From: Bifidobacterium [indicum] DSM 20214 = LMG 11587
GTDB taxonomy: Bacteria > Actinomycetota > Actinomycetes > Actinomycetales > Bifidobacteriaceae
DNA length: 64,000 nucleotides
Reading direction: 5' to 3'
Assembly (NCBI RefSeq): GCF_000706765.1
Contig: NZ_CP006018.1
Span: forward strand, 620,001 to 684,000
Shown here: piece by piece, positions 1 to 64,000 of the stretch
Position numbering within the stretch: position 1 is the stretch's first letter
Layout: each line of letters starts with the position of its first letter
Translations under genes and position numbers: made by a program
The notes under the pieces: generated by a model
Seen by the model: the letters and a program-made list of their open reading frames with translations, nothing else
The model's database searches: none
What the model was told of the DNA's origin: nothing

Positions 1-173
1 ACTGATTCCCGTTTCCGATGTGCCCGTGCCTTTCGGGAGTGGATGATTCCCGGCACTTCAGCCTTTCAGCTCGTTCCCCGCTCTTACGGTTCTGTGCTTG
101 ACGACCCCAGGTCAGGTTATCCTTGGGTCTGTTCCATCGGGCGATGTCAAGAGGAAGAAAGGTTGGTGGCCCC

Positions 174-773
174 ATGATGCAGGCAATCAACGCCTGGCTG
201 CTTGCCGCCGTTTCCGGCGGATGGGGTCTCTGGTCCCTTTTCCTGGCGGCCTTCCTTGATGCCCTGATCATCCCCATTCCCACCGAGCTGGTGGTGCTGG
301 CCACGGCCACGGCTTTCAGGGCGGGCGGATCCCCCCTGCCCATCTGGGTGATCCTGGTCTGCGTCCTGGCCTTCACCCTCGGGGATGTCTGCACCTATTG
401 GCTGGGCAGACTGGTGCCATTACGACAGATCGTCTTCTTCCGGGGTGCAGCCGGAAAGGCCGTGATTTCATGGGCTCACAGGGCTTTTGAGCGCGGGGGA
501 GGGTTCTTCACCGTGGCCTCCCGGTTCGTGCCTGCTGGGCGTACCATCATCAACCTGACCGCAGGTGCGGCCCACTACCCGCTGAGCCGATACATCCCCC
601 TGTCGGCCCTGGCCGGAGGCCTCTGGGGCATATACATGTGGACACTTGGTTATCTGGCCTCCGCCTGGCTTGCCAATAACCCCCTGACCGTGATGGCCCT
701 GGGTTTCCTGGTTGGTATGGTGGTCGGCTTTCTTTGCGACATACTCATGAAAACCGTTTCGCGTTCTCGTTGA
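174..773 (+). CDS. DedA/SNARE-associated family membrane protein
   Basis: This is a polytopic inner-membrane protein of about 199 residues in the DedA (VTT domain) family. These proteins have been linked to lipid-carrier flipping and envelope homeostasis. Visible features are an N-terminal hydrophobic stretch (FLAAFLDALIIPIPTELVVL), a re-entrant segment around GDVCTYWLGRLV, and the family-type stretch SRFVPAGRTIINLTAGA. C-terminal hydrophobic helices end just before a basic tail. An in-frame TTG lies at 123 and another ATG at 144. I prefer ATG 174 (or 177) because a purine-rich stretch (GAGGAAGAAAGG) lies upstream and the membrane domain starts right after it. The gene converges on gap and shares a terminator region with it. 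The substrate is unknown. Confidence 0.85.
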   Translation: MMQAINAWLLAAVSGGWGLWSLFLAAFLDALIIPIPTELVVLATATAFRAGGSPLPIWVILVCVLAFTLGDVCTYWLGRLVPLRQIVFFRGAAGKAVISWAHRAFERGGGFFTVASRFVPAGRTIINLTAGAAHYPLSRYIPLSALAGGLWGIYMWTLGYLASAWLANNPLTVMALGFLVGMVVGFLCDILMKTVSRSR

Positions 774-793
774 GGAGACGGTCTCTGGGCATG

Positions 794-829
794 AAAAAGG
801 GGCCACCCCCCGATTGGAGGAGTGGCCCC
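794..829 (-). terminator. Rho-independent terminator of gap (also between convergent genes)
   Basis: GGGGCCAC at 799-806 pairs with GTGGCCCC at 822-829. Read on the minus strand, the hairpin is followed by a run of T (AAAAA at 794-798 on the plus strand). It lies just past the gap stop codon, so it terminates gap. It may also stop transcripts from the dedA-like gene coming the other way. Confidence 0.75.
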
Positions 830-856
830 GGACTATTCACCGCATCGGAATGATGC

Positions 857-1912
857 TCACTCGCCCAGCTCGGCGAAGTAGAGCAGGGTGCGAATCATGT
901 TGCTGGTGAAGCCGTACTCGTTGTCGTAGAAGGCAACGGTGCGGACCAGCTGGTCATCGCCGTGGGTGTTGACATCGGTCTGGGTGGCATCGAAGATACC
1001 GCCGTGGGTATCGCCGATGACATCGGAGGAGACGATGCCCTCATCGTTGTAGCCGTAGTACTCGGTGCCCTCGAAGGCCTTCTTGGCGACCTCGTTGATC
1101 TGGTCGATGGTGACCTTCTTGTTGAGGACGGTGGTCAGCTCGGTGACGGAGCCGGAGGGGACGGCCACGCGCTGGGCATGTCCCTGCAGCTTGCCGTCCA
1201 CGGTGGGGACGACCTTGCCGATGGCCTTGGCGGCACCGGTGGAGTGCTCGATGGTGTTGATGGCGGCTGCACGGGTGCCACGGGGCTTGCTGCCCTTGGG
1301 GCCGTCCAGGAGCATCTGGGAGCCGGTGTAGGCGTGGATGGTGGTCATGTAGCCGATGCGGATGCCGAAGTTGTCATCCAGCATCTTGACCATGGCGGCC
1401 ATGGAGCCCGTGGTGCAGGAACCGGCGGAGATGATCTTGTCGGAAGCCTTGAGGATGTCCTGGTTGACACCGAAGACCACGGTGGGGGTGGTGTCGTCCT
1501 TGGCGGGAGCGGAGATGAGGACCTTCTTGGCTCCGGCGTTCAGGTGGGCCTGGGACTTCTCGGCGGAGGTGTAGAAGCCGGTGCACTCGAGCACGTAGTC
1601 CACTCCGTCGTTCTTGACCCACGGGATGTTGTTGGCGTCCTTCTCGGCATACACGGGGTATTCCTTGCCGTCCACCACGATGGCGGTGTCGGTGGCGGAA
1701 ACCTCGACCGGGGTGCCGTCGTCATGACGGAAGTTGCCCTGGGTGCTGTCGTACTTGAGCAGGTAGGCCAGAATCGACGGGGTGGTCAGATCGTTGATGG
1801 CTGCCACCTCGATCTCGGAGGCGTCGCCGCCACGGGCCTGCAGCTCGAAGATGCGACGGAAAGCCAGACGACCGATACGACCGAAGCCGTTGATGCCAAT
1901 CTTTACTGTCAT
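857..1912 (-). CDS. gap: Glyceraldehyde-3-phosphate dehydrogenase, type I
   Basis: This 351-residue protein catalyses the NAD-dependent oxidative phosphorylation of glyceraldehyde 3-phosphate. It serves the lower glycolytic part of the bifid shunt. The N-terminal Rossmann motif is NGFGRIGR (residues 8-15). The catalytic cysteine is Cys166 in SAGSCTTGS, and the substrate-binding region includes [10 protein letters not shown] and SSDVIGD. The start MTVKIGING is supported by AGGGAG a few bases upstream; the frame stays open for another 25 codons upstream but without homology. The reading frame uses a very biased codon set, which fits high expression and explains a long antisense open frame. The gene is monocistronic, with its own terminator and about 190 bases of AT-richer upstream DNA that should hold the promoter. 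Confidence 0.97.
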
Positions 1913-2101
1913 TGATTTCTCCCTTGGAGACCGGCCGTATACAGAACAAGTGACTCGGGACTGTACACGTCCACTTACTGATAACATCTCATACTTTAGT
2001 GGGTCGTGTGTACTTTAACCAAGCGGAAGGCCGGGGAATGTCGGGCCAAAAACGAACACCTGCAATGTTAGAAATTGTTGTACATTATTCAACCAAACCG
2101 C

Positions 2102-2515
2102 TCAAGATTTGTGAGGATTCTCGTTCGCATCAGCCCACCATTGCTCCCACTGTGGTTGACGGAACCCGACCAGCACCGTGGATCCGTCGACCAGAATAGG
2201 ACGCTTGACCAGCATCCCATCGGTGGACAGGAGACGCAGGGCCGCCTCCCTGCTCATTTCCGGCAACCTCCCACTCAGTCCCATGGATCGGTAGAGTTGC
2301 CCGGATGTGTTGAAGAACCGCTTTACCGGCAGTCCACTCAGCCTTTGCCATGTGTCCAGCTCCTCGAACGTGGGATTGTCTCCTTTGATGTCACGTTCGA
2401 GGAAATCGATCCCTTGAGACCTGAGCCAGGTACGCGCCTTGGCACAGGTCGAACAGGGCTTGTAGCAGACAAAAATCGGCTTGTTCACTGGGTTTTCCGT
2501 GGATGTATCCGACAT
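2102..2515 (-). CDS. ArsC/Spx-family thioredoxin-like protein
   Basis: This 137-residue protein has the arsenate-reductase-like (ArsC/Spx/YffB) thioredoxin fold. The N-terminal half has FVCYKPCSTCAKARTWL, giving a CxxC-type pair (PCSTC) at the usual active-site position. It continues with the family motif IDFLERDIKGDNPTFEELDTW and ends with the typical LLSTDGMLVKRPILVDGSTVLVGF. The start ATG is preceded by GAAAGG. It lies 56 bases after thiN on the same strand, so it is probably the last gene of an azlC-azlD-thiN-arsC-like transcript. It could be a redox protein or an Spx-like regulator; nothing here argues specifically for arsenate as substrate. Confidence 0.85.
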   Translation of the reverse strand: MSDTSTENPVNKPIFVCYKPCSTCAKARTWLRSQGIDFLERDIKGDNPTFEELDTWQRLSGLPVKRFFNTSGQLYRSMGLSGRLPEMSREAALRLLSTDGMLVKRPILVDGSTVLVGFRQPQWEQWWADANENPHKS

Positions 2516-2571
2516 GATGCTGACCTTTCTCTCTCGGCATGGCCTCCGGGCATTTCCTCCACTGCGCGGGT

Positions 2572-3528
2572 TCATTCGCTGCCCTGAACCGGGGAGGTGG
2601 TCGGGTCCGTTTCCTCTTCGACCTGGTCCCGTCCTGGTCGGGTCAGCCAGCGGGAGGGTCGGGTATCGAGGTGGCCCAGGGATGTGGCGGGGGTGATGTC
2701 CGTGTGCCAACTTGGCATGGGGGCCGCGTCCGGATAGGTGACGTAGATGATTCCCCTGTCCAGGCCGATCCGGGCGGGGGTGTTCGGAAGGAACTCGTTA
2801 CTGACACCGGTCAGTTCCAGGTTGGTCATGGTCATTCCCTCGACCTGGTATTTCAGGCCACGCTCGTTGATGCCCTCCGACCGATCGGTGGCCGAAAGGA
2901 CCGAGACCATGGCCCGCTCTCCGGACCGCCAGGGGGCGAATGAGAGGAAACCCCGGCTGATGGCGGTGACGATTATGCCGTCGCCATATAGGCTGGCTCG
3001 TCCTCCGGCGGCCGCCACCAGGGAGATCATGTTCAGGTTGGCCAAGGTGTGGTCCATCCGTCCGCCCAGACCACCGTAGATACGGAAGATACGGCAGCCG
3101 GCCTCCCAGCCCAGTTTGACTGCGGCCAGCATGTCGGTGTCGTCTTTCTCGGCCGGCAGCCGCTGGTATCTGGTCGGGGACGGTGATTCCGGTGAGGTGG
3201 CTGCACCCTGCGAGGAAGGTCGTCTCATGGACGAGGGCGAATCGGTTGACGAGGAGCGGGATTCGTCCGGTGCGGGCGTGCCTGGTGAATGTGCAGAATC
3301 ACCGTCGTTTCCGCCGCGGTCCACAAATGCAGACCTGTCGGTTGTGATGGAGTCGAAGTCGCCCACGACCAGGTCGGGGGTGACACCCCTTGAGGCTGCT
3401 TCGTCCGCCCCGCCGTCGGCGGCGATGATGATGTCGGCATCAGAGGATGCCGTTTCGTGGCCGTAATACTGACCGGCCCCCCAGATCTGGCAGATACGGG
3501 GGGAGGTGTCTTCAACCGGTTCCTTCAT
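2572..3528 (-). CDS. thiN: Thiamine pyrophosphokinase with a low-complexity insertion
   Basis: This enzyme transfers pyrophosphate from ATP to thiamine to make thiamine diphosphate. The catalytic core is recognisable. Residues about 30-62 contain ADIIIAADGGADEA and DLVVGDFDSI. After a gap come DDTDMLAAVKLGWEAGC and YGGLGGRMDHTLANL, the conserved substrate and Mg sites. A C-terminal beta domain ends with LTGVSNEFLPN. Between the GDFDS motif and the DDTD motif lies a Ser/Pro/Asp-rich stretch of roughly 50 residues that the family usually lacks, giving 318 residues against about 210-230 normally. The start is preceded by AAGG close to the ATG. It follows azlD by 39 bases and is probably cotranscribed. 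Confidence 0.88.
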   Translation of the reverse strand: MKEPVEDTSPRICQIWGAGQYYGHETASSDADIIIAADGGADEAASRGVTPDLVVGDFDSITTDRSAFVDRGGNDGDSAHSPGTPAPDESRSSSTDSPSSMRRPSSQGAATSPESPSPTRYQRLPAEKDDTDMLAAVKLGWEAGCRIFRIYGGLGGRMDHTLANLNMISLVAAAGGRASLYGDGIIVTAISRGFLSFAPWRSGERAMVSVLSATDRSEGINERGLKYQVEGMTMTNLELTGVSNEFLPNTPARIGLDRGIIYVTYPDAAPMPSWHTDITPATSLGHLDTRPSRWLTRPGRDQVEEETDPTTSPVQGSE

Positions 3529-3567
3529 CCTTGTCCGCCTTTCCTTGGCCGATCCTGCCGGGCTTGG

Positions 3568-3927
3568 TCACCATCCTAGGCCAAGTGCCTGCGCTGCCAG
3601 GGGAATCCAACCCTGGACCAGGGCCATGTAGGTCAGGGTTCCGCAGGCGATACTGACCATCATGTTCCGCCTTCTGCAGTGCACCAGGACCGTAACCAGG
3701 AGGGATACCCCCTCGTATATGCCGTGGTCTCCGCCGGTCAGGGAGGTGTTGCGCAGGGAGTAGACCACCAGCATCCCCATGACTGCGGCGGGAAGCACCT
3801 GCCCCAGGCGGATGACGAATGCCGGTGGCCTGCGTCCCTCGGGCCAGATGAGGAAGGGGAGGAACCGGGTGCACATGGTGCCAAGAACCACGATGGCGAT
3901 GGTGAGGACGCTTTGCAGGGTGGTCAT
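3568..3927 (-). CDS. azlD: AzlD-family branched-chain amino acid transport protein
   Basis: This 119-residue membrane protein has about four hydrophobic segments (LTIAIVVLGTMCTRF, AVMGMLVVYSL, GVSLLVTVLVH and a C-terminal helix). It is the small partner of AzlC in a two-component exporter for branched-chain amino acids and analogues such as azaleucine. The conserved start of the family (T-R-FLPF followed by a short loop and P-P-FV) is present as TRFLPFLIWPEGRRPPAFV. Its ATG overlaps the azlC stop by four bases (ATGA), so translation is coupled. The pair occurs as AzlCD in many bacteria. Confidence 0.88.
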   Translation of the reverse strand: MTTLQSVLTIAIVVLGTMCTRFLPFLIWPEGRRPPAFVIRLGQVLPAAVMGMLVVYSLRNTSLTGGDHGIYEGVSLLVTVLVHCRRRNMMVSIACGTLTYMALVQGWIPLAAQALGLGW

Positions 3928-4673
3928 GCGCTCGCCCCCGTCTCTTCGGGGTCGCCTTGGTCTTTCCGGTGCCTCCCAAGGGTCTGGTCGGCGATGGCGA
4001 AAGCCGCCACGATAAGAACCATGGAGGGAATGATGAAGTGGTCCGGTCCGAAGACCAGGAGGCAGACCAGCGAGGCCGTCAGGCCGATAAGGGCAGGGGA
4101 GTGCGTCTTCGTCCTCATCCATTGGTCGATGAAGAGGACCGCGAACATGGCCGTCAGGACGAACTCAAGTCCCCGTGCGTCGAATCGGGCCAGGTTCCCC
4201 AGCACCGCACCGGCTACGGCCCCACCGACCCAGTAAGCGTGGTTGAGGAGGGTGATGAAGAACATGAACCATCCTCGATCGACTCCGGGCGGTTCCTTGC
4301 TGGAGGAGATAAGGGCGAAGGTCTCGTCACACATGCCGAATATCAGGTAGGGCTTCTTCCATCCCGTCCCTCTGAACCGGGGCAGCATGGCCAACCCGTA
4401 GAAGAGGTGGCGGGCATTGACCATCAGAGTCAGGACAAGGGCGCCGAGGGGGTCAAAGGCCGACAGGAGAAGTTCAACGGTGACGAACTCCATGGACCCG
4501 GCGAATATCAGGGCGCTCATGGCCAGGGGGTAGATGATGGGGAACCCCTTGCTGGTCATCAGGAATCCGTAGGAGATGCCCAGAAAGAGAAAACCGGCCA
4601 GAATAGGCAGGGTCAACGGCAGGGCCGCCCTGAACGCCTTGCTCACAGCCGAGCCCTCCCTGACCTGTTTCAT
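3924..4673 (-). CDS. azlC: AzlC-family branched-chain amino acid permease
   Basis: This 249-residue polytopic protein has the AzlC signature in its N-terminal half: a first long hydrophobic segment (LPILAGFLFLGISYGFL), then FAGSMEFV and the stretch LMVNARHLFYGLAM. Later segments contain FGMCDETFAL and a final pair of helices. With AzlD it forms an export system for branched-chain amino acids. The start is supported by GGAAAGAGA upstream. The frame is open further upstream, but that part is not hydrophobic and lacks family resemblance. The gene diverges from msrAB across about 240 bases, which should contain both promoters. Confidence 0.9.
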   Translation of the reverse strand: MKQVREGSAVSKAFRAALPLTLPILAGFLFLGISYGFLMTSKGFPIIYPLAMSALIFAGSMEFVTVELLLSAFDPLGALVLTLMVNARHLFYGLAMLPRFRGTGWKKPYLIFGMCDETFALISSSKEPPGVDRGWFMFFITLLNHAYWVGGAVAGAVLGNLARFDARGLEFVLTAMFAVLFIDQWMRTKTHSPALIGLTASLVCLLVFGPDHFIIPSMVLIVAAFAIADQTLGRHRKDQGDPEETGASA

Positions 4674-4914
4674 CGTCTCTTTCCGACCTTTCCACGCTTC
4701 CACCGCCGATTCTCCGAACCGCCCAGACGGACCTGGATGGCTTGGATACCGGCTCGATGGTAACCGGCAGTGGGGAGTGGTGCCAAGGCAGGGTGTCGGA
4801 ACTGTGAGAAGCGGAACATATGGATGGCCACGTAGGAATAGGCCGGTTCGGGCACGTGTTGGACCGAGTGTAATGAGGTGGACGATGCGAGGAATCATGA
4901 CAGGAGCAGGCGAT
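4674..4914. other. Divergent intergenic region azlC / msrAB
   Basis: This stretch separates the divergent azlC and msrAB starts and must hold their promoters. On the plus strand TGTAAT at 4869-4874 could be a -10 box for msrAB, but no good -35 box sits at the right distance. I see no clear operator or RNA structure. Confidence 0.4.
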
Positions 4915-5967
4915 ATGTTCACGATGAAGCACACTCGGATGCAGTCCCCGGCTGTGGTCGCCGAGGGGCCGACGGGTTCGGATGGTCGGCAGGCGGCTCC
5001 TGGCGGGGCCGAAACCCTCGTCCTTGCCGGGGGGTGTTTCTGGGGGGTGGAACGCTTCTTTCAGGAAGTGAGCGGTGTCACCGATACCCAGGTTGGATAC
5101 GCCCAGTCCAAGGTGGAGAACCCCTCGTATGAGGAGGTCTGCACCGGCAACACCGATGCGGTCGAGGCCGTTAGGATCGCCTATGATCCGGGCAGGGTCA
5201 CCTTGCGCACCCTGACCCTTCTCCTGCTGGATATGATTGACCCCTTCTCCGTAGACAGACAGGGCAATGACCGGGGTCGCCAATATCGGAGTGGACTTTA
5301 CTGGGAGGCCGGACGGCGCGATCAACAGGAGCCTGTTTTCCGCAGGGCGATCCGCGAACTTGAGGAGCGGACGGGGCGGCATCCTGCGGTCCAGGTCGAG
5401 GCCCTGAGCAACTTTTACCCGGCTGAGGAATCCCACCAGGATTATCTGATCAAGCATCCTGACGGGTACTGCCACATCCCCCTGGATGCCATCGCGGCAG
5501 CCCCCAAGCGGCAGCGGTACATCGAACGGATCTGGGCCCTGGATCAGGAGAGCTACGAGGTGACCCAGCACGCTGCCACGGAGGCGCCCTTCACAAACAA
5601 GTACGATGCGGAGTTCCGCCCGGGGATATATGTGGATGTGGTCGATGGTCAGCCGCTCTTCACCTCGGCGGACAAGTATGATTCGGGCTGCGGGTGGCCG
5701 GCCTTCTCCAAACCCATCGACCCTGACCTCCTGGTCAACCGGAAGGATTTCAAACTCCTGGGCAGACCCCGGATCGAGGTCAGGACGGCCCGGTCGGGCA
5801 TCCACCTGGGGCACGTTTTCGACGACGGTCCGGCGGACCGGGGCGGTCGCCGCTACTGCATGAATTCCGCAGCCCTTCGATTCGTGCCCAGGGATGAGAT
5901 GGAGGCCCAAGGCTACGGGGACTATCTGCCCCTGGTGGATGGCCAGGCCGGTGGGCGGGCCGACTGA
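4915..5967 (+). CDS. msrAB: Bifunctional peptide methionine sulfoxide reductase MsrA/MsrB
   Basis: This 350-residue fusion repairs both S and R epimers of methionine sulfoxide. The MsrA domain carries the nucleophile Cys41 in GGCFWGVE, followed by YEEVCTGNTDAVEAV. The MsrB domain has SGCGWPAF and the catalytic Cys315 in RYCMNSAALRF. The paired CxxC zinc ligands of many MsrB proteins are absent: the equivalent stretch reads GIYVDVVDGQPLF. This is therefore the zinc-free type, seen also in streptococcal MsrAB fusions. I chose ATG 4915 because AGGAG lies 8 bases upstream; ATG 4897 and 4885 are alternatives. No signal peptide is visible, so it is cytoplasmic. It is followed by a strong hairpin terminator. 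Confidence 0.93.
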   Translation: MFTMKHTRMQSPAVVAEGPTGSDGRQAAPGGAETLVLAGGCFWGVERFFQEVSGVTDTQVGYAQSKVENPSYEEVCTGNTDAVEAVRIAYDPGRVTLRTLTLLLLDMIDPFSVDRQGNDRGRQYRSGLYWEAGRRDQQEPVFRRAIRELEERTGRHPAVQVEALSNFYPAEESHQDYLIKHPDGYCHIPLDAIAAAPKRQRYIERIWALDQESYEVTQHAATEAPFTNKYDAEFRPGIYVDVVDGQPLFTSADKYDSGCGWPAFSKPIDPDLLVNRKDFKLLGRPRIEVRTARSGIHLGHVFDDGPADRGGRRYCMNSAALRFVPRDEMEAQGYGDYLPLVDGQAGGRAD

Positions 5968-6005
5968 ATCCCGTCGTGGCCGGGTCTGAACCCCCGACCG
6001 TCATG

Positions 6006-6042
6006 ACTGTGCCCGCGCCCGATGGTTCCGCGCGGGCACAGT
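6006..6042 (+). terminator. Hairpin terminator downstream of msrAB
   Basis: ACTGTGCCCGCGC at 6006-6018 pairs perfectly with GCGCGGGCACAGT at 6030-6042, giving a 13-bp stem with an 11-nt loop. Only a short T run follows. It separates msrAB from asnB. Confidence 0.65.
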
Positions 6043-6101
6043 TCAGACACATGCCTTTGCTATCGTTGATTGCTGGTCTGAATCTATAAGGAGTGCTGCC
6101 A

Positions 6102-7991
6102 ATGTGCGGAATAGCCGGGTTCGTCTCTGATGCCCCAATCGAGGAGAAGACGGCCGTCCTGAAGCGGATGACGGATATCATCGCCCATCGAGGTCCTGAT
6201 CAGGAGGGGCACTTCGTCAACGAGCAGGTGGCCCTGGGTTTCCGCAGGCTGAGCATCATCGACCTCCAGGGCGGTGACCAGCCCATCTTCAACGAGGACT
6301 CCAGCATGGCCATCACCTTCAACGGTGAGATCTACAACTACCGTATGCTGCGCGAGGTCCTGATCGAGAAGGGGCACACCTTCACCACCGACTCCGACAC
6401 CGAGGTCATCCTGCATGGGTACGAGGAGTGGGGCAAAGACGTGCTGACCCGCCTTCGCGGCATGTTCGGCTTCGTCATCTGGGACAGCAACCGCAAGGAA
6501 CTCTTCGGGGCCCGTGACCACTTCGGCATCAAGCCCTTCTATTACGCCATCATGAACGGCACCTTCATGTATGGTTCGGAGATCAAGAGCCTCATCCAGC
6601 ATCCCGATTTCCATAAGGAACTCAACAAGGAAGCGCTGCGGCCCTACCTGACCTTCCAGTACCCGGCCCTGCCCGAGACCTTCTTCAAGGGCGTATTCAA
6701 ACTGCCCGAAGGCCACTGGTTCACCTACCGGGACGGGAAGATGGACATTCACCAGTACTATGATCCGGCCTTTGGTGAGAGCGACCAGAATCTGGCCGAC
6801 CTGGTCGACTCGATCGACAAGACCGTGGAGGATTCCGTCAAGGCCCACCAGGTCGCCGATGTGGAGGTGGGGTCCTTCCTTTCCTCCGGAGTGGATTCCA
6901 GCTATGTCGCCGCGGTTGCCCGCCCGGAGCACACTTATTCGATCGGCTTCGGCAAGGGCACCTATAACGAGTCCGACCAGGCGGGGGAACTGGCCTCCCT
7001 CCTCAAGCTCAACAACACCACCGAATCTTTGGACGGCGACCAGGCCTTCCAGTATTTCCCGCAGATCCAGTGGTATCTGGACGAGCCGGACTCCAACCCC
7101 TCCTGTGTGCCCCTCTTCTTCCTCTCGGAGCTGGCCAGCCGCGATCTGCGTGTGGTCCTGAGCGGGGAGGGGGCCGATGAGCTCTTCGCGGGTTATGTGG
7201 ACTACGGGGTGCACACCCGGTACAAGGTCATCAAGGTGGCCACCCGGATTCTGGGGCACCTGCCCCGCAAGGCCCGCTACGCCATAGGGCGCTGGGCCAA
7301 GGGGAAGCGTTTCCCCGGGGCCTGGCATCTCTATGCCAACCTGGCTCCGGCCGAGGAGAACTTCATCGGCCAGGCCAAGGTCTTCGAGGAGGACGAGGCC
7401 GGGCGCATCCTTCGGCCCGAGTACCGCAAGGCGCCTTCGGTCAAGCAGATCGTGGACCGGACCTATGCCCGTCTCCGAGGGCGGAACCTGTCCGAGCTCA
7501 AGAAAAAGCAGTATCTGGACATGCATCAGTGGATGCCCGGTGACATCCTCCTCAAGGCCGACAAGATGACCATGGCCCATTCCCTGGAGTTGCGTGTGCC
7601 GCTCCTCGACACGCGCCTCATGGATGTGGCCGAGAAGGTTCCCACCAGGTATCTGATTACGGACGAGAACACCAAGTTCGCCTTCCGCAAGGCCGCTGAC
7701 CGGCATATACCGCGGGAGTGGTCCGACCGCGAGAAGCTGGGCTTCCCGGTCCCCATCAAGGATTGGCTTCGCCGGGAAAAGTACTATCGTCTGGTCCGTT
7801 CGGTCTTCGAGCGGGATTACGTGGGGGAGTTCTTCGACCAGGAGGCCCTCCTGCAGATGATTGACGACAACTATGCCGGCAGGAACGATGCCCGGCGCAA
7901 GATCTGGACCATCTACTCCTTCCTGACCTGGTACGACGACTACTTCATCCACGACGGCACCAAGCCGGAGCTTCTCGACCTGGCGGACTAG
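6102..7991 (+). CDS. asnB: Asparagine synthase (glutamine-hydrolysing)
   Basis: This 629-residue enzyme makes asparagine from aspartate, ATP and glutamine. The mature N terminus begins with Cys2 (MCGIAGF), the glutaminase nucleophile. The class II amidotransferase domain covers about residues 2-200, with RRLSIIDLQGGDQP and FNGEIYNYR. The synthetase domain has the PPi-loop variant LSSGVDSSYV and later SGEGADELFAGY. The start fixes Cys2 and is preceded by AAGGAG eight bases away; an in-frame start three codons earlier would bury the cysteine. It stands alone between two hairpins, upstream of the infC operon. Confidence 0.96.
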   Translation: MCGIAGFVSDAPIEEKTAVLKRMTDIIAHRGPDQEGHFVNEQVALGFRRLSIIDLQGGDQPIFNEDSSMAITFNGEIYNYRMLREVLIEKGHTFTTDSDTEVILHGYEEWGKDVLTRLRGMFGFVIWDSNRKELFGARDHFGIKPFYYAIMNGTFMYGSEIKSLIQHPDFHKELNKEALRPYLTFQYPALPETFFKGVFKLPEGHWFTYRDGKMDIHQYYDPAFGESDQNLADLVDSIDKTVEDSVKAHQVADVEVGSFLSSGVDSSYVAAVARPEHTYSIGFGKGTYNESDQAGELASLLKLNNTTESLDGDQAFQYFPQIQWYLDEPDSNPSCVPLFFLSELASRDLRVVLSGEGADELFAGYVDYGVHTRYKVIKVATRILGHLPRKARYAIGRWAKGKRFPGAWHLYANLAPAEENFIGQAKVFEEDEAGRILRPEYRKAPSVKQIVDRTYARLRGRNLSELKKKQYLDMHQWMPGDILLKADKMTMAHSLELRVPLLDTRLMDVAEKVPTRYLITDENTKFAFRKAADRHIPREWSDREKLGFPVPIKDWLRREKYYRLVRSVFERDYVGEFFDQEALLQMIDDNYAGRNDARRKIWTIYSFLTWYDDYFIHDGTKPELLDLAD

Positions 7992-8008
7992 CTCCCTGCA
8001 CGGACCAG

Positions 8009-8038
8009 CGGGCTGCGGGTGTTTTGCTGCGGCCCGTT
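8009..8038 (+). terminator. Possible terminator downstream of asnB
   Basis: CGGGCTGC at 8009-8016 can pair with GCGGCCCG at 8029-8036, with one wobble pair. Only TT follows, so termination would be weak or need Rho. It lies just past the asnB stop and before the infC promoter. Confidence 0.4.
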
Positions 8039-8042
8039 CCCG

Positions 8043-8071
8043 TGGGCATGTCTCCGGTTCTGTGGTATAGT
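8043..8071 (+). promoter_or_regulatory. Promoter of the infC-rpmI-rplT operon
   Basis: TATAGT at 8066-8071 is a good -10 box with an extended TG one base before it (TGGTATAGT). TGGGCA at 8043-8048 is a partial -35 match at 17-bp spacing. Initiation around 8078 would give a leader of roughly 230 bases before infC. Confidence 0.6.
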
Positions 8072-8077
8072 GTCCTT

Positions 8078-8305
8078 TGGCTTGAGAAATCAAGAAAGTG
8101 GATAATCCCACCTGGGAGCCTCCCATGGCTTCGGGTTCACATTGTGGGTTCGGCTCCGTGATATTGGATGCCTGACCACGAGGAGTAATGCGGTTTTCCC
8201 TCCGGATGGAGGATTCCGCCGGCTCATGCTGTGAATTCGTCGCTTGCGGTTCCTGATGGTTGTCCGCCTGCAGTGGGTGTTGTGTGAATTTGAAAAGGAG
8301 TCATC
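8078..8305 (+). promoter_or_regulatory. Structured 5' leader of infC
   Basis: This long untranslated region precedes the IF3-L35-L20 operon. It can form two stem-loops. The first pairs GGAGCC at 8115-8120 with GGCTCC at 8152-8157, with CCCA/TGGG inside. The second pairs GCGG/CCGC around CCTCC at 8199-8203 and GGAGG at 8208-8212. Between and within them lie two short reading frames. Leaders of this operon are autoregulated by L20 or IF3 in other bacteria; whether this one is, or belongs to a known RNA family, is inference. Confidence 0.5.
8188..8256 (+). CDS. Possible 22-codon leader peptide in the infC leader
   Basis: An ATG at 8188 is preceded by GAGGAG four bases away and opens a 22-codon frame ending in TGA at 8254-8256. 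The peptide begins MRFSLRMEDS and ends with a cysteine-rich part (SCCEF, then ACGS). Its ATG overlaps the TAA of an even shorter frame that starts at 8168 (MPDHEE), in a TAATG arrangement. The frame covers the second hairpin of the leader, so its translation would open that structure. There is no proof that it is expressed; the ribosome-binding site is the main support. Confidence 0.35.
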   Translation: MRFSLRMEDSAGSCCEFVACGS

Positions 8306-9064
8306 ATTAGCGACGAACCAAGGATTAACGACGAGATACGAGCATCTCAGGTACGCCTGATCGGCCCGAACGGCGAACAGGTCGGGATTATCGCAACCTC
8401 GGTCGCACTCAATCTGGCCAAGGAGGCGAACCTGGACCTGGTCGAGGTGGCAGCCCAGGCCAAACCTCCGGTCGCCAAGCTCATTGATTACGGCAAGTTC
8501 AAGTACAACGAGAAGATCAAGGCCCGTGAGGCCCGTCGCAATCAGAGCACATCGGAGATCAAGGAGATTCGTTTCCGTCTCAAGATCGACGACCATGATT
8601 TCGAGGTCAAGGAGGGGCACGTACGCCGCTTCCTGTCCGCCGGAGACAAGGTCAAGGTCACGATCATGCTGCGTGGCAGGGAGCAGTCCAGGCCCATCGG
8701 TGGCGTGGAACTCCTCCGCAAGCTGGCCGATGATGTCGCTGATCTGGGCTCCATCGAGTTCGCCCCCAAGCAGGAGGGTCGTAACATCATCATGACCTTG
8801 GCCCCCAAGGGCAAGAAGGTCCACACCCAGTCCGAGCAGCGCCGCAGGGGCGGCCAGGCCAGGGCTGAGCGTCAGGCGAGGCAGGCGGCACGTCTGGCCG
8901 CCAAGTCCGATGAGACCCAAGCCAGGAAGCAGGCCGAGGACGAGGCCGAGCAGGCCGTCGAGAAGATCGACGCCGCTCCCGCTCCCAAGGCTCCCAAGTC
9001 AACCACTACTTCCCCGAAGAAGATGAAATCCAAGGAGGGCAGCAATGCCGAAGATGAAAAGTAA
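8306..9064 (+). CDS. infC: Translation initiation factor IF-3
   Basis: IF3 binds the 30S subunit and proofreads start-codon and initiator-tRNA pairing. The protein has 252 residues. The N-domain begins [27 protein letters not shown], and the C-domain contains [20 protein letters not shown] and [15 protein letters not shown] long basic, Ala/Lys/Glu-rich tail of about 70 residues follows, longer than in E. coli IF3. The start is the rare codon ATT, with AAAAGGAG five bases upstream; the adjacent ATC at 8303 is an alternative. Use of AUU is the known means by which IF3 controls its own synthesis. The 3' end overlaps rpmI by 20 bases. Confidence 0.93.
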
Positions 9065-9239
9065 CTCTGCCGCGTCCAAGCGAGTCCGGGTCACCGGCAC
9101 GGGCAAGCTGATGGCCGCCGGGTCCGGTATGCGCCACAATCTGGAGCACAAGTCGGCCAAGAAGCGCCGCCACCTCTCCACCGATCAGGTGCTTGCTCCG
9201 AGCCAGTCCAAGAACATGAAGAAGATGCTGGGCCGCTGA
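9045..9239 (+). CDS. rpmI: 50S ribosomal protein L35
   Basis: This 64-residue basic protein has the L35 pattern: [21 protein letters not shown] at the start, then [15 protein letters not shown] in the middle. It starts inside the end of infC (20-base overlap), in a different frame, which suggests translational coupling. It is followed after 49 bases by rplT. Confidence 0.97.
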
Positions 9240-9288
9240 GCGGGCCGTTGGTCATTGAACTAGATTTTTAGAAAGCTGAGGAATATCT

Positions 9289-9672
9289 ATGGCACGAGTC
9301 AAGCGGGCAGTCAACGCGCACAAGAAGCGCAGGGTCGTCCTTGAGCGGGCTTCCGGCTACCGCGGTCAGCGTTCACGCCTCTACCGCAAGGCCAAGGAGC
9401 AGCTGCTCCACTCATTCAATTACAACTACCGCGACCGCAAGGCCCGTAAGGGTGACTTCCGCAAGCTGTGGATCCAGCGCATCAACGCCGGATGCCGCGC
9501 TCAGGGCATCACCTACAACCGCTTCATCCAGGGCCTGCGCCTGGCTGGCATCGAGCTGGACCGCCGCGCACTGGCCGACCTGGTCGTCAATGACATCGAT
9601 ACCTTCAATGCCATTGTGGACGAGGCCAAGAAGGCCCTGCCCGCCGACGTGAATGCCCCCGTCGAGGCCTGA
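9289..9672 (+). CDS. rplT: 50S ribosomal protein L20
   Basis: This 127-residue primary 23S rRNA-binding protein is needed for 50S assembly. It shows the typical start [15 protein letters not shown], the stretch [18 protein letters not shown], and [18 protein letters not shown] in the middle. GAGGAATATCT precedes the ATG. It is the last gene of the infC operon and ends shortly before a strong terminator. In E. coli and B. subtilis L20 represses this operon; a similar role here is only inferred. Confidence 0.97.
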
Positions 9673-9738
9673 GTCCGGTCTCTCCGGGTGCCGTCGCCGA
9701 GTCATCGGCTGACTTGGTGCCTGTGACTGCATTCTTGT

Positions 9739-9766
9739 AGAACCCCGCTACGGCGGGGTTCTTTCA
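9739..9766 (+). terminator. Rho-independent terminator of infC-rpmI-rplT
   Basis: AGAACCCCGC at 9739-9748 and GCGGGGTTCT at 9753-9762 form a perfect 10-bp stem with a TACG tetraloop. TTC follows, within a T-rich stretch. Confidence 0.88.
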
Positions 9767-9931
9767 TATCTGGCGATGGCCTTTCCGGAGCCTTGAAGCC
9801 TGTGTCGATGCCTTTTGAGTTCAGAATCGTGCCGTCGTATCTCGGTCGATGGGATACAGCTCGCCTATCTTGATGAATTCTTGAAATCTCTGATCCATCC
9901 TTGTCCGATAGGAGTCGAGGAAGGATGAATC

Positions 9932-10654
9932 ATGACCTATGTCATCGAAACCAGGGGGCTGACCAGATGGTTCGGTCGGGGGCATAACCGCAGAAAGGCG
10001 GTCGATCGGATCGATATGCATGTCGGACGGGGGGATATATACGGTCTGCTTGGCCCCAACGGCGCCGGCAAGTCCACAACATTGAAGATGCTGACGGGCA
10101 TGCTCCGCCCCAGCCAGGGCAGTATCCTTTTCCAAGGACACCCCTGGACCAGGGAGGACCTCTACCGAATCGGTGCTCTGATTGAGAGTCCGCCGCTCTA
10201 TCCCAACCTGACCGCCAGGGAGAATCTCCGGGTCAGGGCCACCCTTCTTGGATTGGACCCCTCCACCATGGACCGGGCCTTGCGGACCGTTGGTCTCGTC
10301 GACACGGGAAACAAGCAGGCAGGTCGTTTCTCCATGGGGATGAAGCAGCGGCTGGGCATCGCCCTGTCCCTCCTGTCGGATCCGGAGCTGCTCATCCTGG
10401 ATGAACCCACCAACGGTCTGGACCCCATGGGTATCGAGGATCTCCGCGCCCTTATTCGCACCCTGGCCGCCGAAGGCACCACGGTCATCGTTTCCAGCCA
10501 TATCCTCAGCGAGATATCCCAGGTGGCGGATCACATCGGCATCATAGCCCAGGGTCGATTGGTCTATGAGCACAGTCTGGACCACTCCGTTGATCTGGAG
10601 GAGCTGTTCATGCGGGAATGCCGGCGCGTATCCGCAGAGGCAGGTGCACGATGA
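9932..10654 (+). CDS. ABC transporter ATPase, lantibiotic-immunity (LanF/BcrA) type
   Basis: This 240-residue nucleotide-binding protein has Walker A GPNGAGKST, the signature FSMGMKQRLGIA, and Walker B LLILDEPTNGLDP followed by the switch histidine in SSHILSE. The family (BcrA/NisF/SpaF) powers export of membrane-active peptides from the producer or a resistant cell. AAGGA precedes the start. The next two genes overlap or abut it and encode the permeases. A response regulator and histidine kinase of the LanRK type follow, which supports a peptide-resistance role. The true substrate cannot be told from sequence. Confidence 0.88.
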   Translation: MTYVIETRGLTRWFGRGHNRRKAVDRIDMHVGRGDIYGLLGPNGAGKSTTLKMLTGMLRPSQGSILFQGHPWTREDLYRIGALIESPPLYPNLTARENLRVRATLLGLDPSTMDRALRTVGLVDTGNKQAGRFSMGMKQRLGIALSLLSDPELLILDEPTNGLDPMGIEDLRALIRTLAAEGTTVIVSSHILSEISQVADHIGIIAQGRLVYEHSLDHSVDLEELFMRECRRVSAEAGAR

Positions 10655-11412
10655 GGGTGCTTGGGGCTGCAATCCGAGCCGAGCTGCTGAAAAGCCGTCA
10701 CTCAGCCCTGCCCTGGTTGGGGTTGGGCATGCCGGTTCTTGACCTGGTTCTTGCGTTTCTTCTAAGCCTCCTCATGCCCGCAGGTCCGGGAACCGAGGTT
10801 ATGGTCAGTGAGATATGGAACTGGTGGGGCTCCATTCTCCAGCCTGCCCTTCTTGCCCTCCTGGCTGTCACGGTAATGGGGGAGGACACCCGGCAGCGTC
10901 TTCGTTCCCTTCTCCTGCTTCCGCGGGATCCTGGTCTGGCCTTCCTTGCAAAGACGGCGGTGGTTCTCCTGTGGAGTGTGGTATCCAATCTGGTCGTGTT
11001 CCTGCTTGCCTCCGTACTGCCTGGGATGCTGGGTCTGGGGGGTACCCCTCTTCAGGCAGGTTTTGCGGCTTTCATGCTCAATCTGGCCACGTCCGCCTGG
11101 TTGATCCCTCTGGGCCTGCTGGGTACAGCCGCGGTAGGGCCGATTTTCGGCATGGCCCTGCCTTTCTTCTTGGAGTATGTAGGTAGCATGGCCTGGGATA
11201 GCCCGATCTGGTGGCTGGTGCCATCTGCATCCTCACTGACCACAACCGCACCAGTGCTGGGGGTCCTGCCCAATGGGCTGCCCATGCGGGCGGAGAGTCC
11301 CCTCGGGGTCTTCGGTGTGCAATCGGCCCTGTCCCTGGTCATCTCAGTGAGCCTCTTCCTGGTCCTGACCGTGCTTGGTTCTCGGTGGTTCTCCAAGAGG
11401 GAGACGGTCTGA
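10651..11412 (+). CDS. ABC permease, lantibiotic-immunity (MutE/EpiE-like)
   Basis: This 253-residue membrane protein begins MRVLGAAIRAELLKSRHSALPWLGL, like the LanE permeases, whose first helix follows a short basic E-x-L-K-x segment. About six hydrophobic segments can be seen, the last (LSLVISVSLFLVLTVLG) near the C terminus. Its ATG overlaps the ATPase stop by four bases. The pairing with a second, different permease of similar size is typical of LanFEG systems. No extracellular loop is long enough to suggest a BceB-type permease. Confidence 0.78.
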   Translation: MRVLGAAIRAELLKSRHSALPWLGLGMPVLDLVLAFLLSLLMPAGPGTEVMVSEIWNWWGSILQPALLALLAVTVMGEDTRQRLRSLLLLPRDPGLAFLAKTAVVLLWSVVSNLVVFLLASVLPGMLGLGGTPLQAGFAAFMLNLATSAWLIPLGLLGTAAVGPIFGMALPFFLEYVGSMAWDSPIWWLVPSASSLTTTAPVLGVLPNGLPMRAESPLGVFGVQSALSLVISVSLFLVLTVLGSRWFSKRETV

Positions 11413-12188
11413 TGAGTCTGATCGGGTCAATCAGAGCGGAGGCGATCCGTCAACGGCACTCGTGGTTCACCCCCATCCTTCTCGTAATCACGCTTGTTGG
11501 TGTGCTCCTCTTCCTCGCCTACTTTGCCGTGACCCCCTATGAGCCCTGGTACAAGGTGACGGGATACCTGCAGGTAATAGGAGGAATCCTGCCCCTGGTT
11601 GTGGGACTGGTCTGCGGTTTCATATCCGAGAGGGAGTTCAGGGCCGGCAACTATGCGGCCCTTCTGGGATTGCCCTCTCGGCGCTTGGCCCTTGCCGGAA
11701 TCCTGACGTATCTCGAACTCCTCTACGCCTTGGTCTGTGCGGTTGCAGTCTGTCTTTTTGCTCTGGGTATGGACCTCCTCGGACAGAACCCGATGGGGAA
11801 GGATTCGTGGCTGTTGATATTGCTGGGACTCGTTCTCGGTGGGGCGGCATTGATTCCCCTGACCATGGTGGTTGCCATGGCGTGGGGGCGTCATGTCTGC
11901 ATCCTGCTCGGGGTGTTCGGCAGTCTTATGGGTTTCCTGCTTCAGACCGGGTTGGGTGACGGCATATGGTGGCTTCTGCTCCCCGCCCTGCCTTCACGAC
12001 TCCCCGTGGGGGTTGCAGCCCTGGTCCAGGCTGCTCAGACCGGTGGCACGGATCAGACGGCCTTTGCGGCCTATAACATCCAGCAGAACCTGGGATGGGG
12101 GATGGGCATCCTGCTGACATGTGCCTCCTGGGTCTTGGCGATGATCTGGGTGTCGGCCTGTCGGCCCGGCCATGAGCGGAACGAATGA
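11412..12188 (+). CDS. ABC permease, lantibiotic-immunity (MutG-like)
   Basis: This 258-residue membrane protein has about six helices. The motif EREFRAGNYAALLGLPSRR after the second helix matches the LanG-type pattern in which an E..AGN..LL stretch follows a transmembrane segment. Its ATG abuts the preceding stop (TGATG). It should pair with the previous permease in a heterodimer driven by the ATPase. A short gap of 124 bases leads to the response regulator. Confidence 0.78.
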   Translation: MSLIGSIRAEAIRQRHSWFTPILLVITLVGVLLFLAYFAVTPYEPWYKVTGYLQVIGGILPLVVGLVCGFISEREFRAGNYAALLGLPSRRLALAGILTYLELLYALVCAVAVCLFALGMDLLGQNPMGKDSWLLILLGLVLGGAALIPLTMVVAMAWGRHVCILLGVFGSLMGFLLQTGLGDGIWWLLLPALPSRLPVGVAALVQAAQTGGTDQTAFAAYNIQQNLGWGMGILLTCASWVLAMIWVSACRPGHERNE

Positions 12189-12312
12189 GAAGATGGACGG
12201 AGACTTACCGCAATACGTGACCGAGCCAAAGGAATATGGCGCAACGTGATGCATGTCTGGCATTGAGGCAGGTCAGGCGGTCTGCGCGGCCGGGTTCTGT
12301 AAGGAGGTTGTC

Positions 12313-12972
12313 ATGGCCAGGATTCTCGCGGTGGATGATGAGGAATCCATCCTGGACATCATCCGCATCGGACTGGGCAAGGAGGGGCACCAGGTTTCCA
12401 CAGTCAGTGACCCGCGGAAGGTGGATATGCTTCACCTGGACTACTTCGACCTGGTCCTCCTGGACATCATGATGCCCGGTATGGATGGATTCGAGCTGGT
12501 CCGTAGGCTCCGTGAGGCCACCGGGGTTCCCATCATCTTCCTGACCGCCAGGACGGACCAGGCGGATGTGGTTCGCGGCCTCGGCCTCGGTGCGGATGAC
12601 TATCTGACCAAACCCTTCCACCTGGATGAGCTGCGCGCCAGGGTCGATGCGCACCTGCGCCGGGAAGGTCGGGCGCGCTCGCAGGTGCTGACCCTGGGTG
12701 AGTTCCGTTTCGACATGTCTGCCAAGGAACTCACCTGCGGGGACCGTGCCATGAACCTGACACCGACCGAGTACGCCATCTGCGAGTTCCTGGCCGTCAA
12801 CCGTGGGCATGTCTATTCCAAGGAGCAGATACACCGGGAGGTATCCGGCCTTGATCCGCGTGGGGAGGCTGCGGCCGTAGCCACCCATATAGGCAACATC
12901 AGGGCCAAGTTTCAGGAGGTAGGAATGGCTCCGATTCATACCAGATGGGGGGTGGGTTACCTGTGGGTGTGA
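12313..12972 (+). CDS. Response regulator, OmpR family
   Basis: This 219-residue regulator has an N-terminal receiver domain with acidic pocket DDEES, phospho-acceptor Asp in LVLLDIMMPGMDGFEL, the conserved Thr in FLTARTD, and Lys in YLTKPFH. A winged-helix DNA-binding domain follows (LTPTEYAICEFLAVNRGHVYSKEQI, then VATHIGNIRAKF). AAGGAGG lies five bases before the ATG, while an upstream in-frame start lacks any site. It overlaps or abuts the kinase gene. It probably controls the ABC genes just upstream. Confidence 0.93.
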   Translation: MARILAVDDEESILDIIRIGLGKEGHQVSTVSDPRKVDMLHLDYFDLVLLDIMMPGMDGFELVRRLREATGVPIIFLTARTDQADVVRGLGLGADDYLTKPFHLDELRARVDAHLRREGRARSQVLTLGEFRFDMSAKELTCGDRAMNLTPTEYAICEFLAVNRGHVYSKEQIHREVSGLDPRGEAAAVATHIGNIRAKFQEVGMAPIHTRWGVGYLWV

Positions 12973-14384
12973 AGAATCCCGGCGCAGTCCCTCAACGCGG
13001 CCACGGAAGAAAACTGAATACGATTCTGGGGTGGTTTCTGGTCATGTTCACGGCTGCGGAAGCCCTCGGTCTTGGGCTTCCCATCCTTGGGCTGGCGGTC
13101 GGCGTGAATACGGGACTCATCCTGCCGGCGAACTCATGCGAGGAGTCCGTTGGGGAATATGCCATGACCCTGATGGGGGACACCACCTTCCGCCCAAGTG
13201 ATTTGCCCTCCTGCAGTGCATACATGGTCCTTGATTCCCGCCTCAAGGTGCAATCCTCGAATATGGATGCCCGGACCCGTTCAAGGATCCTGGACCTCAT
13301 ATCGGCGAGTGGCATGAAGGCGGCGGGGAGCTTCGTCATGATTCCACAGGAGAAGGGGTACGTGGTCATTTCCTATCAGATGGGCGCCCGTTATGCCGAG
13401 GACGGCTTGAATCGTGCGCTGCCCTCGCCTGAGACCGTTCTGAACGGTTGCATGGCCGTAAACGTCATCCTGGTCGCTGTCGTAGGCATCCTTCTTCTGG
13501 GGAGGTATCTGCGCCGGGGGGTGGCCCCCCTGAGCCGGGCCGTGGATTACATCGGAGCCGGGAACCTGGACTTCGCCGTAGGATCATCCACCGTTCGCGA
13601 ATTCGACCAGGTGCTGGGGTCCGTGGACGTGATGAAGACCAACCTTCGCTCCTCCCTGGAAAGTGAGTGGAGGACCCAGGAGGAGAGCAGGCAGAGGACG
13701 GCCGCCCTGGCCCATGATCTCAAGACCCCCCTCACGGGCATCGCAGGCTGGGCGGACCTCCTGGGGGAGACTGACCTGGATGTGGACCAGGCGGAATACC
13801 TGAACAGGCTCGCTTCGGAGGAGAAGAGGATGGAGGAGCTGACCTCGGCCCTGATTCAATCCTCCCTCAGCACACCGGAGGCCGGACCCGAGCGAAGATA
13901 CTGCGACCTGTCGGTACTCGTAAACGCGGTCATCGATATGGTCAGGGGCCAGGTCCTCGACAAGTCCATCGATCTTGAAGTCGGGGAGTTCACAGCGGAC
14001 GAGGTGAATCTCGATGCCGACCTGACCGTGCAGGCCCTGGGCAACGTCCTGGTCAACGCCGTTGAGCACACCCCCGACCAGGGGCGTATCCGGATCGGGG
14101 TCGAGCTTGATGTTCCCGACCGGCAGATGACGAAACAACCCGGTCGCCTGGTATTCACGGTGGAGGACAGCGGCCCGGGATTCACTCGGCAGGATCTCGA
14201 GCGGGCCACCGAGCAGTCGTATATGGGTGACCCCAGCAGGTCGGGGCATCACTTCGGACTGGGGCTGAGCGTGGCCAAACGTGATGCCCGTGAGCAGGGT
14301 GGCGATATCAGCCTGGGGAGCTCGGCCGATTTGGGTGGGGCCAAGGTCGTCCTGACATTCCGGACGGAAGGTCGGAGGGGATAG
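12969..14384 (+). CDS. Sensor histidine kinase, LanK-like
   Basis: This membrane kinase of about 471 residues has a first helix (FTAAEALGLGLPILGLAVGV) and an extracellular sensor of about 130 residues containing two cysteines (NSCEES and LPSCSAY). The second helix is VNVILVAVVGILLL, followed by a HAMP-like linker. The HisKA box is AALAHDLKTPLTGI. The ATPase domain shows NVLVNAVEHT, EDSGPGF and GHHFGLGLSVAK. The DLKTPLT box and short sensor match kinases of lantibiotic systems. I list GTG 12969, which overlaps the regulator stop (GTGA); GTG 12963 and ATG 12945 are in frame and equally possible. xerD begins 10 bases after its stop. Confidence 0.88.
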   Translation: MKNPGAVPQRGHGRKLNTILGWFLVMFTAAEALGLGLPILGLAVGVNTGLILPANSCEESVGEYAMTLMGDTTFRPSDLPSCSAYMVLDSRLKVQSSNMDARTRSRILDLISASGMKAAGSFVMIPQEKGYVVISYQMGARYAEDGLNRALPSPETVLNGCMAVNVILVAVVGILLLGRYLRRGVAPLSRAVDYIGAGNLDFAVGSSTVREFDQVLGSVDVMKTNLRSSLESEWRTQEESRQRTAALAHDLKTPLTGIAGWADLLGETDLDVDQAEYLNRLASEEKRMEELTSALIQSSLSTPEAGPERRYCDLSVLVNAVIDMVRGQVLDKSIDLEVGEFTADEVNLDADLTVQALGNVLVNAVEHTPDQGRIRIGVELDVPDRQMTKQPGRLVFTVEDSGPGFTRQDLERATEQSYMGDPSRSGHHFGLGLSVAKRDAREQGGDISLGSSADLGGAKVVLTFRTEGRRG

Positions 14385-14394
14385 AATACCGCCT

Positions 14395-15360
14395 ATGACC
14401 AGCCAGCACGACCGGGAGGGGAGCAGGACCATCCCCGATGACCTTCCGAAGGCGATGGCGGACCTGCTGGACCAGTTCCTTGCCTATACGGGTGTGGAGC
14501 GGGGGTTGGCACCGGCGACGGTCAAGGCCTACCGGTCGGACCTGAGTATGTATGCGGGATGGCTCTCCAGGCAGGGTATCCGCAGCCTTGACCAGGTAAC
14601 CAAGGGAGATGTGGAGGGCTTCCTTGCCGGACTCTCGTCGGAGAGCCCGGCAAGTCGTTCCCGCCGTCTGGCCGCTGTCCACGAGTGGCACAAATTCGCT
14701 CTGCAGCAGGGGGTGACAGATGAGGACGCTTCGAGGGGGGTCAAGGCTCCCAAGGGAACAGCCTCCCTGCCTGACGTTTTGACCGTTGACGAGGTCGCCC
14801 GGCTCCTGGATGCCGCCGCCATGGGTGGGTCACAGGACGCGGTGGTGCTCAGGGACAAGGCCCTCCTTGAGTTCATGTATGCAACGGGTTGCCGGGTATC
14901 AGAGGCTGTGGGTGCCAACCTGGACGATCTGGATCTGGACGAGCATGTGGTTCGCCTGACGGGCAAGGGGGACAAGCAGCGCCTGGTCCCGGTCGGTTCG
15001 TACGCCTGCGCTGCATTGGAGTCATACCTGAACCTTGGTCGTCCTGATTTGCAGGGCCGCGCCACCCGGGGAAGGGAGCTGACAGCCGTCTTCCTCAACA
15101 AGCGCGGGAAGCGCCTGACCAGGCAATCCGTCTGGGAGGTGGTGCGCAAGGCCGGCGAACGGGCGGGAATCCAGCGGCCTCTGCACCCGCACACCCTCCG
15201 ACACTCCTTCGCCACCCATCTGATCGAGGGTGGCGCCGATGTCAGGTCCGTTCAGGAACTTCTTGGACACTCCTCGGTCACCACGACGCAGATATACACC
15301 CACGTGAGCCCTCAAGGACTGATTGAGGCCTACCAGACGGCGCACCCCCGCGCCCGCTGA
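14395..15360 (+). CDS. xerD: Site-specific tyrosine recombinase XerD
   Basis: This 321-residue recombinase resolves chromosome dimers at dif with XerC and FtsK. The N-terminal SAM-like core-binding domain spans about residues 20-110. The catalytic residues are all present: Arg167 (CRVSE), Lys191 (GKGDK), His266 and Arg269 (HTLRH), His292 (LLGHSS) and nucleophile Tyr301. GGAGGGGAT lies upstream of the ATG. Position directly before parA-scpA-scpB is the common actinobacterial arrangement and supports XerD rather than XerC. A second Xer recombinase lies at 23028. Confidence 0.93.
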   Translation: MTSQHDREGSRTIPDDLPKAMADLLDQFLAYTGVERGLAPATVKAYRSDLSMYAGWLSRQGIRSLDQVTKGDVEGFLAGLSSESPASRSRRLAAVHEWHKFALQQGVTDEDASRGVKAPKGTASLPDVLTVDEVARLLDAAAMGGSQDAVVLRDKALLEFMYATGCRVSEAVGANLDDLDLDEHVVRLTGKGDKQRLVPVGSYACAALESYLNLGRPDLQGRATRGRELTAVFLNKRGKRLTRQSVWEVVRKAGERAGIQRPLHPHTLRHSFATHLIEGGADVRSVQELLGHSSVTTTQIYTHVSPQGLIEAYQTAHPRAR

Positions 15361-15442
15361 GGGAAGGTGCCTCGGAAACGTCACACCCTGCCGGTAAACC
15401 CGCCCTGATCGGATGATTCCCGGATGTTGGTAGGCTAGAGGT

Positions 15443-16282
15443 ATGCCTACGGATTTGTTAGGGCGCGAGTATGAGACTTTCGCAGCCCCTGAGCCTTTGA
15501 AACAGCACGGCCCTGCCCGTGTCATCGCCATGTGCAACCAGAAGGGCGGCGTGGGCAAGACCACTTCCTCCATCAACATAGCCGGTGCGCTCAGTCTCTA
15601 TGGGCGCAAGGTCCTGATTGTCGACTTCGATCCCCAGGGGGCCGCTACGGTGGGTCTGGGTATCAATGCCAACAGCGTTGACCACACCATCTACACGGCT
15701 ATGTTCGATTCATCCCTCGACGTGCATGAGGTGGTTCACCACACCCGTTTCCCGGGGCTTGACATCATCCCCGCCAATATCGACCTGTCGGCCGCCGAGG
15801 TTCAGCTGGTCACCGAGGTCGGGCGCGAGCAGGTCCTTGCCTCGACCATCAGGCCCCTCCTCAATGAATACGATGCCATCATCATCGACTGCCAGCCCTC
15901 CCTGGGTCTCCTGACGGTCAACGCCTTGACTGCGGCGGATGGGGTCGTCATCCCGGTGGCGGCGGAGTTCTTCGCCCTGCGTGGCGTGGCGCTCCTCATG
16001 CAGTCCATCGAGAAGGTGCAGAGCAGGATCAACCCGGATTTGGAGGTCTATGGGGTACTGGTCACCATGTACACCCGCACCCTGCATTCGGAGGAGGTTC
16101 TCCAGCGTATTCATGAGGCCTTCGAAGGGAGGGTCCTTCACTCCGTCATCTCCCGTTCCATCAAGTTGCCAGATGCCACGGTGGCGGGCGAGCCCATCAC
16201 CATGTTCTCTCCCGAGCACAAGACCTCCAAGGAGTATCGGGAGGTTGCCAGGGAGCTGATCTCCCGCGGCATCGTGGCGTGA
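15443..16282 (+). CDS. parA: ParA/Soj-family ATPase
   Basis: This 279-residue ATPase has the deviant Walker A motif KGGVGKTT (residues 34-41), Walker A' DFDPQGAAT and Walker B IIIDCQPSLG. Such proteins drive chromosome or plasmid partitioning. This orphan copy has no parB beside it and is followed directly by scpA and scpB, so it likely works with the segregation machinery. A -10-like TAGGCT ends six bases before the ATG, suggesting a leaderless message. The stop overlaps the GTG of scpA. Confidence 0.92.
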   Translation: MPTDLLGREYETFAAPEPLKQHGPARVIAMCNQKGGVGKTTSSINIAGALSLYGRKVLIVDFDPQGAATVGLGINANSVDHTIYTAMFDSSLDVHEVVHHTRFPGLDIIPANIDLSAAEVQLVTEVGREQVLASTIRPLLNEYDAIIIDCQPSLGLLTVNALTAADGVVIPVAAEFFALRGVALLMQSIEKVQSRINPDLEVYGVLVTMYTRTLHSEEVLQRIHEAFEGRVLHSVISRSIKLPDATVAGEPITMFSPEHKTSKEYREVARELISRGIVA

Positions 16283-17118
16283 GCGGGGTTGTGGCAGAAT
16301 CCCCCCGGGAGTCCATCGGCCGATCGGGCGAGGGGTTTTCGGTCGCCCTGGATGTCTACCAAGGTCCCTTTGATGTGCTCCTGAGCCTTCTGGCCAACAG
16401 GAAGCTCGAGTTGACCGAGGTTTCCCTGGCTGCGGTGACCGGCGAGTTTCTGTCCTATGTGAGCACCTTGGATTTCCAGACCAGTCTGGATCAGGCCAGC
16501 GCCTTTCTTGATGTCGCCTCCGTCCTGGTGGAGGCCAAGAGCGCCGCTCTCCTGCCGATTGAGGATGAGTCCCTGCGCGATCAGGCCTCCATGGAGGCCC
16601 TGAGGGAGCGTGACCTCCTCTTCGCCAGGCTTCTGCAATACCGCGCCTTCAAAGAGGCCGGTGAGGATTTCCGGGCCATTCTGGCGGCGAACTCGGGCAG
16701 GTACGCTCATCCGGGGCGGCTGGATGACGGTTTGGCCAGCCTCATGCCTGAACTTGATTGGGTCACCAGCCCCGGGGACCTGGCCCTTCTGGCGGCCACG
16801 GCTCTGGCCAATGCCCCGGCTTCCCAGGTCTCACTGGGGCAGCTTCACGTGCCCCTGGTCGACCTGAACCAGCAGGCCAATCTGGTTCGCGAGGCCCTGG
16901 TGGCCACTCCCGGACGGCCGGTGGCGTTCGCGTCCATCATCGCCTCGGCTGGAGGGAACCTGGAGATTGTGGCCAGATTCCTGGCCGTTCTGGTCTATTT
17001 CAAACAGCAGTTGATTCAGTACAAGCAGGAAGGGCCGTACGAGCCTCTCTATCTTCGCTGGGTGGGCAGTACCGAGAAGGAAGATCTCCAAGGGATCAGT
17101 GAGGGGGACTTCGCATGA
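16279..17118 (+). CDS. scpA: Segregation and condensation protein A
   Basis: ScpA is the kleisin that bridges the Smc dimer heads with ScpB. The 279-residue protein shows the ScpA N-terminal motif YQGPFDVLLSLLANRKLELTEVSLAAVT and an acidic helix with LLPIE. A C-terminal winged helix contains VAFASIIASAGGNLEIVARFLAVL. It starts at GTG, overlapping parA by four bases, and its own end overlaps scpB by four bases (ATGA). This tight coupling fits stoichiometric production of the complex. Confidence 0.93.
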   Translation: MSGVVAESPRESIGRSGEGFSVALDVYQGPFDVLLSLLANRKLELTEVSLAAVTGEFLSYVSTLDFQTSLDQASAFLDVASVLVEAKSAALLPIEDESLRDQASMEALRERDLLFARLLQYRAFKEAGEDFRAILAANSGRYAHPGRLDDGLASLMPELDWVTSPGDLALLAATALANAPASQVSLGQLHVPLVDLNQQANLVREALVATPGRPVAFASIIASAGGNLEIVARFLAVLVYFKQQLIQYKQEGPYEPLYLRWVGSTEKEDLQGISEGDFA

Positions 17119-17843
17119 GCCAGGACAAACCAGAGACCCAGGCGGATGGACTGCCGGGGGAGGAGGGGCAGGTTCCCGTCACACATCCCGATACCCGACC
17201 GGAGTATGTGGATTTCGATGTAGACGACTTCCCGGGCGGATTGGCGGGATGCCTGGAGGCCATTCTGATGGCCACGGACCAACCCCTGACCAGCCAGGAT
17301 TTCTCAAGGGTCCTCGCCGTCGAACCGAATCAGGCCCAGACGGCCCTACAGGCCCTGGCGGAGTCCTATCAGGGAAGGGGATTCGAGCTCAGGGAGACCA
17401 CGCGGGGGTGGCAGCTGGACAGTCGCCCGGACTATCAACCCGTCGTTGCCGCATTCGTCAAGGATGGGCAGACGGCCAGGCTTTCCCAGGCCGCCCTGGA
17501 GGCCCTGGCCATTGTGGCGTATCGCCAACCCATGACCCGCTCCGAGGTGGGGCAGATCCGTGGGGTCAACTCCGACGGGGTCATCCGTTCCCTCCTGGTC
17601 CGTGGTTTGGTCCGTGAGGATGGAGTCGATCCGGATACCCACGCCGCCCGCCTGGTCACCACGAGTATCTTCCTGGAGAAGATGGGGTTGAACTCCTTGG
17701 AGGAGTTGCCCTCCCTGGCCCCCTTCCTGCCTGACGAGGAGTCGGCCCTTGCCCAGGTTCAGGAGGCCCTGCCCCAGGGCGCGGATCAGGTGGTTTCCGC
17801 TCAGGGTGAGGGTCTCCGCGGTCCTGTCAGCAAAGACGATTAG
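17115..17843 (+). CDS. scpB: Segregation and condensation protein B
   Basis: ScpB is a dimeric winged-helix protein that binds ScpA in the SMC complex. The 242 residues include a disordered N-terminal 40, then GCLEAILMATDQPLTSQDFSRVL and the family motif QAALEALAIVAYRQPMTRSEVGQIRGVNSDGVIRSL. A C-terminal acidic tail follows. The start overlaps scpA. The frame ends about 120 bases before typA. Confidence 0.93.
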   Translation: MSQDKPETQADGLPGEEGQVPVTHPDTRPEYVDFDVDDFPGGLAGCLEAILMATDQPLTSQDFSRVLAVEPNQAQTALQALAESYQGRGFELRETTRGWQLDSRPDYQPVVAAFVKDGQTARLSQAALEALAIVAYRQPMTRSEVGQIRGVNSDGVIRSLLVRGLVREDGVDPDTHAARLVTTSIFLEKMGLNSLEELPSLAPFLPDEESALAQVQEALPQGADQVVSAQGEGLRGPVSKDD

Positions 17844-17963
17844 TATTGTCTCTGTTTGTCCAATCCTTGGACCATGCCCGTTTGGGGAGTCTTCGGCGGC
17901 TGTTTGTTCCGGCCCTGGAATCCCGGCGACATGAGATGAAGCACTTACGAGAATGAGGTATTG

Positions 17964-19883
17964 ATGGCGGTACGCGGCGATATACGAAATGTTGCGATTG
18001 TGGCACACGTTGATCACGGCAAGACCACCCTGGTCAATGCCATGCTCCAGCAGTCGCACGTCTTCTCCGATCGCGAGGAGGTGCCCGACCGGGTCATGGA
18101 CTCCAATGACCTGGAGCGCGAGAAGGGCATCACAATCCTGGCCAAGAACACCGCCGTCAAGTACACCGGCCCCCTGGCCCCCAAGCTCGGGCAGCCGGAT
18201 GGCATCACCATCAATGTGGTTGATACCCCCGGCCACGCCGATTTCGGCGGCGAGGTGGAGCGCGGCATCTCCATGGTCGATGGTGTCGTCCTGCTGGTCG
18301 ATGCCTCGGAAGGCCCCCTGCCCCAGACCCGGTTCGTCCTGCGCAAGGCCCTGGAGGCCAAGCTGCCCGTCATCCTGGTCATCAACAAGACCGACCGTCC
18401 CGATGCGCGTATCTCCGAAGTGGTCTCCGAGTCCACCGACCTCCTTCTGGGTCTGGCCCAGGATGTGAGCGAGGAGGGAGTGGACCTCGATCTGGATTCC
18501 CTCCTGGACCTCCCCGTCATCTACTGCGCGGCAAAGGCCGGTAAGGCATCGCTCAACCAGCCTGCCGACGGCGATGTACCCGACAATGATGATCTGGAGC
18601 CGCTCTTCGAGTCCATCCTGACCAACATCCCCGCCCCTGAGTATGAGGAGGGCGCCCCCCTCCAGGCCCATGTGACCAACATCGACGCCTCGGACTACCT
18701 GGGCCGTCTGGGCCTGGTCCGTGTCTATAACGGAACCCTGCTCAAGGGCAAGCAGTACGGACTCTCCCGTGTGGACGGCTCCATCGAGAACTTCAAGCTG
18801 ACCGAGATTCTGCGCACCAAGGGGCTGGACCGGTTCCCCGTGGACGAGGCCGGCCCCGGCGATATCGTGGCCGTTGCAGGTGTCGATGACATCATGATTG
18901 GCGAGACCATCGTCGACCAGAGCGACCCGAAGCCTCTGCCCCTGATCCACGTTGACGATCCGGCCGTCTCCATGACCTTCGGCACCAACGATTCGCCCCT
19001 GGCGGGAACCGAGGGCAAGGACCACAAGCTGACCGCCCGCATGCTCAAGGACCGCCTGGACCGCGAGCTGATCGGCAACGTCTCCATCAAGGTCCTCCCC
19101 ACCGAACGCCCGGATGCCTGGGAGGTTCAGGGCCGCGGTGAGCTGGCCTTGGCGGTTCTGGCCGAGCAGATGCGTCGCGAAGGCTATGAGCTGACCGTGG
19201 GCCGCCCCCAGGTGGTCACCAAGACGGTCGACGGCAAGGTCCAGGAGCCCATGGAGTCCGACACCATCGATGTGCCCGAGGAGTACATGGGTGCCGTGAC
19301 CCAGCTCATGGCAGACCGCAAGGGCCGGATGGACACGATGACCAATCACGGATCCGGCTGGGTGCGGATGCAGTTCACCGTTCCCTCCCGTGGCCTTCTG
19401 GGCTTCCGTACGGCCCTGCTGACCGCCACCCGCGGCACGGGTATATCGTCCTCCATCTCGGCCGGATATGCTCCCTGGGCCGGTGAGATCAAGACCCGTC
19501 AGAACGGGTCCATGGTCTCCGACCGCTCGGGTAAGGCCAGCCCCTACGCCATGCAGAAGCTCCAGGCCCGTGGTGACTTCTTCGTCAATCCGCAGTCGCC
19601 GGTTTACGAGGGACAGATCGTCGGCATCAACAACAAGCCCGGGGACCTGGATATCAACATCACCCTGGAGAAGCACATGACCAACATGCGCTCCGCCACG
19701 GCTGATGTTCTGGAGACCTTGACCCCGCCCATCCAGATGAGCCTGGAGGAGTCCCTGGACTTCGCCAATGACGATGAGTGCGTTGAGGTAACACCCGAGT
19801 CCATCCGGGTGCGCAAGATCATCCTGGACCGTGACGCCTGGTACAAGTGGAATGCCCGCCAGCGTCGCGCCAACAAGAAGTGA
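17964..19883 (+). CDS. typA: Translational GTPase TypA/BipA
   Basis: This 639-residue ribosome-associated GTPase acts in stress adaptation and 50S assembly. The G domain shows AHVDHGKTT, the switch region EREKGITI, DTPGHADFGGEVERG and NKTDRPDAR. EF-G-like domains II, III and V follow, and then the BipA-specific C-terminal domain with SGKASPYAMQKLQARGDFF. The ATG is preceded by GAGG at a normal distance; a TTG one codon earlier is less likely. Strong codon bias produces a very long but meaningless antisense open frame here. Confidence 0.96.
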   Translation: MAVRGDIRNVAIVAHVDHGKTTLVNAMLQQSHVFSDREEVPDRVMDSNDLEREKGITILAKNTAVKYTGPLAPKLGQPDGITINVVDTPGHADFGGEVERGISMVDGVVLLVDASEGPLPQTRFVLRKALEAKLPVILVINKTDRPDARISEVVSESTDLLLGLAQDVSEEGVDLDLDSLLDLPVIYCAAKAGKASLNQPADGDVPDNDDLEPLFESILTNIPAPEYEEGAPLQAHVTNIDASDYLGRLGLVRVYNGTLLKGKQYGLSRVDGSIENFKLTEILRTKGLDRFPVDEAGPGDIVAVAGVDDIMIGETIVDQSDPKPLPLIHVDDPAVSMTFGTNDSPLAGTEGKDHKLTARMLKDRLDRELIGNVSIKVLPTERPDAWEVQGRGELALAVLAEQMRREGYELTVGRPQVVTKTVDGKVQEPMESDTIDVPEEYMGAVTQLMADRKGRMDTMTNHGSGWVRMQFTVPSRGLLGFRTALLTATRGTGISSSISAGYAPWAGEIKTRQNGSMVSDRSGKASPYAMQKLQARGDFFVNPQSPVYEGQIVGINNKPGDLDINITLEKHMTNMRSATADVLETLTPPIQMSLEESLDFANDDECVEVTPESIRVRKIILDRDAWYKWNARQRRANKK

Positions 19884-19937
19884 CACGAACCGACCAGGTC
19901 GAGGCTTCGGTGACCGGGTCGGACTAGGCTGATTCCC

Positions 19938-20489
19938 ATGGCAAGACAGCATGACACAATCCATGCCGATGATGAGGATGCCGGTGGGAAGCAGCAGGTG
20001 ACCAGGCGTCAGGCGATCCGACCCAGTCGGTATCTTCTGGCCCTGGTCATTGGTGTTTTGGTAGGCACCCTGGGCACTCTGGTCCAACGATCCGGGGCGG
20101 CCGCCGGCATTCCCTGGGGGATGGCCCTGGCTTACCTCCTGGTGGCCCTGGCCTCCTGGTGGGTCCGTAACGATTCCGGCACCCTGGGCCTGTCCCTCCA
20201 CTTGGTGGCCTCCACGATGGTCGTCTGGGCCCTGTCCATGAGAGGGCCCGGTGGGGATGTACTCATGCCCTATGCCGACTTCCCGAGCTTTTTTGCCAAG
20301 TACGCCGTGTTCCTCTGGATGGGGGGACTGGTACTGATTCAGTTCCTGGCGCTCTGCCTTCCCAGGACCTGGTTCGACGATGGAATCATCAGGGAGTGGC
20401 CGGTCTCCGAACCCGGGGAGGAAGCCGGTCGGGACCATGATGGGCATCAGGTAGCAGGAACCGCCTCCACGAAAGAAGTCAAGGCATGA
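19938..20489 (+). CDS. Conserved actinobacterial membrane protein of unknown function
   Basis: This 183-residue protein has a charged N terminus of about 30 residues and four clear hydrophobic segments: YLLALVIGVLVGTLGTLV, GIPWGMALAYLLVALASWW, LSLHLVASTMVVWALSM and AVFLWMGGLVLIQFLALCL. A charged tail follows. The four-helix layout resembles small actinobacterial proteins annotated only as domains of unknown function. Its last bases overlap the ATG of pheA (ATGA), so it is cotranscribed with the aromatic amino acid genes, but I see no catalytic motif. Confidence 0.75.
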   Translation: MARQHDTIHADDEDAGGKQQVTRRQAIRPSRYLLALVIGVLVGTLGTLVQRSGAAAGIPWGMALAYLLVALASWWVRNDSGTLGLSLHLVASTMVVWALSMRGPGGDVLMPYADFPSFFAKYAVFLWMGGLVLIQFLALCLPRTWFDDGIIREWPVSEPGEEAGRDHDGHQVAGTASTKEVKA

Positions 20490-21511
20490 GCTCCGATCGG
20501 AATTCTTCAGTCGGGTTGTGCTATCTCGGCCCCCAGGGGTCGTTCACCCATCAGGCCGCTGTTGAGGCCTCCGTCTCCCTGGAGTCCTCCCTGGGGAGGC
20601 AGGTCGATCTGGTGCCCTGCGACCGGGCCACTCGGATCGTCGAAGCGGTGGAATCCGGTGGTTGCTGGGGAATCATCGCTTGGGAAAGCAACGTTGAGGG
20701 TCATGTCATCCCCAACATGGATGCCCTGATCGACTCCACCAATGTGGCCGGGTTCGGCAGGACAAGTCTCCCCATCGTATTTGATGCCTTTGTGCGCCCT
20801 GACCATGGGAGGCTGAGCTCGGTCAGTGCCCATCCGCATGGGTTGGCCCAGTGCCGGGGATTCATCCGTGATGTCGGGTTGGCGGAGGAAGCGGCACCCT
20901 CCAATGCCGCTGCCTGTCGTGACCTGGGACAGGATCAGGTGGCGCTGGGGCCCAGACTTTGTGGGGGCCTGTACGGTTTGCAGACCTACAGGAGCGGGGT
21001 TCAGGACTATCAGGGTGCCCGCACGGACTTCCTTCTTCTGGCCCCCCGGGAGGAGGTATCCGGTCTGGCCAGGGCCATGTTCGGGCGGTCTGAGGTCGAA
21101 GGTGCGAAGGGTGCCGGTGCAGGCGAAGGTCCCGGGTCCAGGCCTTTACGCGAGTTCGAGTCCATCATCGCCTTCATTCCGCTCCATACCGGGTCGGGTG
21201 TTCTTGCCGACCTCCTGGATCGGTTCCGTGATGCGGGGCTGAACATGACATCCTTCATGTCCCGCCCCATCAAAGGCAACGACGGGACATACAGTTTCAT
21301 CGCCACCATCGATGCGGCCCCCTGGGAGCCTGCCCTGGGTGGTGTCATGCAGGACCTTCTGGACCTGGGGGATTGGATCAAAACCCTGGCCGTATATCCC
21401 CGGATGGAGCGCCCCGATCCTCCCATACCGGACTGGATGCTGCCCAGGGCAGGTGCCTGGAGGGAACGTAACCTGGACAATTCGGGGGTTGACAAGGAGT
21501 TGTTATGGTAG
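20486..21511 (+). CDS. pheA: Prephenate dehydratase
   Basis: This 341-residue monofunctional enzyme converts prephenate to phenylpyruvate in phenylalanine synthesis. The catalytic domain begins CYLGPQGSFTHQAA and includes WGIIAWESNVEGHV. A C-terminal ACT domain (about residues 230-305, SIIAFIPLHTGSGVLADLL and NMTSFMSRP) provides feedback inhibition by phenylalanine. The usual catalytic T-R-F motif is not obvious; the equivalent region reads ARTDFLLL, which departs from the common TRF. The gene overlaps tyrA by seven bases. Confidence 0.9.
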   Translation: MSSDRNSSVGLCYLGPQGSFTHQAAVEASVSLESSLGRQVDLVPCDRATRIVEAVESGGCWGIIAWESNVEGHVIPNMDALIDSTNVAGFGRTSLPIVFDAFVRPDHGRLSSVSAHPHGLAQCRGFIRDVGLAEEAAPSNAAACRDLGQDQVALGPRLCGGLYGLQTYRSGVQDYQGARTDFLLLAPREEVSGLARAMFGRSEVEGAKGAGAGEGPGSRPLREFESIIAFIPLHTGSGVLADLLDRFRDAGLNMTSFMSRPIKGNDGTYSFIATIDAAPWEPALGGVMQDLLDLGDWIKTLAVYPRMERPDPPIPDWMLPRAGAWRERNLDNSGVDKELLW

Positions 21512-22635
21512 AGGACCAACAGCTGCAGGCAGGGTCCGCCCATGCCCACGGTGATGACCTTGCGACCGGGCCGGATGCAATGCACCCCATGGCTGGTATG
21601 ACGGCATCGCCCATTCTGACATCGGCCCACAAGATCGCGATTGCAGGTCTGGGGCTGATCGGCGGGTCGCTGGCAAGACGCCTGGCGCGGCAGGGTAGGT
21701 TCGTGGTGGCCTGGAATCATACGGACCGCCCATACGAGGCAGCCAGGTCCGAGGGCATCCACTGCGTGGAGACCCTGGAGGAGCTGGCCCAGGGCAAGCC
21801 TGATGTGCTGGTTCTGGCCACCCCGCTCAAGGCCATGCCTGAGATGCTGGGTCGTCTGGCCCCGGTCCTGACACGCGGAACCACCCTGACCGATGTAGGC
21901 AGCGTCAAGGGCCTGGTCCGCCAGCAGGTTCGTGAAGCCGGCCTGTCCGACCGGTATGTGGGTGGGCACCCGATGGCGGGTAGCGAGTTCTCCGGCTATG
22001 AGGCTTCCGACCCTGGTCTTCTTGAGGGGGCGCTTTGGGCCCTAACCGTAGATGAGAACACTGATTACGGCCGTTTCCTGACCGTGGCGGATATGGTCAC
22101 CCAGGGGTTGGGGAACCGACTGATTGCCCTTGATGACCAGACACATGATAGGGCGGCCGCTCTGATATCGCACATGCCCCACGTGGTGGCCACCGCCCTG
22201 GCCAACCTCCTGGTGGATTCGGATGACAGGAATATAGCCGCTGCCCTGGCGGCGGGGTCCTGGCGTGACATGACCCGGGTGGCCCTGACCGATCCCGACA
22301 GGACCGAGGCCATGGTGGATGAGGATGCCGATCAGGTGGCCGGCCTGCTGGACGATATGGCCATCAGACTGAGTGCCGTGGCCAAGAATCTCCGGGGCCC
22401 GGAGGGGTGGAACAGGTCCGGCGTCCATGACTTCTTCACCCAGGCCCGTCCCTTCAGGGACTACAAGGCGGAGCTGGCCGGTGCGGACCAGGAGGACAAC
22501 AGGTTCGAGCTGGCACTCAGTGATGAGGGCTGGCGATCCGAGCTCTTGGAATCAGCGAGGCGGGGACAGGAGGTCGAGGTCTTCCTGACCACCCATCAGG
22601 CCAGGGTCGTCCAGCTCCCGACCATCGGTGACTGA
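21505..22635 (+). CDS. tyrA: Prephenate dehydrogenase
   Basis: This enzyme oxidatively decarboxylates prephenate to 4-hydroxyphenylpyruvate for tyrosine synthesis. The Rossmann motif GLGLIGGSLARRL lies about 50 residues in. The conserved substrate-site motif GGHPMAGSEFSGYEASDP and the later DDQTHDRAAALISHMPHVVATAL are typical. The start used here overlaps pheA; ATG 21598, just before the nucleotide-binding motif, is an alternative if the first 31 residues are not translated. It ends four bases from the convergent SH3-like gene. Confidence 0.93.
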   Translation: MVEDQQLQAGSAHAHGDDLATGPDAMHPMAGMTASPILTSAHKIAIAGLGLIGGSLARRLARQGRFVVAWNHTDRPYEAARSEGIHCVETLEELAQGKPDVLVLATPLKAMPEMLGRLAPVLTRGTTLTDVGSVKGLVRQQVREAGLSDRYVGGHPMAGSEFSGYEASDPGLLEGALWALTVDENTDYGRFLTVADMVTQGLGNRLIALDDQTHDRAAALISHMPHVVATALANLLVDSDDRNIAAALAAGSWRDMTRVALTDPDRTEAMVDEDADQVAGLLDDMAIRLSAVAKNLRGPEGWNRSGVHDFFTQARPFRDYKAELAGADQEDNRFELALSDEGWRSELLESARRGQEVEVFLTTHQARVVQLPTIGD

Positions 22636-22639
22636 GACC

Positions 22640-22957
22640 TCAATCCTCGTTCGATTGGTCCTGGACCGGATTGGTGTCACTGAGTCCCGCCTGATCCATG
22701 TCATGGTGCCCCGCAGGGTATCTGCGCTCAGGAATGGGTTTGAGCCCGACTATCGAAGTGGCCGTCAACCGAACCTTCTGGGCTTCGCGCGAACCGTTGG
22801 CCGACGGGTCCCTGCTCAGGTCCAGAGTGGTTCCGTCCCAGGAAATGACATGGCCTATGTAGTCGCGGAATTTGAGGCGCCCATCCTCCGGGTCCCGCCC
22901 TTCGACCGTCCTGGCCACAATACGGACACCAGGTGGTATCTCTTTTGGCAAGTGCAT
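22640..22957 (-). CDS. Small SH3-like protein related to the N-terminal domain of Rv0428c-type acetyltransferases
   Basis: This 105-residue protein contains GVRIVARTVEG, then FRDYIGHVISWDGTTLDLSRD and VRLTATSIVGLKPIPER. The pattern (RVVVR..L..., a G.L..WD...V.V segment, and a V.GK.IP ending) resembles the SH3-like domain that precedes a GNAT domain in actinobacterial Rv0428c-like proteins. Here no acetyltransferase follows, and the C terminus is hydrophilic. GGAGG lies five bases before the ATG, so translation is well supported. Function unknown. It converges on tyrA and diverges from xerC. Confidence 0.6.
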   Translation of the reverse strand: MHLPKEIPPGVRIVARTVEGRDPEDGRLKFRDYIGHVISWDGTTLDLSRDPSANGSREAQKVRLTATSIVGLKPIPERRYPAGHHDMDQAGLSDTNPVQDQSNED

Positions 22958-22995
22958 GGTCACCTCCGGGACCAGTATATGCGTCCCGCCCCGGG

Positions 22996-23001
22996 TAGAC
23001 T
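22996..23001 (+). promoter_or_regulatory. Probable -10 box of xerC
   Basis: TAGACT lies 26 bases before the xerC ATG, with GGGAGG between it and the start codon. No convincing -35 box is seen. Confidence 0.4.
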
Positions 23002-23027
23002 AGGTTGGGCCGGATGGGAGGTGTCAG

Positions 23028-23969
23028 ATGGCCTTTGAACGAGAACTGGACGGATACACCCGCTATCTGGACCAGATCCAGGGACGGAGCCCGAATACGG
23101 TTCGTTCCTACCGGACCGACGTGGCGTCCTTCCTGCACCTGATGGAACTGCGGGGCATCAGGGATCTGAACGAAACGGACCTCTCCACCCTCCGGTCCTG
23201 GCTGGCTCATGAAACACGGTCCCATGCCCGGTCCACCATGGCTCGGAAGACCGCAGCCATCCGTTCCTTCTTCGCCTACCTGGCCGACCATGACCTGATT
23301 GAGGCGGACCCGGCCCAGGGACTGAAGACCCCCAAACAGTCGGAGCATCTGCCCCGGGTTCTGACCGGGAACCAGGCCGAGCGTCTGATGGACCGTGTGG
23401 ATGAGTCCCCGGTCGAGGACGGTGCGGATGAGGACATGACCGGAATCATCCAGCTCAGGGATGCAGCCATGCTGGAACTGCTGTATGCGACCGGGATGCG
23501 GGTTGCCGAGCTGTGCGGGCTGGACCTGGTCGACCTGAACCCCCGGTCTCGGACCGTCAAGGTCCTGGGCAAGGGGCGCAAGGAGCGGGTCGTGCCCTAC
23601 GGACTTCCCGCCGAACGGGCCCTGGATGGATGGCTTGACGGGGGGAGACCGCGACTGATTGAACGCACCGGTGGGGGAGGGGAGGTTCATGATGGCCAGG
23701 CCCTCTTCCTTGGTGTGCGCGGTCGCCGGATAGGCCAGCGTCAGGTGCGACAGGTGGTCCATGATGCCGCCGACCGGGCCCAGGTTCCCGACATCGCCCC
23801 TCATTCCCTGCGCCATACGGCTGCCACCCAGATGCTGGACGGCGGGGCTGATCTGCGTGAGGTTCAGGAGATGCTGGGGCACTCCTCCTTGCGGACCACC
23901 CAGCGCTATACGCATGTTTCCATCGAGCAGCTGCGTCAGCGCTATCGGTTGGCCTTTCCCAGAGCCTGA
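23028..23969 (+). CDS. xerC: Site-specific tyrosine recombinase XerC
   Basis: This 313-residue partner of XerD acts in chromosome dimer resolution. The core-binding domain runs to about residue 105 (YTRYLDQIQGRSPNTVRSY). All catalytic residues are present: Arg158 (GMRVAE), Lys182 (GKGRK), His259 and Arg262 (HSLRHT), His285 (MLGHSS) and Tyr294. GGGAGG precedes the ATG. A possible promoter lies just upstream, so it is probably its own transcription unit. The assignment as XerC rather than XerD rests on the presence of a better XerD at 14395. Confidence 0.9.
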   Translation: MAFERELDGYTRYLDQIQGRSPNTVRSYRTDVASFLHLMELRGIRDLNETDLSTLRSWLAHETRSHARSTMARKTAAIRSFFAYLADHDLIEADPAQGLKTPKQSEHLPRVLTGNQAERLMDRVDESPVEDGADEDMTGIIQLRDAAMLELLYATGMRVAELCGLDLVDLNPRSRTVKVLGKGRKERVVPYGLPAERALDGWLDGGRPRLIERTGGGGEVHDGQALFLGVRGRRIGQRQVRQVVHDAADRAQVPDIAPHSLRHTAATQMLDGGADLREVQEMLGHSSLRTTQRYTHVSIEQLRQRYRLAFPRA

Positions 23970-24177
23970 ACGTTTATGGCCGGGCCTGACGATATGGATG
24001 GGGCTTCCTTTAAGGTTCAGTGGTGGAGGCGTTTTGCGAAAGGCCCACAGCCGCAAAGCAATGAACGGTGCTGCATGCGGGGGTGTCAAAGCCCCGGGCA
24101 GGGTGGTCGCTGTAGCCAATCATGTGGGCAGGGTCATGTTTTTACTTGCTGGTTACAGTGGGCAGGAGTGGTGTGTG

Positions 24178-25872
24178 ATGAAGAAGAGAATCGGTAAGGC
24201 ACTTGTTGCGGCCATGGCCTGTTCCCTTGCCTTGGGTGGGTGTGGCGGCACTGATGCGGAGGACCTCGCCCAGACCACCGAACAGCCCCTCCCCGGCACA
24301 ATCATCAAGGTATATGGATGCGAGCCCTCAAGGCCCCTGATTCCGAGCGACACGGCGGACGAGTGCGGTGGTCAGCTGGTCAACGCCATGTTCTCCCGTC
24401 TGGTCCGGTTCGACAGCAAGGGCAAACCGCAGAATGACCTTGCCGAGGAAATCACCCACAATGAGCGGATGACGCGCTACACAATCAGGTTGGTCGACGG
24501 CCGGTCCTTCTCGGACGGAAGTCCGGTCAGGTCCTCCTCCTTCACCAGGGCCTGGTCCTGGGCGGCCAATCCCGCCAACGGGCAGGCCGGATCCATGCTC
24601 TTCTCCAACATCAGGGGGTATGAGGACCTGCAGCAGGCCGGAACCTCCAAGGACGCCCAGCTTTCCGGCCTGAAGATTGTCGACGACCTGACCTTCACGG
24701 TCGACCTGAGTGCTCCCTCCGCGACCTTCCCCATCCTGGTAGGGGCCCTGGCCTATGCACCCCTACCGCAATCCTTCTACAAGGATCCCGCGGCCTTCGG
24801 CAGTCGGCCGGTCACCTCCGGCCCCTATCGCTTCGAGTCCTGGGCCCACCGGAAAGTGGTGAAAATCCGCAGGAGTGCCACCTACACCGGGGATATCGGT
24901 ATAAGGAATGCAGGTGTGGATTTCTTGGTCTATCCTGATCCGGTCTCGGCCTTGTCGGATGTACAGGCCGGAAGACTGGATGTGATCACCACGGTGCCCG
25001 ATTCGGCAGGCAAGAGTTTCGTCGAGGACTCCAGTCTGCAGTCCTACAACAAGGCCGGGTCCGGTCTTGAACTGCTGACCATTCCGACCGGTATGGAGCA
25101 CTTCGGGCAGGACAGGGAAGGACGTCTGCGCCGTCGGGCCATCTCCATGGCCATAGATAGGCGAACACTGATCGAGGAGACCCTGGACAATCTGGCCCAG
25201 CAGCCCACGGACTTCACCTCTCCGACCATTCCCGGCTGGTCCGAGGACCTGAAGGGGGAGGAGCATCTGCGGTATCGTGCCGAGGCCGCCAGGGAAGCCT
25301 GGTCCCAGGCCGATGCCATCAGGATGTGGCCGCACGACCGTTCCCTGCCCCTGGTCTGTGTGACAGAGGAGGGCACCGGGGCCTTTTACGAGGGGCTGGC
25401 GGCATCGGTTCGGAATGCCCTGGGCATCGATGTTGAAGTCAGGACTGTTCCCACCAGGGCCGCGCTTCTGTCTGGACTTGACAAGGGGGAGTACGGTCAG
25501 GTCGCCTTCCCGGTCCGGATTCTGCCTGACTATCCCTCGCCGGAGGCTTACCTGAATCAAGGGTTCGTGGCAATCGGTGGTGGTAGGAGATCCCCGGCCG
25601 GTCCGGAGGTTCTGCAAGGCCGAGACCTTTCCGGGTATGCCAGTCCGGCTTTCGAAAACCTCTTGAAGAAGGCCGGCGAGGCCCAGGGGGTCGATGAGGC
25701 GAATAGGCTCTATCAGGAGGCGGAAGAGACCCTCCTGGAGGACCTTCCGTCCATCCCGCTCTTCACCGTCAACAATGTCGGTGCAGGGTCCAGAAGGGTG
25801 CGGGGGATGGTACCGGGATGGAACGGGTGGCCCTCCTTCTGGGACCTGTCCAGGGAAGAGCGGGATAATTGA
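24178..25872 (+). CDS. Oligopeptide ABC transporter substrate-binding lipoprotein (first copy)
   Basis: This 564-residue SBP_bac_5/OppA-type protein has a short signal peptide ending in the lipobox LALGGC, so it is anchored to the outer face of the membrane. The mature part has the family features FSRLVRFDSKG, YTIRLVDGRSFSDGSPV and LRRRAISMAIDRRTLIEE. It is a clear paralogue of the next gene (shared stretches include FSKLVRFD/FSRLVRFD and RRAISMAIDR). AGGAG lies upstream of the ATG; the frame is open much further upstream only by overlap with xerC. It likely captures peptides for the OppBC-DF transporter downstream, perhaps with a different specificity from its neighbour. Confidence 0.9.
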   Translation: MKKRIGKALVAAMACSLALGGCGGTDAEDLAQTTEQPLPGTIIKVYGCEPSRPLIPSDTADECGGQLVNAMFSRLVRFDSKGKPQNDLAEEITHNERMTRYTIRLVDGRSFSDGSPVRSSSFTRAWSWAANPANGQAGSMLFSNIRGYEDLQQAGTSKDAQLSGLKIVDDLTFTVDLSAPSATFPILVGALAYAPLPQSFYKDPAAFGSRPVTSGPYRFESWAHRKVVKIRRSATYTGDIGIRNAGVDFLVYPDPVSALSDVQAGRLDVITTVPDSAGKSFVEDSSLQSYNKAGSGLELLTIPTGMEHFGQDREGRLRRRAISMAIDRRTLIEETLDNLAQQPTDFTSPTIPGWSEDLKGEEHLRYRAEAAREAWSQADAIRMWPHDRSLPLVCVTEEGTGAFYEGLAASVRNALGIDVEVRTVPTRAALLSGLDKGEYGQVAFPVRILPDYPSPEAYLNQGFVAIGGGRRSPAGPEVLQGRDLSGYASPAFENLLKKAGEAQGVDEANRLYQEAEETLLEDLPSIPLFTVNNVGAGSRRVRGMVPGWNGWPSFWDLSREERDN

Positions 25873-26015
25873 TTCTGACCACATCCGTCCGCTATGTTGG
25901 ATAACCTCGCTCACATAGGCGTTACGTGATTTAGATTATTATTCGTTGCGGGGAAGAGGACAAAATCTCCTTTCTCGCCTCGTACCAACAGGAATACAAA
26001 GGAAGAAGCAAGTTT

Positions 26016-27671
26016 ATGAAGAAGCAATCGGTTCTTACCATTGCTGCTGCAGGTATGTGCTCCATGGCGCTCCTGCTCAGCGCCTGCGGTGGTTCGGGCG
26101 ATTCCGCTGGCAGCGCAGATGCCAAGGGCGGAAACGACACCATGATCAGTGTGTTCAACCCAGAACCCGCCAACCCCCTGATCCCCAGCATGACCAATGA
26201 GGTAGGCGGTGGCAACCCCATCGATATCCTCTTCTCGAAGCTGGTCCGGTTTGATGACAAGGGCAAGCCGAAGAACGAGATCGCCAAGGAGATCAAGGCC
26301 AACGACGACAACACGCAGTACACCGTCACGCTCAAGGACGGATGGAAGTTCTCCGATGGCACCCCTGTGACGCCGCAGTCCTTCACCAAGGCCTGGTCGT
26401 TTGCCGCCAATGCTGCCAACAAGCAGCTGGGGTCGAGCTTCTTCACGGACATCAAGGGCTATGACGAGCTGCAGGGCGATGATGTCGCACCTGACGCCCA
26501 GCTCTCCGGCCTCAAGGTCGTCGACGACAAGACCTTCACCGTGGATCTGAACGAGGCCTCGTCCACCTTCCCGGTCCAGGTCGGCTACACCGCCTTCGCA
26601 CCCCTGCCCGAGTCCTTCTACAAGGACACCAAGGCCTTCGGCGAGAAGCCGGTGACCGTGGGCCCCTACAAGTTCGACTCCTGGAGCCACAACAAGTTCA
26701 TCAAGGTCGTCAAGGATGAGAACTACAAGGGCGACATCAAGGTGAAGAACGGCGGAATCGAGTTCCGTGCCTACCTCGACCCGACCGCGGCATTCCGCGA
26801 CGTCGAGGCCGGACATCTTGATGTTCTGGATACCATACCGTCTTCCGACCGCAGGACCTTCCAGACCAACAGCTCCGTTCAGGCCATCAACGATCCCGGT
26901 TCGGTCCTTCAGATGTTCACCGTGCCGACCTACATGAAGCACTTCGGTGAGGACCAGGAAGGCAAGCTCCGCCGTCAGGCCATCTCCATGGCCATCGACC
27001 GCAACGCCATCATCAAGAAGGTGCTCGCCGACACCGGCCAGGAGGTCCACGACTTCACCTCGCCCGTCATCCCCGGTTACTCCAAGGACATCAAGGGCTC
27101 CGACGTGCTGAAGTACAACCCCGACAAGGCGAACGAACTTTGGGAAGAGGCCAACAAGATCAGCCCCTGGACCGAGGCCGACTCCTTCAAGATTGCCTAC
27201 AACGCCGATGGTGCCCACAAGGAGGTCTACGACGCTGTCACCAACTCCATCAAGAACACGCTGAAGATCAACGCAGCCGGCAACCCCCTGCCCACCTTCA
27301 ACGAGTTCCGCAGCAACGTCCAGAACCGCAAGTTCACCGATTCGGCCTTCCGCTCCGGCTGGCAGCCCGATTACCCCTCGCCCGAGTCCTACCTGCTGAG
27401 CAACTTCGCTTCCTCGGCTGCCGATGGCAGGGGATCCAACGATGGCGACTACAAGAACTCCGAGTTCGACCAGCTGCTGACCAAGGCGGCCTCCGCCAAG
27501 AGCCTTGACGAAGCCAACAAGATCTATCAGCAGGCCGAGCAGATTCTCTTCGAGGACCTGCCTGCCATTCCGCTGTACTACAGGAACGCCAACGGCATTG
27601 CTGCCAAGGATATTCAGGGCTTCACCTTCAACTGGAAGGGCGTCCCCGAATACTCCGAACTCAGCAAGTGA
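26016..27671 (+). CDS. oppA: Oligopeptide ABC transporter substrate-binding lipoprotein (second copy)
   Basis: This 551-residue OppA-type lipoprotein has signal peptide MKKQSVLTIAAAGMCSMALLLSAC and a lipid-modified Cys. It contains YTVTLKDGWKFSDGTPV and LRRQAISMAIDRNAIIKK, then the C-terminal AEQILFEDLPAIPLYY. It is lysine-rich with strongly biased codons, which suggests higher expression than the first copy. AAAGGA lies upstream. It is followed by a strong terminator and then oppB. In such loci the terminator lets binding protein exceed permease in amount. Confidence 0.93.
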   Translation: MKKQSVLTIAAAGMCSMALLLSACGGSGDSAGSADAKGGNDTMISVFNPEPANPLIPSMTNEVGGGNPIDILFSKLVRFDDKGKPKNEIAKEIKANDDNTQYTVTLKDGWKFSDGTPVTPQSFTKAWSFAANAANKQLGSSFFTDIKGYDELQGDDVAPDAQLSGLKVVDDKTFTVDLNEASSTFPVQVGYTAFAPLPESFYKDTKAFGEKPVTVGPYKFDSWSHNKFIKVVKDENYKGDIKVKNGGIEFRAYLDPTAAFRDVEAGHLDVLDTIPSSDRRTFQTNSSVQAINDPGSVLQMFTVPTYMKHFGEDQEGKLRRQAISMAIDRNAIIKKVLADTGQEVHDFTSPVIPGYSKDIKGSDVLKYNPDKANELWEEANKISPWTEADSFKIAYNADGAHKEVYDAVTNSIKNTLKINAAGNPLPTFNEFRSNVQNRKFTDSAFRSGWQPDYPSPESYLLSNFASSAADGRGSNDGDYKNSEFDQLLTKAASAKSLDEANKIYQQAEQILFEDLPAIPLYYRNANGIAAKDIQGFTFNWKGVPEYSELSK

Positions 27672-27724
27672 TTTTGGTCTGATACTGTTTCCCTGATCGG
27701 TACAGTCGACAGGGAGGCGGTCTG

Positions 27725-27760
27725 AACCGGTGCGGATGAGTGATGTCCGCACCGGTTTTT
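27725..27760 (+). terminator. Rho-independent terminator between oppA and oppB
   Basis: AACCGGTGCGGA at 27725-27736 pairs perfectly with TCCGCACCGGTT at 27746-27757, and the hairpin is followed by TTT. It would limit read-through from the binding protein gene into the permease genes. Confidence 0.85.
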
Positions 27761-27901
27761 CCATCCAGCACCCCGGCACAGCCGGCCGGATGGGGTCTCG
27801 GCAGGCCCTGTTGAGGTGTACTGGTAGACTCGTACAAGTATTTTTGAGGCGACCGGGTCCCAATGTCAGCCCAGGTCGCGGACTATAAAGGAGAAAAGCC
27901 G

Positions 27902-28828
27902 ATGGGTAAATATCTTCTGCGGCGTATTCTGCAGATGATCCCCGTCGTTCTCGGCACCACCCTGCTGATCTACGCACTGGTCTTTGCACTTCCCGGCGAC
28001 CCCGTGGCCGCCATGTTCGGAGACAAGCCGGTCAATCAGGCGGTGGCTGCACAGATACGTTCGGAGTACAATCTCGACAAGCCGTTCATCGTTCAGTACG
28101 TCCTCTTCCTCAAGAACGCCCTGACCCTGAACTTCGGCAACACCTTCTCGGGGCAGCCTGTGATCGCCGTCATCGGCAGGGCCTTCCCGGTGACCATCAA
28201 GCTCGCATTGATGGCTTTCGTCTTCGAGGGTGTCTTCGGCGTCATCTTCGGCATCATCGGCGGCCTGAACAAGGGTCGGTGGTCCGACAGTGTCATCCTG
28301 GTCCTCTCACTCCTCCTGATTTCGGTGCCCACCTTCGTCACCGGCTTCATCCTGCAGTATCTCTGCGGTGTAAAATGGCACATCCTTCCGGTCACAGCCG
28401 GGGCCTCACCCGGTTTCATCGACCTGCTCATGCCTGCTGTGGTGCTGGGATCGGTATCCATGGCTTCGATCATCAGACTGACGAGAACCGAGATTACCTC
28501 GAACATCTCCGAGGACTACGTGCGTACGGCCAGGGCAAAGGGCATGAGCAACTCCAAGGTCATCAGCCGCCATGTTCTCCGCAACTCCCTGATTCCGGTT
28601 GTGACCTACCTGGGCGCCGACATCGGTGCACTCATGGGAGGCGCCATGATCACGGAACGAATCTTCAACATCCAGGGCGTGGGCAACACGCTGTTCCAGG
28701 CGATCACACGTGGTGAGGGGACCCTGGTGGTCTCCCTGGTCACCATCCTGGTCATGATCTTTGTGGTCTGCAGCCTCCTGGTCGATATGCTCTATGCGGT
28801 CCTCGACCCGCGTATCAGGTACGCGTGA
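27902..28828 (+). CDS. oppB: Oligopeptide ABC transporter permease OppB
   Basis: This 308-residue inner-membrane permease has six helices, starting with GKYLLRRILQMIPVVLGTTLLIYAL. It has the EAA motif EDYVRTARAKGMSNSKVISRHVLRNSL facing the ATPase and ends with the typical LVDMLYAVLDPRIRY. I use ATG 27902 because AAAGGAG lies upstream; the ATG at 27863 would add 13 residues not seen in the family. A weak -10-like TAGACT lies at 27825-27830. Confidence 0.94.
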   Translation: MGKYLLRRILQMIPVVLGTTLLIYALVFALPGDPVAAMFGDKPVNQAVAAQIRSEYNLDKPFIVQYVLFLKNALTLNFGNTFSGQPVIAVIGRAFPVTIKLALMAFVFEGVFGVIFGIIGGLNKGRWSDSVILVLSLLLISVPTFVTGFILQYLCGVKWHILPVTAGASPGFIDLLMPAVVLGSVSMASIIRLTRTEITSNISEDYVRTARAKGMSNSKVISRHVLRNSLIPVVTYLGADIGALMGGAMITERIFNIQGVGNTLFQAITRGEGTLVVSLVTILVMIFVVCSLLVDMLYAVLDPRIRYA

Positions 28829-28835
28829 AAGGGCC

Positions 28836-29849
28836 ATGGTTGATATGACTGATATGACAATGAACGAATTCGATTCAATGAACGAGAGTCAGGCCGAGGT
28901 CTTCTTCCCGGACCCCCTGCCCGGTCAGGAGCGCTTCGTCGCACCCACCGAGGAGACGCCCCTGCGTGCGGTGGACTCCGTGGATGACGATGTTCCTCCC
29001 ACCAGCATGTGGGTGGATGCCTGGAGGACCCTGCGGAGGAACCCCCTCTTCATCATCTCGGCGATTCTGGCCATTTTCGTAATCGTTGTGGCCCTCTTCC
29101 CCTCGCTCTTCACCAAGCAGGACCCGGTTGTCTGCAACCTGAACGACTCCCTTGAGCCTAGCCGCGCAGGCCACCCCTTCGGGTTCGATCTTCAGGGATG
29201 CGATGTGTACAGCCGTGTGGTCTATGGGGCCCGAACCTCGGTCTCCATCGGCATCATGACCACCATCCTGGTCACGCTGATCGGCGGTCTGGTTGGTGCA
29301 TTGGCGGGCTTCTTCGGAGGCTGGGTCGATGGCCTTCTGAGCCGAATCACCGACATCTTCTTCGCCATCCCCATGCTGCTGGGCGCAATCGTCCTCCTGC
29401 AGATGTTCCGCACCTCCACCTCCCTGTGGAAGATCATCTTCACCCTGACCCTGTTCGGGTGGGTCAACATGGCCCGCATAACGAGGAGTGCGGTCATGGA
29501 AGCGAAGAACCTGGAGTTCAACACGGCCTCGACGGCCCTGGGCTCCACCCCGGTGCGCAACCTCTTCAGGCACATCATGCCCAACTCCTTGGCCCCTATC
29601 ATCGTCATGGCCACCACGTCAATGGGTACCTACATCGTCTCCGAGGCGACACTGAGCTTCCTGGGCGTGGGTCTGCCCTCAAGCGTGGTCTCCTGGGGCG
29701 GCGACATTTCGACGGCACAGAGCCTTCTGACCACCAATCCCTCGGTCCTCTTCTATCCGTCCGCAGCCTTGGCCATTACGGTCCTGGCCTTCATCATGAT
29801 GGGTGATGCGGTCAAGGATGCATTGGATCCGAAGAGCAGAACGGCCTGA
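28836..29849 (+). CDS. oppC: Oligopeptide ABC transporter permease OppC
   Basis: This 337-residue permease has an unusually long hydrophilic N terminus of about 75 residues before the first helix (LFIISAILAIFVIVVALF). The OppC pattern follows: GHPFGFDLQGCDVYSRVVYGARTS, then the EAA loop KNLEFNTASTALGSTPVRNLFRHIMPNSLAP. It ends in SSVVSWGGDIS and VKDALDPKSR. It starts seven bases after oppB. Several ATGs lie within the first eight codons, so the start could shift slightly. Confidence 0.93.
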   Translation: MVDMTDMTMNEFDSMNESQAEVFFPDPLPGQERFVAPTEETPLRAVDSVDDDVPPTSMWVDAWRTLRRNPLFIISAILAIFVIVVALFPSLFTKQDPVVCNLNDSLEPSRAGHPFGFDLQGCDVYSRVVYGARTSVSIGIMTTILVTLIGGLVGALAGFFGGWVDGLLSRITDIFFAIPMLLGAIVLLQMFRTSTSLWKIIFTLTLFGWVNMARITRSAVMEAKNLEFNTASTALGSTPVRNLFRHIMPNSLAPIIVMATTSMGTYIVSEATLSFLGVGLPSSVVSWGGDISTAQSLLTTNPSVLFYPSAALAITVLAFIMMGDAVKDALDPKSRTA

Positions 29850-29860
29850 GTGGAGGAAGC

Positions 29861-31876
29861 ATGAGTCAAGAAGATAGCTTTGCAAATCAACAGGCTGAGC
29901 AGGCAACCCCTGAAGCCTCCAGTCCTCTCCTGGAGGTGAAGGACCTCAAGGTCGACTTCACCTCGGACGGGCGGGATGTCCATGCGGTTCGCAACGCCTC
30001 TTTCAGCGTCTACCCGGGGCAGTGGGTTGCCATCGTGGGGGAGTCGGGCTCGGGTAAGTCCACCTCCGCCATGGGTGTGCTGGGCCTTCTCCCCGGCACC
30101 GGCAGGGTGGTCGGCGGCAGCATCAAACTGCACGACCGAGAGCTGGTCGGGCTGAGCTCCAAGGAGTATGAAGACCTCCGTGGTTCGCAGATTGGCCTGG
30201 TACCCCAGGATCCGATGAGCAACCTGAATCCGGTCTGGAAGATCGGAACACAGGTCAAGGAGGCCCTGGTCGCCAACAAGATGGATGTTTCCCGTGAGAA
30301 GCGCTCCAAGCTGGCCCAACGGCTGGCGGAGACCGAGAAGGTCAAGCTCAAGTCTTCGGATGATGAGCTCTTCATTTCCTCAGCTGACCTGCCCGGTCTC
30401 CTCGATGCCGCCAAGACGGCCCTGGACAAGGCCGGCGTCAAGGATGTCGACAAGATCATGGAGTCCCTCAAATCCGAATGGGATGTAGGCTCCGAGACCA
30501 GGTGGGGGGTTGCAAGCTCCCTGATTAAGGCCGGTCTGAGTGAGGACGAGGCCTGGTCCCTGGCCAAGGCCCACGTGACCGGTTCGGATATGAACGACCG
30601 TATTGCAGGTCTCCTCTCCGAGGCGGGCCTGCCGGAGGCGGCCACCCGCGCCCGTCAGTATCCGCACGAGTTCTCGGGTGGTATGCGTCAGCGTGCCCTG
30701 ATCGCCATTGGTCTGGCTTCCAGGCCTGACCTTCTGATTGCCGATGAACCGACCAGCGCCCTGGACGTGACTGTTCAGAAGAAGATCCTCGATCATCTTC
30801 AGGGTCTGACCGACTCCCTGGGTACGGCCGTGCTCTTCATCACCCACGACCTGGGTCTGGCCGCAGAGCGTGCCCAGCACATCGTGGTCATGTACAAGGG
30901 TCAGGTGGTCGAATCCGGCCCCAGCCTGGACGTCCTGCAGCACCCGCAGCACCCCTACACCAAGCGGCTTGTTCAGGCCGCTCCGTCCCTGGCCTCCCAG
31001 CGCATCATCTCCGCCAAGGAGCGGGGGCAGGATGCCGAGAGTCTGATGGAGCACCACGTCAAGGGTGAATCGACCCTGGAACGCAGCGAGCACATCATCA
31101 CGGTGGAGCACCTGACCAAGGAGTTCAAGCTTCCGAAGCGGAGGGAACTCTTCAAGGCCGTCGATGACGTCTCCTTCTCGGTCAAGCGTGGAACCACCCT
31201 GGCCATAGTGGGGGAGTCCGGTTCGGGCAAGTCGACCGTGGCCAACATGGTCCTCCACCTGCTCAATCCCACGTCGGGCAAGGTGTCCTACGAAAACAAG
31301 GACATTTCCGGATTCAAGGGCAAGGAGCTTTTGGAATTCCGTAGGCATGTGCAGCCGGTGTTCCAGAACCCCTACGGATCCCTGGATCCCATGTACTCCA
31401 TCTTCCGGTCCATCGAGGAGCCCCTGCGCATCCACAAGATCGGAGACCGCAAGGCCAGGGAGGAGCGTGTCCGCGAACTTCTTGACATGGTGGAGATGCC
31501 GGAGTCGGTTATGGGGCGTTACCCCAACGAGCTCTCCGGTGGTCAGCGTCAGCGCATCGCCATCGCCCGTGCCATGGCTTTGAATCCTGATGTCATCATC
31601 TGCGATGAGGCCGTTTCCGCCCTGGACGTTCTGGTCCAGGACCAGGTTCTGCGTCTGCTCAATGACCTTCAGGCAGAGCGTGGTCTGAGTTACCTCTTCA
31701 TCACCCATGACCTTGCCGTGGTCAGGCAGATCGCCGACGAGGTGGTTGTCATGCAGCATGGCAGGTTGGTTGAGCACGCCACCACCGATGAGGTGTTCGA
31801 CCACCCGCAGCGTCAGTACACCCGTGACCTGCTTGACGCCATTCCCGGCGGCAAGCTTCGTCTGGGTCTCGATTAA
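29861..31876 (+). CDS. Oligopeptide ABC transporter ATPase with both nucleotide-binding domains (OppD-OppF fusion)
   Basis: This 671-residue protein combines the two ATPases that are usually separate. The first half has Walker [14 protein letters not shown], signature [10 protein letters not shown] and Walker [14 protein letters not shown]. The second half has [29 protein letters not shown] and [13 protein letters not shown]. Within the first domain, residues about 145-245 form an extra charged helical stretch between the Q loop ([14 protein letters not shown]) and the signature, longer than in typical OppD. GGAGGAAGC precedes the start. Gene order oppA-oppB-oppC-oppDF indicates a complete peptide importer. 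Confidence 0.93.
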
Positions 31877-31882
31877 CGATCG

Positions 31883-31914
31883 GCCGGCTCCTGTGACGGG
31901 TTGCAGGGGCCGGC
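31883..31914 (+). terminator. Possible terminator after the opp operon
   Basis: GCCGGCTCCTG at 31883-31893 pairs with CAGGGGCCGGC at 31904-31914, with one wobble pair. No T run follows, so its strength is uncertain. Confidence 0.45.
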
Positions 31915-31956
31915 TATGAAGGCGCCGGATTGGCGTCACTGAGGAAACGAGGCATC

Positions 31957-32849
31957 ATGGGACTGTTCGGTTTCGGTAGGAAGCACAAGAAGGATCAGGT
32001 ACTTGAGGGTCGCGATGAGGAAACCTCAACGTCTGATTCCGAAGCCCTGAAGAGCCAGGATAAGGGTGTTCCGACCAGGTTGGCGAAAACCGGAACGCAC
32101 AGGACCAGGATGCCCCTGCCCAGTCGGAGGAAACCGGCGAGACCAGGCAGAAGTCAGCTCATGATGAACGGGTTGACGTGAGCCTGACCGAAGGCGAACG
32201 TGGTGTGGATCACGGTCCCTGGGACAGCGAAGATGAGGATGCCGTCGACTATGACGACTACCTCGACATCGGTTCCCTGTTGCTTCCCTTCCTCCAGGGC
32301 AGTCAGCTCAGGCTCAAGTCCAATGGGAAGACGGGGGAGATCCTGGGTGCCACTGTGACGTATGGGTCCTCCAGCCTGGAATTGGAAGCCTTCGCGGCAC
32401 CCAAGTCCCTGGGCCTCTGGGAGGAGATCCGTGCCGACATCCACAAGGCCAATCCCAAGTCCAAGGAAATGGATGGGGTCTTCGGTCGCGAGTTGACCCT
32501 TCCTGTCGAGGTCCGTGGCAAGAAGTTGATGACCCGCGTCGTGGGTATCGACGGACCACGTTGGATGCTGCGAGGCATTTTCTCCGGCCCTGCGGCAACG
32601 AAGGGCAAGGAGAAGGACCTGCTCGACCAATACCTGGCCGACCTGGTCGTGGTCAGGGGGGATGAGCCCCTTGCTCCGCGTGACCTGATCCCCATGCATG
32701 CCCCGGTCACTCCTGAACAGGACGGGGACGAGGACGGCAAGTCCAAGGACACCATTCCCGACAAGCCCGAGGGGCCTTTCGATTCTGACCAGCAGACCGA
32801 GGTGAAGACCACCCTCTCACGCGGCCCCATGTTCACCGAGGTGCGCTGA
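31957..32849 (+). pseudogene. DUF3710 family protein, interrupted by a frameshift
   Basis: The gene reads MGLFGFGRKHKKDQ from ATG 31957, with a ribosome-binding site. It then runs into a different frame that ends at 32181 with a basic, unnatural tail. The expected protein continues in the frame one base earlier: from about 32064 that frame gives an acidic linker (SDQVGENRNAQDQD...) and then the full DUF3710 core GPWDSEDEDAVDYDDYLDIG, AAPKSLGLWEEIR, IDGPRWMLRGIFSGPAA and LVVVRGDEPLAPRD to 32849. The break lies between 32064 and 32178 and looks like loss of one base. A GTG at 32178 could start a 223-residue product but has no good ribosome-binding site. Neighbours (DUF3159, TRAM methyltransferase) match the usual actinobacterial context. 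It may be a sequencing error. Confidence 0.7.
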
Positions 32850-32853
32850 GTCT

Positions 32854-33633
32854 GTGGGCGTGCAGGGGCGGGATGACCGGTCCACTGATCGGGGCGATGG
32901 GAAGCACACCGGCCTGGCGGCCCTGGCCGATGAGGACTTCTCGGTCTACGAGGCCATCGGCGGATGGCGCGGCATTGTGGAGTCCCTGTTGCCGGGCCTG
33001 GTGTTCCTGGTTGTGTTCCTCATAACGGGGAGCCTGACCTGGACCATCATGGCATCGGGTGCCCTTGCCCTGGTACAGCTGATACTGAGACTCCTCCAAG
33101 GAGGATCCTTCCTGGGAGCCCTGACCGGCCTGCTGGGGGTTGGCATCTGTCTGATTTCGGCCTGGTTGAGCAAGGATGCCAGGAACTACTATCTGCCGGG
33201 TTTCCTGATTAACTCGTTCTGGATCCTGGTACTGGGCGTCAGCCTGCTGGTCAGGATTCCGGGGATAGGTGTCCTGGTGGAGTACGTGCGCGAACCCGTG
33301 CTTTCGGGATTTCGGGCCTGGTTGAAATCCTGGCGGTCCGACCCTGTGCTGCTTCGGGCCTATACGAGGGTCACCCTGGTTTGGATACTGGTCTTCGTCA
33401 TCCGTCTGGCCGTGCAGGTTCCCCTGTACTTTGCGGGATCAGTCGGTCTCCTGGGCGGGGCCAGGCTGGTGCTCGGCGTCCCCTTTTTCGCCCTGGCCAT
33501 CTGGGTTTCCTGGCTGATGATGCGCGATCCTTTCCATGCCTTCCACGCTGTGCCAGGGAACAAGGGTGCTGAAACGGAAGAGCTTGACGGTATTGATGCA
33601 GGTGCGCATGGTGCTGGGCGGTCCAAGGGCTGA
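32854..33633 (+). CDS. DUF3159 family membrane protein
   Basis: This 259-residue protein starts at GTG after a hydrophilic 30 residues. It shows the DUF3159 signature YEAIGGWRGIVESLLPGLVFLVVFL, followed by helices including SGALALVQLILRLLQGGSFLGALTGLLGVGICLISAWLS, and LPGFLINSFWILVLGVSLLVRIPGIGVLVEYVRE. Further helices follow, then a charged tail. In actinobacteria this gene regularly sits between DUF3710 and an RNA methyltransferase, as here. The function is unknown; it is probably a six-helix integral membrane protein. Confidence 0.85.
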   Translation: MGVQGRDDRSTDRGDGKHTGLAALADEDFSVYEAIGGWRGIVESLLPGLVFLVVFLITGSLTWTIMASGALALVQLILRLLQGGSFLGALTGLLGVGICLISAWLSKDARNYYLPGFLINSFWILVLGVSLLVRIPGIGVLVEYVREPVLSGFRAWLKSWRSDPVLLRAYTRVTLVWILVFVIRLAVQVPLYFAGSVGLLGGARLVLGVPFFALAIWVSWLMMRDPFHAFHAVPGNKGAETEELDGIDAGAHGAGRSKG

Positions 33634-33678
33634 TTCCGTCAGGATAGGGATACCGCTTGGCTTGTAAGAAAGGCGAAT

Positions 33679-34956
33679 ATGGACGTTGAACTTCGCATTG
33701 AACGATATGCGGACCAGGGCCGGTGTGTGGCCCATCTGGACGGGCGAGTGGTTTTCGTACGCTTTGCCCTGCCGGGGGAGCTGGTTCGGGTCAGACTGGA
33801 TGAACCGCACAAGCGACAGGACCGGTATTGCACGGGCGAGGTGATAGAGGTCCTGGAGGCCAGCCCTGACCGACGTGAGCCGGTCTGGCCGATGGCAGGC
33901 CCACTGGCATGGGGAGGCGGTCTGGGCGGTGCCGATCTGATTCACGTCTCCCTGCCCGGGCAACTGACCTGGAAAGCCGACCTGATTCGCCAGCAGATGG
34001 AACGCTTGGGTGGCATCCGGCTCGAAGATGTGCCTATTGCACGCCCCGATGACGACACCTGCCCGGATGGTCTGCATTGGAGGACCCGCATAGATCTGGT
34101 TGCCGACGACCAGGGCAGACCCTCAATGCGGCGCCGAGGCTCCCACGAGAGGGTGGCCTTGGAGTCCATGCCGCTGGCTTCACGACGACTTCTCGACCAA
34201 GCCGATGAACTCGGCCTCTGGAACGGCGGGTTCAAGCCGGGAAGCAGAATCAGAATGGCCGTGCCGGAACCCTTGGACAGTCAAGGCACGGATGGGAACT
34301 TTGCCCTGCAGGTTGATGGAAGAACCGAGAAGGGGAGCGACCCCCTGACCGAGCGGATACGGCCGAACACCGGTCGCCCGGATGAGGACACATTCACGTA
34401 CAGGGTCGATGCCGGCGGGTTCTGGCAGATACATAGACTGGCTCCCTCCCTGCTCTCGGGTGCGGTCCTGACCGAGGCGAGACGACGCATTGGCGAGCAG
34501 AAGGCTCCGGTTGTCTGGGACCTCTATTCCGGTGCTGGTCTTTTCACCCTTCCCCTGGCCGCCGCCTTCGGAGGGCGGTCACGGATTCTGGCAGTGGAGG
34601 GTGCTGCCGGAGCGGTGACCAGGGCCAGGGAAAACCTCGCGGCTGCGGATATGACCAATACGGAGGTAAGGCGGGGCGATGTGGGGCGCGTGCTCAAGCA
34701 TGGAGTGCCCAAGGCACTGGCCCATCCTGACCTTGTCCTCCTGGACCCTCCACGTGCGGGTGCCAAGGCCGAGGTATGCAGACTTCTGAATCAGGCGGCC
34801 CCCTCGACGATCATCTACGTGGCCTGTGACCCCACCAGTCTGGCCAGGGATACGGGAACCCTGCTCTCGCTTGGCTACGAGCTGGCCGATATTCACGCCT
34901 ACGACATCTACCCGATGACCCATCATGTGGAGACCATGGCGGTCTTTACCAGGTAG
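33679..34956 (+). CDS. TRAM-domain class I RNA (uracil-5-)methyltransferase
   Basis: This 425-residue SAM-dependent enzyme is of the RumA/TrmA type. An N-terminal TRAM RNA-binding domain covers about residues 1-58 (VELRIERYADQGRCVAHLDGRVVFV). The catalytic fold has the SAM motif VWDLYSGAGLFTLPLA, then LVLLDPPRAGA. It ends with YVACDPTSLARD, whose Cys is the expected nucleophile. The iron-sulfur cysteines of RlmD are absent, so it is the cluster-free actinobacterial type. AGAAAGG lies upstream. The exact uridine target (23S rRNA or tRNA) cannot be told. Confidence 0.9.
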   Translation: MDVELRIERYADQGRCVAHLDGRVVFVRFALPGELVRVRLDEPHKRQDRYCTGEVIEVLEASPDRREPVWPMAGPLAWGGGLGGADLIHVSLPGQLTWKADLIRQQMERLGGIRLEDVPIARPDDDTCPDGLHWRTRIDLVADDQGRPSMRRRGSHERVALESMPLASRRLLDQADELGLWNGGFKPGSRIRMAVPEPLDSQGTDGNFALQVDGRTEKGSDPLTERIRPNTGRPDEDTFTYRVDAGGFWQIHRLAPSLLSGAVLTEARRRIGEQKAPVVWDLYSGAGLFTLPLAAAFGGRSRILAVEGAAGAVTRARENLAAADMTNTEVRRGDVGRVLKHGVPKALAHPDLVLLDPPRAGAKAEVCRLLNQAAPSTIIYVACDPTSLARDTGTLLSLGYELADIHAYDIYPMTHHVETMAVFTR

Positions 34957-35117
34957 GTTCGCGGTTATGGCCCCTGCCTTGCATCCGTGGATTTTTCGGG
35001 CCGTGTTGACGCCCCCGCCCTGCCATGGTCGCCCAGAGGTCGGTGGCGGAGGTGTCATCCTTTGACTCGATGGCCCCAGCAGTCGACGCCTTGCGGGTGG
35101 AAATGGTGGTTTTCGTC

Positions 35118-35123
35118 TACAAT
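35118..35123 (+). promoter_or_regulatory. -10 box of the lipoprotein gene
   Basis: TACAAT ends seven bases before the ATG at 35131, so transcription would begin at or next to the start codon and give a leaderless message. No good -35 box is visible at 16-18 bp. Confidence 0.5.
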
Positions 35124-35130
35124 ACCGGTG

Positions 35131-35790
35131 ATGGCAGGAATGACGAGAGGTTCAGGCGAACCAGACGTGTTCGGTATTTCAACCCTGCGTTTCGGCAGAC
35201 GGCGGATTCCGCGAGCCCTGATGGCCCTGTCCCTGACCCTGATTCTGGCGACTGTCCTGACGGCCTGCACCCCATCCAGCCAGGCCGTGGGCGATACCTG
35301 GCACCCTTCAACCGTTGACCATGATGGGGTTGACCGCTCCGATATCATGGTGGCGCTGGTCGGGAGTCCCTCCAAGCCCACGGATGCGGGAGCCAATGAG
35401 GAGGATGGTCGCATCCTGGCCTCCCTGAAGGGCCAACGGATGGACGGGTACTACTCGCAGGCGGCATCCTTCGGCGACCAGCAGGCGGGTGTGGAGGATG
35501 CGGTCAATCGCGAGGTCGACCTGATTCTTGTTCATGCCCCGGCACAAGGGGATTGGACACCCTCCCTTGCCAAGGCCAGGAAGGCTGGCATACCTGTGGC
35601 GGTCATACCGGAGAGGGGGGCGGCCTGGGAAGATGGTCCTGATGGCATCTACTATGCCGCCACTCTCAGCATGGATAGAGGCACAGGGAAGGGCACCCCG
35701 GTGCTCTTGGCTGACGCCCTGCAGAATATCATCGATGACGGCCCTCATACCCGAACCATACGGGTCACCCTGGGTCAGGCGGGGGAATAG
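35131..35790 (+). CDS. Short periplasmic-binding-like lipoprotein
   Basis: This 219-residue protein has an N-terminal basic region (RFGRRRIPR), a hydrophobic core ALMALSLTLILATVLTAC and a lipobox Cys, so it is membrane-anchored outside the cell. The mature part resembles one lobe of type 1 sugar-binding proteins: DIMVALVGSPS, then QRMDGYYSQAASFGDQQAGVEDAVNREVDLILVHAP and LAKARKAGIPVAVIPER. A full binding protein has about 300 residues and two lobes; this stops after a short tail (IRVTLGQAGE). It is separated by only two bases from the P-type ATPase gene and may be cotranscribed. Function unknown. Confidence 0.75.
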   Translation: MAGMTRGSGEPDVFGISTLRFGRRRIPRALMALSLTLILATVLTACTPSSQAVGDTWHPSTVDHDGVDRSDIMVALVGSPSKPTDAGANEEDGRILASLKGQRMDGYYSQAASFGDQQAGVEDAVNREVDLILVHAPAQGDWTPSLAKARKAGIPVAVIPERGAAWEDGPDGIYYAATLSMDRGTGKGTPVLLADALQNIIDDGPHTRTIRVTLGQAGE

Positions 35791-35792
35791 GT

Positions 35793-38282
35793 ATGAGTGA
35801 ACGCAAAGACGGAAGCATCCCCACGTTTCCCCAGGTCGATGAACCCGGCCTGACCAGCTCCCAGGTGCAGGAACGCCGGGATGCCGGGCAGGTCAACAAG
35901 AGCCAGGAGAGGTCATCCAGGACCCTGGGGCAGATAGTCAGGGCCAACGTCTTCACTCTTTTCAACGCCATCATCCTGGGAGCCATGGTTGTGGTCCTCT
36001 TGACAGGCCAGTGGAAGGATGCCGTCTTCGGACTGGTCATCATCATCAACACCGGTATCGGTATCGCTACGGAACTCAAGGCCAAGCACACCCTTGACAG
36101 CCTCTCCATCCTGGTGGCCTCGGATTACTACGTCCGTAGGGACGGATCCAATCAGCGCGTCTCCCATGATGCCATTGTCCGTGATGACCTGCTTTGGATT
36201 CGCTCCGGCGATCAGATTCCCGCCGATGCCCGAATCGTCGAGTCGTACGGGCTGGAGCTGGATGAGTCCATGCTGACGGGGGAGTCCAGAACGGTCCGCA
36301 AGGAGCCGGGCGACCAGGCCTATTCGGGCTCGACCGCTGTTTCAGGCATGGCCCTGGCAGAGGTCACGGCCGTCGGGGTGGGATCCTATGCTGCCAGGCT
36401 TACCGCCAAGGCCAAGGTCTTCAAAAAGGTCCACTCTGACCTGAACGAGGGAATCAACACCATACTCAAGGTCATGACAGTGGTGGTCATACCCCTCTGC
36501 ATCCTTCTGATTTTCACCCAGATGCGCACCGTAGGCGGGCTCCAGACCGCCTTGTCGAACGGATCCTGGCGGCAGGCCGTCGTTTCTGCCGTGGCCGGGG
36601 TGGTCGGGATGATTCCCGAGGGGCTGGTGCTCCTGACCTCACTGAACTTCGCCCTGGCAGCCATTCGGCTGGCCAGGAAGCAAACCCTGGTGCAGCAGAT
36701 GGAGTCGGTGGAGACCCTTGCCCGGGTTGATGCCCTCAACCTGGACAAGACAGGAACCATCACCGATGGGGGCATAGTCTTCGAGGCCGTCCATCCCCTT
36801 GACCCATCAGGGGAGAGCGACCAGGATGCCCTGGCCCAGCCCCTGGTTGATGTCTGCGCCGAGGAGAATCCCAACGCCACCGGTACGGCCATCATGGCGG
36901 GCCTGCCCCAGGTATCCCCGTCCGGAACCGTCAGGGCCCGCCTGCCCTTCTCCTCGGCGAGGAAGTGGAGTGCCATCCTTGACCGGTCAGGCAGGCTCTG
37001 GTATTTCGGCGCTCCTGAGGTCTTGCTGGCCTCCCAGGCCGAAGCACATCCCGTAGTGGAGGCTCAGGTGACCGACCTGGCCAACAGGGGCCATAGGGTC
37101 CTGATGCTGGCGGATGGGGGAACGGTTCGGAGGTCCGATGCAGGCCAGGATTACTTCCAGGAGGCTGAGGCCCTGCCTGCGGATCTGATTCCCAGGGCTC
37201 TGATTTCCTGCTCGGAGCATATCCGAGAGGACGCTGCACCCACACTGGCCTGGTTCAGGGAACAGGGTGTTCGTTGCCGGGTCATCTCCGGCGACAATCC
37301 TGCCACGGTCGCAGCCATAGCCGATAAGGTCGGCTTGACAGGTGCGGCCAAACCGCGTGCCATGGATGCCCGGGACCTGCCTGAGAATTTGGAGGAGCTG
37401 GCTGGCGCCCTTGAATCGGTGGATGTCCTGGGGCGTGTCCTGCCGGACCAGAAGAAGGCCATAGTCCAGGCCCTTCACCTGAGTGGTCACACCGTTGCCA
37501 TGACGGGGGACGGGGTCAATGATTCCTTGGCCCTGAAAGAGGCCGACCTGGGGATCGCGATGGGTAATGCCGCTCCGGCCACCAAGGCGGTTGCCGAGGT
37601 GGTCCTGGTGGATTCCAGATTCTCCCACCTGCCTGACGTCGTGGCCAGAGGCCGCCAGGTCATGGCCAATATGGAACGTGTGGCAGGTCTCTTCCTGGTC
37701 AAGACCGTTTACTCGGCTCTCATCTCCCTGGGTGTGGTCCTGACGGGTATTCCCTTCCCCTATCTTCCGCGTCACATCACCTACATTGGTGCCCTGACCA
37801 TCGGTACCCCAGCCTTTTTCCTGGCCCTGGCCCCCAATACCAGACGTTATCGTCCCGGTTTCCTGAAGCGGGTGGTCGCTTTTGCTCTCCCCTCCGGGTT
37901 TGCCACAGGGCTGACGATCCTGGCCGCCGCCTGGTTCATGCCGACTCTGTTGGGTCTGGACAGGGGTGATTCCTCGGATTTGAACGCCCTGCGGTCCATC
38001 TGTGCCATCATCCTTTTCTTCATGGGGGTTCTGGTTCTTGCTCAGGTGGCGCGTCCCCTGCACTCCTGGCGTGGCCTCCTGGTCCTGGTCTTTGCCGTGG
38101 CCGGGGTCATCGGTGCCTGCATCCCCCTGGTGGCACGCTTCTTCGCCATCACTATTCCCCAGGGGGGAGCGCTGGCGGTGACCGCGGTCTCCGTCGTGGC
38201 TGGGGGTGTTCTCATGGCCTTGGCGGTTCTGGCCTATCCGCCATGTGCGCGGTTCATATCCCAGTTAACAAGCAGGCGGTAA
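35793..38282 (+). CDS. P-type cation-transporting ATPase, CtpE-like
   Basis: This 829-residue pump has the actuator motif MLTGES and the membrane motif MIPEGLV (PEGL, as in M. smegmatis CtpE and related calcium pumps). The phosphorylated Asp318 lies in [10 protein letters not shown], and the hinge motif is [22 protein letters not shown]. Two N-terminal, two central and about six C-terminal helices are visible. The N-domain lacks heavy-metal-binding CxxC repeats and membrane CPC, which excludes copper or zinc P1B pumps. CtpE has been linked to calcium uptake; calcium is the best guess here, but the ion cannot be fixed from sequence. Confidence 0.85.
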
Positions 38283-38397
38283 AACAGGGAGCATATTCCG
38301 ATGGTGTCCGTTTCCCGGGCAACCGTATGAGCCGGTTCCTGCGTCTTGTCCGGACCGTGCCGACAGGGTTTCCCGGGCTGCGCGAGAGGATATGCCC

Positions 38398-41112
38398 ATG
38401 AGCGATAGGCCGACAGGACAGGTGCTGTCCGAGCTTCGTGTGGGAGGCCGGGAGTTCGACTACTACCGTATTGCCGACCTTCCCGGTCTGGACCGGCTGC
38501 CGTACAGTCTGCGTGTCCTTGTGGAGAACCTGGTCCGGAACCGTGACGGAGTCAACATCACCGACGAGCAGGTGGATGCCCTTCTGGGCTGGGACCCTGC
38601 TGCAGAACCAAACCATGAAATCCAGTTCACTCCGAGTCGGGTGGTTATGCAGGACTTCACCGGAGTTCCCTGCATCGTCGACCTGGCCACCATGCGTGAT
38701 GCCGTCAGGGACCTGGGTGGTGACCCGGAGGTCATCAACCCCCAGGTGCCGGCCCAGATGGTCATCGATCACTCGGTCCAGATTGACCTGGCCGGGGTGC
38801 CCGGTGCCATCGAGCACAATATGGACGTGGAGTACCTGCGCAACAGGGAGCGTTACCAGTTCCTGCGCTGGGGGCAGCAGGCCTTCAGGAATTTCCTGGT
38901 GGTACCTCCGGGAACCGGTATCATTCACCAGGTCAACATCGAATACCTGGCCCAGGTGGTCATGCAGAAGGACCCTGGGCGGGAGGGTGAACGGCCTCTG
39001 GCCTACCTGGACTCCTGCGTGGGCACGGACTCGCACACCACCATGGTGAATGGCCTGGGCGTCCTGGGCTGGGGTGTGGGCGGCATCGAGGCCGAGGCTG
39101 CCATGCTGGGCCAGCCTATTTCCATGCTGGTTCCCCGGGTGGTCGGTTTCAGGCTGACCGGTTCCATTCCCGAAGGGGTGACGGCCACCGATGTGGTCCT
39201 GACCGTAACTCAGATGCTCCGGGAACATGGAGTGGTCGGCAAGTTCGTGGAGTTCTATGGGCGGGGGCTGAGCCAGGTCCCCCTGGCCAATCGGGCCACC
39301 CTGGGCAATATGAGCCCGGAGTTCGGCTCCACCTGCGGCATATTCCCGATTGACGAGGTGACCTTGGACTACCTGCGGCTGACCGGACGTAGTGAGGACC
39401 AGGTGGCCCTAGTCGAGGCCTACGCCAAGGCCAACAGGCTCTGGCACGACCCGGACGACCCGAATTACACGGAGCCTGGGTACTCCGAGACCCTGGAACT
39501 GGACCTCTCCACCGTCCGGCCTTCGATTGCAGGTCCCAAACGTCCCCAGGACAGAATCGCCCTGGACCAGTGCAGGAGTGCCTACAGGGCGGCCCTTCCC
39601 GACTATGAGGCCCCTGATGTCGACCGGGAACCGGTCCCGATCCACACGGAGACAAACGGGGACTTCAACCTGACCAACGGGGCCGTGGTCATCGCCTCCA
39701 TCACCTCCTGCACCAACACCTCGAACCCTTCGGTCATGGTGGCGGCGGGCCTCCTGGCCCGTAAGGCACGTGCCTTGGGACTCAGTCCCAAACCCTGGGT
39801 CAAAACCTCCCTGGCACCGGGGTCCCAGGTGGTCACGGACTATCTGGAAAAGGCCGGGCTGACCGAGGATCTCGATGCCTTGGGATTTGAACTTGTAGGG
39901 TACGGCTGCGCCACCTGCATAGGCAATTCCGGTCCGCTGGATCCCGCCATATCCAAGGCCATCAACGAGCACGAGCTGACCATGACCGCTGTCCTCTCGG
40001 GGAACAGGAACTTCGAAGGCCGGATAAGTCCCGACGTGAAGATGAACTACCTGGCCTCTCCGCCCCTGGTTGTGGCATACGCCCTGGCTGGCTCCATGGA
40101 CGTGGACCTGGTCAATCATCCGCTGGGGGAGGCCCCTGACGGCAGCCCGGTCTACCTGCGCGACATCTGGCCTTCCAATGAGGAGATTCAAACGGTCATC
40201 GACCGTACCTTGGACCGAGACATGTATGTGAAGGATTATGCCCAGGTGTTCAAGGGTGACGAGCGCTGGCTGGGTCTGGACGTCCCCTCCGGGCAACTCT
40301 TCACCTGGGACCCGGATTCCACCTATGTGCGCAGGCAGACCTTCTTCGATGGTTTGACGGCAACCCCGGCTCCCCTCGACGACATCGAGGGAGCCAGGGT
40401 CCTGGCACTCCTGGGAGACTCGGTCACCACCGATCACATCTCGCCAGCGGGTGCCATCAAGACGGATGGCCCGGCAGGGCTCTACCTGGAGGAGCACGGC
40501 ATAGCCCCCAAGGACTTCAACTCCTATGGGTCCCGGCGCGGCAACCATGAGGTCATGGTTCGCGGCACCTTCGGCAATATCCGTCTGCGCAACCAGCTCC
40601 TGGCCTCGGTCGGGCTGGAGGTCCGTCCGGGTGGGTTCACCTATGATTTCCTGTCCGGCAAACCGACCACGATCTTCGAAGCCTCCCGGGACTACGCCGG
40701 GCAGGGTGTCCCTCTGGTCATTCTTGCCGGGAAGGAATACGGAACCGGTTCTTCGCGTGATTGGGCCGCCAAGGGGACCCTGATGTTGGGGGTCAGGGTG
40801 GTCATTGCCCAATCCTTCGAGCGTATTCACCGCAGCAATCTCATCGGTATGGGCGTTCTTCCCCTGCAGCTCCCCCAGGGGGAATCGGTCGAGAGCCTTG
40901 GCCTGGACGGGACGGAGACCTACGGGTTTGAAGGAATTGAGGCCATCAACAGGGAGATACCCGATACGATAAGGGTCACCGCGCGCCGTGATGACGGTTG
41001 CACCGTCAGTTTTAAGGCCAAGGTTCGCATAGATACCCCCGGCGAGGCCGACTACTACCGTAACGGCGGCATCCTCCAGTATGTGCTGCGCAATCTGATG
41101 GATGGGCGTTAG
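38398..41112 (+). CDS. acnA: Aconitate hydratase (AcnA type)
   Basis: This 904-residue enzyme isomerises citrate to isocitrate. The [4Fe-4S] ligands are Cys438 ([11 protein letters not shown]) and Cys504 and Cys507 ([10 protein letters not shown]). The catalytic swivel domain has [31 protein letters not shown], and then [15 protein letters not shown] use ATG 38398 because AGAGGA lies eight bases upstream; the ATG two codons earlier is too close to it. Bifidobacteria have only a partial TCA branch leading to 2-oxoglutarate for glutamate, which fits an aconitase with no full cycle around it. Confidence 0.95.
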
Positions 41113-41173
41113 GCCGCTGCCGGTGGGAACGAGGTCTGCCGTCTGGGTTCGGGGGCCATGGCCCCTGAGTTGT

Positions 41174-44100
41174 CTATCGTTTCAGGCGTTTCAGCCATGA
41201 GCTTGCCGATACCAAGGCCATGACCAGACCGCCGACCACCAGGAACATGATGATTCCCGGCCCGCCGGCATGGGGAAGCATACTGAGATACTCATAGGGG
41301 AGGATGGCGTCGTCCTGCTTGATTCCGTTGATTTTCCATACGATTGTGGTGTCGACGACTCCAACCGGATGGGCCGGTGTGGTCACCGTCCAGGTTTCGT
41401 CGTTCTCCGCCTTCAGATCGATGCCGTTCCGGCCGTCGAAGGCCACGGAGGTGAGATCCACCCTTCCGGGGAAGGGCATCGTCGTCGGCGTGAGGACCAA
41501 TGTCTGGTTGATGGCGCCCAGTCCCAGCTGGTTCTCAGTGTTGCGGCCCCATGAATAGGTCTGCCCATCACTGCCGATGGCGATGGAAAAGAGGAATCCT
41601 GAACTCACCTGGGTCAAGGATACGTTTTCGGGCAGGCCCTGAACCGTGGTCGGGGTCAGGGCCTTGGAGGTCTGATCGTTCCAGTCGTTCGGAATGGACG
41701 GAACTCCCAGGGCCCCGCTGCCGTTCCACCCCCAGCAGTAGGTCTTTCCGTCGGTTGCCGGGGCCATGTTGAACCCGTAGCCGGTCTCGATGTCGGTCAG
41801 GACAACACCCGAAGGGAGAGGAACCTGAAGGGGCTGTGGGTTGGTTCGGTTTTCGGAACCGTTGCCCATCTCACCCGATCCGCCGAATCCCCAGGTCCAG
41901 GCCCTGCCGTTGGAATCCATGGCGGTTGTATGGCCGTACGTGGCCAGGATCTTGGTCAGGACGGTACCTGCCGGTAGTCCAATGAGCGGCGCAGCTGTCG
42001 GACTGGAGGTGGTGCCTCCATTGCCCAACTCCCCGGACCCGTTCATGCCCCAGAGATAGGCCTTGCCTGACCTGTCCAGGACGGCGTTGTGGTTGTTGCC
42101 TGCGCTGATGGAAACCACGCCGACGTCTTCCGACAGTCCTTGAACGCGTACGGGGGTGGTGCTCAGGGCGGCCGCATTGCCATCGCCTGTGGGGACCGAG
42201 GTGTTGCCCAGCTGGCCCTGCCCGTTCTTCCCCCAGGCCCAGACTCTTCCCTTGCTGTCCAGGAGCAGGTTGTGGAAGTAACCGGCGCAGATATCAACCA
42301 CCGTTACATCTGAGGCCAGCCCTTGTATCGGCTTGGGTGTGGGGCTCATTGCGACGGATACGGAGCTCCCGGTTGGGATGTCACTACGTCCCAGTTGGCC
42401 GAATTCGTTGGAGCCCCAGGCATAGATCTTCCCGTCCGATCCGAGTGCAAGGGAGTGGTTGCTGCCGGCGCAGACCTTGACGGGGGTCACTCCGCTTGGA
42501 AACCCCCTGACCTCCACCGGTACCGGGGAATCGCCCTCGGCCTGGGTCCGTCCCAACTGGCTTTCGGCGTTGTAGCCCCAGGCGTAGATCTTCCCGTCCG
42601 ACCCTATGGCCAGGGAATGGCTACCGCCGGCGCTGACCTGGCTGAATCTGACCCCCCGTTGTGCCGGGGGTGTCAGAGTAACCCGGGTGCCGCCGGTGTC
42701 CGGACCCTTGGCTGGCTGCATCTTCCAACCGTCCTGACCGGTCCATCGGGCGGTCAACGTCGTGTCTCCGATGACGGAGCGGTTGAAGTCATAGGCCACT
42801 TTTCCGATGAACCATCCGTCGAAGCGGTATCCGGAACGGACCGGGTCATTCGGTCGTGCGACCCTTTGCCCCGGCTCCAAGGTTTGTTCCGGGACTGTAG
42901 GGCCGTCCTGACCGGTATCGAAGGTGACCTGGTATTTGGCGGTCTCTCCCGTGTAGAGGTAAGGCAGGGCGGTGGTGGTTGATGCCCCGTATCGGGTCAG
43001 GTGGAGGAGGGCGACGGCCCTTCCCGAAGGATGAGGGGGTGTGGTGACTGTCCAGGAGCCGTCAGACAGCCTGGACAGGTCCGTTCCCGCCTGCCCGTCG
43101 AAGGTGACCGAATCGATGACCTGAGGGAGGGGGAAGGGGGTTTCGGTGGCCACGGTAACTGCCTGATCCCCGTTGCCTCCGCCCAGTTGTCCAAAACCAT
43201 TGGCGCCCCACCCATAGACCCTGCCGTTGGTGGTCAAAGCCAGGGTATGCGCCCGTCCGGCGCTGATGGAATTTGCCTGCACCTGGCTGGGTAGGCCCTG
43301 GACCTGGACCGGGACCCTATTGGTGGTCGTGGTGGTGCCGTTGCCCATCTCCCCGCCACCGCCGTAACCCCAGGCCCAGACCTTGCCGTCACCTCCGATT
43401 GCGGTGGAGTGCCCGTAACCTGCGCTGATTGCAACGCATTTCATCCCGCTGGGCATGGACACGCGGGTGGGGGAGGAGTTGGATGAGGAGGACTGACCGT
43501 TACCCAGTTCCCCCGACGTATTGACCCCCCAGGCCCAGACCGTGCCTTGGTCGTCCAAGGCCAGGGCGTGTTCGGAACCTGCGCTGACGGATACGATTTT
43601 GGTGCCTTCGGGGAATCCCTTCACCTCGGTAGGTGCGGCGGACCAGGAATCATCCCGGTCCGATCCTGAGGGCACTGAGGGATTGCCCAGTTGGTCGTGG
43701 GCATTGCTGCCCCATGTAAACACCCTCCCGCTGGAATCCAGGAGGATGTTGAAGTTGCCTCTTGCACTGATGGAAACAGGTACCGTGCCCGACGGTAATC
43801 CCTGCACCTCCACAGGCGTCCTGCTTAAGGCGCTCGCCTCCCCGCGACCGGTGGGAAGATCCGTCCTGCCCAGCTGCCCATACTGGTTGTCGCCCCAGGT
43901 ATAGACCTTGCCGTCTCGACCAAGGGCGATCATATGGCTGGCTCCGGCGCTTACCTGCGCCAGGGTCAGGTCCGAGGGGAGCTGAACGGGGACTGGCTTG
44001 CCCCATCCATAGGGTTTGGTGGGGTCGCCCAACTGGCCCCGGTCGTTATGTCCCCAGGCCCAGGCCTTCCCTTCTGCGGTCAGGGCAATTGTGGTGTAGT

Positions 44101-44686
44101 CACCGGTGGCTATGTCGGTTGCTGTTCCCGCGGGTATTCCTTTCAGCCGGACGGGGGAGGTGGTGGGGTTGTCGAAGTCTCCGCCAAGTGTGTTGTCGCG
44201 GTTGTCGCCCCAGGCGTAGATGTCGCCGTCGCTGCCGAGGCCGAATGTCCGCCAGGATCCTGCGCTTATTTTGCTGAATCTGGTTCCGTCCGGTGCCAGT
44301 GGCGTCAGCACGATCCGGGTGCCACCTGCCGGGTCGCCGCTGTCGGGATTCATGGACCAGTTCTTTTCAGGGGTCCAGCCTGCTTTCAGAGTCAATGGGG
44401 AGGTTACCGGCTTGCTGAAGTCATATGCAACACCACCCGCGAACCAGCCGTCGAAATGATACCCTTCGCGTTGCGGATTGGTGGGCCTGGTGACCAGTCC
44501 GCTGGCCGGCACGGTCTGGGGGGAGGGGGCCGGTTGCCCCTGTGTGGCATCGAACTCAACCTGGTAGCCGGCCTCGCTGGCCGTCGCGACTTCCGTGGTC
44601 GTAATCAAGGGCACGATAAGGAAAATCGGGACCAGAGCAGCCAGAAGTGTGGTCAGGGTAGAAGAAGCACGTCTGCCTATGGACAC
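41174..44686 (-). CDS. Large secreted RCC1-repeat surface protein with two seven-bladed propellers
   Basis: This 1170-residue protein starts at GTG with AAGGAGG upstream. Residues 1-38 are a signal peptide. Two modules follow. Each has an InlB/Flg_new-type beta repeat (41-104 with GYHFDGWFAGGVAYDF; 585-648 with GYRFDGWFIGKVAYDF). Next comes the start of a TIG-like domain (GGTRIVLTP; GGTRVTLTP), seven RCC1 repeats, and the end of the TIG-like domain (SVTFDGQ...WTVTTPPHP; SVAFDGR...WTVTTPAHP). RCC1 blades show the WG pattern near residues 156, 209, 262, 323, 384, 437 and 491, and again near 701, 755, 816, 877, 930, 983 and 1045. The C terminus has LPHAGG, a hydrophobic helix and KRLKR, as in sortase-anchored proteins. 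It is probably displayed on the cell surface for adhesion; binding partners are unknown. Confidence 0.88.
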   Translation of the reverse strand: MSIGRRASSTLTTLLAALVPIFLIVPLITTTEVATASEAGYQVEFDATQGQPAPSPQTVPASGLVTRPTNPQREGYHFDGWFAGGVAYDFSKPVTSPLTLKAGWTPEKNWSMNPDSGDPAGGTRIVLTPLAPDGTRFSKISAGSWRTFGLGSDGDIYAWGDNRDNTLGGDFDNPTTSPVRLKGIPAGTATDIATGDYTTIALTAEGKAWAWGHNDRGQLGDPTKPYGWGKPVPVQLPSDLTLAQVSAGASHMIALGRDGKVYTWGDNQYGQLGRTDLPTGRGEASALSRTPVEVQGLPSGTVPVSISARGNFNILLDSSGRVFTWGSNAHDQLGNPSVPSGSDRDDSWSAAPTEVKGFPEGTKIVSVSAGSEHALALDDQGTVWAWGVNTSGELGNGQSSSSNSSPTRVSMPSGMKCVAISAGYGHSTAIGGDGKVWAWGYGGGGEMGNGTTTTTNRVPVQVQGLPSQVQANSISAGRAHTLALTTNGRVYGWGANGFGQLGGGNGDQAVTVATETPFPLPQVIDSVTFDGQAGTDLSRLSDGSWTVTTPPHPSGRAVALLHLTRYGASTTTALPYLYTGETAKYQVTFDTGQDGPTVPEQTLEPGQRVARPNDPVRSGYRFDGWFIGKVAYDFNRSVIGDTTLTARWTGQDGWKMQPAKGPDTGGTRVTLTPPAQRGVRFSQVSAGGSHSLAIGSDGKIYAWGYNAESQLGRTQAEGDSPVPVEVRGFPSGVTPVKVCAGSNHSLALGSDGKIYAWGSNEFGQLGRSDIPTGSSVSVAMSPTPKPIQGLASDVTVVDICAGYFHNLLLDSKGRVWAWGKNGQGQLGNTSVPTGDGNAAALSTTPVRVQGLSEDVGVVSISAGNNHNAVLDRSGKAYLWGMNGSGELGNGGTTSSPTAAPLIGLPAGTVLTKILATYGHTTAMDSNGRAWTWGFGGSGEMGNGSENRTNPQPLQVPLPSGVVLTDIETGYGFNMAPATDGKTYCWGWNGSGALGVPSIPNDWNDQTSKALTPTTVQGLPENVSLTQVSSGFLFSIAIGSDGQTYSWGRNTENQLGLGAINQTLVLTPTTMPFPGRVDLTSVAFDGRNGIDLKAENDETWTVTTPAHPVGVVDTTIVWKINGIKQDDAILPYEYLSMLPHAGGPGIIMFLVVGGLVMALVSASSWLKRLKR

Positions 44687-44963
44687 GAGGGCCTCCTTGT
44701 CGTGCTCCTCTTCTCAAGAGAATAAGGGCGCGCAATCGAGCATGGCGCTTTATCCGTTACTGCAAGTTCGATAAGCTCTGAATCATCCACTGTAGGGAAT
44801 GCAACCCTGGAATCCGTTGATTTCGAAGAAACGACACGACACAGGGTTTGTTACCTCGGTCTCTTTTTCCGATTGGAACGGCAAGGAGGCGGGTTTCATA
44901 TATCAAAAAGGCCGGAGCAGCTGGTGTTCCAGCCGCTCCGGCCTTGAGCCGGTGGTCTACCAA
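44687..44963. other. Intergenic region upstream of the first RCC1 gene
   Basis: It holds the Bax-inhibitor gene's terminator at 44904-44945 and must contain the promoter of the RCC1 protein gene on the minus strand. TATTCT near 44716-44721 (minus strand) is a possible -10, without a clear -35. No other signal is seen. Confidence 0.35.
44904..44945 (-). terminator. Rho-independent terminator of the Bax-inhibitor gene
   Basis: AAGGCCGGAGC at 44908-44918 pairs with GCTCCGGCCTT at 44935-44945, and the inner GCTGG/CCAGC extends the stem around a TGTT loop. On the minus strand it is followed by a run of T (AAAAA at 44905-44909 on the plus strand). Confidence 0.88.
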
Positions 44964-45938
44964 TCAGTCACTGTTTCCGACCATGTCCAGGATGTACAGG
45001 AAGAGATTGACGAAATCAAGATAGAGGTTCAGTGCGCAAAGGATGGAGACCTTCTTGATGACCTCGGTTCCCTGATTCTGGTAAGCGGCGAAGATGCGCT
45101 TCGTCTGTTGGGCATCATAGATGGTCAGTCCCGCAAAGAGGACGATGCCGATGCCTGCCACAATCCTGAGGGCTGTGTTCGAGGGAGTCAGGAACATCAG
45201 CGCGACCTGGACCACGATCAGGAAGATCAGGGCGACCAGGAGGATGCTGCCCATGCCCATCAGGTTCTTGCGCGTGGTGAGTCCCAGCATGCTCAGAACG
45301 AAGAAGAACCCGGCGCAAATCACCAAGGTCAGCAGGATGCTCGGGAGGGAGTATGCCACGAATATGGAACTCAGCGTGAAGCCCATCAAGGCTGCATAGA
45401 GGTAGAACATGACCCTGGCGGTCGTTGTCTTCATCGTCATGATCCTGGTGCCCAGGAAGACGGCGAAGAGTACCTGGGCAACGGACAGGCCAATCCAACC
45501 CCACATTCCCGTGGCCATGATGAAGGCGTACAGGAGACCGGAAACGGCCGTAAGGTAGGCAACAGCAGCCGTGACAAGCAGACCGACGGCCATTTCCCCG
45601 TACGCGCGGGACATGGAGATATTCTCGGCTCTTCGCAGGGAAGCGGCAGCGCGGCTGTTCATCGGCGGTGTGGATTGAGGCTGGGGCATCGGCATGGCCG
45701 GTGGCTGAGCATAGATCGTCTGGCCGTACTGGGCCTGCGGAGCATACTGTCCTTGCGGGGCGTACTGACCCTGTGGGGCATATTGACCTTGCGGGGCGTA
45801 CTGGGTCTGTCCTGGGTAGGGGGCCTGTGGCGTGTATTGCGCCTGAGGCGAGGCCTGCATCTGGGGGTTCTGCTGCCTGTACTGGATGCCCTGCTGATTG
45901 AAGTCATTGCTTTCTTGGGGCTGACCGTTGAGTGCCAT
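44964..45938 (-). CDS. Bax inhibitor-1/YccA family membrane protein
   Basis: This 324-residue protein has two parts. The first 105 residues are hydrophilic, rich in Gln, Pro and Tyr, and include four tandem QYAPQG-type hexapeptides (residues 46-69). The rest is a seven-helix BI-1-like domain (pfam12811-type YccA-like), from MAVGLLVTAAVAYLTAVSG to a final region TIYDAQQTKRIFAAYQ and LYLDFVNLFLYILDM. The motif LNLYLDFVNLFLYIL is typical. BI-1 proteins act as calcium-leak or pH-sensing channels in some species; the role in actinobacteria is unclear. AAGGAGAACCTT precedes the ATG. It lies between the two RCC1 giants on the same strand but has its own terminator. Confidence 0.88.
   Translation of the reverse strand: MALNGQPQESNDFNQQGIQYRQQNPQMQASPQAQYTPQAPYPGQTQYAPQGQYAPQGQYAPQGQYAPQAQYGQTIYAQPPAMPMPQPQSTPPMNSRAAASLRRAENISMSRAYGEMAVGLLVTAAVAYLTAVSGLLYAFIMATGMWGWIGLSVAQVLFAVFLGTRIMTMKTTTARVMFYLYAALMGFTLSSIFVAYSLPSILLTLVICAGFFFVLSMLGLTTRKNLMGMGSILLVALIFLIVVQVALMFLTPSNTALRIVAGIGIVLFAGLTIYDAQQTKRIFAAYQNQGTEVIKKVSILCALNLYLDFVNLFLYILDMVGNSD
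45732..45803 (-). repeat. Four tandem 18-bp units in the Bax-inhibitor gene
   Basis: Four in-frame 18-base units encode QYAPQG, QYAPQG, QYAPQG and QYAPQA. Copies differ slightly at synonymous sites. The tract is a candidate for slippage and length variation among strains. Confidence 0.8.
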
Positions 45939-46070
45939 AAGGTTCTCCTTGAAGTGCCTGAGACTGGTTTAGGCACCGTTCGGTCAATTCTACACGTTTG
46001 GAAACTGGGTGTATGCGATACCAGTCTCCGTACTATGCGTGACGTATTGGCTGGTTACCCCTATGGGAGA

Positions 46071-46112
46071 AAAGTGGAGGCGGCCCCCTGGGGAATTGAG
46101 TGAGCCGCCTCC
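46071..46112 (-). terminator. Rho-independent terminator of the larger RCC1 gene
   Basis: GGAGGCGGC at 46076-46084 pairs perfectly with GCCGCCTCC at 46104-46112. On the minus strand it is followed by CACTTTTC, giving a short T run. Confidence 0.78.
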
Positions 46113-46148
46113 GATGGCCATGGGCTTTGGGATGCCCGAAATGGCCTC

Positions 46149-49100
46149 TTACTCAGGTGAAGTATTGGTAGTGGTTGGTGGGGTGTGCCGATGCCGGTTG
46201 GCATTGGTGATGGCAAGGGTGAGCATGCCGGCGATGATCAGAAGGATGATGCCGGTGCCTCCCGCGTTCGGCAGGATGCCGGTGTGCCGGTAGGTGTAGG
46301 TGTTGGTGGTGTCGTCGGGCTGGTCCTGCCCTGCGAGGGTCCACCGGACGCGCACGGGTACAGGTCCCGGGTCGTGAACGGTGGTGGTGACCTGCCAGGT
46401 GTTCGGTCCTGTCCGTCGCAGGGGGAGTGTGGCGTTGTCGATGGTCAGGCTGGTGGGTGTGGGCTGCGGGGGGACGGTGGCCTTGTGTGGCGTTGGCGTG
46501 GGATCGGTGTCGCCGTGGCCTGCTTGTCCGTTGGTGTTGTCTCCCCATGCCTGGGTGTCGCCGTTGGTATCGATGGCGATGGTGGTGTCATCGCCTGCAA
46601 TGGTGACGGTGGTACGAAGGCCGGGGACGACCGTAGGCTGCAACGGGGTGGAGGTGTCATGGCCTGCTTGTCCGTTGGTGTTGTCGCCCCAGGTCCAGGT
46701 GCGGTGGTCCTGTCCGGTGGCGGTGTAGTGGGCGCGCCCGGTGGAGGTGTGCGTGAACCGGTATGTGTCGGCCGTGCCTGCGGGCTGGATACGTACGGGG
46801 GTTGCGGTGTCGGTGCCGTCGGCGAGGGTTCCCCAGGCCCAGAGGCGTCCCTGCTGGTCGATGGCCAGGGTGTGATCGCCTCCCGCGCTGGCCTGGACAT
46901 AGCCTGTAGGCTGTTGCGGATCGGGTGCAGCGGCGGCGATGGGGGTGCCGGTGTCCTCGTCTTCATCGTCTTCGTCAACGTTGGCATCGGTGTCGGCGTG
47001 GCCGAGCTGGCCGTGTGTATTGGACCCCCAGGTGTACAGGTTCCCATCCGATCCGATTGCCAGGGCATGCCGATCGCCCGCAGCGATTTGTTCGTAACGG
47101 AACGCCGGGGGTGCCCCCTTGGGGACGTGCACGAGCAGAGGGATGTCGCTTTTGGTGCTCCCGTATGGGTCGCCGAGCCCTTCTGGCATGGTTCCCCAAG
47201 TGTACATGGTGCCATCGGATCCGAGCCCGATGACGAAACCGTCTCCGGCGGCGGTGGAGACCCAGGTGAATTCGGGGTCTTCGGCATCGGCAGGGGTGCG
47301 GACCTTGACGGGCCTGGCGCTGCTGGTGCTGTAGTCCCTATCTCCAAGTCCGCTGGGTAGCGACCCCCAGATGTAGAGGTTGCCGTCGGAGCCGACTGCG
47401 GTGCTGTGGGTGCGCCCGGATGCGGCCTTCACCCAGGTGAACTCGTCGCCGGTGCCGTCAGGTCGGGGAATCAGGACGGGGGAGGTGCGCCGGGTGAGGG
47501 TACCGTCCCCGAGTTGCCCGTAAGTGTTGTCACCCCAGGCGTACAGGTTGCCATCCGAGCCGATGCCCAAAGCGGACGATCCGCTCGTGTCCACTGAGGC
47601 CAGGCGGATACCGGGCGCGGCGGGCGCGGTCAGGGTCAGGGTCTCGTCGCCGTACTCGCTGCCGTGGTCCGGGCTCAGGACCCACCGACCGGTTCGGTGC
47701 CACCGACCGGTCAGGGTCAGGTCATGCTCCAGAGGTCGGGTGAAGTCGTAGGCCAGGTCACCGTCGAACCATCCGTCGAACGTCCACCCGTCCTCGGATG
47801 GGTCATCCGGGCGTTGAGTGGGCTCGCCTACCGGAACTTGCTGCGGGTCGGGAGCGTGTCCGTGTGGGGTGGTGAAGGTGAGGGTGGCCATGTCGCCGGT
47901 GTAGGTGAACTGCTGGCTCGTGTCCTCGACGTGCTGGGATTCTTCGTAGTCGTCGTCCCCCTGGACGCCGGGCAGGGTCCGGATGGTCAGCGAGACGGTC
48001 TCGGGCCGGTGCCGTGGCGAATAGGCATGCCAGCCGTCGGGCCTGCGCCGCATATCCCCGAGATTCGTCTTGGGGCCGAACAGGACACTTGTGATTCGAC
48101 CGTCCACCGGGCGCCACACCATGACCGGATCGATATGGCGTCGTTCGTCGTAGCTATCATCACCGTCGGTGTTGATGCCAAGCTGACCCCGGTCATTGTT
48201 CCCGAACGCGTACGTGTTGCCGTCCGAACCGATGATTAGTGTGTGGTAGCTGCCGCTGTTCGCGGTGAAGAGACGGGCGTACTTGAATCCGTTCGGCGTT
48301 CCTTTGGGGATTGGGACACGGATGGGGTTGGATACAGGCGGGTCGTTGCGGCCCGTGTTGGTGTCGGAGCCCAGCTCTCCGTACGAGTTATCGCCCCAAG
48401 CCCATACACCGGTGCTTGTGATGACCATGTACTTGTTCCACGAGCCACCTATCTCAGTTGCTCCGGACAGACCGGGTACCCGGCCGGGTCGGTTGGCGGG
48501 GTTGTTTGCGTCTGAGGTGCGGCCCAACGTGGCTCTTGGTTCATCCCCCCAGGTGTAAACGTTACCGTCCCGGCCGATTCCCATGGTGTGGAAAGTGCCA
48601 CCGCAGAGAGTTGTGAAGCGCAGTCGGGTGTCGACGGGCGCCGGCCCGTTGCCGACGTGGCCGAGCACAGCATCGGGGTCCGCAGGGTGGTCGCTCATGA
48701 TGTCATCGGCGCCCCAAGTCCAGGCCGTCCCATCGCTGGTCAGGGCCATGGAATGGGATTCGGCTCCGCCAAGTGTGGTGAAAGCCGCCTCGGGTACGAG
48801 CACCTTCCCGGCAGTGTCACCCCAACCTCGGCCGTCCGAGCCGAGGTGGCGTCCCAGCTGACGGTTACCGTTGAGTCCCCAAGACCAGATGTTGCCATCC
48901 TGGTCGAGGGCCAGCGTATGGCTCATGCCAACGCAGATGGCGATGAACCTCACATCCGCGGGCACATCGATCAGGCCGGGTCGTTTGTAGGGGTGGTCAT
49001 CGTCCGCTGGGCGGCCTTGTTGGTGCTGTCCGTTATAGCCCCAGGTCCAGACCTTGCCGTCGCGGTCCAGTGCCACGGAGTGCCAGTAGCCTGCCTGCAC

Positions 49101-51461
49101 TTGGGTGAACTTCACGCCTTCGGGCATGGCGACCATCACTGGGGTCGAACGATTGGTGGTGGTGCCATCGCCGACCTGTCCGTCGTAGTTGCCCCCCCAC
49201 CCATACGCATTGCCGTCACTGCCCAGGGCCAGAGAGTGGTGTAGCCCTGTGGACACCTGGGCGAACCTGACCGGTGCTGTGGGTGAAGCCAGGTGCACGT
49301 CGGTGCCGCCACGCCAGGGGCCCTTGTTGGGGGTGGTGACCCTCTGCCCCCAGCGGGCCGTCAGGGTTACGTCCCCGGTCACGGGTTTGGAGAAGTCGTA
49401 GGCCAGGTCGCCCTGGAACCAGCCGTTGAATGTCCATCCGTCCGAGGTCGGGTCGTCGGGGAGGCGTACGGTGTCGCCGACGACGACGTGTTGTGCGGGC
49501 GTGGAGGATCCGTGCTCGGTCTTGAAAGTGACGGTGGCGGTGCGGCCGGTGTAGGTGAAACGTTGGCTGGTGTCGTCAGGTTGGGCGACACGGTCAATCG
49601 TGGATTGGATGGTGAGGGTGGCGGTGCCCAGGCCGTGCCTGGGGGTGGTGACATGCCAACCGTCGGCCTTGCGATAGGGGCCGGCGGAGTTGCGTGATTC
49701 ATCGAAGGGGAGGTCGGTGAGCTGGGTGTTGGCGACCTGCCAGACCATCACCGGGAGGGGGTTGGATGTCTTGTTCGCGGTGTTGAATCCCAACTGACCG
49801 TATGCGTTATCTCCATGGGCGTATGTATTACCGTCGGAGCCGACGAGCAGGGTATGGGTGCCTGCTGAGCCGCTCGATATAGAGATGTACCCGAATCTTG
49901 CGGGTACCTTGTCGGGGGCGGAGACTCGGACGGGTGTGACTGAATCCTGGGTGGTTCCGTCGCCGAGTTGGCCCCGGTCGTTGCTTCCCCAGGCCCAGAT
50001 ACCGGTGTCCGTAACGGCCACGGTACGGCCGGCTCCGGCGCTGACACCGGTTGCCCCTGTCAGGCCGGGCACGCGGCCTGGTCTTTCGGCGGGGTTGTCC
50101 TTATCAATGGTATGGCCCAGTCTTCCATTTTCTGTGTCGCCCCAAGTCCAAATGGTTCCGTCTTCGGCTATGGCTGTCGAATAACGATCGCCTGCGCTGA
50201 TGACAGTGAATCGCAGGTCAGTAGAGACCGGGGCGGGATCCAAACTGAAGGACATGCCTGGTGGAAAGTTGGGGGTTCTGTCAGTACCGAGAGCGTTGCT
50301 GAAAGTCCCCCAGGTCCAAGCGATGCCATCCTCTGTCAGGGCTATGGAGTGGTCTTTCCCGGCGCTGATTGCAGTGAGCCCTTCGGGCATGTTGTATTCC
50401 ACCAGTCCGGGTGTGTATTGAGGGCAGTTTCTGGTGTTGCGAGCAATGTAAGCAGAATGACCCCAGGACCAAGCCCGTCCATTCTGATCCAGGGCCAGGG
50501 AATGGACGGAGCCAGCGGTAATCGCTGTGAAGGTCACGTCCTCGGGTGCGGCGACCAAGACGGGTGTCGATATGGTCTCCTCGGTGTTTGAGCCTTGCCC
50601 CAGGTTACCGTACCAATTGTTGTGTCCCCAGGTCCAGATCTTGCCATCCCGGTCCAGAGCCATGGCGTAGTCGTCCCCGGCGGACACCTGGGCGATCCTG
50701 ACACCTTCGGGCAGAGCGACCATCTGTGTAATGTTGCGCTGGGTTGTGGTGCCGTCACCCAACTGGCCGTATTTGTTGGCACCCCAGGCGTAGGCGTTGC
50801 CGTCGCTGCCCACCGCCAGTGAGAAGCCATTACCTGTGGACACTTGGGCAAGGCGGACCTGGTCGGTTGGCGTCGCCACCGTCACGTCGGTGCCGCCCAG
50901 ATGGGGGCCTTCGTTTGGGCTGGTGGAGAACGAGCCGCCCCACTTGGCGGTCAGGGTCACGTTCCCGGTCACGGGTTTGGAGAAGTCGTAGGCCACATCA
51001 CCCTGGAACCAACCATTGAAGGTCCAGCCCGCACGGGTGGGATTGTCATGTGGAATGGCGGCTGGTTTTCCGTCGGCCACGGTCTGCCCGGACGGCATCC
51101 CCTGAGTGCCTGCCACGGAAGAGAAGGTCACGGTATGGTTGCCCCGAGCCCTGCTTGCAGGGCGCCCCGCGTCAGCCAGCGGACTGGGCGTCGACAGCGG
51201 GGAGGGGGCGGTTTGCTGCTTTGGTGCAGTTGCCGAAGACGGCGAAGCCGAAACCGAAGGTGATGGTGAAGCCGAGGGGGAGGGCATAACAGAGGGAGAG
51301 GCCGAGGGGGCAGGAGAGACGCTGACGGAATCCACCTGGTCCTGTTCGGCCCCCGATGCCTGGACTCCCGCTGCCAATCCCAGCCCCGCAAGGGACAGGG
51401 CGGCCATGATACCCAGAACGGGACGCAAGAAACGACGCCCGGACACGATGGAACTGCGCAT
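46149..51461 (-). CDS. Giant secreted RCC1-repeat surface protein with three seven-bladed propellers
   Basis: This 1770-residue protein starts at ATG with GGGAGG upstream. Residues 1-35 are a signal peptide, then a Ser/Pro-rich linker to about 106. Three modules follow. Their InlB/Flg_new-like repeats are near 108-175, 642-705 and 1192-1255, each containing GWTF(N/D)GWF. Then come split TIG-like domains, each holding seven RCC1 blades. Blade WG sites lie near 224, 276, 331, 382, 439, 490 and 547; then 753, 805, 859, 914, 970, 1021 and 1084; then 1307, 1362, 1420, 1476, 1541, 1589 and 1637. The C terminus has LPNAGG, a hydrophobic helix and a tail rich in His, Arg and Thr. The third module is richer in Thr, Asp and Pro than the others. 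It is likely a wall-anchored surface protein paralogous to the one at 41174. Confidence 0.88.
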   Translation of the reverse strand: MRSSIVSGRRFLRPVLGIMAALSLAGLGLAAGVQASGAEQDQVDSVSVSPAPSASPSVMPSPSASPSPSVSASPSSATAPKQQTAPSPLSTPSPLADAGRPASRARGNHTVTFSSVAGTQGMPSGQTVADGKPAAIPHDNPTRAGWTFNGWFQGDVAYDFSKPVTGNVTLTAKWGGSFSTSPNEGPHLGGTDVTVATPTDQVRLAQVSTGNGFSLAVGSDGNAYAWGANKYGQLGDGTTTQRNITQMVALPEGVRIAQVSAGDDYAMALDRDGKIWTWGHNNWYGNLGQGSNTEETISTPVLVAAPEDVTFTAITAGSVHSLALDQNGRAWSWGHSAYIARNTRNCPQYTPGLVEYNMPEGLTAISAGKDHSIALTEDGIAWTWGTFSNALGTDRTPNFPPGMSFSLDPAPVSTDLRFTVISAGDRYSTAIAEDGTIWTWGDTENGRLGHTIDKDNPAERPGRVPGLTGATGVSAGAGRTVAVTDTGIWAWGSNDRGQLGDGTTQDSVTPVRVSAPDKVPARFGYISISSGSAGTHTLLVGSDGNTYAHGDNAYGQLGFNTANKTSNPLPVMVWQVANTQLTDLPFDESRNSAGPYRKADGWHVTTPRHGLGTATLTIQSTIDRVAQPDDTSQRFTYTGRTATVTFKTEHGSSTPAQHVVVGDTVRLPDDPTSDGWTFNGWFQGDLAYDFSKPVTGDVTLTARWGQRVTTPNKGPWRGGTDVHLASPTAPVRFAQVSTGLHHSLALGSDGNAYGWGGNYDGQVGDGTTTNRSTPVMVAMPEGVKFTQVQAGYWHSVALDRDGKVWTWGYNGQHQQGRPADDDHPYKRPGLIDVPADVRFIAICVGMSHTLALDQDGNIWSWGLNGNRQLGRHLGSDGRGWGDTAGKVLVPEAAFTTLGGAESHSMALTSDGTAWTWGADDIMSDHPADPDAVLGHVGNGPAPVDTRLRFTTLCGGTFHTMGIGRDGNVYTWGDEPRATLGRTSDANNPANRPGRVPGLSGATEIGGSWNKYMVITSTGVWAWGDNSYGELGSDTNTGRNDPPVSNPIRVPIPKGTPNGFKYARLFTANSGSYHTLIIGSDGNTYAFGNNDRGQLGINTDGDDSYDERRHIDPVMVWRPVDGRITSVLFGPKTNLGDMRRRPDGWHAYSPRHRPETVSLTIRTLPGVQGDDDYEESQHVEDTSQQFTYTGDMATLTFTTPHGHAPDPQQVPVGEPTQRPDDPSEDGWTFDGWFDGDLAYDFTRPLEHDLTLTGRWHRTGRWVLSPDHGSEYGDETLTLTAPAAPGIRLASVDTSGSSALGIGSDGNLYAWGDNTYGQLGDGTLTRRTSPVLIPRPDGTGDEFTWVKAASGRTHSTAVGSDGNLYIWGSLPSGLGDRDYSTSSARPVKVRTPADAEDPEFTWVSTAAGDGFVIGLGSDGTMYTWGTMPEGLGDPYGSTKSDIPLLVHVPKGAPPAFRYEQIAAGDRHALAIGSDGNLYTWGSNTHGQLGHADTDANVDEDDEDEDTGTPIAAAAPDPQQPTGYVQASAGGDHTLAIDQQGRLWAWGTLADGTDTATPVRIQPAGTADTYRFTHTSTGRAHYTATGQDHRTWTWGDNTNGQAGHDTSTPLQPTVVPGLRTTVTIAGDDTTIAIDTNGDTQAWGDNTNGQAGHGDTDPTPTPHKATVPPQPTPTSLTIDNATLPLRRTGPNTWQVTTTVHDPGPVPVRVRWTLAGQDQPDDTTNTYTYRHTGILPNAGGTGIILLIIAGMLTLAITNANRHRHTPPTTTNTSPE
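49374..49405 (-). repeat. Intragenic repeat, copy in the second module
   Basis: These 32 bases are identical to 50964-50995 and encode the YDFSKPVTG region of the Flg_new-like repeat. Longer flanking similarity makes the two sites likely recombination partners. Confidence 0.7.
50964..50995 (-). repeat. Intragenic repeat, copy in the first module
   Basis: It is identical over 32 bases to 49374-49405, about 1.6 kb away in the same orientation. Recombination between them would delete exactly one module. Confidence 0.7.
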
Positions 51462-51827
51462 ACGCGTAGCTACCTCCCCAACAATCCACCCCTACTGTCG
51501 TCCGAACAACAGCAAACCCAACTAAAACGGAATCCCGCCACCCCCATGACGGAATCGGACAAGAGTAAGGATGATCCCAACAATCAAACCGAGAAAAGTT
51601 TACCATGCTTCCCGAGGGTGCGACAGCCTGCGTGTTCGTACCCTTGCCAGAGGCAGCATAAAATGAGGGCATACCTAGTGTGGAAGGCTCTGAGCATCGG
51701 GGTGTCGGGCGCAAACATCGGTGACTAAGGGAAGACCAACTTTCGGAGATTCGTTTTCCTGGGGCTCTCCGCCAGGCCTACGATGAGGATAAGGCCATAA
51801 CGGGCAACCGATCAAGGAGCAGACCAT
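51462..51827. other. Divergent intergenic region between the RCC1 giant and the aldo/keto reductase
   Basis: These 366 bases have lower GC than their surroundings and hold the promoters of both flanking genes. TACGAT at 51779-51784 could be the -10 of the reductase gene. I see no gene, terminator or clear operator; short open frames here lack ribosome-binding sites. Confidence 0.4.
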
Positions 51828-52667
51828 ATGACTGAAAACGTCACCGACACTACATTGACCATGAATAACGGGGTTCAGATTCCACAGCTGGGACTGGGTG
51901 TCTTCCAGACCCCGGACGGAAAGGCGACCAGTCAGGCGGTCACCTGGGCACTGCAGGCAGGCTACCGCCACATCGACACAGCCATGATTTACGGCAATGA
52001 GGAGTCCGTTGGTCAGGGCTTACGCGATTCCGGGCTGAAACGCCGCGATGTCTTCCTGACCACCAAGCTCTGGAACGATGACATCCGGTCCGGTCGGGCC
52101 AAAGAGGCTTTCGAGGAGAGTCTGGACAGGCTGGGCACCGACTACGTTGACCTGTATCTGATTCACTGGCCGGCCCAGGGGTGGCAGCAGGCCTGGCAGG
52201 ACATGGAAGAGCTGTACAGGCAGCGGCGTGTCCGGGCAATCGGGGTCTGCAACTTCCAGCAGCACCATCTGGAGGAGCTTCATTCCATCAGCTCCACCAA
52301 GCCTGCCGTGAATCAGATTGAGTCCTCGCCCCAGTTCGTGAACCAGGAACTGATTGACTATTGCCACGGTGAACTCAGGATCGATGTGGAAGCATACAGT
52401 CCCCTCGGCGGCACCGGCGGCTCCGTGCTCTCTGATCCAAGGCTCGAGTCCATCAGCAGGAAGGTCGGCAGGTCTCCGGCACAGGTTGTCCTCAGGTGGC
52501 ATATACAGCGTGGGCTGGTCGTCATTCCCAAATCCACCCATCAGGAGCGGATCGAGCAGAATGCCCAGGTATTCGATTTCACCCTGGATGAGGACGACAT
52601 GAAGGCCATCTCAGCCATGGACTCCGGCATCCGTGCCGGTGCGGACCCGGATAACTTCGACTTCTGA
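51828..52667 (+). CDS. Aldo/keto reductase
   Basis: This 279-residue NADPH-dependent oxidoreductase has a TIM-barrel fold and is cytoplasmic. The family motifs are GYRHIDTAMIYGNEESVG (with catalytic Asp and Tyr), the Lys in LTTKLWNDD, and the His in LYLIHWP. NADP-binding residues lie in VVIPKSTHQERIEQNAQVFDF. It resembles the 2,5-diketo-D-gluconate reductase group (AKR5). AAGGAG lies eight bases before the ATG. The substrate is unknown; small carbonyls are likely. It ends before a hairpin shared with the convergent alarmone synthetase. Confidence 0.92.
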   Translation: MTENVTDTTLTMNNGVQIPQLGLGVFQTPDGKATSQAVTWALQAGYRHIDTAMIYGNEESVGQGLRDSGLKRRDVFLTTKLWNDDIRSGRAKEAFEESLDRLGTDYVDLYLIHWPAQGWQQAWQDMEELYRQRRVRAIGVCNFQQHHLEELHSISSTKPAVNQIESSPQFVNQELIDYCHGELRIDVEAYSPLGGTGGSVLSDPRLESISRKVGRSPAQVVLRWHIQRGLVVIPKSTHQERIEQNAQVFDFTLDEDDMKAISAMDSGIRAGADPDNFDF

Positions 52668-52674
52668 TTCAGGA

Positions 52675-52709
52675 GGACCGGGCTCGGAGACACGCTCTCC
52701 GCCCGGTCC
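52675..52709. terminator. Hairpin between convergent genes
   Basis: GGACCGGGC at 52675-52683 pairs perfectly with GCCCGGTCC at 52701-52709; GGAGA/TCTCC extends it inside. No T run is present on either side, so it may act in both directions as a weak terminator. Confidence 0.5.
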
Positions 52710-52763
52710 CGGATTCGGTGCTTCCGGACACATGCGGACGGGGCCTGCCAAGGATGGGCTGGT

Positions 52764-53552
52764 TCAGTTCCCGTCGAAACCTGTATCGAATCCGTTGGCA
52801 AGATTGGACTTGGCCGCACGGATGGTGGCATCGTCCGACTCCTGTTCCTGCGGTGATCCCGAGATGTCGCGGTGGATGGACTGCATCTGTACCTCTATGT
52901 TCTGCAGGGACCGAGAGCAATCCAGCAGTGTCTGGGAGTGCTCAGCCAGGCGGTTGTCCGGCAGATCCGACTTGTACCGGAGCTGGTGCTCAAGAGAGGC
53001 CCAGTAATCCATGGCGATCGTTCTGAACTGCACCTCGACCGGGGTGTAGTGGGGACCGGATGTCAAAAAGACCGGCACCGCGTAAATGACATGGAGGGAC
53101 CTGTATCCGTTCTGTTTGGGGTTGCGGATGTAGTCCTTGACCCGGAGCACCTGGATGTCGGACTGGTCCGAAAGGTAGCGGGAGACCGAATAGACGTCGT
53201 CGCGGTAGTTGCAGATGACCCTGACCCCGGCCACATCGAAGATATGGTCGCGAACGGACTCGATCGAGACCGGCAGGTCCTTGCGGTGGAGCTTGCCTAT
53301 CAGGGAATCCACGCTCTTCAGCCTGCGTTCCATGTGATGGATGGGGTTGTGGCTGAACCTGACCTGGAATTCGGTGTCGAGTACATCCAGTTTGGTCGAA
53401 ATCTCATACATGGCACCTTCATAGGTCTGCATGAGGTTGACGAATTCAACGATGTCGTCCTTGCTCAGTCCGGGGCGTTCCTTTTCGTCAAGGTCCGAAA
53501 GGCGTTGCCTCATTTCGGCTGCGCTCATGGTGCTGTTCCGGTCGAGTATCAC
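52764..53552 (-). CDS. Small alarmone synthetase (GTP pyrophosphokinase, RelQ/RelP-like)
   Basis: This 262-residue protein contains only a (p)ppGpp synthetase domain. Motifs are HHMERRLKSVDSLIGKLHRK, DVAGVRVICNY, VKDYIRNPKQNGYRSLHVIY (the G-loop Tyr that stacks on the acceptor nucleotide) and VEVQFRTIAMDYWASLEHQLRYK. No HD hydrolase or TGS/ACT domain is present. I chose GTG 53552 because GGGAGG lies five bases upstream; ATG 53528 is inside the frame but lacks a site. It would make ppGpp or pGpp in response to stress, alongside a bifunctional Rel elsewhere. It diverges from miaB across 97 bases. Confidence 0.9.
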   Translation of the reverse strand: MILDRNSTMSAAEMRQRLSDLDEKERPGLSKDDIVEFVNLMQTYEGAMYEISTKLDVLDTEFQVRFSHNPIHHMERRLKSVDSLIGKLHRKDLPVSIESVRDHIFDVAGVRVICNYRDDVYSVSRYLSDQSDIQVLRVKDYIRNPKQNGYRSLHVIYAVPVFLTSGPHYTPVEVQFRTIAMDYWASLEHQLRYKSDLPDNRLAEHSQTLLDCSRSLQNIEVQMQSIHRDISGSPQEQESDDATIRAAKSNLANGFDTGFDGN

Positions 53553-53635
53553 GCAAACCTCCCAAGCAGTCCTTGAATAGGAACACCCCAATGGTACGCA
53601 CATGCCGTGATGGTTTCCTGGACATCGTCTGTGGA

Positions 53636-53641
53636 TACAAT
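53636..53641 (+). promoter_or_regulatory. -10 box of miaB
   Basis: TACAAT ends eight bases before the ATG at 53650, so the message would be leaderless or nearly so if that start is used. No strong -35 box is seen. Confidence 0.5.
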
Positions 53642-53649
53642 CAGGGCTT

Positions 53650-55077
53650 ATGAGGACAGGACAGAGCGTGGAACCGTCAAAGGTCATGGACGGGGGAGTG
53701 GCCGATCGTGGCGTCTACTACGTGCATACCTTGGGATGCCAGATGAACGAGCACGATTCCGAACGCATCGCCGGGGTCCTGGAGGCCCAGGGATACAGGC
53801 CGGCCAGCCTTGAGCAGGTGGAACGCCGTGAGGTGGACGTGATGGTGCTCAACACCTGTGCAGTGCGCGACAACGCCACACAGCGGATGTACGGGACCAT
53901 AGGGCGTTGGCGTCGCTTCAAACAACACAAGCCCGATACCCGGATCGCCGTGGGCGGGTGCATGGCCCAGAAGGACAGGGACCGGATCGCAGAAACGGCC
54001 CCCTGGGTTGATGCGGTATTCGGAACCAAGAACATCGGCGCTTTACCTGGATTGCTTGCGAAGGCCGAGGAGACGAAGCGTTCCCAGGTGGAGGTCGTGG
54101 ATGACCTCATGGTCTTTCCCAGCCAGCTGCCGACGGTGCGTGCATCGCGCTCGCAGGCCTGGGTCTCCATTTCCGTCGGTTGCAACAACACCTGCACCTT
54201 CTGCATCGTTCCCGCTGTACGTGGCCGGGAGCGGGACCGGTCCATGGATGACATCATGGGGGAGATCCGCCGCTGTGTCGACGAGGGGGCGCGGCAGGTC
54301 ACCCTCCTCGGGCAGAATGTCAACTCTTACGGATGGTCTGTAGGCGACAGGTTCGCCTTCTCCAAGCTGCTCAGGGCTTGTGGGCGGATCGATGGGCTTG
54401 AACGGGTCAGGTTCACCTCGCCCCATCCGGCTGCATTCACCGATGACGTGATTCTCGCCATGGCCCAGACACCCAACGTCATGCATCAGCTGCACATGCC
54501 TCTCCAGTCAGGGTCCGATCGGGTTTTGAGGGCCATGCGCCGCTCATACAGGTCCGGGCGCTTCATGTCCATCCTTGACAAGGTCCGCCAGGTCATGCCC
54601 GATGCTCAGATCAGCACCGACATCATCGTCGGCTTCCCGGGTGAGACCGAGGAGGATTTTCAGGAGACCATGCGGGTGGTGGAAGAGGCTAGATTCTCAT
54701 CCGCCTTCATCTTCGAGTACTCGCCCAGGCCCGGCACCCCTGCCGCGGGGATGGAACAGTTGCCCAGGGAGGTCGTTCATGACAGGTTCGAACGTCTCCA
54801 ATCCCTTCAGGAGGCAATCACCCAGGAGCAGATGCGTGGCTTTGTCGGCAGGCAGGTGGAGGTCCTGATTGAAGGAGGCCACGGTCGCCACGATCGGACC
54901 ACCCATAGGCTGACCGGGCGCGAGCGAACGGGTGTCCTGGTCCATGTCGGCAGGCCTCAGGGGTTCCCGGAGCCCAAGGTCGGAGACCTGGTCACCTGCA
55001 CCGTTACGGATTGCGGTCCCCACTACCTTGTTGCCGACCCCGATCCGGAAGCCGGGCAGGTCTATGAAGTCAGGTGA
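53650..55077 (+). CDS. miaB: tRNA-2-methylthio-N6-dimethylallyladenosine synthase
   Basis: MiaB adds the methylthio group to i6A37 of tRNA. The 475-residue protein has the N-terminal cluster ligands in [12 protein letters not shown] and [10 protein letters not shown], the radical SAM motif CNNTCTFC and the GQNVNSYG motif. A C-terminal TRAM domain covers about residues 390-460. The ATG at 53650 sits just after a -10 box; ATG 53686, preceded by AAAGG, is an alternative start. It is followed at once by miaA, which makes its substrate. Confidence 0.94.
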
Positions 55078-55081
55078 GGGA

Positions 55082-56101
55082 ATGGGCGGCGGGGTACCTC
55101 GCATCGTTTCCATCGTTGGCCCTACCGCCTCTGGTAAGACGGGTCTGGGTGTGGCCCTTGCCCTGGCCCTGCGCCAACGAGGTGAACAGGCCGAGATCAT
55201 CAATGCCGATGCCTACCAGATGTACCGGGGGATGGATGTGGGTACGGCCAAACCCACGGCCGAGGAATGTGCCGCCGTACCCCACCATCTGGTCGATGTA
55301 ATCGAACCCCGGGAAACCATGAGCGTGGCCCGATTCCAGGAGATGGCCAGGGGCCTGATAGACGATTTGCGGGAGCGCGGTGTCAGGCCCATCCTGGTGG
55401 GTGGTTCGGGTCTCTATACCCGTGCCGTCATCGATGATCTGTCCTTCCCCGGGACCGACCAGGCGGTACGGTCCCGCATCGAGGAACGGGCGGAGAAGGA
55501 GGGGGCCGGTCTGCTGTTCAAAGAGCTGGAGGAGAAGGACCCCCGGGCGGCGGCTCGGATGGACCCACGAAACGTGCGGCGCACGGTCCGGGCCCTTGAG
55601 GTCATGGAGATTACAGGTCGTCCCTATTCCGCCACCCTGCCCCGGTACCGTTACCTCCTGCCGGCTGTCCAGATCGGTCTGGACCTGGACCGGGAGGAGC
55701 TGGACAGACGTATAGATGCCAGGACCGAAGCCATGCGCCGCAACGACCTGGTGGGTGAGGTCCGTCGGCTTCGCGGCAATCTGGGTACCACTGCAGCCCG
55801 TGCCCTGGGGTACCCCCAGGTGGAGGACTATCTTGATGGACGCACCGATCTTGATGATGCCTTCTCCCTGATAGCCCAGAAGACAAAGCGTCTGGCCCGA
55901 AAGCAGATGGGGTGGTTCGGGCGTGACCCCAGGATCCACTGGTTGAATGCCCTGGCGCCCGATCTGACCCGTCGGGCATTGGACCTGGTGGACCAGGCGG
56001 ACAATGGCGATTTCGACGGAACCGACCGTGAGGCGGACCAGGACGAAGGCCTGTACGGTACCCGGCATCCTCTGGGGTCCCTGGACGGGGAATCCATCTG
56101 A
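55082..56101 (+). CDS. miaA: tRNA dimethylallyltransferase
   Basis: MiaA transfers dimethylallyl to A37 of tRNAs that read UNN codons. The P-loop is GPTASGKT near residue 11. Family motifs [19 protein letters not shown] and the later [16 protein letters not shown] and [15 protein letters not shown]-type stretch ([14 protein letters not shown]) are present. The length of 339 residues is normal. The start at 55082, right after the miaB stop, has AGGTGAGGG close by; ATG 55064 inside miaB is another possibility. The gene probably shares a transcript with miaB. Confidence 0.93.
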
Positions 56102-56110
56102 CTTCCTGTG

Positions 56111-56140
56111 TTGACTTCAAGTGCTTGAAGTTCATAGGGT
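56111..56140 (+). promoter_or_regulatory. MerR-type promoter and operator of the merR-adh operon
   Basis: A perfect inverted repeat ACTTCAAG-TG-CTTGAAGT lies at 56114-56131, between a -35 box TTGACT (56111-56116) and a -10-like TAGGGT (56135-56140). This placement of a dyad in the promoter spacer is the hallmark of MerR-regulated promoters. The sequence matches the operator type of aldehyde- or NmlR/AdhR-like regulators. The ATG of the regulator lies seven bases after the -10 box, suggesting a leaderless transcript. Confidence 0.82.
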
Positions 56141-56147
56141 GGCGAAT

Positions 56148-56687
56148 ATGACAAGCACCACGGAAGTTGAACCACCATTGGGCGCTCCTCGGTGGTACAC
56201 GATTCGACAGACCTCCCTGATGACGGGCCTACCGGAGTCCACGCTCAGATACTACGAGTCCATCGGCATGATTCCGCCCATCGCCAGGGATCCCTCCAGT
56301 GGTCACCGCTCTTATAACGACGGTGATATCGACCTGTTGCTGACGGTCTCCTGCCTCAGCGCCACGGGCATGTCGCTGGAGAACATGAAGGAGTATCTGG
56401 CCAACCAGAGCCACGGTTCCGAGCGGGCCGGGCGGCAGATGGAATTGATGGCCGAACAGGGTCGTCGTCTGGATACGGAGATTGAGCGCCTTCAGGCGCA
56501 ACGTCGCTATGTTGAGGTCAAGGTCCGGTACTGGCAGCACATCCGAGACCATGATGAGCATGGCGCGGCACAGATTCTCGACCAGGGCTCCTCCATCATC
56601 GAGGCGGCCCGGTGCAGTGTGGTCAAAAAGGCAAACATGGAACGGCCGGTCGAAGATAAGCCGGCAGAAGGGGGAAGGCAATCATGA
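56148..56687 (+). CDS. MerR-family regulator (AdhR/NmlR-like)
   Basis: This 179-residue regulator has an N-terminal winged helix (WYTIRQTSLMTGLPESTLRYYESIGMIPPIARDPSSGHRSY) and a long dimerisation helix (about 100-150). The C terminus carries one cysteine (AARCSVVKK), a possible sensing residue. It likely binds the dyad just upstream and controls itself and the alcohol dehydrogenase, whose ATG overlaps its stop by four bases. Close relatives respond to aldehydes or electrophiles. I prefer ATG 56148 because the upstream in-frame TTG at 56121 lies inside the operator. Confidence 0.9.
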   Translation: MTSTTEVEPPLGAPRWYTIRQTSLMTGLPESTLRYYESIGMIPPIARDPSSGHRSYNDGDIDLLLTVSCLSATGMSLENMKEYLANQSHGSERAGRQMELMAEQGRRLDTEIERLQAQRRYVEVKVRYWQHIRDHDEHGAAQILDQGSSIIEAARCSVVKKANMERPVEDKPAEGGRQS

Positions 56688-57751
56688 AGGCTGTGATTTT
56701 CGAGGGGGCCGGCGCTGACGGTCTAGTGGTCAGGGATGTTCCGAAGCCGGAGATTCAGGAGCCGTCCGATGTGGTGGTCCGTGTTGTTCGGGCCTGTGTC
56801 TGCGGTTCGGACCTCTGGTACTACCGTGGGCTGACCACCATCGCCCCCGGCAGCACCCTGGGTCATGAGGCCATAGGGGTCGTCGAAGAGGTCGGCGACC
56901 AGGTCGCCACTGTCCGTAAGGGGGATTTCGTCATCGTTCCCTTCCCCTTCAGTTGCGGTCGCTGCCTGATCTGCAAGGCAGGATTCGAGTCGGCTTGTCC
57001 CAACGGCGGGTTCTTCGGGGGCGAGCCGGGGATGGGGGCCCAGGCCGAGTATCTGCGTGTGCCCCAGGCTGACGGGACCCTGGTGGTGGTTCCGGGTGGA
57101 GTGGAACGTGCGCGCGGTTTCTCCGAAGAGATGCTGGCATCCCTGTTGACCCTTTCCGACGTGATGGCCACCGGGTACCACGCAGCGGTAAGTGCCGAGG
57201 TGGAGCAGGGCGATACGGTCGTTGTCATCGGCGATGGTGCCGTGGGCCTCTGTGCGGTTCTGTCCGCCGGCATGCGTGGGGCTGGCAGGGTTGTGGCCAT
57301 GAGTCGCCACCGGGACAGGCAGGAGCTGGCCAAGGTCTTCGGTGCCACCGATATCATTGCCGAGCGTGGCGATGAGGGTGTGCATCGTGTCATGGAGTTG
57401 ACCGACGGGTATGGTGCCGATGCCGTCCTGGAATGCGTGGGTACCAAGGAATCCAATGAGAGCGCTTTCGCCATGGCCCGTCCTGGTGCCATCGTGGGCA
57501 GGGTAGGGGTTCCCCATGGGGTGACCATCCCGGCGCAGGAGACCTTCTACCGCAACATCGGTGTGCGTGGCGGCCCTGCCACGGTGCGCACCTATGACGT
57601 GAACGGGCTTCTGGACCGGGTCCTTGAAGGGAAAATCAATCCGGGACGTGTCTTTACGGCAAGCTTTGAGCTGGAGCGGATTCATGACGCCTACCGTGCC
57701 ATGGACCAGCGCAGGGCAATCAAATCCCTGCTCAAGGTCAGTGAGGTCTGA
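56684..57751 (+). CDS. Zinc-dependent alcohol dehydrogenase family protein
   Basis: This 355-residue medium-chain dehydrogenase has catalytic zinc ligands CGSD and GHE (LGHEAIG). The structural zinc site has four cysteines in CGRCLICKAGFESAC. The NAD(P) fold has VVVIGDGAVGLCAV. It overlaps the MerR gene and shares the operator upstream, so it is probably induced by the aldehyde or other electrophile the regulator senses. The likely reaction is the reduction of aldehydes to alcohols; the substrate is not identifiable. Confidence 0.92.
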   Translation: MKAVIFEGAGADGLVVRDVPKPEIQEPSDVVVRVVRACVCGSDLWYYRGLTTIAPGSTLGHEAIGVVEEVGDQVATVRKGDFVIVPFPFSCGRCLICKAGFESACPNGGFFGGEPGMGAQAEYLRVPQADGTLVVVPGGVERARGFSEEMLASLLTLSDVMATGYHAAVSAEVEQGDTVVVIGDGAVGLCAVLSAGMRGAGRVVAMSRHRDRQELAKVFGATDIIAERGDEGVHRVMELTDGYGADAVLECVGTKESNESAFAMARPGAIVGRVGVPHGVTIPAQETFYRNIGVRGGPATVRTYDVNGLLDRVLEGKINPGRVFTASFELERIHDAYRAMDQRRAIKSLLKVSEV

Positions 57752-57845
57752 CCCGATTACCGAATCACGACGTGTGCCCGTCTAGCTGCTTCCACGACTG
57801 CTGTGGCTGTCTGCAAGTGTGCCGTGGGTACGTCCGACCGGTGAA

Positions 57846-58559
57846 TCAGTGAGCGGGTCCCTGATCCCAACCGGCGATGAGGAAGATCCTGGTTGGATTG
57901 ACCGGCCTGATGATGGTGGCGAAGAGAGACCTGAGTCCTGATATGTCACCCAGGTATGCCCGGTGGGTGGCCTCCTGATAGGTATGGCGGTCCACCGAGC
58001 CCCAGTCCAGATCCCATCCGGCATCATGGGCCAGGCGGGATGCGAAGATGCGCAGGGTCATGGCGTTGCCCCTGTCAAAGGGATGAAGGAAGCCCAGCTC
58101 GTCGTAGTAGTAGGCCAGCCTGTCGACGAAATCCGGCCTGTCCAGGCTGGTCAGGTTCCGCTCCGCGGCCAGACCGCTACCGATGCTTGCGGCTCCCTGG
58201 TTCAGGAGACCGGCGGGGAAGTAGCCATCCGGCTGTGGTGAAGCCTCATCGGTGGCGCGCAGACGCCCTGCCCAGGGGCCGAGCCGTCCGAAGAGGCGGG
58301 TGTGGATGGCCCTGAGCTCTTCCAGGTCGCAGGTGGGCGCCCAAGGTCGGCGGCAGACCAGGATGGTTGCAATGAAGACGGTGTCGGTGGCAATATCCGT
58401 GGTTTGGCTGCCGGTCTGTGTAATCAGGGCATCGTCGTCGATGTTTCCCGCTGAATATGCTGCCGCCATACCCATGGCATGCGTACTGGGTCTGAGTCCG
58501 TCAATCAGAAGGTTACGGCGGGCGAAGGCGATTGCGCTCTCGCGTTCGGCGGGTGTCAT
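57846..58559 (-). CDS. Fic-domain protein with a degenerate catalytic motif
   Basis: This 237-residue protein has a Fic fold, with IHTRLFGRLGPWAGRLR (the helix before the active site) and the catalytic loop HPFDRGNAMTLR (residues 159-170). The canonical motif is HxFx(D/E)GN(G/K)RxxR. His159, Phe161, Gly164, Asn165 and the last Arg170 are kept, but the acidic Mg ligand is Arg163 and the first Arg is Met167. Fic proteins usually transfer AMP to target hydroxyls. The changes suggest reduced or altered activity. The N terminus (Pro-rich, residues 1-60) resembles the substrate-side helices of other Fic proteins. A possible -10 (TACTAG) ends ten bases before the ATG. Confidence 0.8.
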   Translation of the reverse strand: MTPAERESAIAFARRNLLIDGLRPSTHAMGMAAAYSAGNIDDDALITQTGSQTTDIATDTVFIATILVCRRPWAPTCDLEELRAIHTRLFGRLGPWAGRLRATDEASPQPDGYFPAGLLNQGAASIGSGLAAERNLTSLDRPDFVDRLAYYYDELGFLHPFDRGNAMTLRIFASRLAHDAGWDLDWGSVDRHTYQEATHRAYLGDISGLRSLFATIIRPVNPTRIFLIAGWDQGPAH

Positions 58560-58678
58560 GCCACCGATGCTAGTACCGCCCGTCCTGCCTCGCCACCGGG
58601 TGACCCGTCTGAATTCTTTGTGGACGGTGGCCGGACGTCATGCGGTGGGGTGGGGTATTGGGTAGTCTGAAAGGCGTT

Positions 58679-61453
58679 ATGACACGAAAGCAAGACACAG
58701 ACAGGAAGGGCCGGTCCGGGTCGTCGAAGTCCGGAGGCACCAAGAGCGCAGGCCGGTCATCAGGGTCGGATCAACCCCAGGAAGCCTTATGGCACAAGGT
58801 CCTGCTTGCCTTGCCCAGGGGGATTGGCTCCCTGATTCGCGGCCAGACCGGTGATGAGTATGATCCGGCATATCGCAAGGATGGCATCTGTTTCATCCTG
58901 GTCATCCTGGCGGTGTTCTTCTGCGCCAGCGAGTGGTTCCGTGTCGATGGATTTCTGGGGCGCGGTCTGCATGTGGTGGCTGCCGGATCCCTGGGGCTGT
59001 GCAGCGTCATTCTGCCTGTGGTCCTTCTTATCGTGGCCTACCGGCTGGTAAGGTACTCCGGTCATGAATCCGGCAACATCCATGTGGTCGGCGGCCTCTT
59101 CGTCCTCCTCTGGTCGGTCTGCTCGATTCTGGACGTCATCATGGTTTCGGACCAGCGCGGTTTTGACTTCCAGGCGGTCACAGCCTCCGGCGGCCTGCTT
59201 GGTTTTGCCTTGGGGTCCCCCTTGGCCTGGGGTCTTTCCAAGACCTTTGCGGCCATTTTCTTCGTCATCGTGGCCATCTTTGCCCTACTGTTGATTTTCC
59301 AGGTTCATGTCAGGGACATCTTCGACTGGGTCCGTGCCTTTTCCGATGGGAAGGGTGAGACCGCTTCGGACGAGGCGGAGGACCAGGCCTATCCCAACGA
59401 GGTCAGATTCGACGATGGCACGCTGGACATGGCCCCGGGCGTCCCCACCCATGACGGGCGTGGTCAGGATGGCGAAGACGACAAGGCATCCGCCGGGGGG
59501 AATTGGTTCCAGCGCCTCTTCCGTCGTAGGAAGTCTGGCGGGGATGATGACCGCCTTGAGCACTACGAGGCCGATGATCCCTTTACTCAGGCGGCCAATC
59601 TACCTGACGGCACCGATGGTGACCCCTATGGAGCTTCGGCTGATGCCGATTACCCCGAGATGGGTGGCATGCCAATGAACGGAGGAACCGTCGATGAGAC
59701 GGATTCTTCGGATCACGATGGTGATTCGGGTGTCGATTCCTCCACAAGGCAGCTGCAGGTGAGCCCTGCTGCCCTGTCCGGGGTGGGGGCCTCGGATCCG
59801 TGGGCTGCAGCGGCTGCCGCGGCCGATACCGCTCAGTTCGGTAAGGTAGATTCGCGGGCCGTTGCGGACGGGGAGGATTCCCCGGAGGAACCGGAAAGCG
59901 CGGCCGAGCCGATCGACGAATCCCGTCCCTATGTTCTGCCCAGTCCCGACCTTCTCTCCAAAGGGAAGCCCCATGCGGTCAGGACCCAGGCCAATGACAA
60001 CGTCATCAAGGCCCTGCAATCCACTTTCCGCCAGTTCGACATCGATGCCAAGGTGGTGGGTTTCCTGCGCGGCCCCTCCGTCACCCAATATGAGGTTGAG
60101 CTGGGCCCGGGTGTCAAGGTCGAGAAGGTCACCAATCTTCAACGCAACATTGCCTACGCTGTGGCCAGTTCAGATGTGCGGATACTCTCTCCCATACCCG
60201 GCAAGTCGGCCATCGGCATTGAGATTCCCAACGTGGACCGTGAGATTGTCCATCTGGGTGATGTCCTGCGTTCGGACCAGGCCAGGAGTGACGACAATCC
60301 GATGATGACGGCCGTCGGCAAGGACGTTGAAGGGCATTATGTCACGGCTGATCTGACCAAGATGCCCCACCTTCTGGTGGCTGGCGCCACGGGTTCAGGC
60401 AAGTCCAGCTTCATCAACTCCATGCTCGTCTCACTCATCATGAGGGCCGCCCCGGAGCAGGTCCGCCTCATCATGGTCGACCCCAAACGTGTGGAGCTCA
60501 GCGCCTATGCGGGTATTCCCCATCTGCTGACCCGGATCATCACCGACCCCAAAAAGGCTGCCCAGGCCCTGGAGTGGGTGGTCAAGGAGATGGATGCCCG
60601 GTACGACGACCTCCAGTTCTTCGGCTTCCGCCATGTCAAGGACTTCAACAAGGCGGTACGTGAAGGCAAGGTCCATGCCCCGGCCGGATCCAACCGGAAG
60701 GTGGCGCCGTACCCATACCTGGTCGTGGTGGTGGACGAGATGGCCGACCTGATGATGGTCGCCAAGAATGATGTGGAGAGTTCCATCCAGCGCATCACCC
60801 AGCTGGCACGTGCGGCCGGTGTCCACCTGATTCTGGCCACCCAGCGCCCTTCGGTCGACGTGGTGACCGGTCTTATCAAGGCCAACATTCCATCCCGTCT
60901 GGCCTTCGCCACCTCGTCCTCCACGGATTCCCGGGTCATCCTGGATGCCACCGGGGCCGAGACCCTGATTGGACAGGGCGATGCCCTCTTCCTGCCCATG
61001 GGTCAGGCCAAGCCGACCCGTGTCCAGGGTGCCTGGGTCTCCGAGTCCGAAATCCGCAGGGCGGTCGACTATGTGCGCACCCAGCGCAAGCCCCACTACC
61101 GCGAGGACATCGAGCAGATGGCCGATACGGCGGAGAAGAAGAGCGAGATCCAGGAGGAGATCGGCGACGACATGGACGAGCTCCTCCAGGCTGCGGAGTT
61201 GGTGGTGACCACCCAATTCGGCTCCACCTCCATGCTTCAGCGCAAACTCCGCGTGGGCTTTGCCAGGGCCGGCCGACTCATGGATCTTTTGGAGTCCAGG
61301 GGAATCGTCGGACCCTCCGAGGGGTCCAAGGCCCGTGAGGTGCTGATACAACCATCCCAACTTCAGGAGGCCCTGGCCTTCATCAGAGGCGATCAGGCGG
61401 CCATCGGTCCGGCCCGGGCCGATTCCGAGGACGACGGGCAAGCGGATGGCTGA
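58679..61453 (+). CDS. ftsK: DNA translocase FtsK
   Basis: This 924-residue protein pumps DNA through the division septum and activates XerCD. A basic N terminus precedes four to five membrane helices (about 68-208). An acidic, low-complexity linker follows to about residue 420. The motor domain has Walker [12 protein letters not shown] (567-577) and Walker [11 protein letters not shown], then [25 protein letters not shown]-terminal gamma winged helix (about 845-905) reads KOPS-like sequences and includes [29 protein letters not shown] lies five bases before the ATG. It precedes pgsA, cinA and clgR as in other actinobacteria. Confidence 0.95.
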
Positions 61454-61559
61454 ACTTAAACCAGGTCAGGCATGGAGTGGTCTACCGTTAGGATGGCACT
61501 ACAGCATGGCACTGGGACGCGTGCAAGGCTATGAAACGAGCTGCGAATAAGGAGTGGTA

Positions 61560-62195
61560 ATGCAGGAGCATGCCGAGTCTACGACCTCTGGTGGGAAGCA
61601 CTCGCTTCTCGACGGGTGGAATAGCCCTCCCAACCTGGTCACCTATACCCGGATTCTGCTGGTCATCGTCTTCATCATCCTCGACATCATGGCAGGTGAC
61701 TGGGGGCAGGCTGATATGGGGCTGCGCTGGACCGCGGCGGTGCTCTTCATCATTGCCGCTTCGACCGATAAACTCGATGGCTGGATGGCTCGCCGCTATA
61801 ACCAGGTCACCGAGCTGGGCAAGCTGATGGATCCCATAGCTGACAAGCTCCTGGTCTGTTCCGCCTTGATCATCGCCGCCCTCCACCATGAAATCTGGTG
61901 GTGGGTCACCATCCTCTTCCTTGTCCGCGAAATCGGCATCACCCTGCTCAGGGTCATGGTGGTCAACAAGCGGGGGACGGTCATCGCCGCCTCCAATTCG
62001 GGCAAGTACAAGACCCTCTTCCAGTGTCTGGGTCTGGGGATGCTGATGGTGCCCCTGGGGTCGTCCTGGTCCTGGTATCTGCCCATCACGCGGGCGGTCA
62101 TCATCCTGGCCCTGGTGCTCTGCCTCTATTCGGGTGGAGAGTATCTGGCAGGGGTTTACGGTAGCGGATCGCGGGCGGCCTCTTCCCGTTCATAA
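61560..62195 (+). CDS. pgsA: CDP-diacylglycerol-glycerol-3-phosphate 3-phosphatidyltransferase
   Basis: This 211-residue membrane enzyme makes phosphatidylglycerol phosphate from CDP-diacylglycerol. The CDP-alcohol phosphatidyltransferase motif is complete: DKLDGWMARRYNQVTELG followed by KLMDPIADK, with all the conserved Asp and Gly residues. Several helices flank it. AAGGAG lies six bases before ATG 61560; a GTG two codons earlier is less likely. It is followed by cinA after about 80 bases. Confidence 0.92.
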   Translation: MQEHAESTTSGGKHSLLDGWNSPPNLVTYTRILLVIVFIILDIMAGDWGQADMGLRWTAAVLFIIAASTDKLDGWMARRYNQVTELGKLMDPIADKLLVCSALIIAALHHEIWWWVTILFLVREIGITLLRVMVVNKRGTVIAASNSGKYKTLFQCLGLGMLMVPLGSSWSWYLPITRAVIILALVLCLYSGGEYLAGVYGSGSRAASSRS

Positions 62196-62278
62196 AGGAC
62201 ACCGGAGGTATAGTGAGGCATAGCCCCAGGCCTGGTCCGACGTATGGCCCGGCTCTTCCTGGGGTAGCGAGGTGACCG

Positions 62279-62845
62279 ATGAACACTGGAATGCAGGATT
62301 GCTGCGATGACCTGGCCGGCAGGGTCATCGACATCTGCCGAGACTCCCGGTTTTACCTGGCTGCGTCCGAGTCGCTGACAGGAGGGCTTTTGGCGGATGC
62401 CTTCGTCAGGATTCCCGGTGCCTCCGATGTCTTTCTGGGGTCCTCCGTTACCTATGACATCGCCGCAAAGGCCTCCGTTCTGAGTGTCAATCCGAATCTC
62501 CTCAAGATGCATGGTGCGGTCCATCCCCGTGTGGCCGAGGAGATGGCTCTGGGAACGGCCCGTTTATACACCCAGTATGACTACGAGGGCAGGGTCATCG
62601 GCATGGCCACCACGGGGGTTGCCGGCCCCGGCCCTGATGGAGACAACCCTGCCGGCTTGGTGTACATCGGGTATGCGCTGCCCAGGCGGCTGATCGAGCC
62701 GACGGCCGTCCACCGTGAACTGGTCGATGATTACCGGACCCTGTCCTATGAGCTTCACCTGGAAGGCGACCGGGAGCAGGTCAGAAGGGGAACGGTCATG
62801 CGGGTGCTTGATAGACTGAACAAGACTCTGATGCTCTATACGTGA
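62279..62845 (+). CDS. cinA: CinA-like C-terminal protein (nicotinamide-nucleotide amidohydrolase)
   Basis: This 188-residue protein corresponds to the C-terminal (PncC-like) domain of CinA only. Motifs are AASESLTGGLLADAFVRIPGASDVFLGSSVTY (with catalytic Ser and Lys in the following helix) and GVAGPGPDGDNPAGLVYIGY. It deamidates nicotinamide mononucleotide in NAD recycling. GAGGTG precedes the start. Position before a ClgR-type gene and recA is the common actinobacterial layout. Confidence 0.88.
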   Translation: MNTGMQDCCDDLAGRVIDICRDSRFYLAASESLTGGLLADAFVRIPGASDVFLGSSVTYDIAAKASVLSVNPNLLKMHGAVHPRVAEEMALGTARLYTQYDYEGRVIGMATTGVAGPGPDGDNPAGLVYIGYALPRRLIEPTAVHRELVDDYRTLSYELHLEGDREQVRRGTVMRVLDRLNKTLMLYT

Positions 62846-62957
62846 CCTTGGTCACAGATACCGCCGTCCGGTTCATCCGCTGGAATAATCCCCCGGTGTG
62901 CCGGTTGGTTCTTGTGTAATGGAATACGAAAAGCAGGAAGTTGCGAAAGGGGCTGCA

Positions 62958-63476
62958 ATGGCCAGCACCGAGACCGTGATGACGAGGAATGATACGAGGT
63001 ATGACGCCAAGCCGGCAGCGTCGGCGACGGAGTGCAAAGCCCGCGTTCGTGATCTGACCCCTGCACAGCGCCGGGCTGTGGTTTTCGCCCAGCAGCAGGT
63101 GGTCAAAGCCCGGGCCGCCAAGAAGGCCAAGGAAGAACGCCAGGCCAGCCTGAACAAGATGTGGATGGAAGAAGACGGTATGGAGGCGGGTAGGCAGCGC
63201 GCCTCTTCGGTAAAGGAGACCCAGACGGTTTCGCACACGGTTTCCCTGCGTGAGGCACTGGGGCACGTGTTGCGTGAGCTTCGCACCAATGATCACAAGA
63301 CCCTACGCGAGGTAAGCGAAAAGGCAGGTGTCTCCTTGGGGTACCTGTCCGAGGTGGAACGAGGCCAGAAGGAGGCCAGTTCCGAGTTGCTCAGCTCCAT
63401 CGCCGAGGCCCTGGGTCTGGGTGTTCCCCAGACCTTGCGTATGGTTGCCGACTACCTGGAATCGACCCAGGAGTGA
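62958..63476 (+). CDS. clgR: ClgR-type helix-turn-helix transcriptional regulator
   Basis: This 172-residue regulator has a C-terminal XRE-family HTH (about residues 95-155: [49 protein letters not shown]). The [20 protein letters not shown] stretch is the mark of ClgR, the activator of Clp protease genes in actinobacteria. An N-terminal extension of about 90 residues is Ala- and Lys-rich and is not found in most ClgR proteins. AAAGGGG lies before ATG 62958; ATG 62919 or GTG 62898 could also be used. Levels of ClgR are usually controlled by Clp proteolysis itself. Confidence 0.85.
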
Positions 63477-63600
63477 ACTCCGGGATTGTTGACTGACAGA
63501 TCCAGTCGGCTTGCTGCTGGCCTGCCGTGGTGAATCGACCCGGCTGTATTTCTGCTCTGTACTGATTCGGGTTGGCTTGAGGATTGTCCAATATGAGTGT

Positions 63601-63628
63601 GGCGTCCGGTCCGTAAGGTCCGGGCGCC
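63601..63628 (+). terminator. Hairpin downstream of clgR
   Basis: GGCGTCCGGTCC at 63601-63612 and GGTCCGGGCGCC at 63617-63628 pair over 12 positions with one mismatch and one wobble, around a GTAA loop. Only a short T-containing stretch follows. It may be a terminator or another structured RNA. Confidence 0.5.
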
Positions 63629-63697
63629 ATTCCATGTTTCCGGGGTTGTTCGTCTTGGTCCCGGGGCTGGAAGAAAGTTGAAGCGGAGGTGGTCTTT

Positions 63698-63931
63698 GTG
63701 CGTGAACGGGAGTTCTGGCAACTCTTGGAGGAGGTCTTCGGCCGCGTCTATGGGCGCAGCCTGGCTCGGGACCAGCGGCTGGATCGACTGGACTCCATGA
63801 CTGTGGTGGAGGCGCTCGGCGAAGGGATGGAGCCCCGCGTGGTCTGGAACGTTCTCTGTGACCAGATGGAGATTCCCGATTCGCGCCGGTGGGGAAGGGA
63901 CCACAACGCCCCGCCAATGCCGGCCGTCTGA
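63698..63931 (+). CDS. DUF3046 family protein
   Basis: This 77-residue protein has the DUF3046 pattern (REFWQLLEEVFGRVYGRSLARDQRL, then VVEALGEGMEPRVVWNVLCDQMEIP). It starts at GTG with GGAGG eight bases upstream; a GTG three codons earlier is inside that site. Small proteins of this family are found immediately before recA in many actinobacteria. Their role is unknown. Confidence 0.85.
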   Translation: MREREFWQLLEEVFGRVYGRSLARDQRLDRLDSMTVVEALGEGMEPRVVWNVLCDQMEIPDSRRWGRDHNAPPMPAV

Positions 63932-63961
63932 TTGGGTCCGGTTCCCCCGTCAAAGAGGTTT

Positions 63962-63991
63962 CGAACATTTGTTCGCATGGCAGGTTATACT
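63962..63991 (+). promoter_or_regulatory. LexA operator and promoter of recA
   Basis: CGAAC at 63962-63966 and GTTCG at 63971-63975 form the actinobacterial SOS box (CGAACATTTGTTCG). A -10 box TATACT at 63986-63991 places the operator over the -35 region. The gene that follows lies outside the window; from the conserved order it should be recA. LexA bound here would repress until DNA damage. Confidence 0.85.
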
Positions 63992-64000
63992 GTGATACAG

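Follow-up and report, generated by a model that had tools for sequence, protein, structure and literature searches.

We propose, with a probability of about 0.78, that the modules of two giant RCC1 proteins encoded in the window (the whole stretch of 64,000 nucleotides of Bifidobacterium DNA analysed here) each consist of a List_Bact_rpt repeat followed by a TIG/IPT-like domain whose B–C loop is replaced by a seven-bladed RCC1 propeller, and that the propellers act as wall-anchored binding discs with a diversifying outer face. Strands A, A′ and B of the TIG-like domain would precede the propeller and strands C, C′, E, F and G would follow it, and two to four modules in a row, together with a secretion signal and a C-terminal LPxAG-type sorting signal, would form a wall-anchored rod carrying one disc per module. 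Strand direction alternates in the propeller and the chain would therefore enter and leave it on the same face, with the TIG domain sitting on this entry and exit face and the other face pointing away from the graft. This outer face, made of S1–S2 turns and long S3–S4 loops, most likely binds variable partners carried by host tissue, by food particles or by other cells. Diversification of the family would come from duplication and from change on the outer face.

The two giant proteins of the window

The source genome is a single contig of 1,734,546 bases from a Bifidobacterium whose habitat we take to be, probably, the honeybee gut. P0001 (41174–44686; this and all other features given here are on the minus strand) is a surface protein of 1170 residues with a GTG start and two modules, and Pfam finds fifteen RCC1 and two Flg_new (List_Bact_rpt) stretches in its reading frame. 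The first List_Bact_rpt repeat (residues 41–104; 44375–44566) is a Pfam Flg_new stretch with limits set by eye. It is followed by the N-half of the module 1 TIG domain with predicted strands A, A′ and B (residues 105–136; 44279–44374), the inserted seven-bladed propeller (residues 137–515; 43142–44278), recognised by its seven sets of four model strands and a Foldseek match to UVR8, and the TIG C-half with predicted strands C, C′, E, F and G (residues 518–579; 42950–43135); the two halves are placed by the joined-flank profile, by Pfam on the joined flanks and by AlphaFold2. A second List_Bact_rpt repeat (residues 585–648; 42743–42934; best Pfam stretch 585–646) leads into module 2, which has its TIG N-half at residues 649–680 (42647–42742), inserted RCC1 repeats at 681–1073 (41468–42646) and TIG C-half at 1074–1134 (41285–41467). 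Here the halves are placed by the joined-flank profile and by eye, and the repeats by Pfam with limits by eye. The translation ends, as judged by eye, in LPHAGG, a hydrophobic stretch and a basic tail that resemble a sorting signal (41177–41278).

P0002 (46149–51461) is a surface protein of 1770 residues with three modules, in whose reading frame Pfam finds seventeen RCC1 and three Flg_new stretches. The same sources were used for its limits: Pfam and inspection by eye for the repeats, and the joined-flank profile and inspection by eye for the TIG halves. Its first List_Bact_rpt repeat (residues 110–174; 50940–51134) precedes the TIG N-half (175–203; 50853–50939), inserted RCC1 repeats (204–576; 49734–50852) and TIG C-half (577–638; 49548–49733) of module 1. 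The second (641–704; 49350–49541; best Pfam stretch 643–702) precedes those of module 2 (N-half 705–732, 49266–49349; RCC1 repeats 733–1118, 48108–49265; C-half 1119–1188, 47898–48107), and the third (1192–1254; 47700–47888) those of module 3 (N-half 1255–1285, 47607–47699; RCC1 repeats 1286–1664, 46470–47606; C-half 1665–1725, 46287–46469). The protein closes with LPNAGG, a hydrophobic stretch and a basic tail, again resembling a sorting signal and read from the translation by eye (46152–46277).

Both proteins are probably attached to the cell wall. The sorting-like motif is variable, being LPHAG and LPNAG in P0001 and P0002 and LPLTG, LPKAG, LPQAG, LPRAG or LPNAG in relatives, and the Pfam and NCBIfam anchor models give no match to the LPHAGG and LPNAGG tails of the two proteins. 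There are three sortase genes in the genome, none of them in the window. Between P0001 and P0002 and on the same strand is a reading frame of 324 codons (44964–45938) that looks Bax-inhibitor-1-like by eye, followed by a terminator-like stem of 17 pairs (44945–44908). The search for promoter-like sites found none against 2.1 expected, and that for terminator-like sites found 11 against 7.5 expected (sd 2.8).

The split module in the genome and its relatives

In every module the order is a List_Bact_rpt repeat, about 30 residues, the RCC1 repeats, and about 60 residues closing in Y.Y. If module borders are set at the end of each List_Bact_rpt repeat there are two modules in P0001 and three in P0002, and all five have a flank of the type P..G...GGT.V.L before the repeats and one of the type V.FD....W.VTTP.H..G, then Y.Y, after them. 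The sequence-only reading, which had described a TIG-like start before the RCC1 repeats and its ending beyond them, is thus confirmed in all five modules. The genome as a whole encodes nine giant RCC1 proteins with 26 split modules. A whole-genome search with the joined-flank profile, in which all 92 first-look candidates were scored, gave 52 matches at E≤10, all within the nine RCC1 reading frames: 26 are N-halves, with E-values between 2e-9 and 7e-5, and 26 are C-halves, with E-values between 8e-22 and 3.5e-7, so that each module has one pair. Because the profile was built in part from these modules, the matches show the regularity of the pattern and not independent identity, for which the tests are the PDB, other genomes and unsplit copies.

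The source genome and its relatives contain 303 RCC1 clusters in 76 loci, of which 33 reach the end of the frame and were dropped. Among the 270 complete clusters both halves are found in 250, the N-half only in eight, the C-half only in ten and neither in two. By eye, a diverged N-half is present in nine of the ten C-only cases and both halves in the two cases with neither, and several of the N-only clusters turn out to be degenerate first modules, the repeats of which escape the profile. Seven repeats predominate (212 of the 250 modules), with six in 18, five in ten, four in five, three in two, eight in two and nine in one. The 250 modules include 243 unique ones, as some loci (L014–L023) may repeat genomes sampled under G handles. 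Whole modules occur in B. mizhiense, B. choladohabitans, B. apousia, B. mellis and Bifidobacterium sp. 7101, all of which live in bees. RCC1 occurs in 22 of the 27 genomes of the genus, and exactly these genomes are matched by the joined-flank profile. Across the family the profile has matches at E≤1e-4 in 25 of 189 genomes, three of them outside the genus. Two of these, L165 and L166, carry RCC1 repeats (seven and six) flanked by the two halves, with the L165 N-half reaching no more than 6 bits; the third (G038) has TIG-like matches with no RCC1 in the stretch. The insertion is therefore either older than the divergence of two genera of the family or has passed from one to the other. Three loci in viral contigs match query residues 2–90, which are mostly the List_Bact_rpt part, and were set aside.

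Predicted structure

AlphaFold2 modelling of P0001 residues 104–583 with 23 relatives gave a pLDDT of 91.2 and a pTM of 0.85, the latter dominated by the propeller. Strands are predicted at positions 7–10, 13–14 and 21–26 before the propeller and at 420–426, 432–436, 442–445, 452–462 and 465–475 after it, and the propeller itself has 28 strands in seven sets of four. In blocks of ten residues the flank pLDDT is 65, 95, 78 and 88 on the N side and 77–95 over the last 60 residues. We take the lettering A, A′, B and C, C′, E, F, G to be the strand order of an E-set Ig domain. The sequence-only reading had asked whether the two flanks pack as a single beta sandwich; strands are predicted on both sides, in TIG order, and the flanks may well pack in this way.

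Foldseek superimposes the module 1 propeller on UVR8 with an rmsd of 2.1 over 384 columns. This match, the 28 strands, the 15 and 17 Pfam stretches and the seven-repeat count place the insert in the RCC1 family (PF00415), and as a seven-bladed RCC1-like propeller it resembles UVR8, RCC1, HERC2 and RPGR. It differs from these in its setting in a bacterial surface protein, in the presence of several propellers per chain and in being inserted in another domain, and Ran nucleotide exchange is not expected in a surface protein.

Divergence across the two faces of the disc

From the propeller topology, the start of S1, the S2–S3 turns and the end of S4 would lie on one face, the TIG face, and the S1–S2 turns and S3–S4 loops on the other. 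We compared seven proteins of the source genome with their orthologs in a genome of the same species (82–97% identical), leaving out two of the nine, a P0001 pair that is 99% identical and the L013 pair (33%), which is not orthologous. Nonsynonymous change is denser on the far face (590.7 per 6279.5 sites, or 0.094) than on the TIG face (109.2 per 2441.3, or 0.045), with an odds ratio of 2.2 and a Fisher p of 1.2e-15 that is optimistic because codons and sites are not independent. Synonymous change shows no difference between faces (p 0.56). By part, dN/dS is 0.46 for RCC1, 0.38 for TIG, 0.24 for List_Bact_rpt and 0.72 for the rest. Such divergence is what a binding disc on a conserved mount might show, and to that extent it agrees with the earlier suggestion of a binding disc on an Ig stalk; ligand binding itself, the other part of that suggestion, we infer.

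Because these ratios are below 1, relaxed constraint is a possible source of the pattern, and the face bias may be a structural constraint on the tight S2–S3 turn. The discs could then be mainly armour or spacers with one-face variation reflecting relaxed constraint only, which we consider unlikely, if a serious alternative. A far-face pN/pS of about 0.6, which for the class as a whole does not exceed 1, is as such a role would predict, and constraint on tight S2–S3 turns is to be expected in any case; however, the bias is about two-fold, is absent at synonymous sites and runs in the same direction in seven of seven proteins, and there are at least 39 RCC1 matches in 20 of the 27 genomes of the genus. 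It is improbable, though the present observations fit either role, that the disc is an inhibitor or decoy for one class of protein and not an adhesin. The model for such a role is BLIP-II, a bacterial RCC1-like propeller that binds beta-lactamases and so sets a precedent for a protein ligand on a disc of this kind, but BLIP-II is single and secreted, whereas the proteins described here have multiple discs and sorting-like ends.

Identity of the host domain

Pfam finds no TIG domain in full-length P0001 or P0002 up to an E-value of 10 and NCBIfam does not show one in them either, so that the TIG reading is invisible to a routine scan. Neither half alone (two of two) gives a Pfam match. With the flanks joined, TIG is found in five of eight sequences, one of them above the gathering score, and three fail; three of the five matches span the joint (profile positions 5–7 to 72 of 84) and two cover the C-half only (33/34–68). 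Among window modules taken singly TIG is found in one of four, P0001 module 1, with 16.7 bits, which is below the cut-off. The joined flanks of P0001 module 2 and P0002 module 1 have no Pfam match, and those of P0002 module 3 match Big_7 and not TIG. The joined-flank alignment has 23 members chosen from 43 flank pairs (two mis-trimmed pairs were left out, the omissions being mostly near-duplicates), and at E≤1 Pfam assigns ten of these to TIG (best 4.4e-6), three to Big_7, two to Big_13 and one to CARDB.

Against the PDB, the best whole-sequence E-value of the joined-flank profile is 1.4e-7, to plexin-A1, aligned over positions 6–94 of 94, and the best single-domain i-E-value is 0.028. Ten PDB sequences match at E≤10, the top six being five plexins (1.4e-7 to 0.045) and COE1 (0.11), and the last four are weak: a virus capsid (0.24), the HGF receptor (0.32) and COE3 (0.34 and 0.5). 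TIG/IPT domains (PF01833) occur in plexins, COE/EBF proteins and Met. The expectation that HMM searches would match the two halves to TIG/IPT fails for each half alone and is borne out in part by the joined flanks, which reach Pfam TIG in five of eight cases, IPT-containing PDB chains and TIG domains of other genomes. The profile relationship, the strand order and the collinearity of the halves all liken the host domain to TIG/IPT, from which it departs in carrying a domain of about 380 residues in its B–C loop and in that many family members score below the Pfam cut-off.

A different label, with the insertion correct but the host drawn from another Ig-like family (Big or CARDB-like), would account for the Big_7, Big_13 and CARDB assignments (three, two and one of 23) and for P0002 module 3, which is Big_7 without TIG. 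We regard it as very unlikely, as TIG is the most frequent assignment (10/23) and has the best E-value, plexins and COE1 fill the first six places in the PDB search, and the arrays that the profile detects beyond the family are Pfam TIG.

A probable single domain, interrupted

In a sample of 396 genomes of the phylum (13 candidates scored in each) the joined profile has matches in 16, and in the 15 matching genomes beyond the source genome every match listed is continuous across the joint. Both of the outside proteins scanned with Pfam are TIG arrays, one with nine stretches (E 5.5e-108) and one with seven (E 6.4e-74), both without RCC1. We took 19 uninterrupted domains, 17 from three outside genomes (picked since they score above 15 bits with the joined profile) and two unsplit relatives, and in 19 of 19 the N-half profile matches the start and the C-half profile the rest, with N before C. 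The N-half maps to about residues 4–21 of the outside domains and to 7–34 and 8–30 of the unsplit copies, and the C-half maps from residues 28–31 and from 38–40, respectively. The gap of three to nine residues between the halves is where the propeller lies in the split modules, and by strand order this insertion site is the predicted B–C loop of the TIG domain.

The score totals of a circularly permuted profile (mean 38.2 bits) and the forward one (40.5 bits) over the 19 domains are blind to order because HMMER sums separate hits, and the positions of each half were therefore used instead; profiles with shuffled N columns score 25.6–26.2 bits.

The two unsplit copies are natural: they are in RCC1 proteins of two related genomes (L155 in G026 and L157 in G021), have no propeller, and follow a List_Bact_rpt repeat as usual. 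They argue for both flanks being one domain. Pfam TIG matches L157 over positions 5–83 with 17.7 bits, below the cut-off of 20.9, and there is no Pfam TIG match to L155. In a tree of 93 aligned columns the L155 copy is placed in the midst of split modules, with supports of 0.85 and 0.92, and L157 is joined by long branches to a module of the window (0.77), in an analysis in which the alignment is short and the outgroup is not monophyletic. Direct-coupling analysis of the 243 unique modules points neither way: N–C pairs make up 16 of the top 45 couplings against about 22 expected, though B–E has the highest mean among the 15 N–C strand pairs. Together, the profile matches in the PDB and in other genomes, the insert-free copies and the strand order support the reading of the propeller as an insertion in a loop of an Ig-like domain. 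It is highly improbable that the flanks do not belong together and are a pair of small linkers or half-domains resembling TIG edges, with the propeller between domains and not within one: Pfam calls neither half alone, the couplings between the halves are mixed, and the one-sandwich packing is something we infer, but in all 19 uninterrupted domains the two halves cover complementary parts, the domain is uninterrupted in two relatives, and the N-half is predicted as strands that include a two-residue A′ bridge needing a partner.

A possible second host fold

There also seem to be RCC1 propellers directly behind strand 1 of List_Bact_rpt repeats, the remainder of each repeat coming after its propeller, in three MAG loci (L026, Bacilli; L027, Acholeplasmataceae; L029, Tenericutes). 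In four of the six cases the List_Bact_rpt profile match after the propeller starts at position 16, 18, 22 or 24 of 73, and in the other two it starts at position 3 and the joint is less clear. A match before the propeller is found in L026 only (positions 1–19, about 0 bits), the others being recognised by eye. An AlphaFold2 model of the L026 module with five relatives has a pLDDT of 89.0, with flank blocks of 63–78, and places a first strand at 4–11 and later ones at 414–425, 441–447 and 466–474. Insertion of RCC1 within List_Bact_rpt is a lead with less behind it than the TIG case, and in the open-licence literature we found nothing joining RCC1 and the InlB B-repeat.

A tentative and perhaps doubtful generalisation is that in bacterial surface proteins the RCC1 propeller could be a portable insert. 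It would have entered loops of at least two unrelated stalk domains, in the B–C loop of TIG in Bifidobacteriaceae and after strand 1 of List_Bact_rpt in Acholeplasma- and Bacilli-like MAGs, and could be lost to leave a whole TIG domain; in bee bifidobacteria it might provide a repertoire of diversifying binding discs, with the far face varying and the grafted face fixed.

Relation to known proteins and significance

The integrin beta-I domain, which is inserted in an Ig-like hybrid domain, and the integrin alpha-I domain (PMC12422189) are likewise ligand-binding inserts in a beta-domain loop of a surface receptor, but the folds and organisms are unrelated, and here the propeller is the insert and the Ig-like domain the host. 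The family of RCC1, List_Bact_rpt and LPxTG surface proteins of honeybee bifidobacteria is already known from Bottacini et al. 2012 (PMC3447821) and Ellegaard et al. 2015 (PMC4449606). The terms ‘TIG’, ‘IPT’, ‘Ig-like’, ‘Ig domain’ and ‘immunoglobulin’ are absent from the main texts of these two papers, to which the present analysis adds the reading of the propeller as an insert and the bias between the faces. None of the titles met in the open-licence literature searched suggests that RCC1 is inserted in an Ig-like domain, and the architecture as an insertion was not found there. The ‘rCC1’ of PMC8013792 is a recombinant CEACAM1.

Other split Ig-like hosts may be missed, because halves that lie about 380 residues apart go uncalled by Pfam in full proteins. 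For the ‘RCC1 repeats’ family of bee-gut symbionts, the proposed architecture would supply the point at which the disc is attached, the face that is free and the residues that are changing. It also guides the choice of constructs, which should run from TIG to TIG and not cover the repeats alone, and of the face on which to test for a ligand.

Domain architecture in relatives

A second genus of the family also has the TIG-like domain split by an RCC1 propeller, at two loci where the halves of the domain lie around seven (L165:46-1848, in a protein with one module only) and six (L166:1-1749) detected RCC1 repeats. Two other loci encode modules of 328 and 334 residues (L014:636-1619 and L023:5979-6980), in which only about four RCC1 repeats are recognisable by eye between the TIG halves. 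Uninterrupted natural copies of the domain occur within RCC1 proteins of two related genomes, at about residues 679-777 of a 1861-residue frame (L155) and 440-540 of a 586-residue frame (L157). The first of these clusters with the split modules in a tree that is itself weak, and this placement hints that it may have lost a propeller. At first look, RCC1 candidates number 497 and 535 in related genomes G002 and G021 (150 of these scored), compared with 187 in this genome.

RCC1 propellers also appear to lie within List_Bact_rpt (Flg_new) repeats in Bacilli- and Acholeplasma-like MAGs, once in L026 (3-1433), twice in L027 (4838-6268 and 7112-8539) and three times in L029 (299-1720, 1931-3346 and 4436-5842). 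The apparent insertion point is after strand 1 of the repeat. This repeat would be a second host fold for RCC1 insertion, apparently independent of the first.

Transcription of the 1170-residue protein

A terminator-like stem-loop of 17 pairs (44908-44945, minus strand) separates the gene for the 1170-residue RCC1 protein from a 324-codon reading frame, whose product is Bax-inhibitor-1-like by eye, and this suggests that the RCC1 gene is a separate transcription unit.
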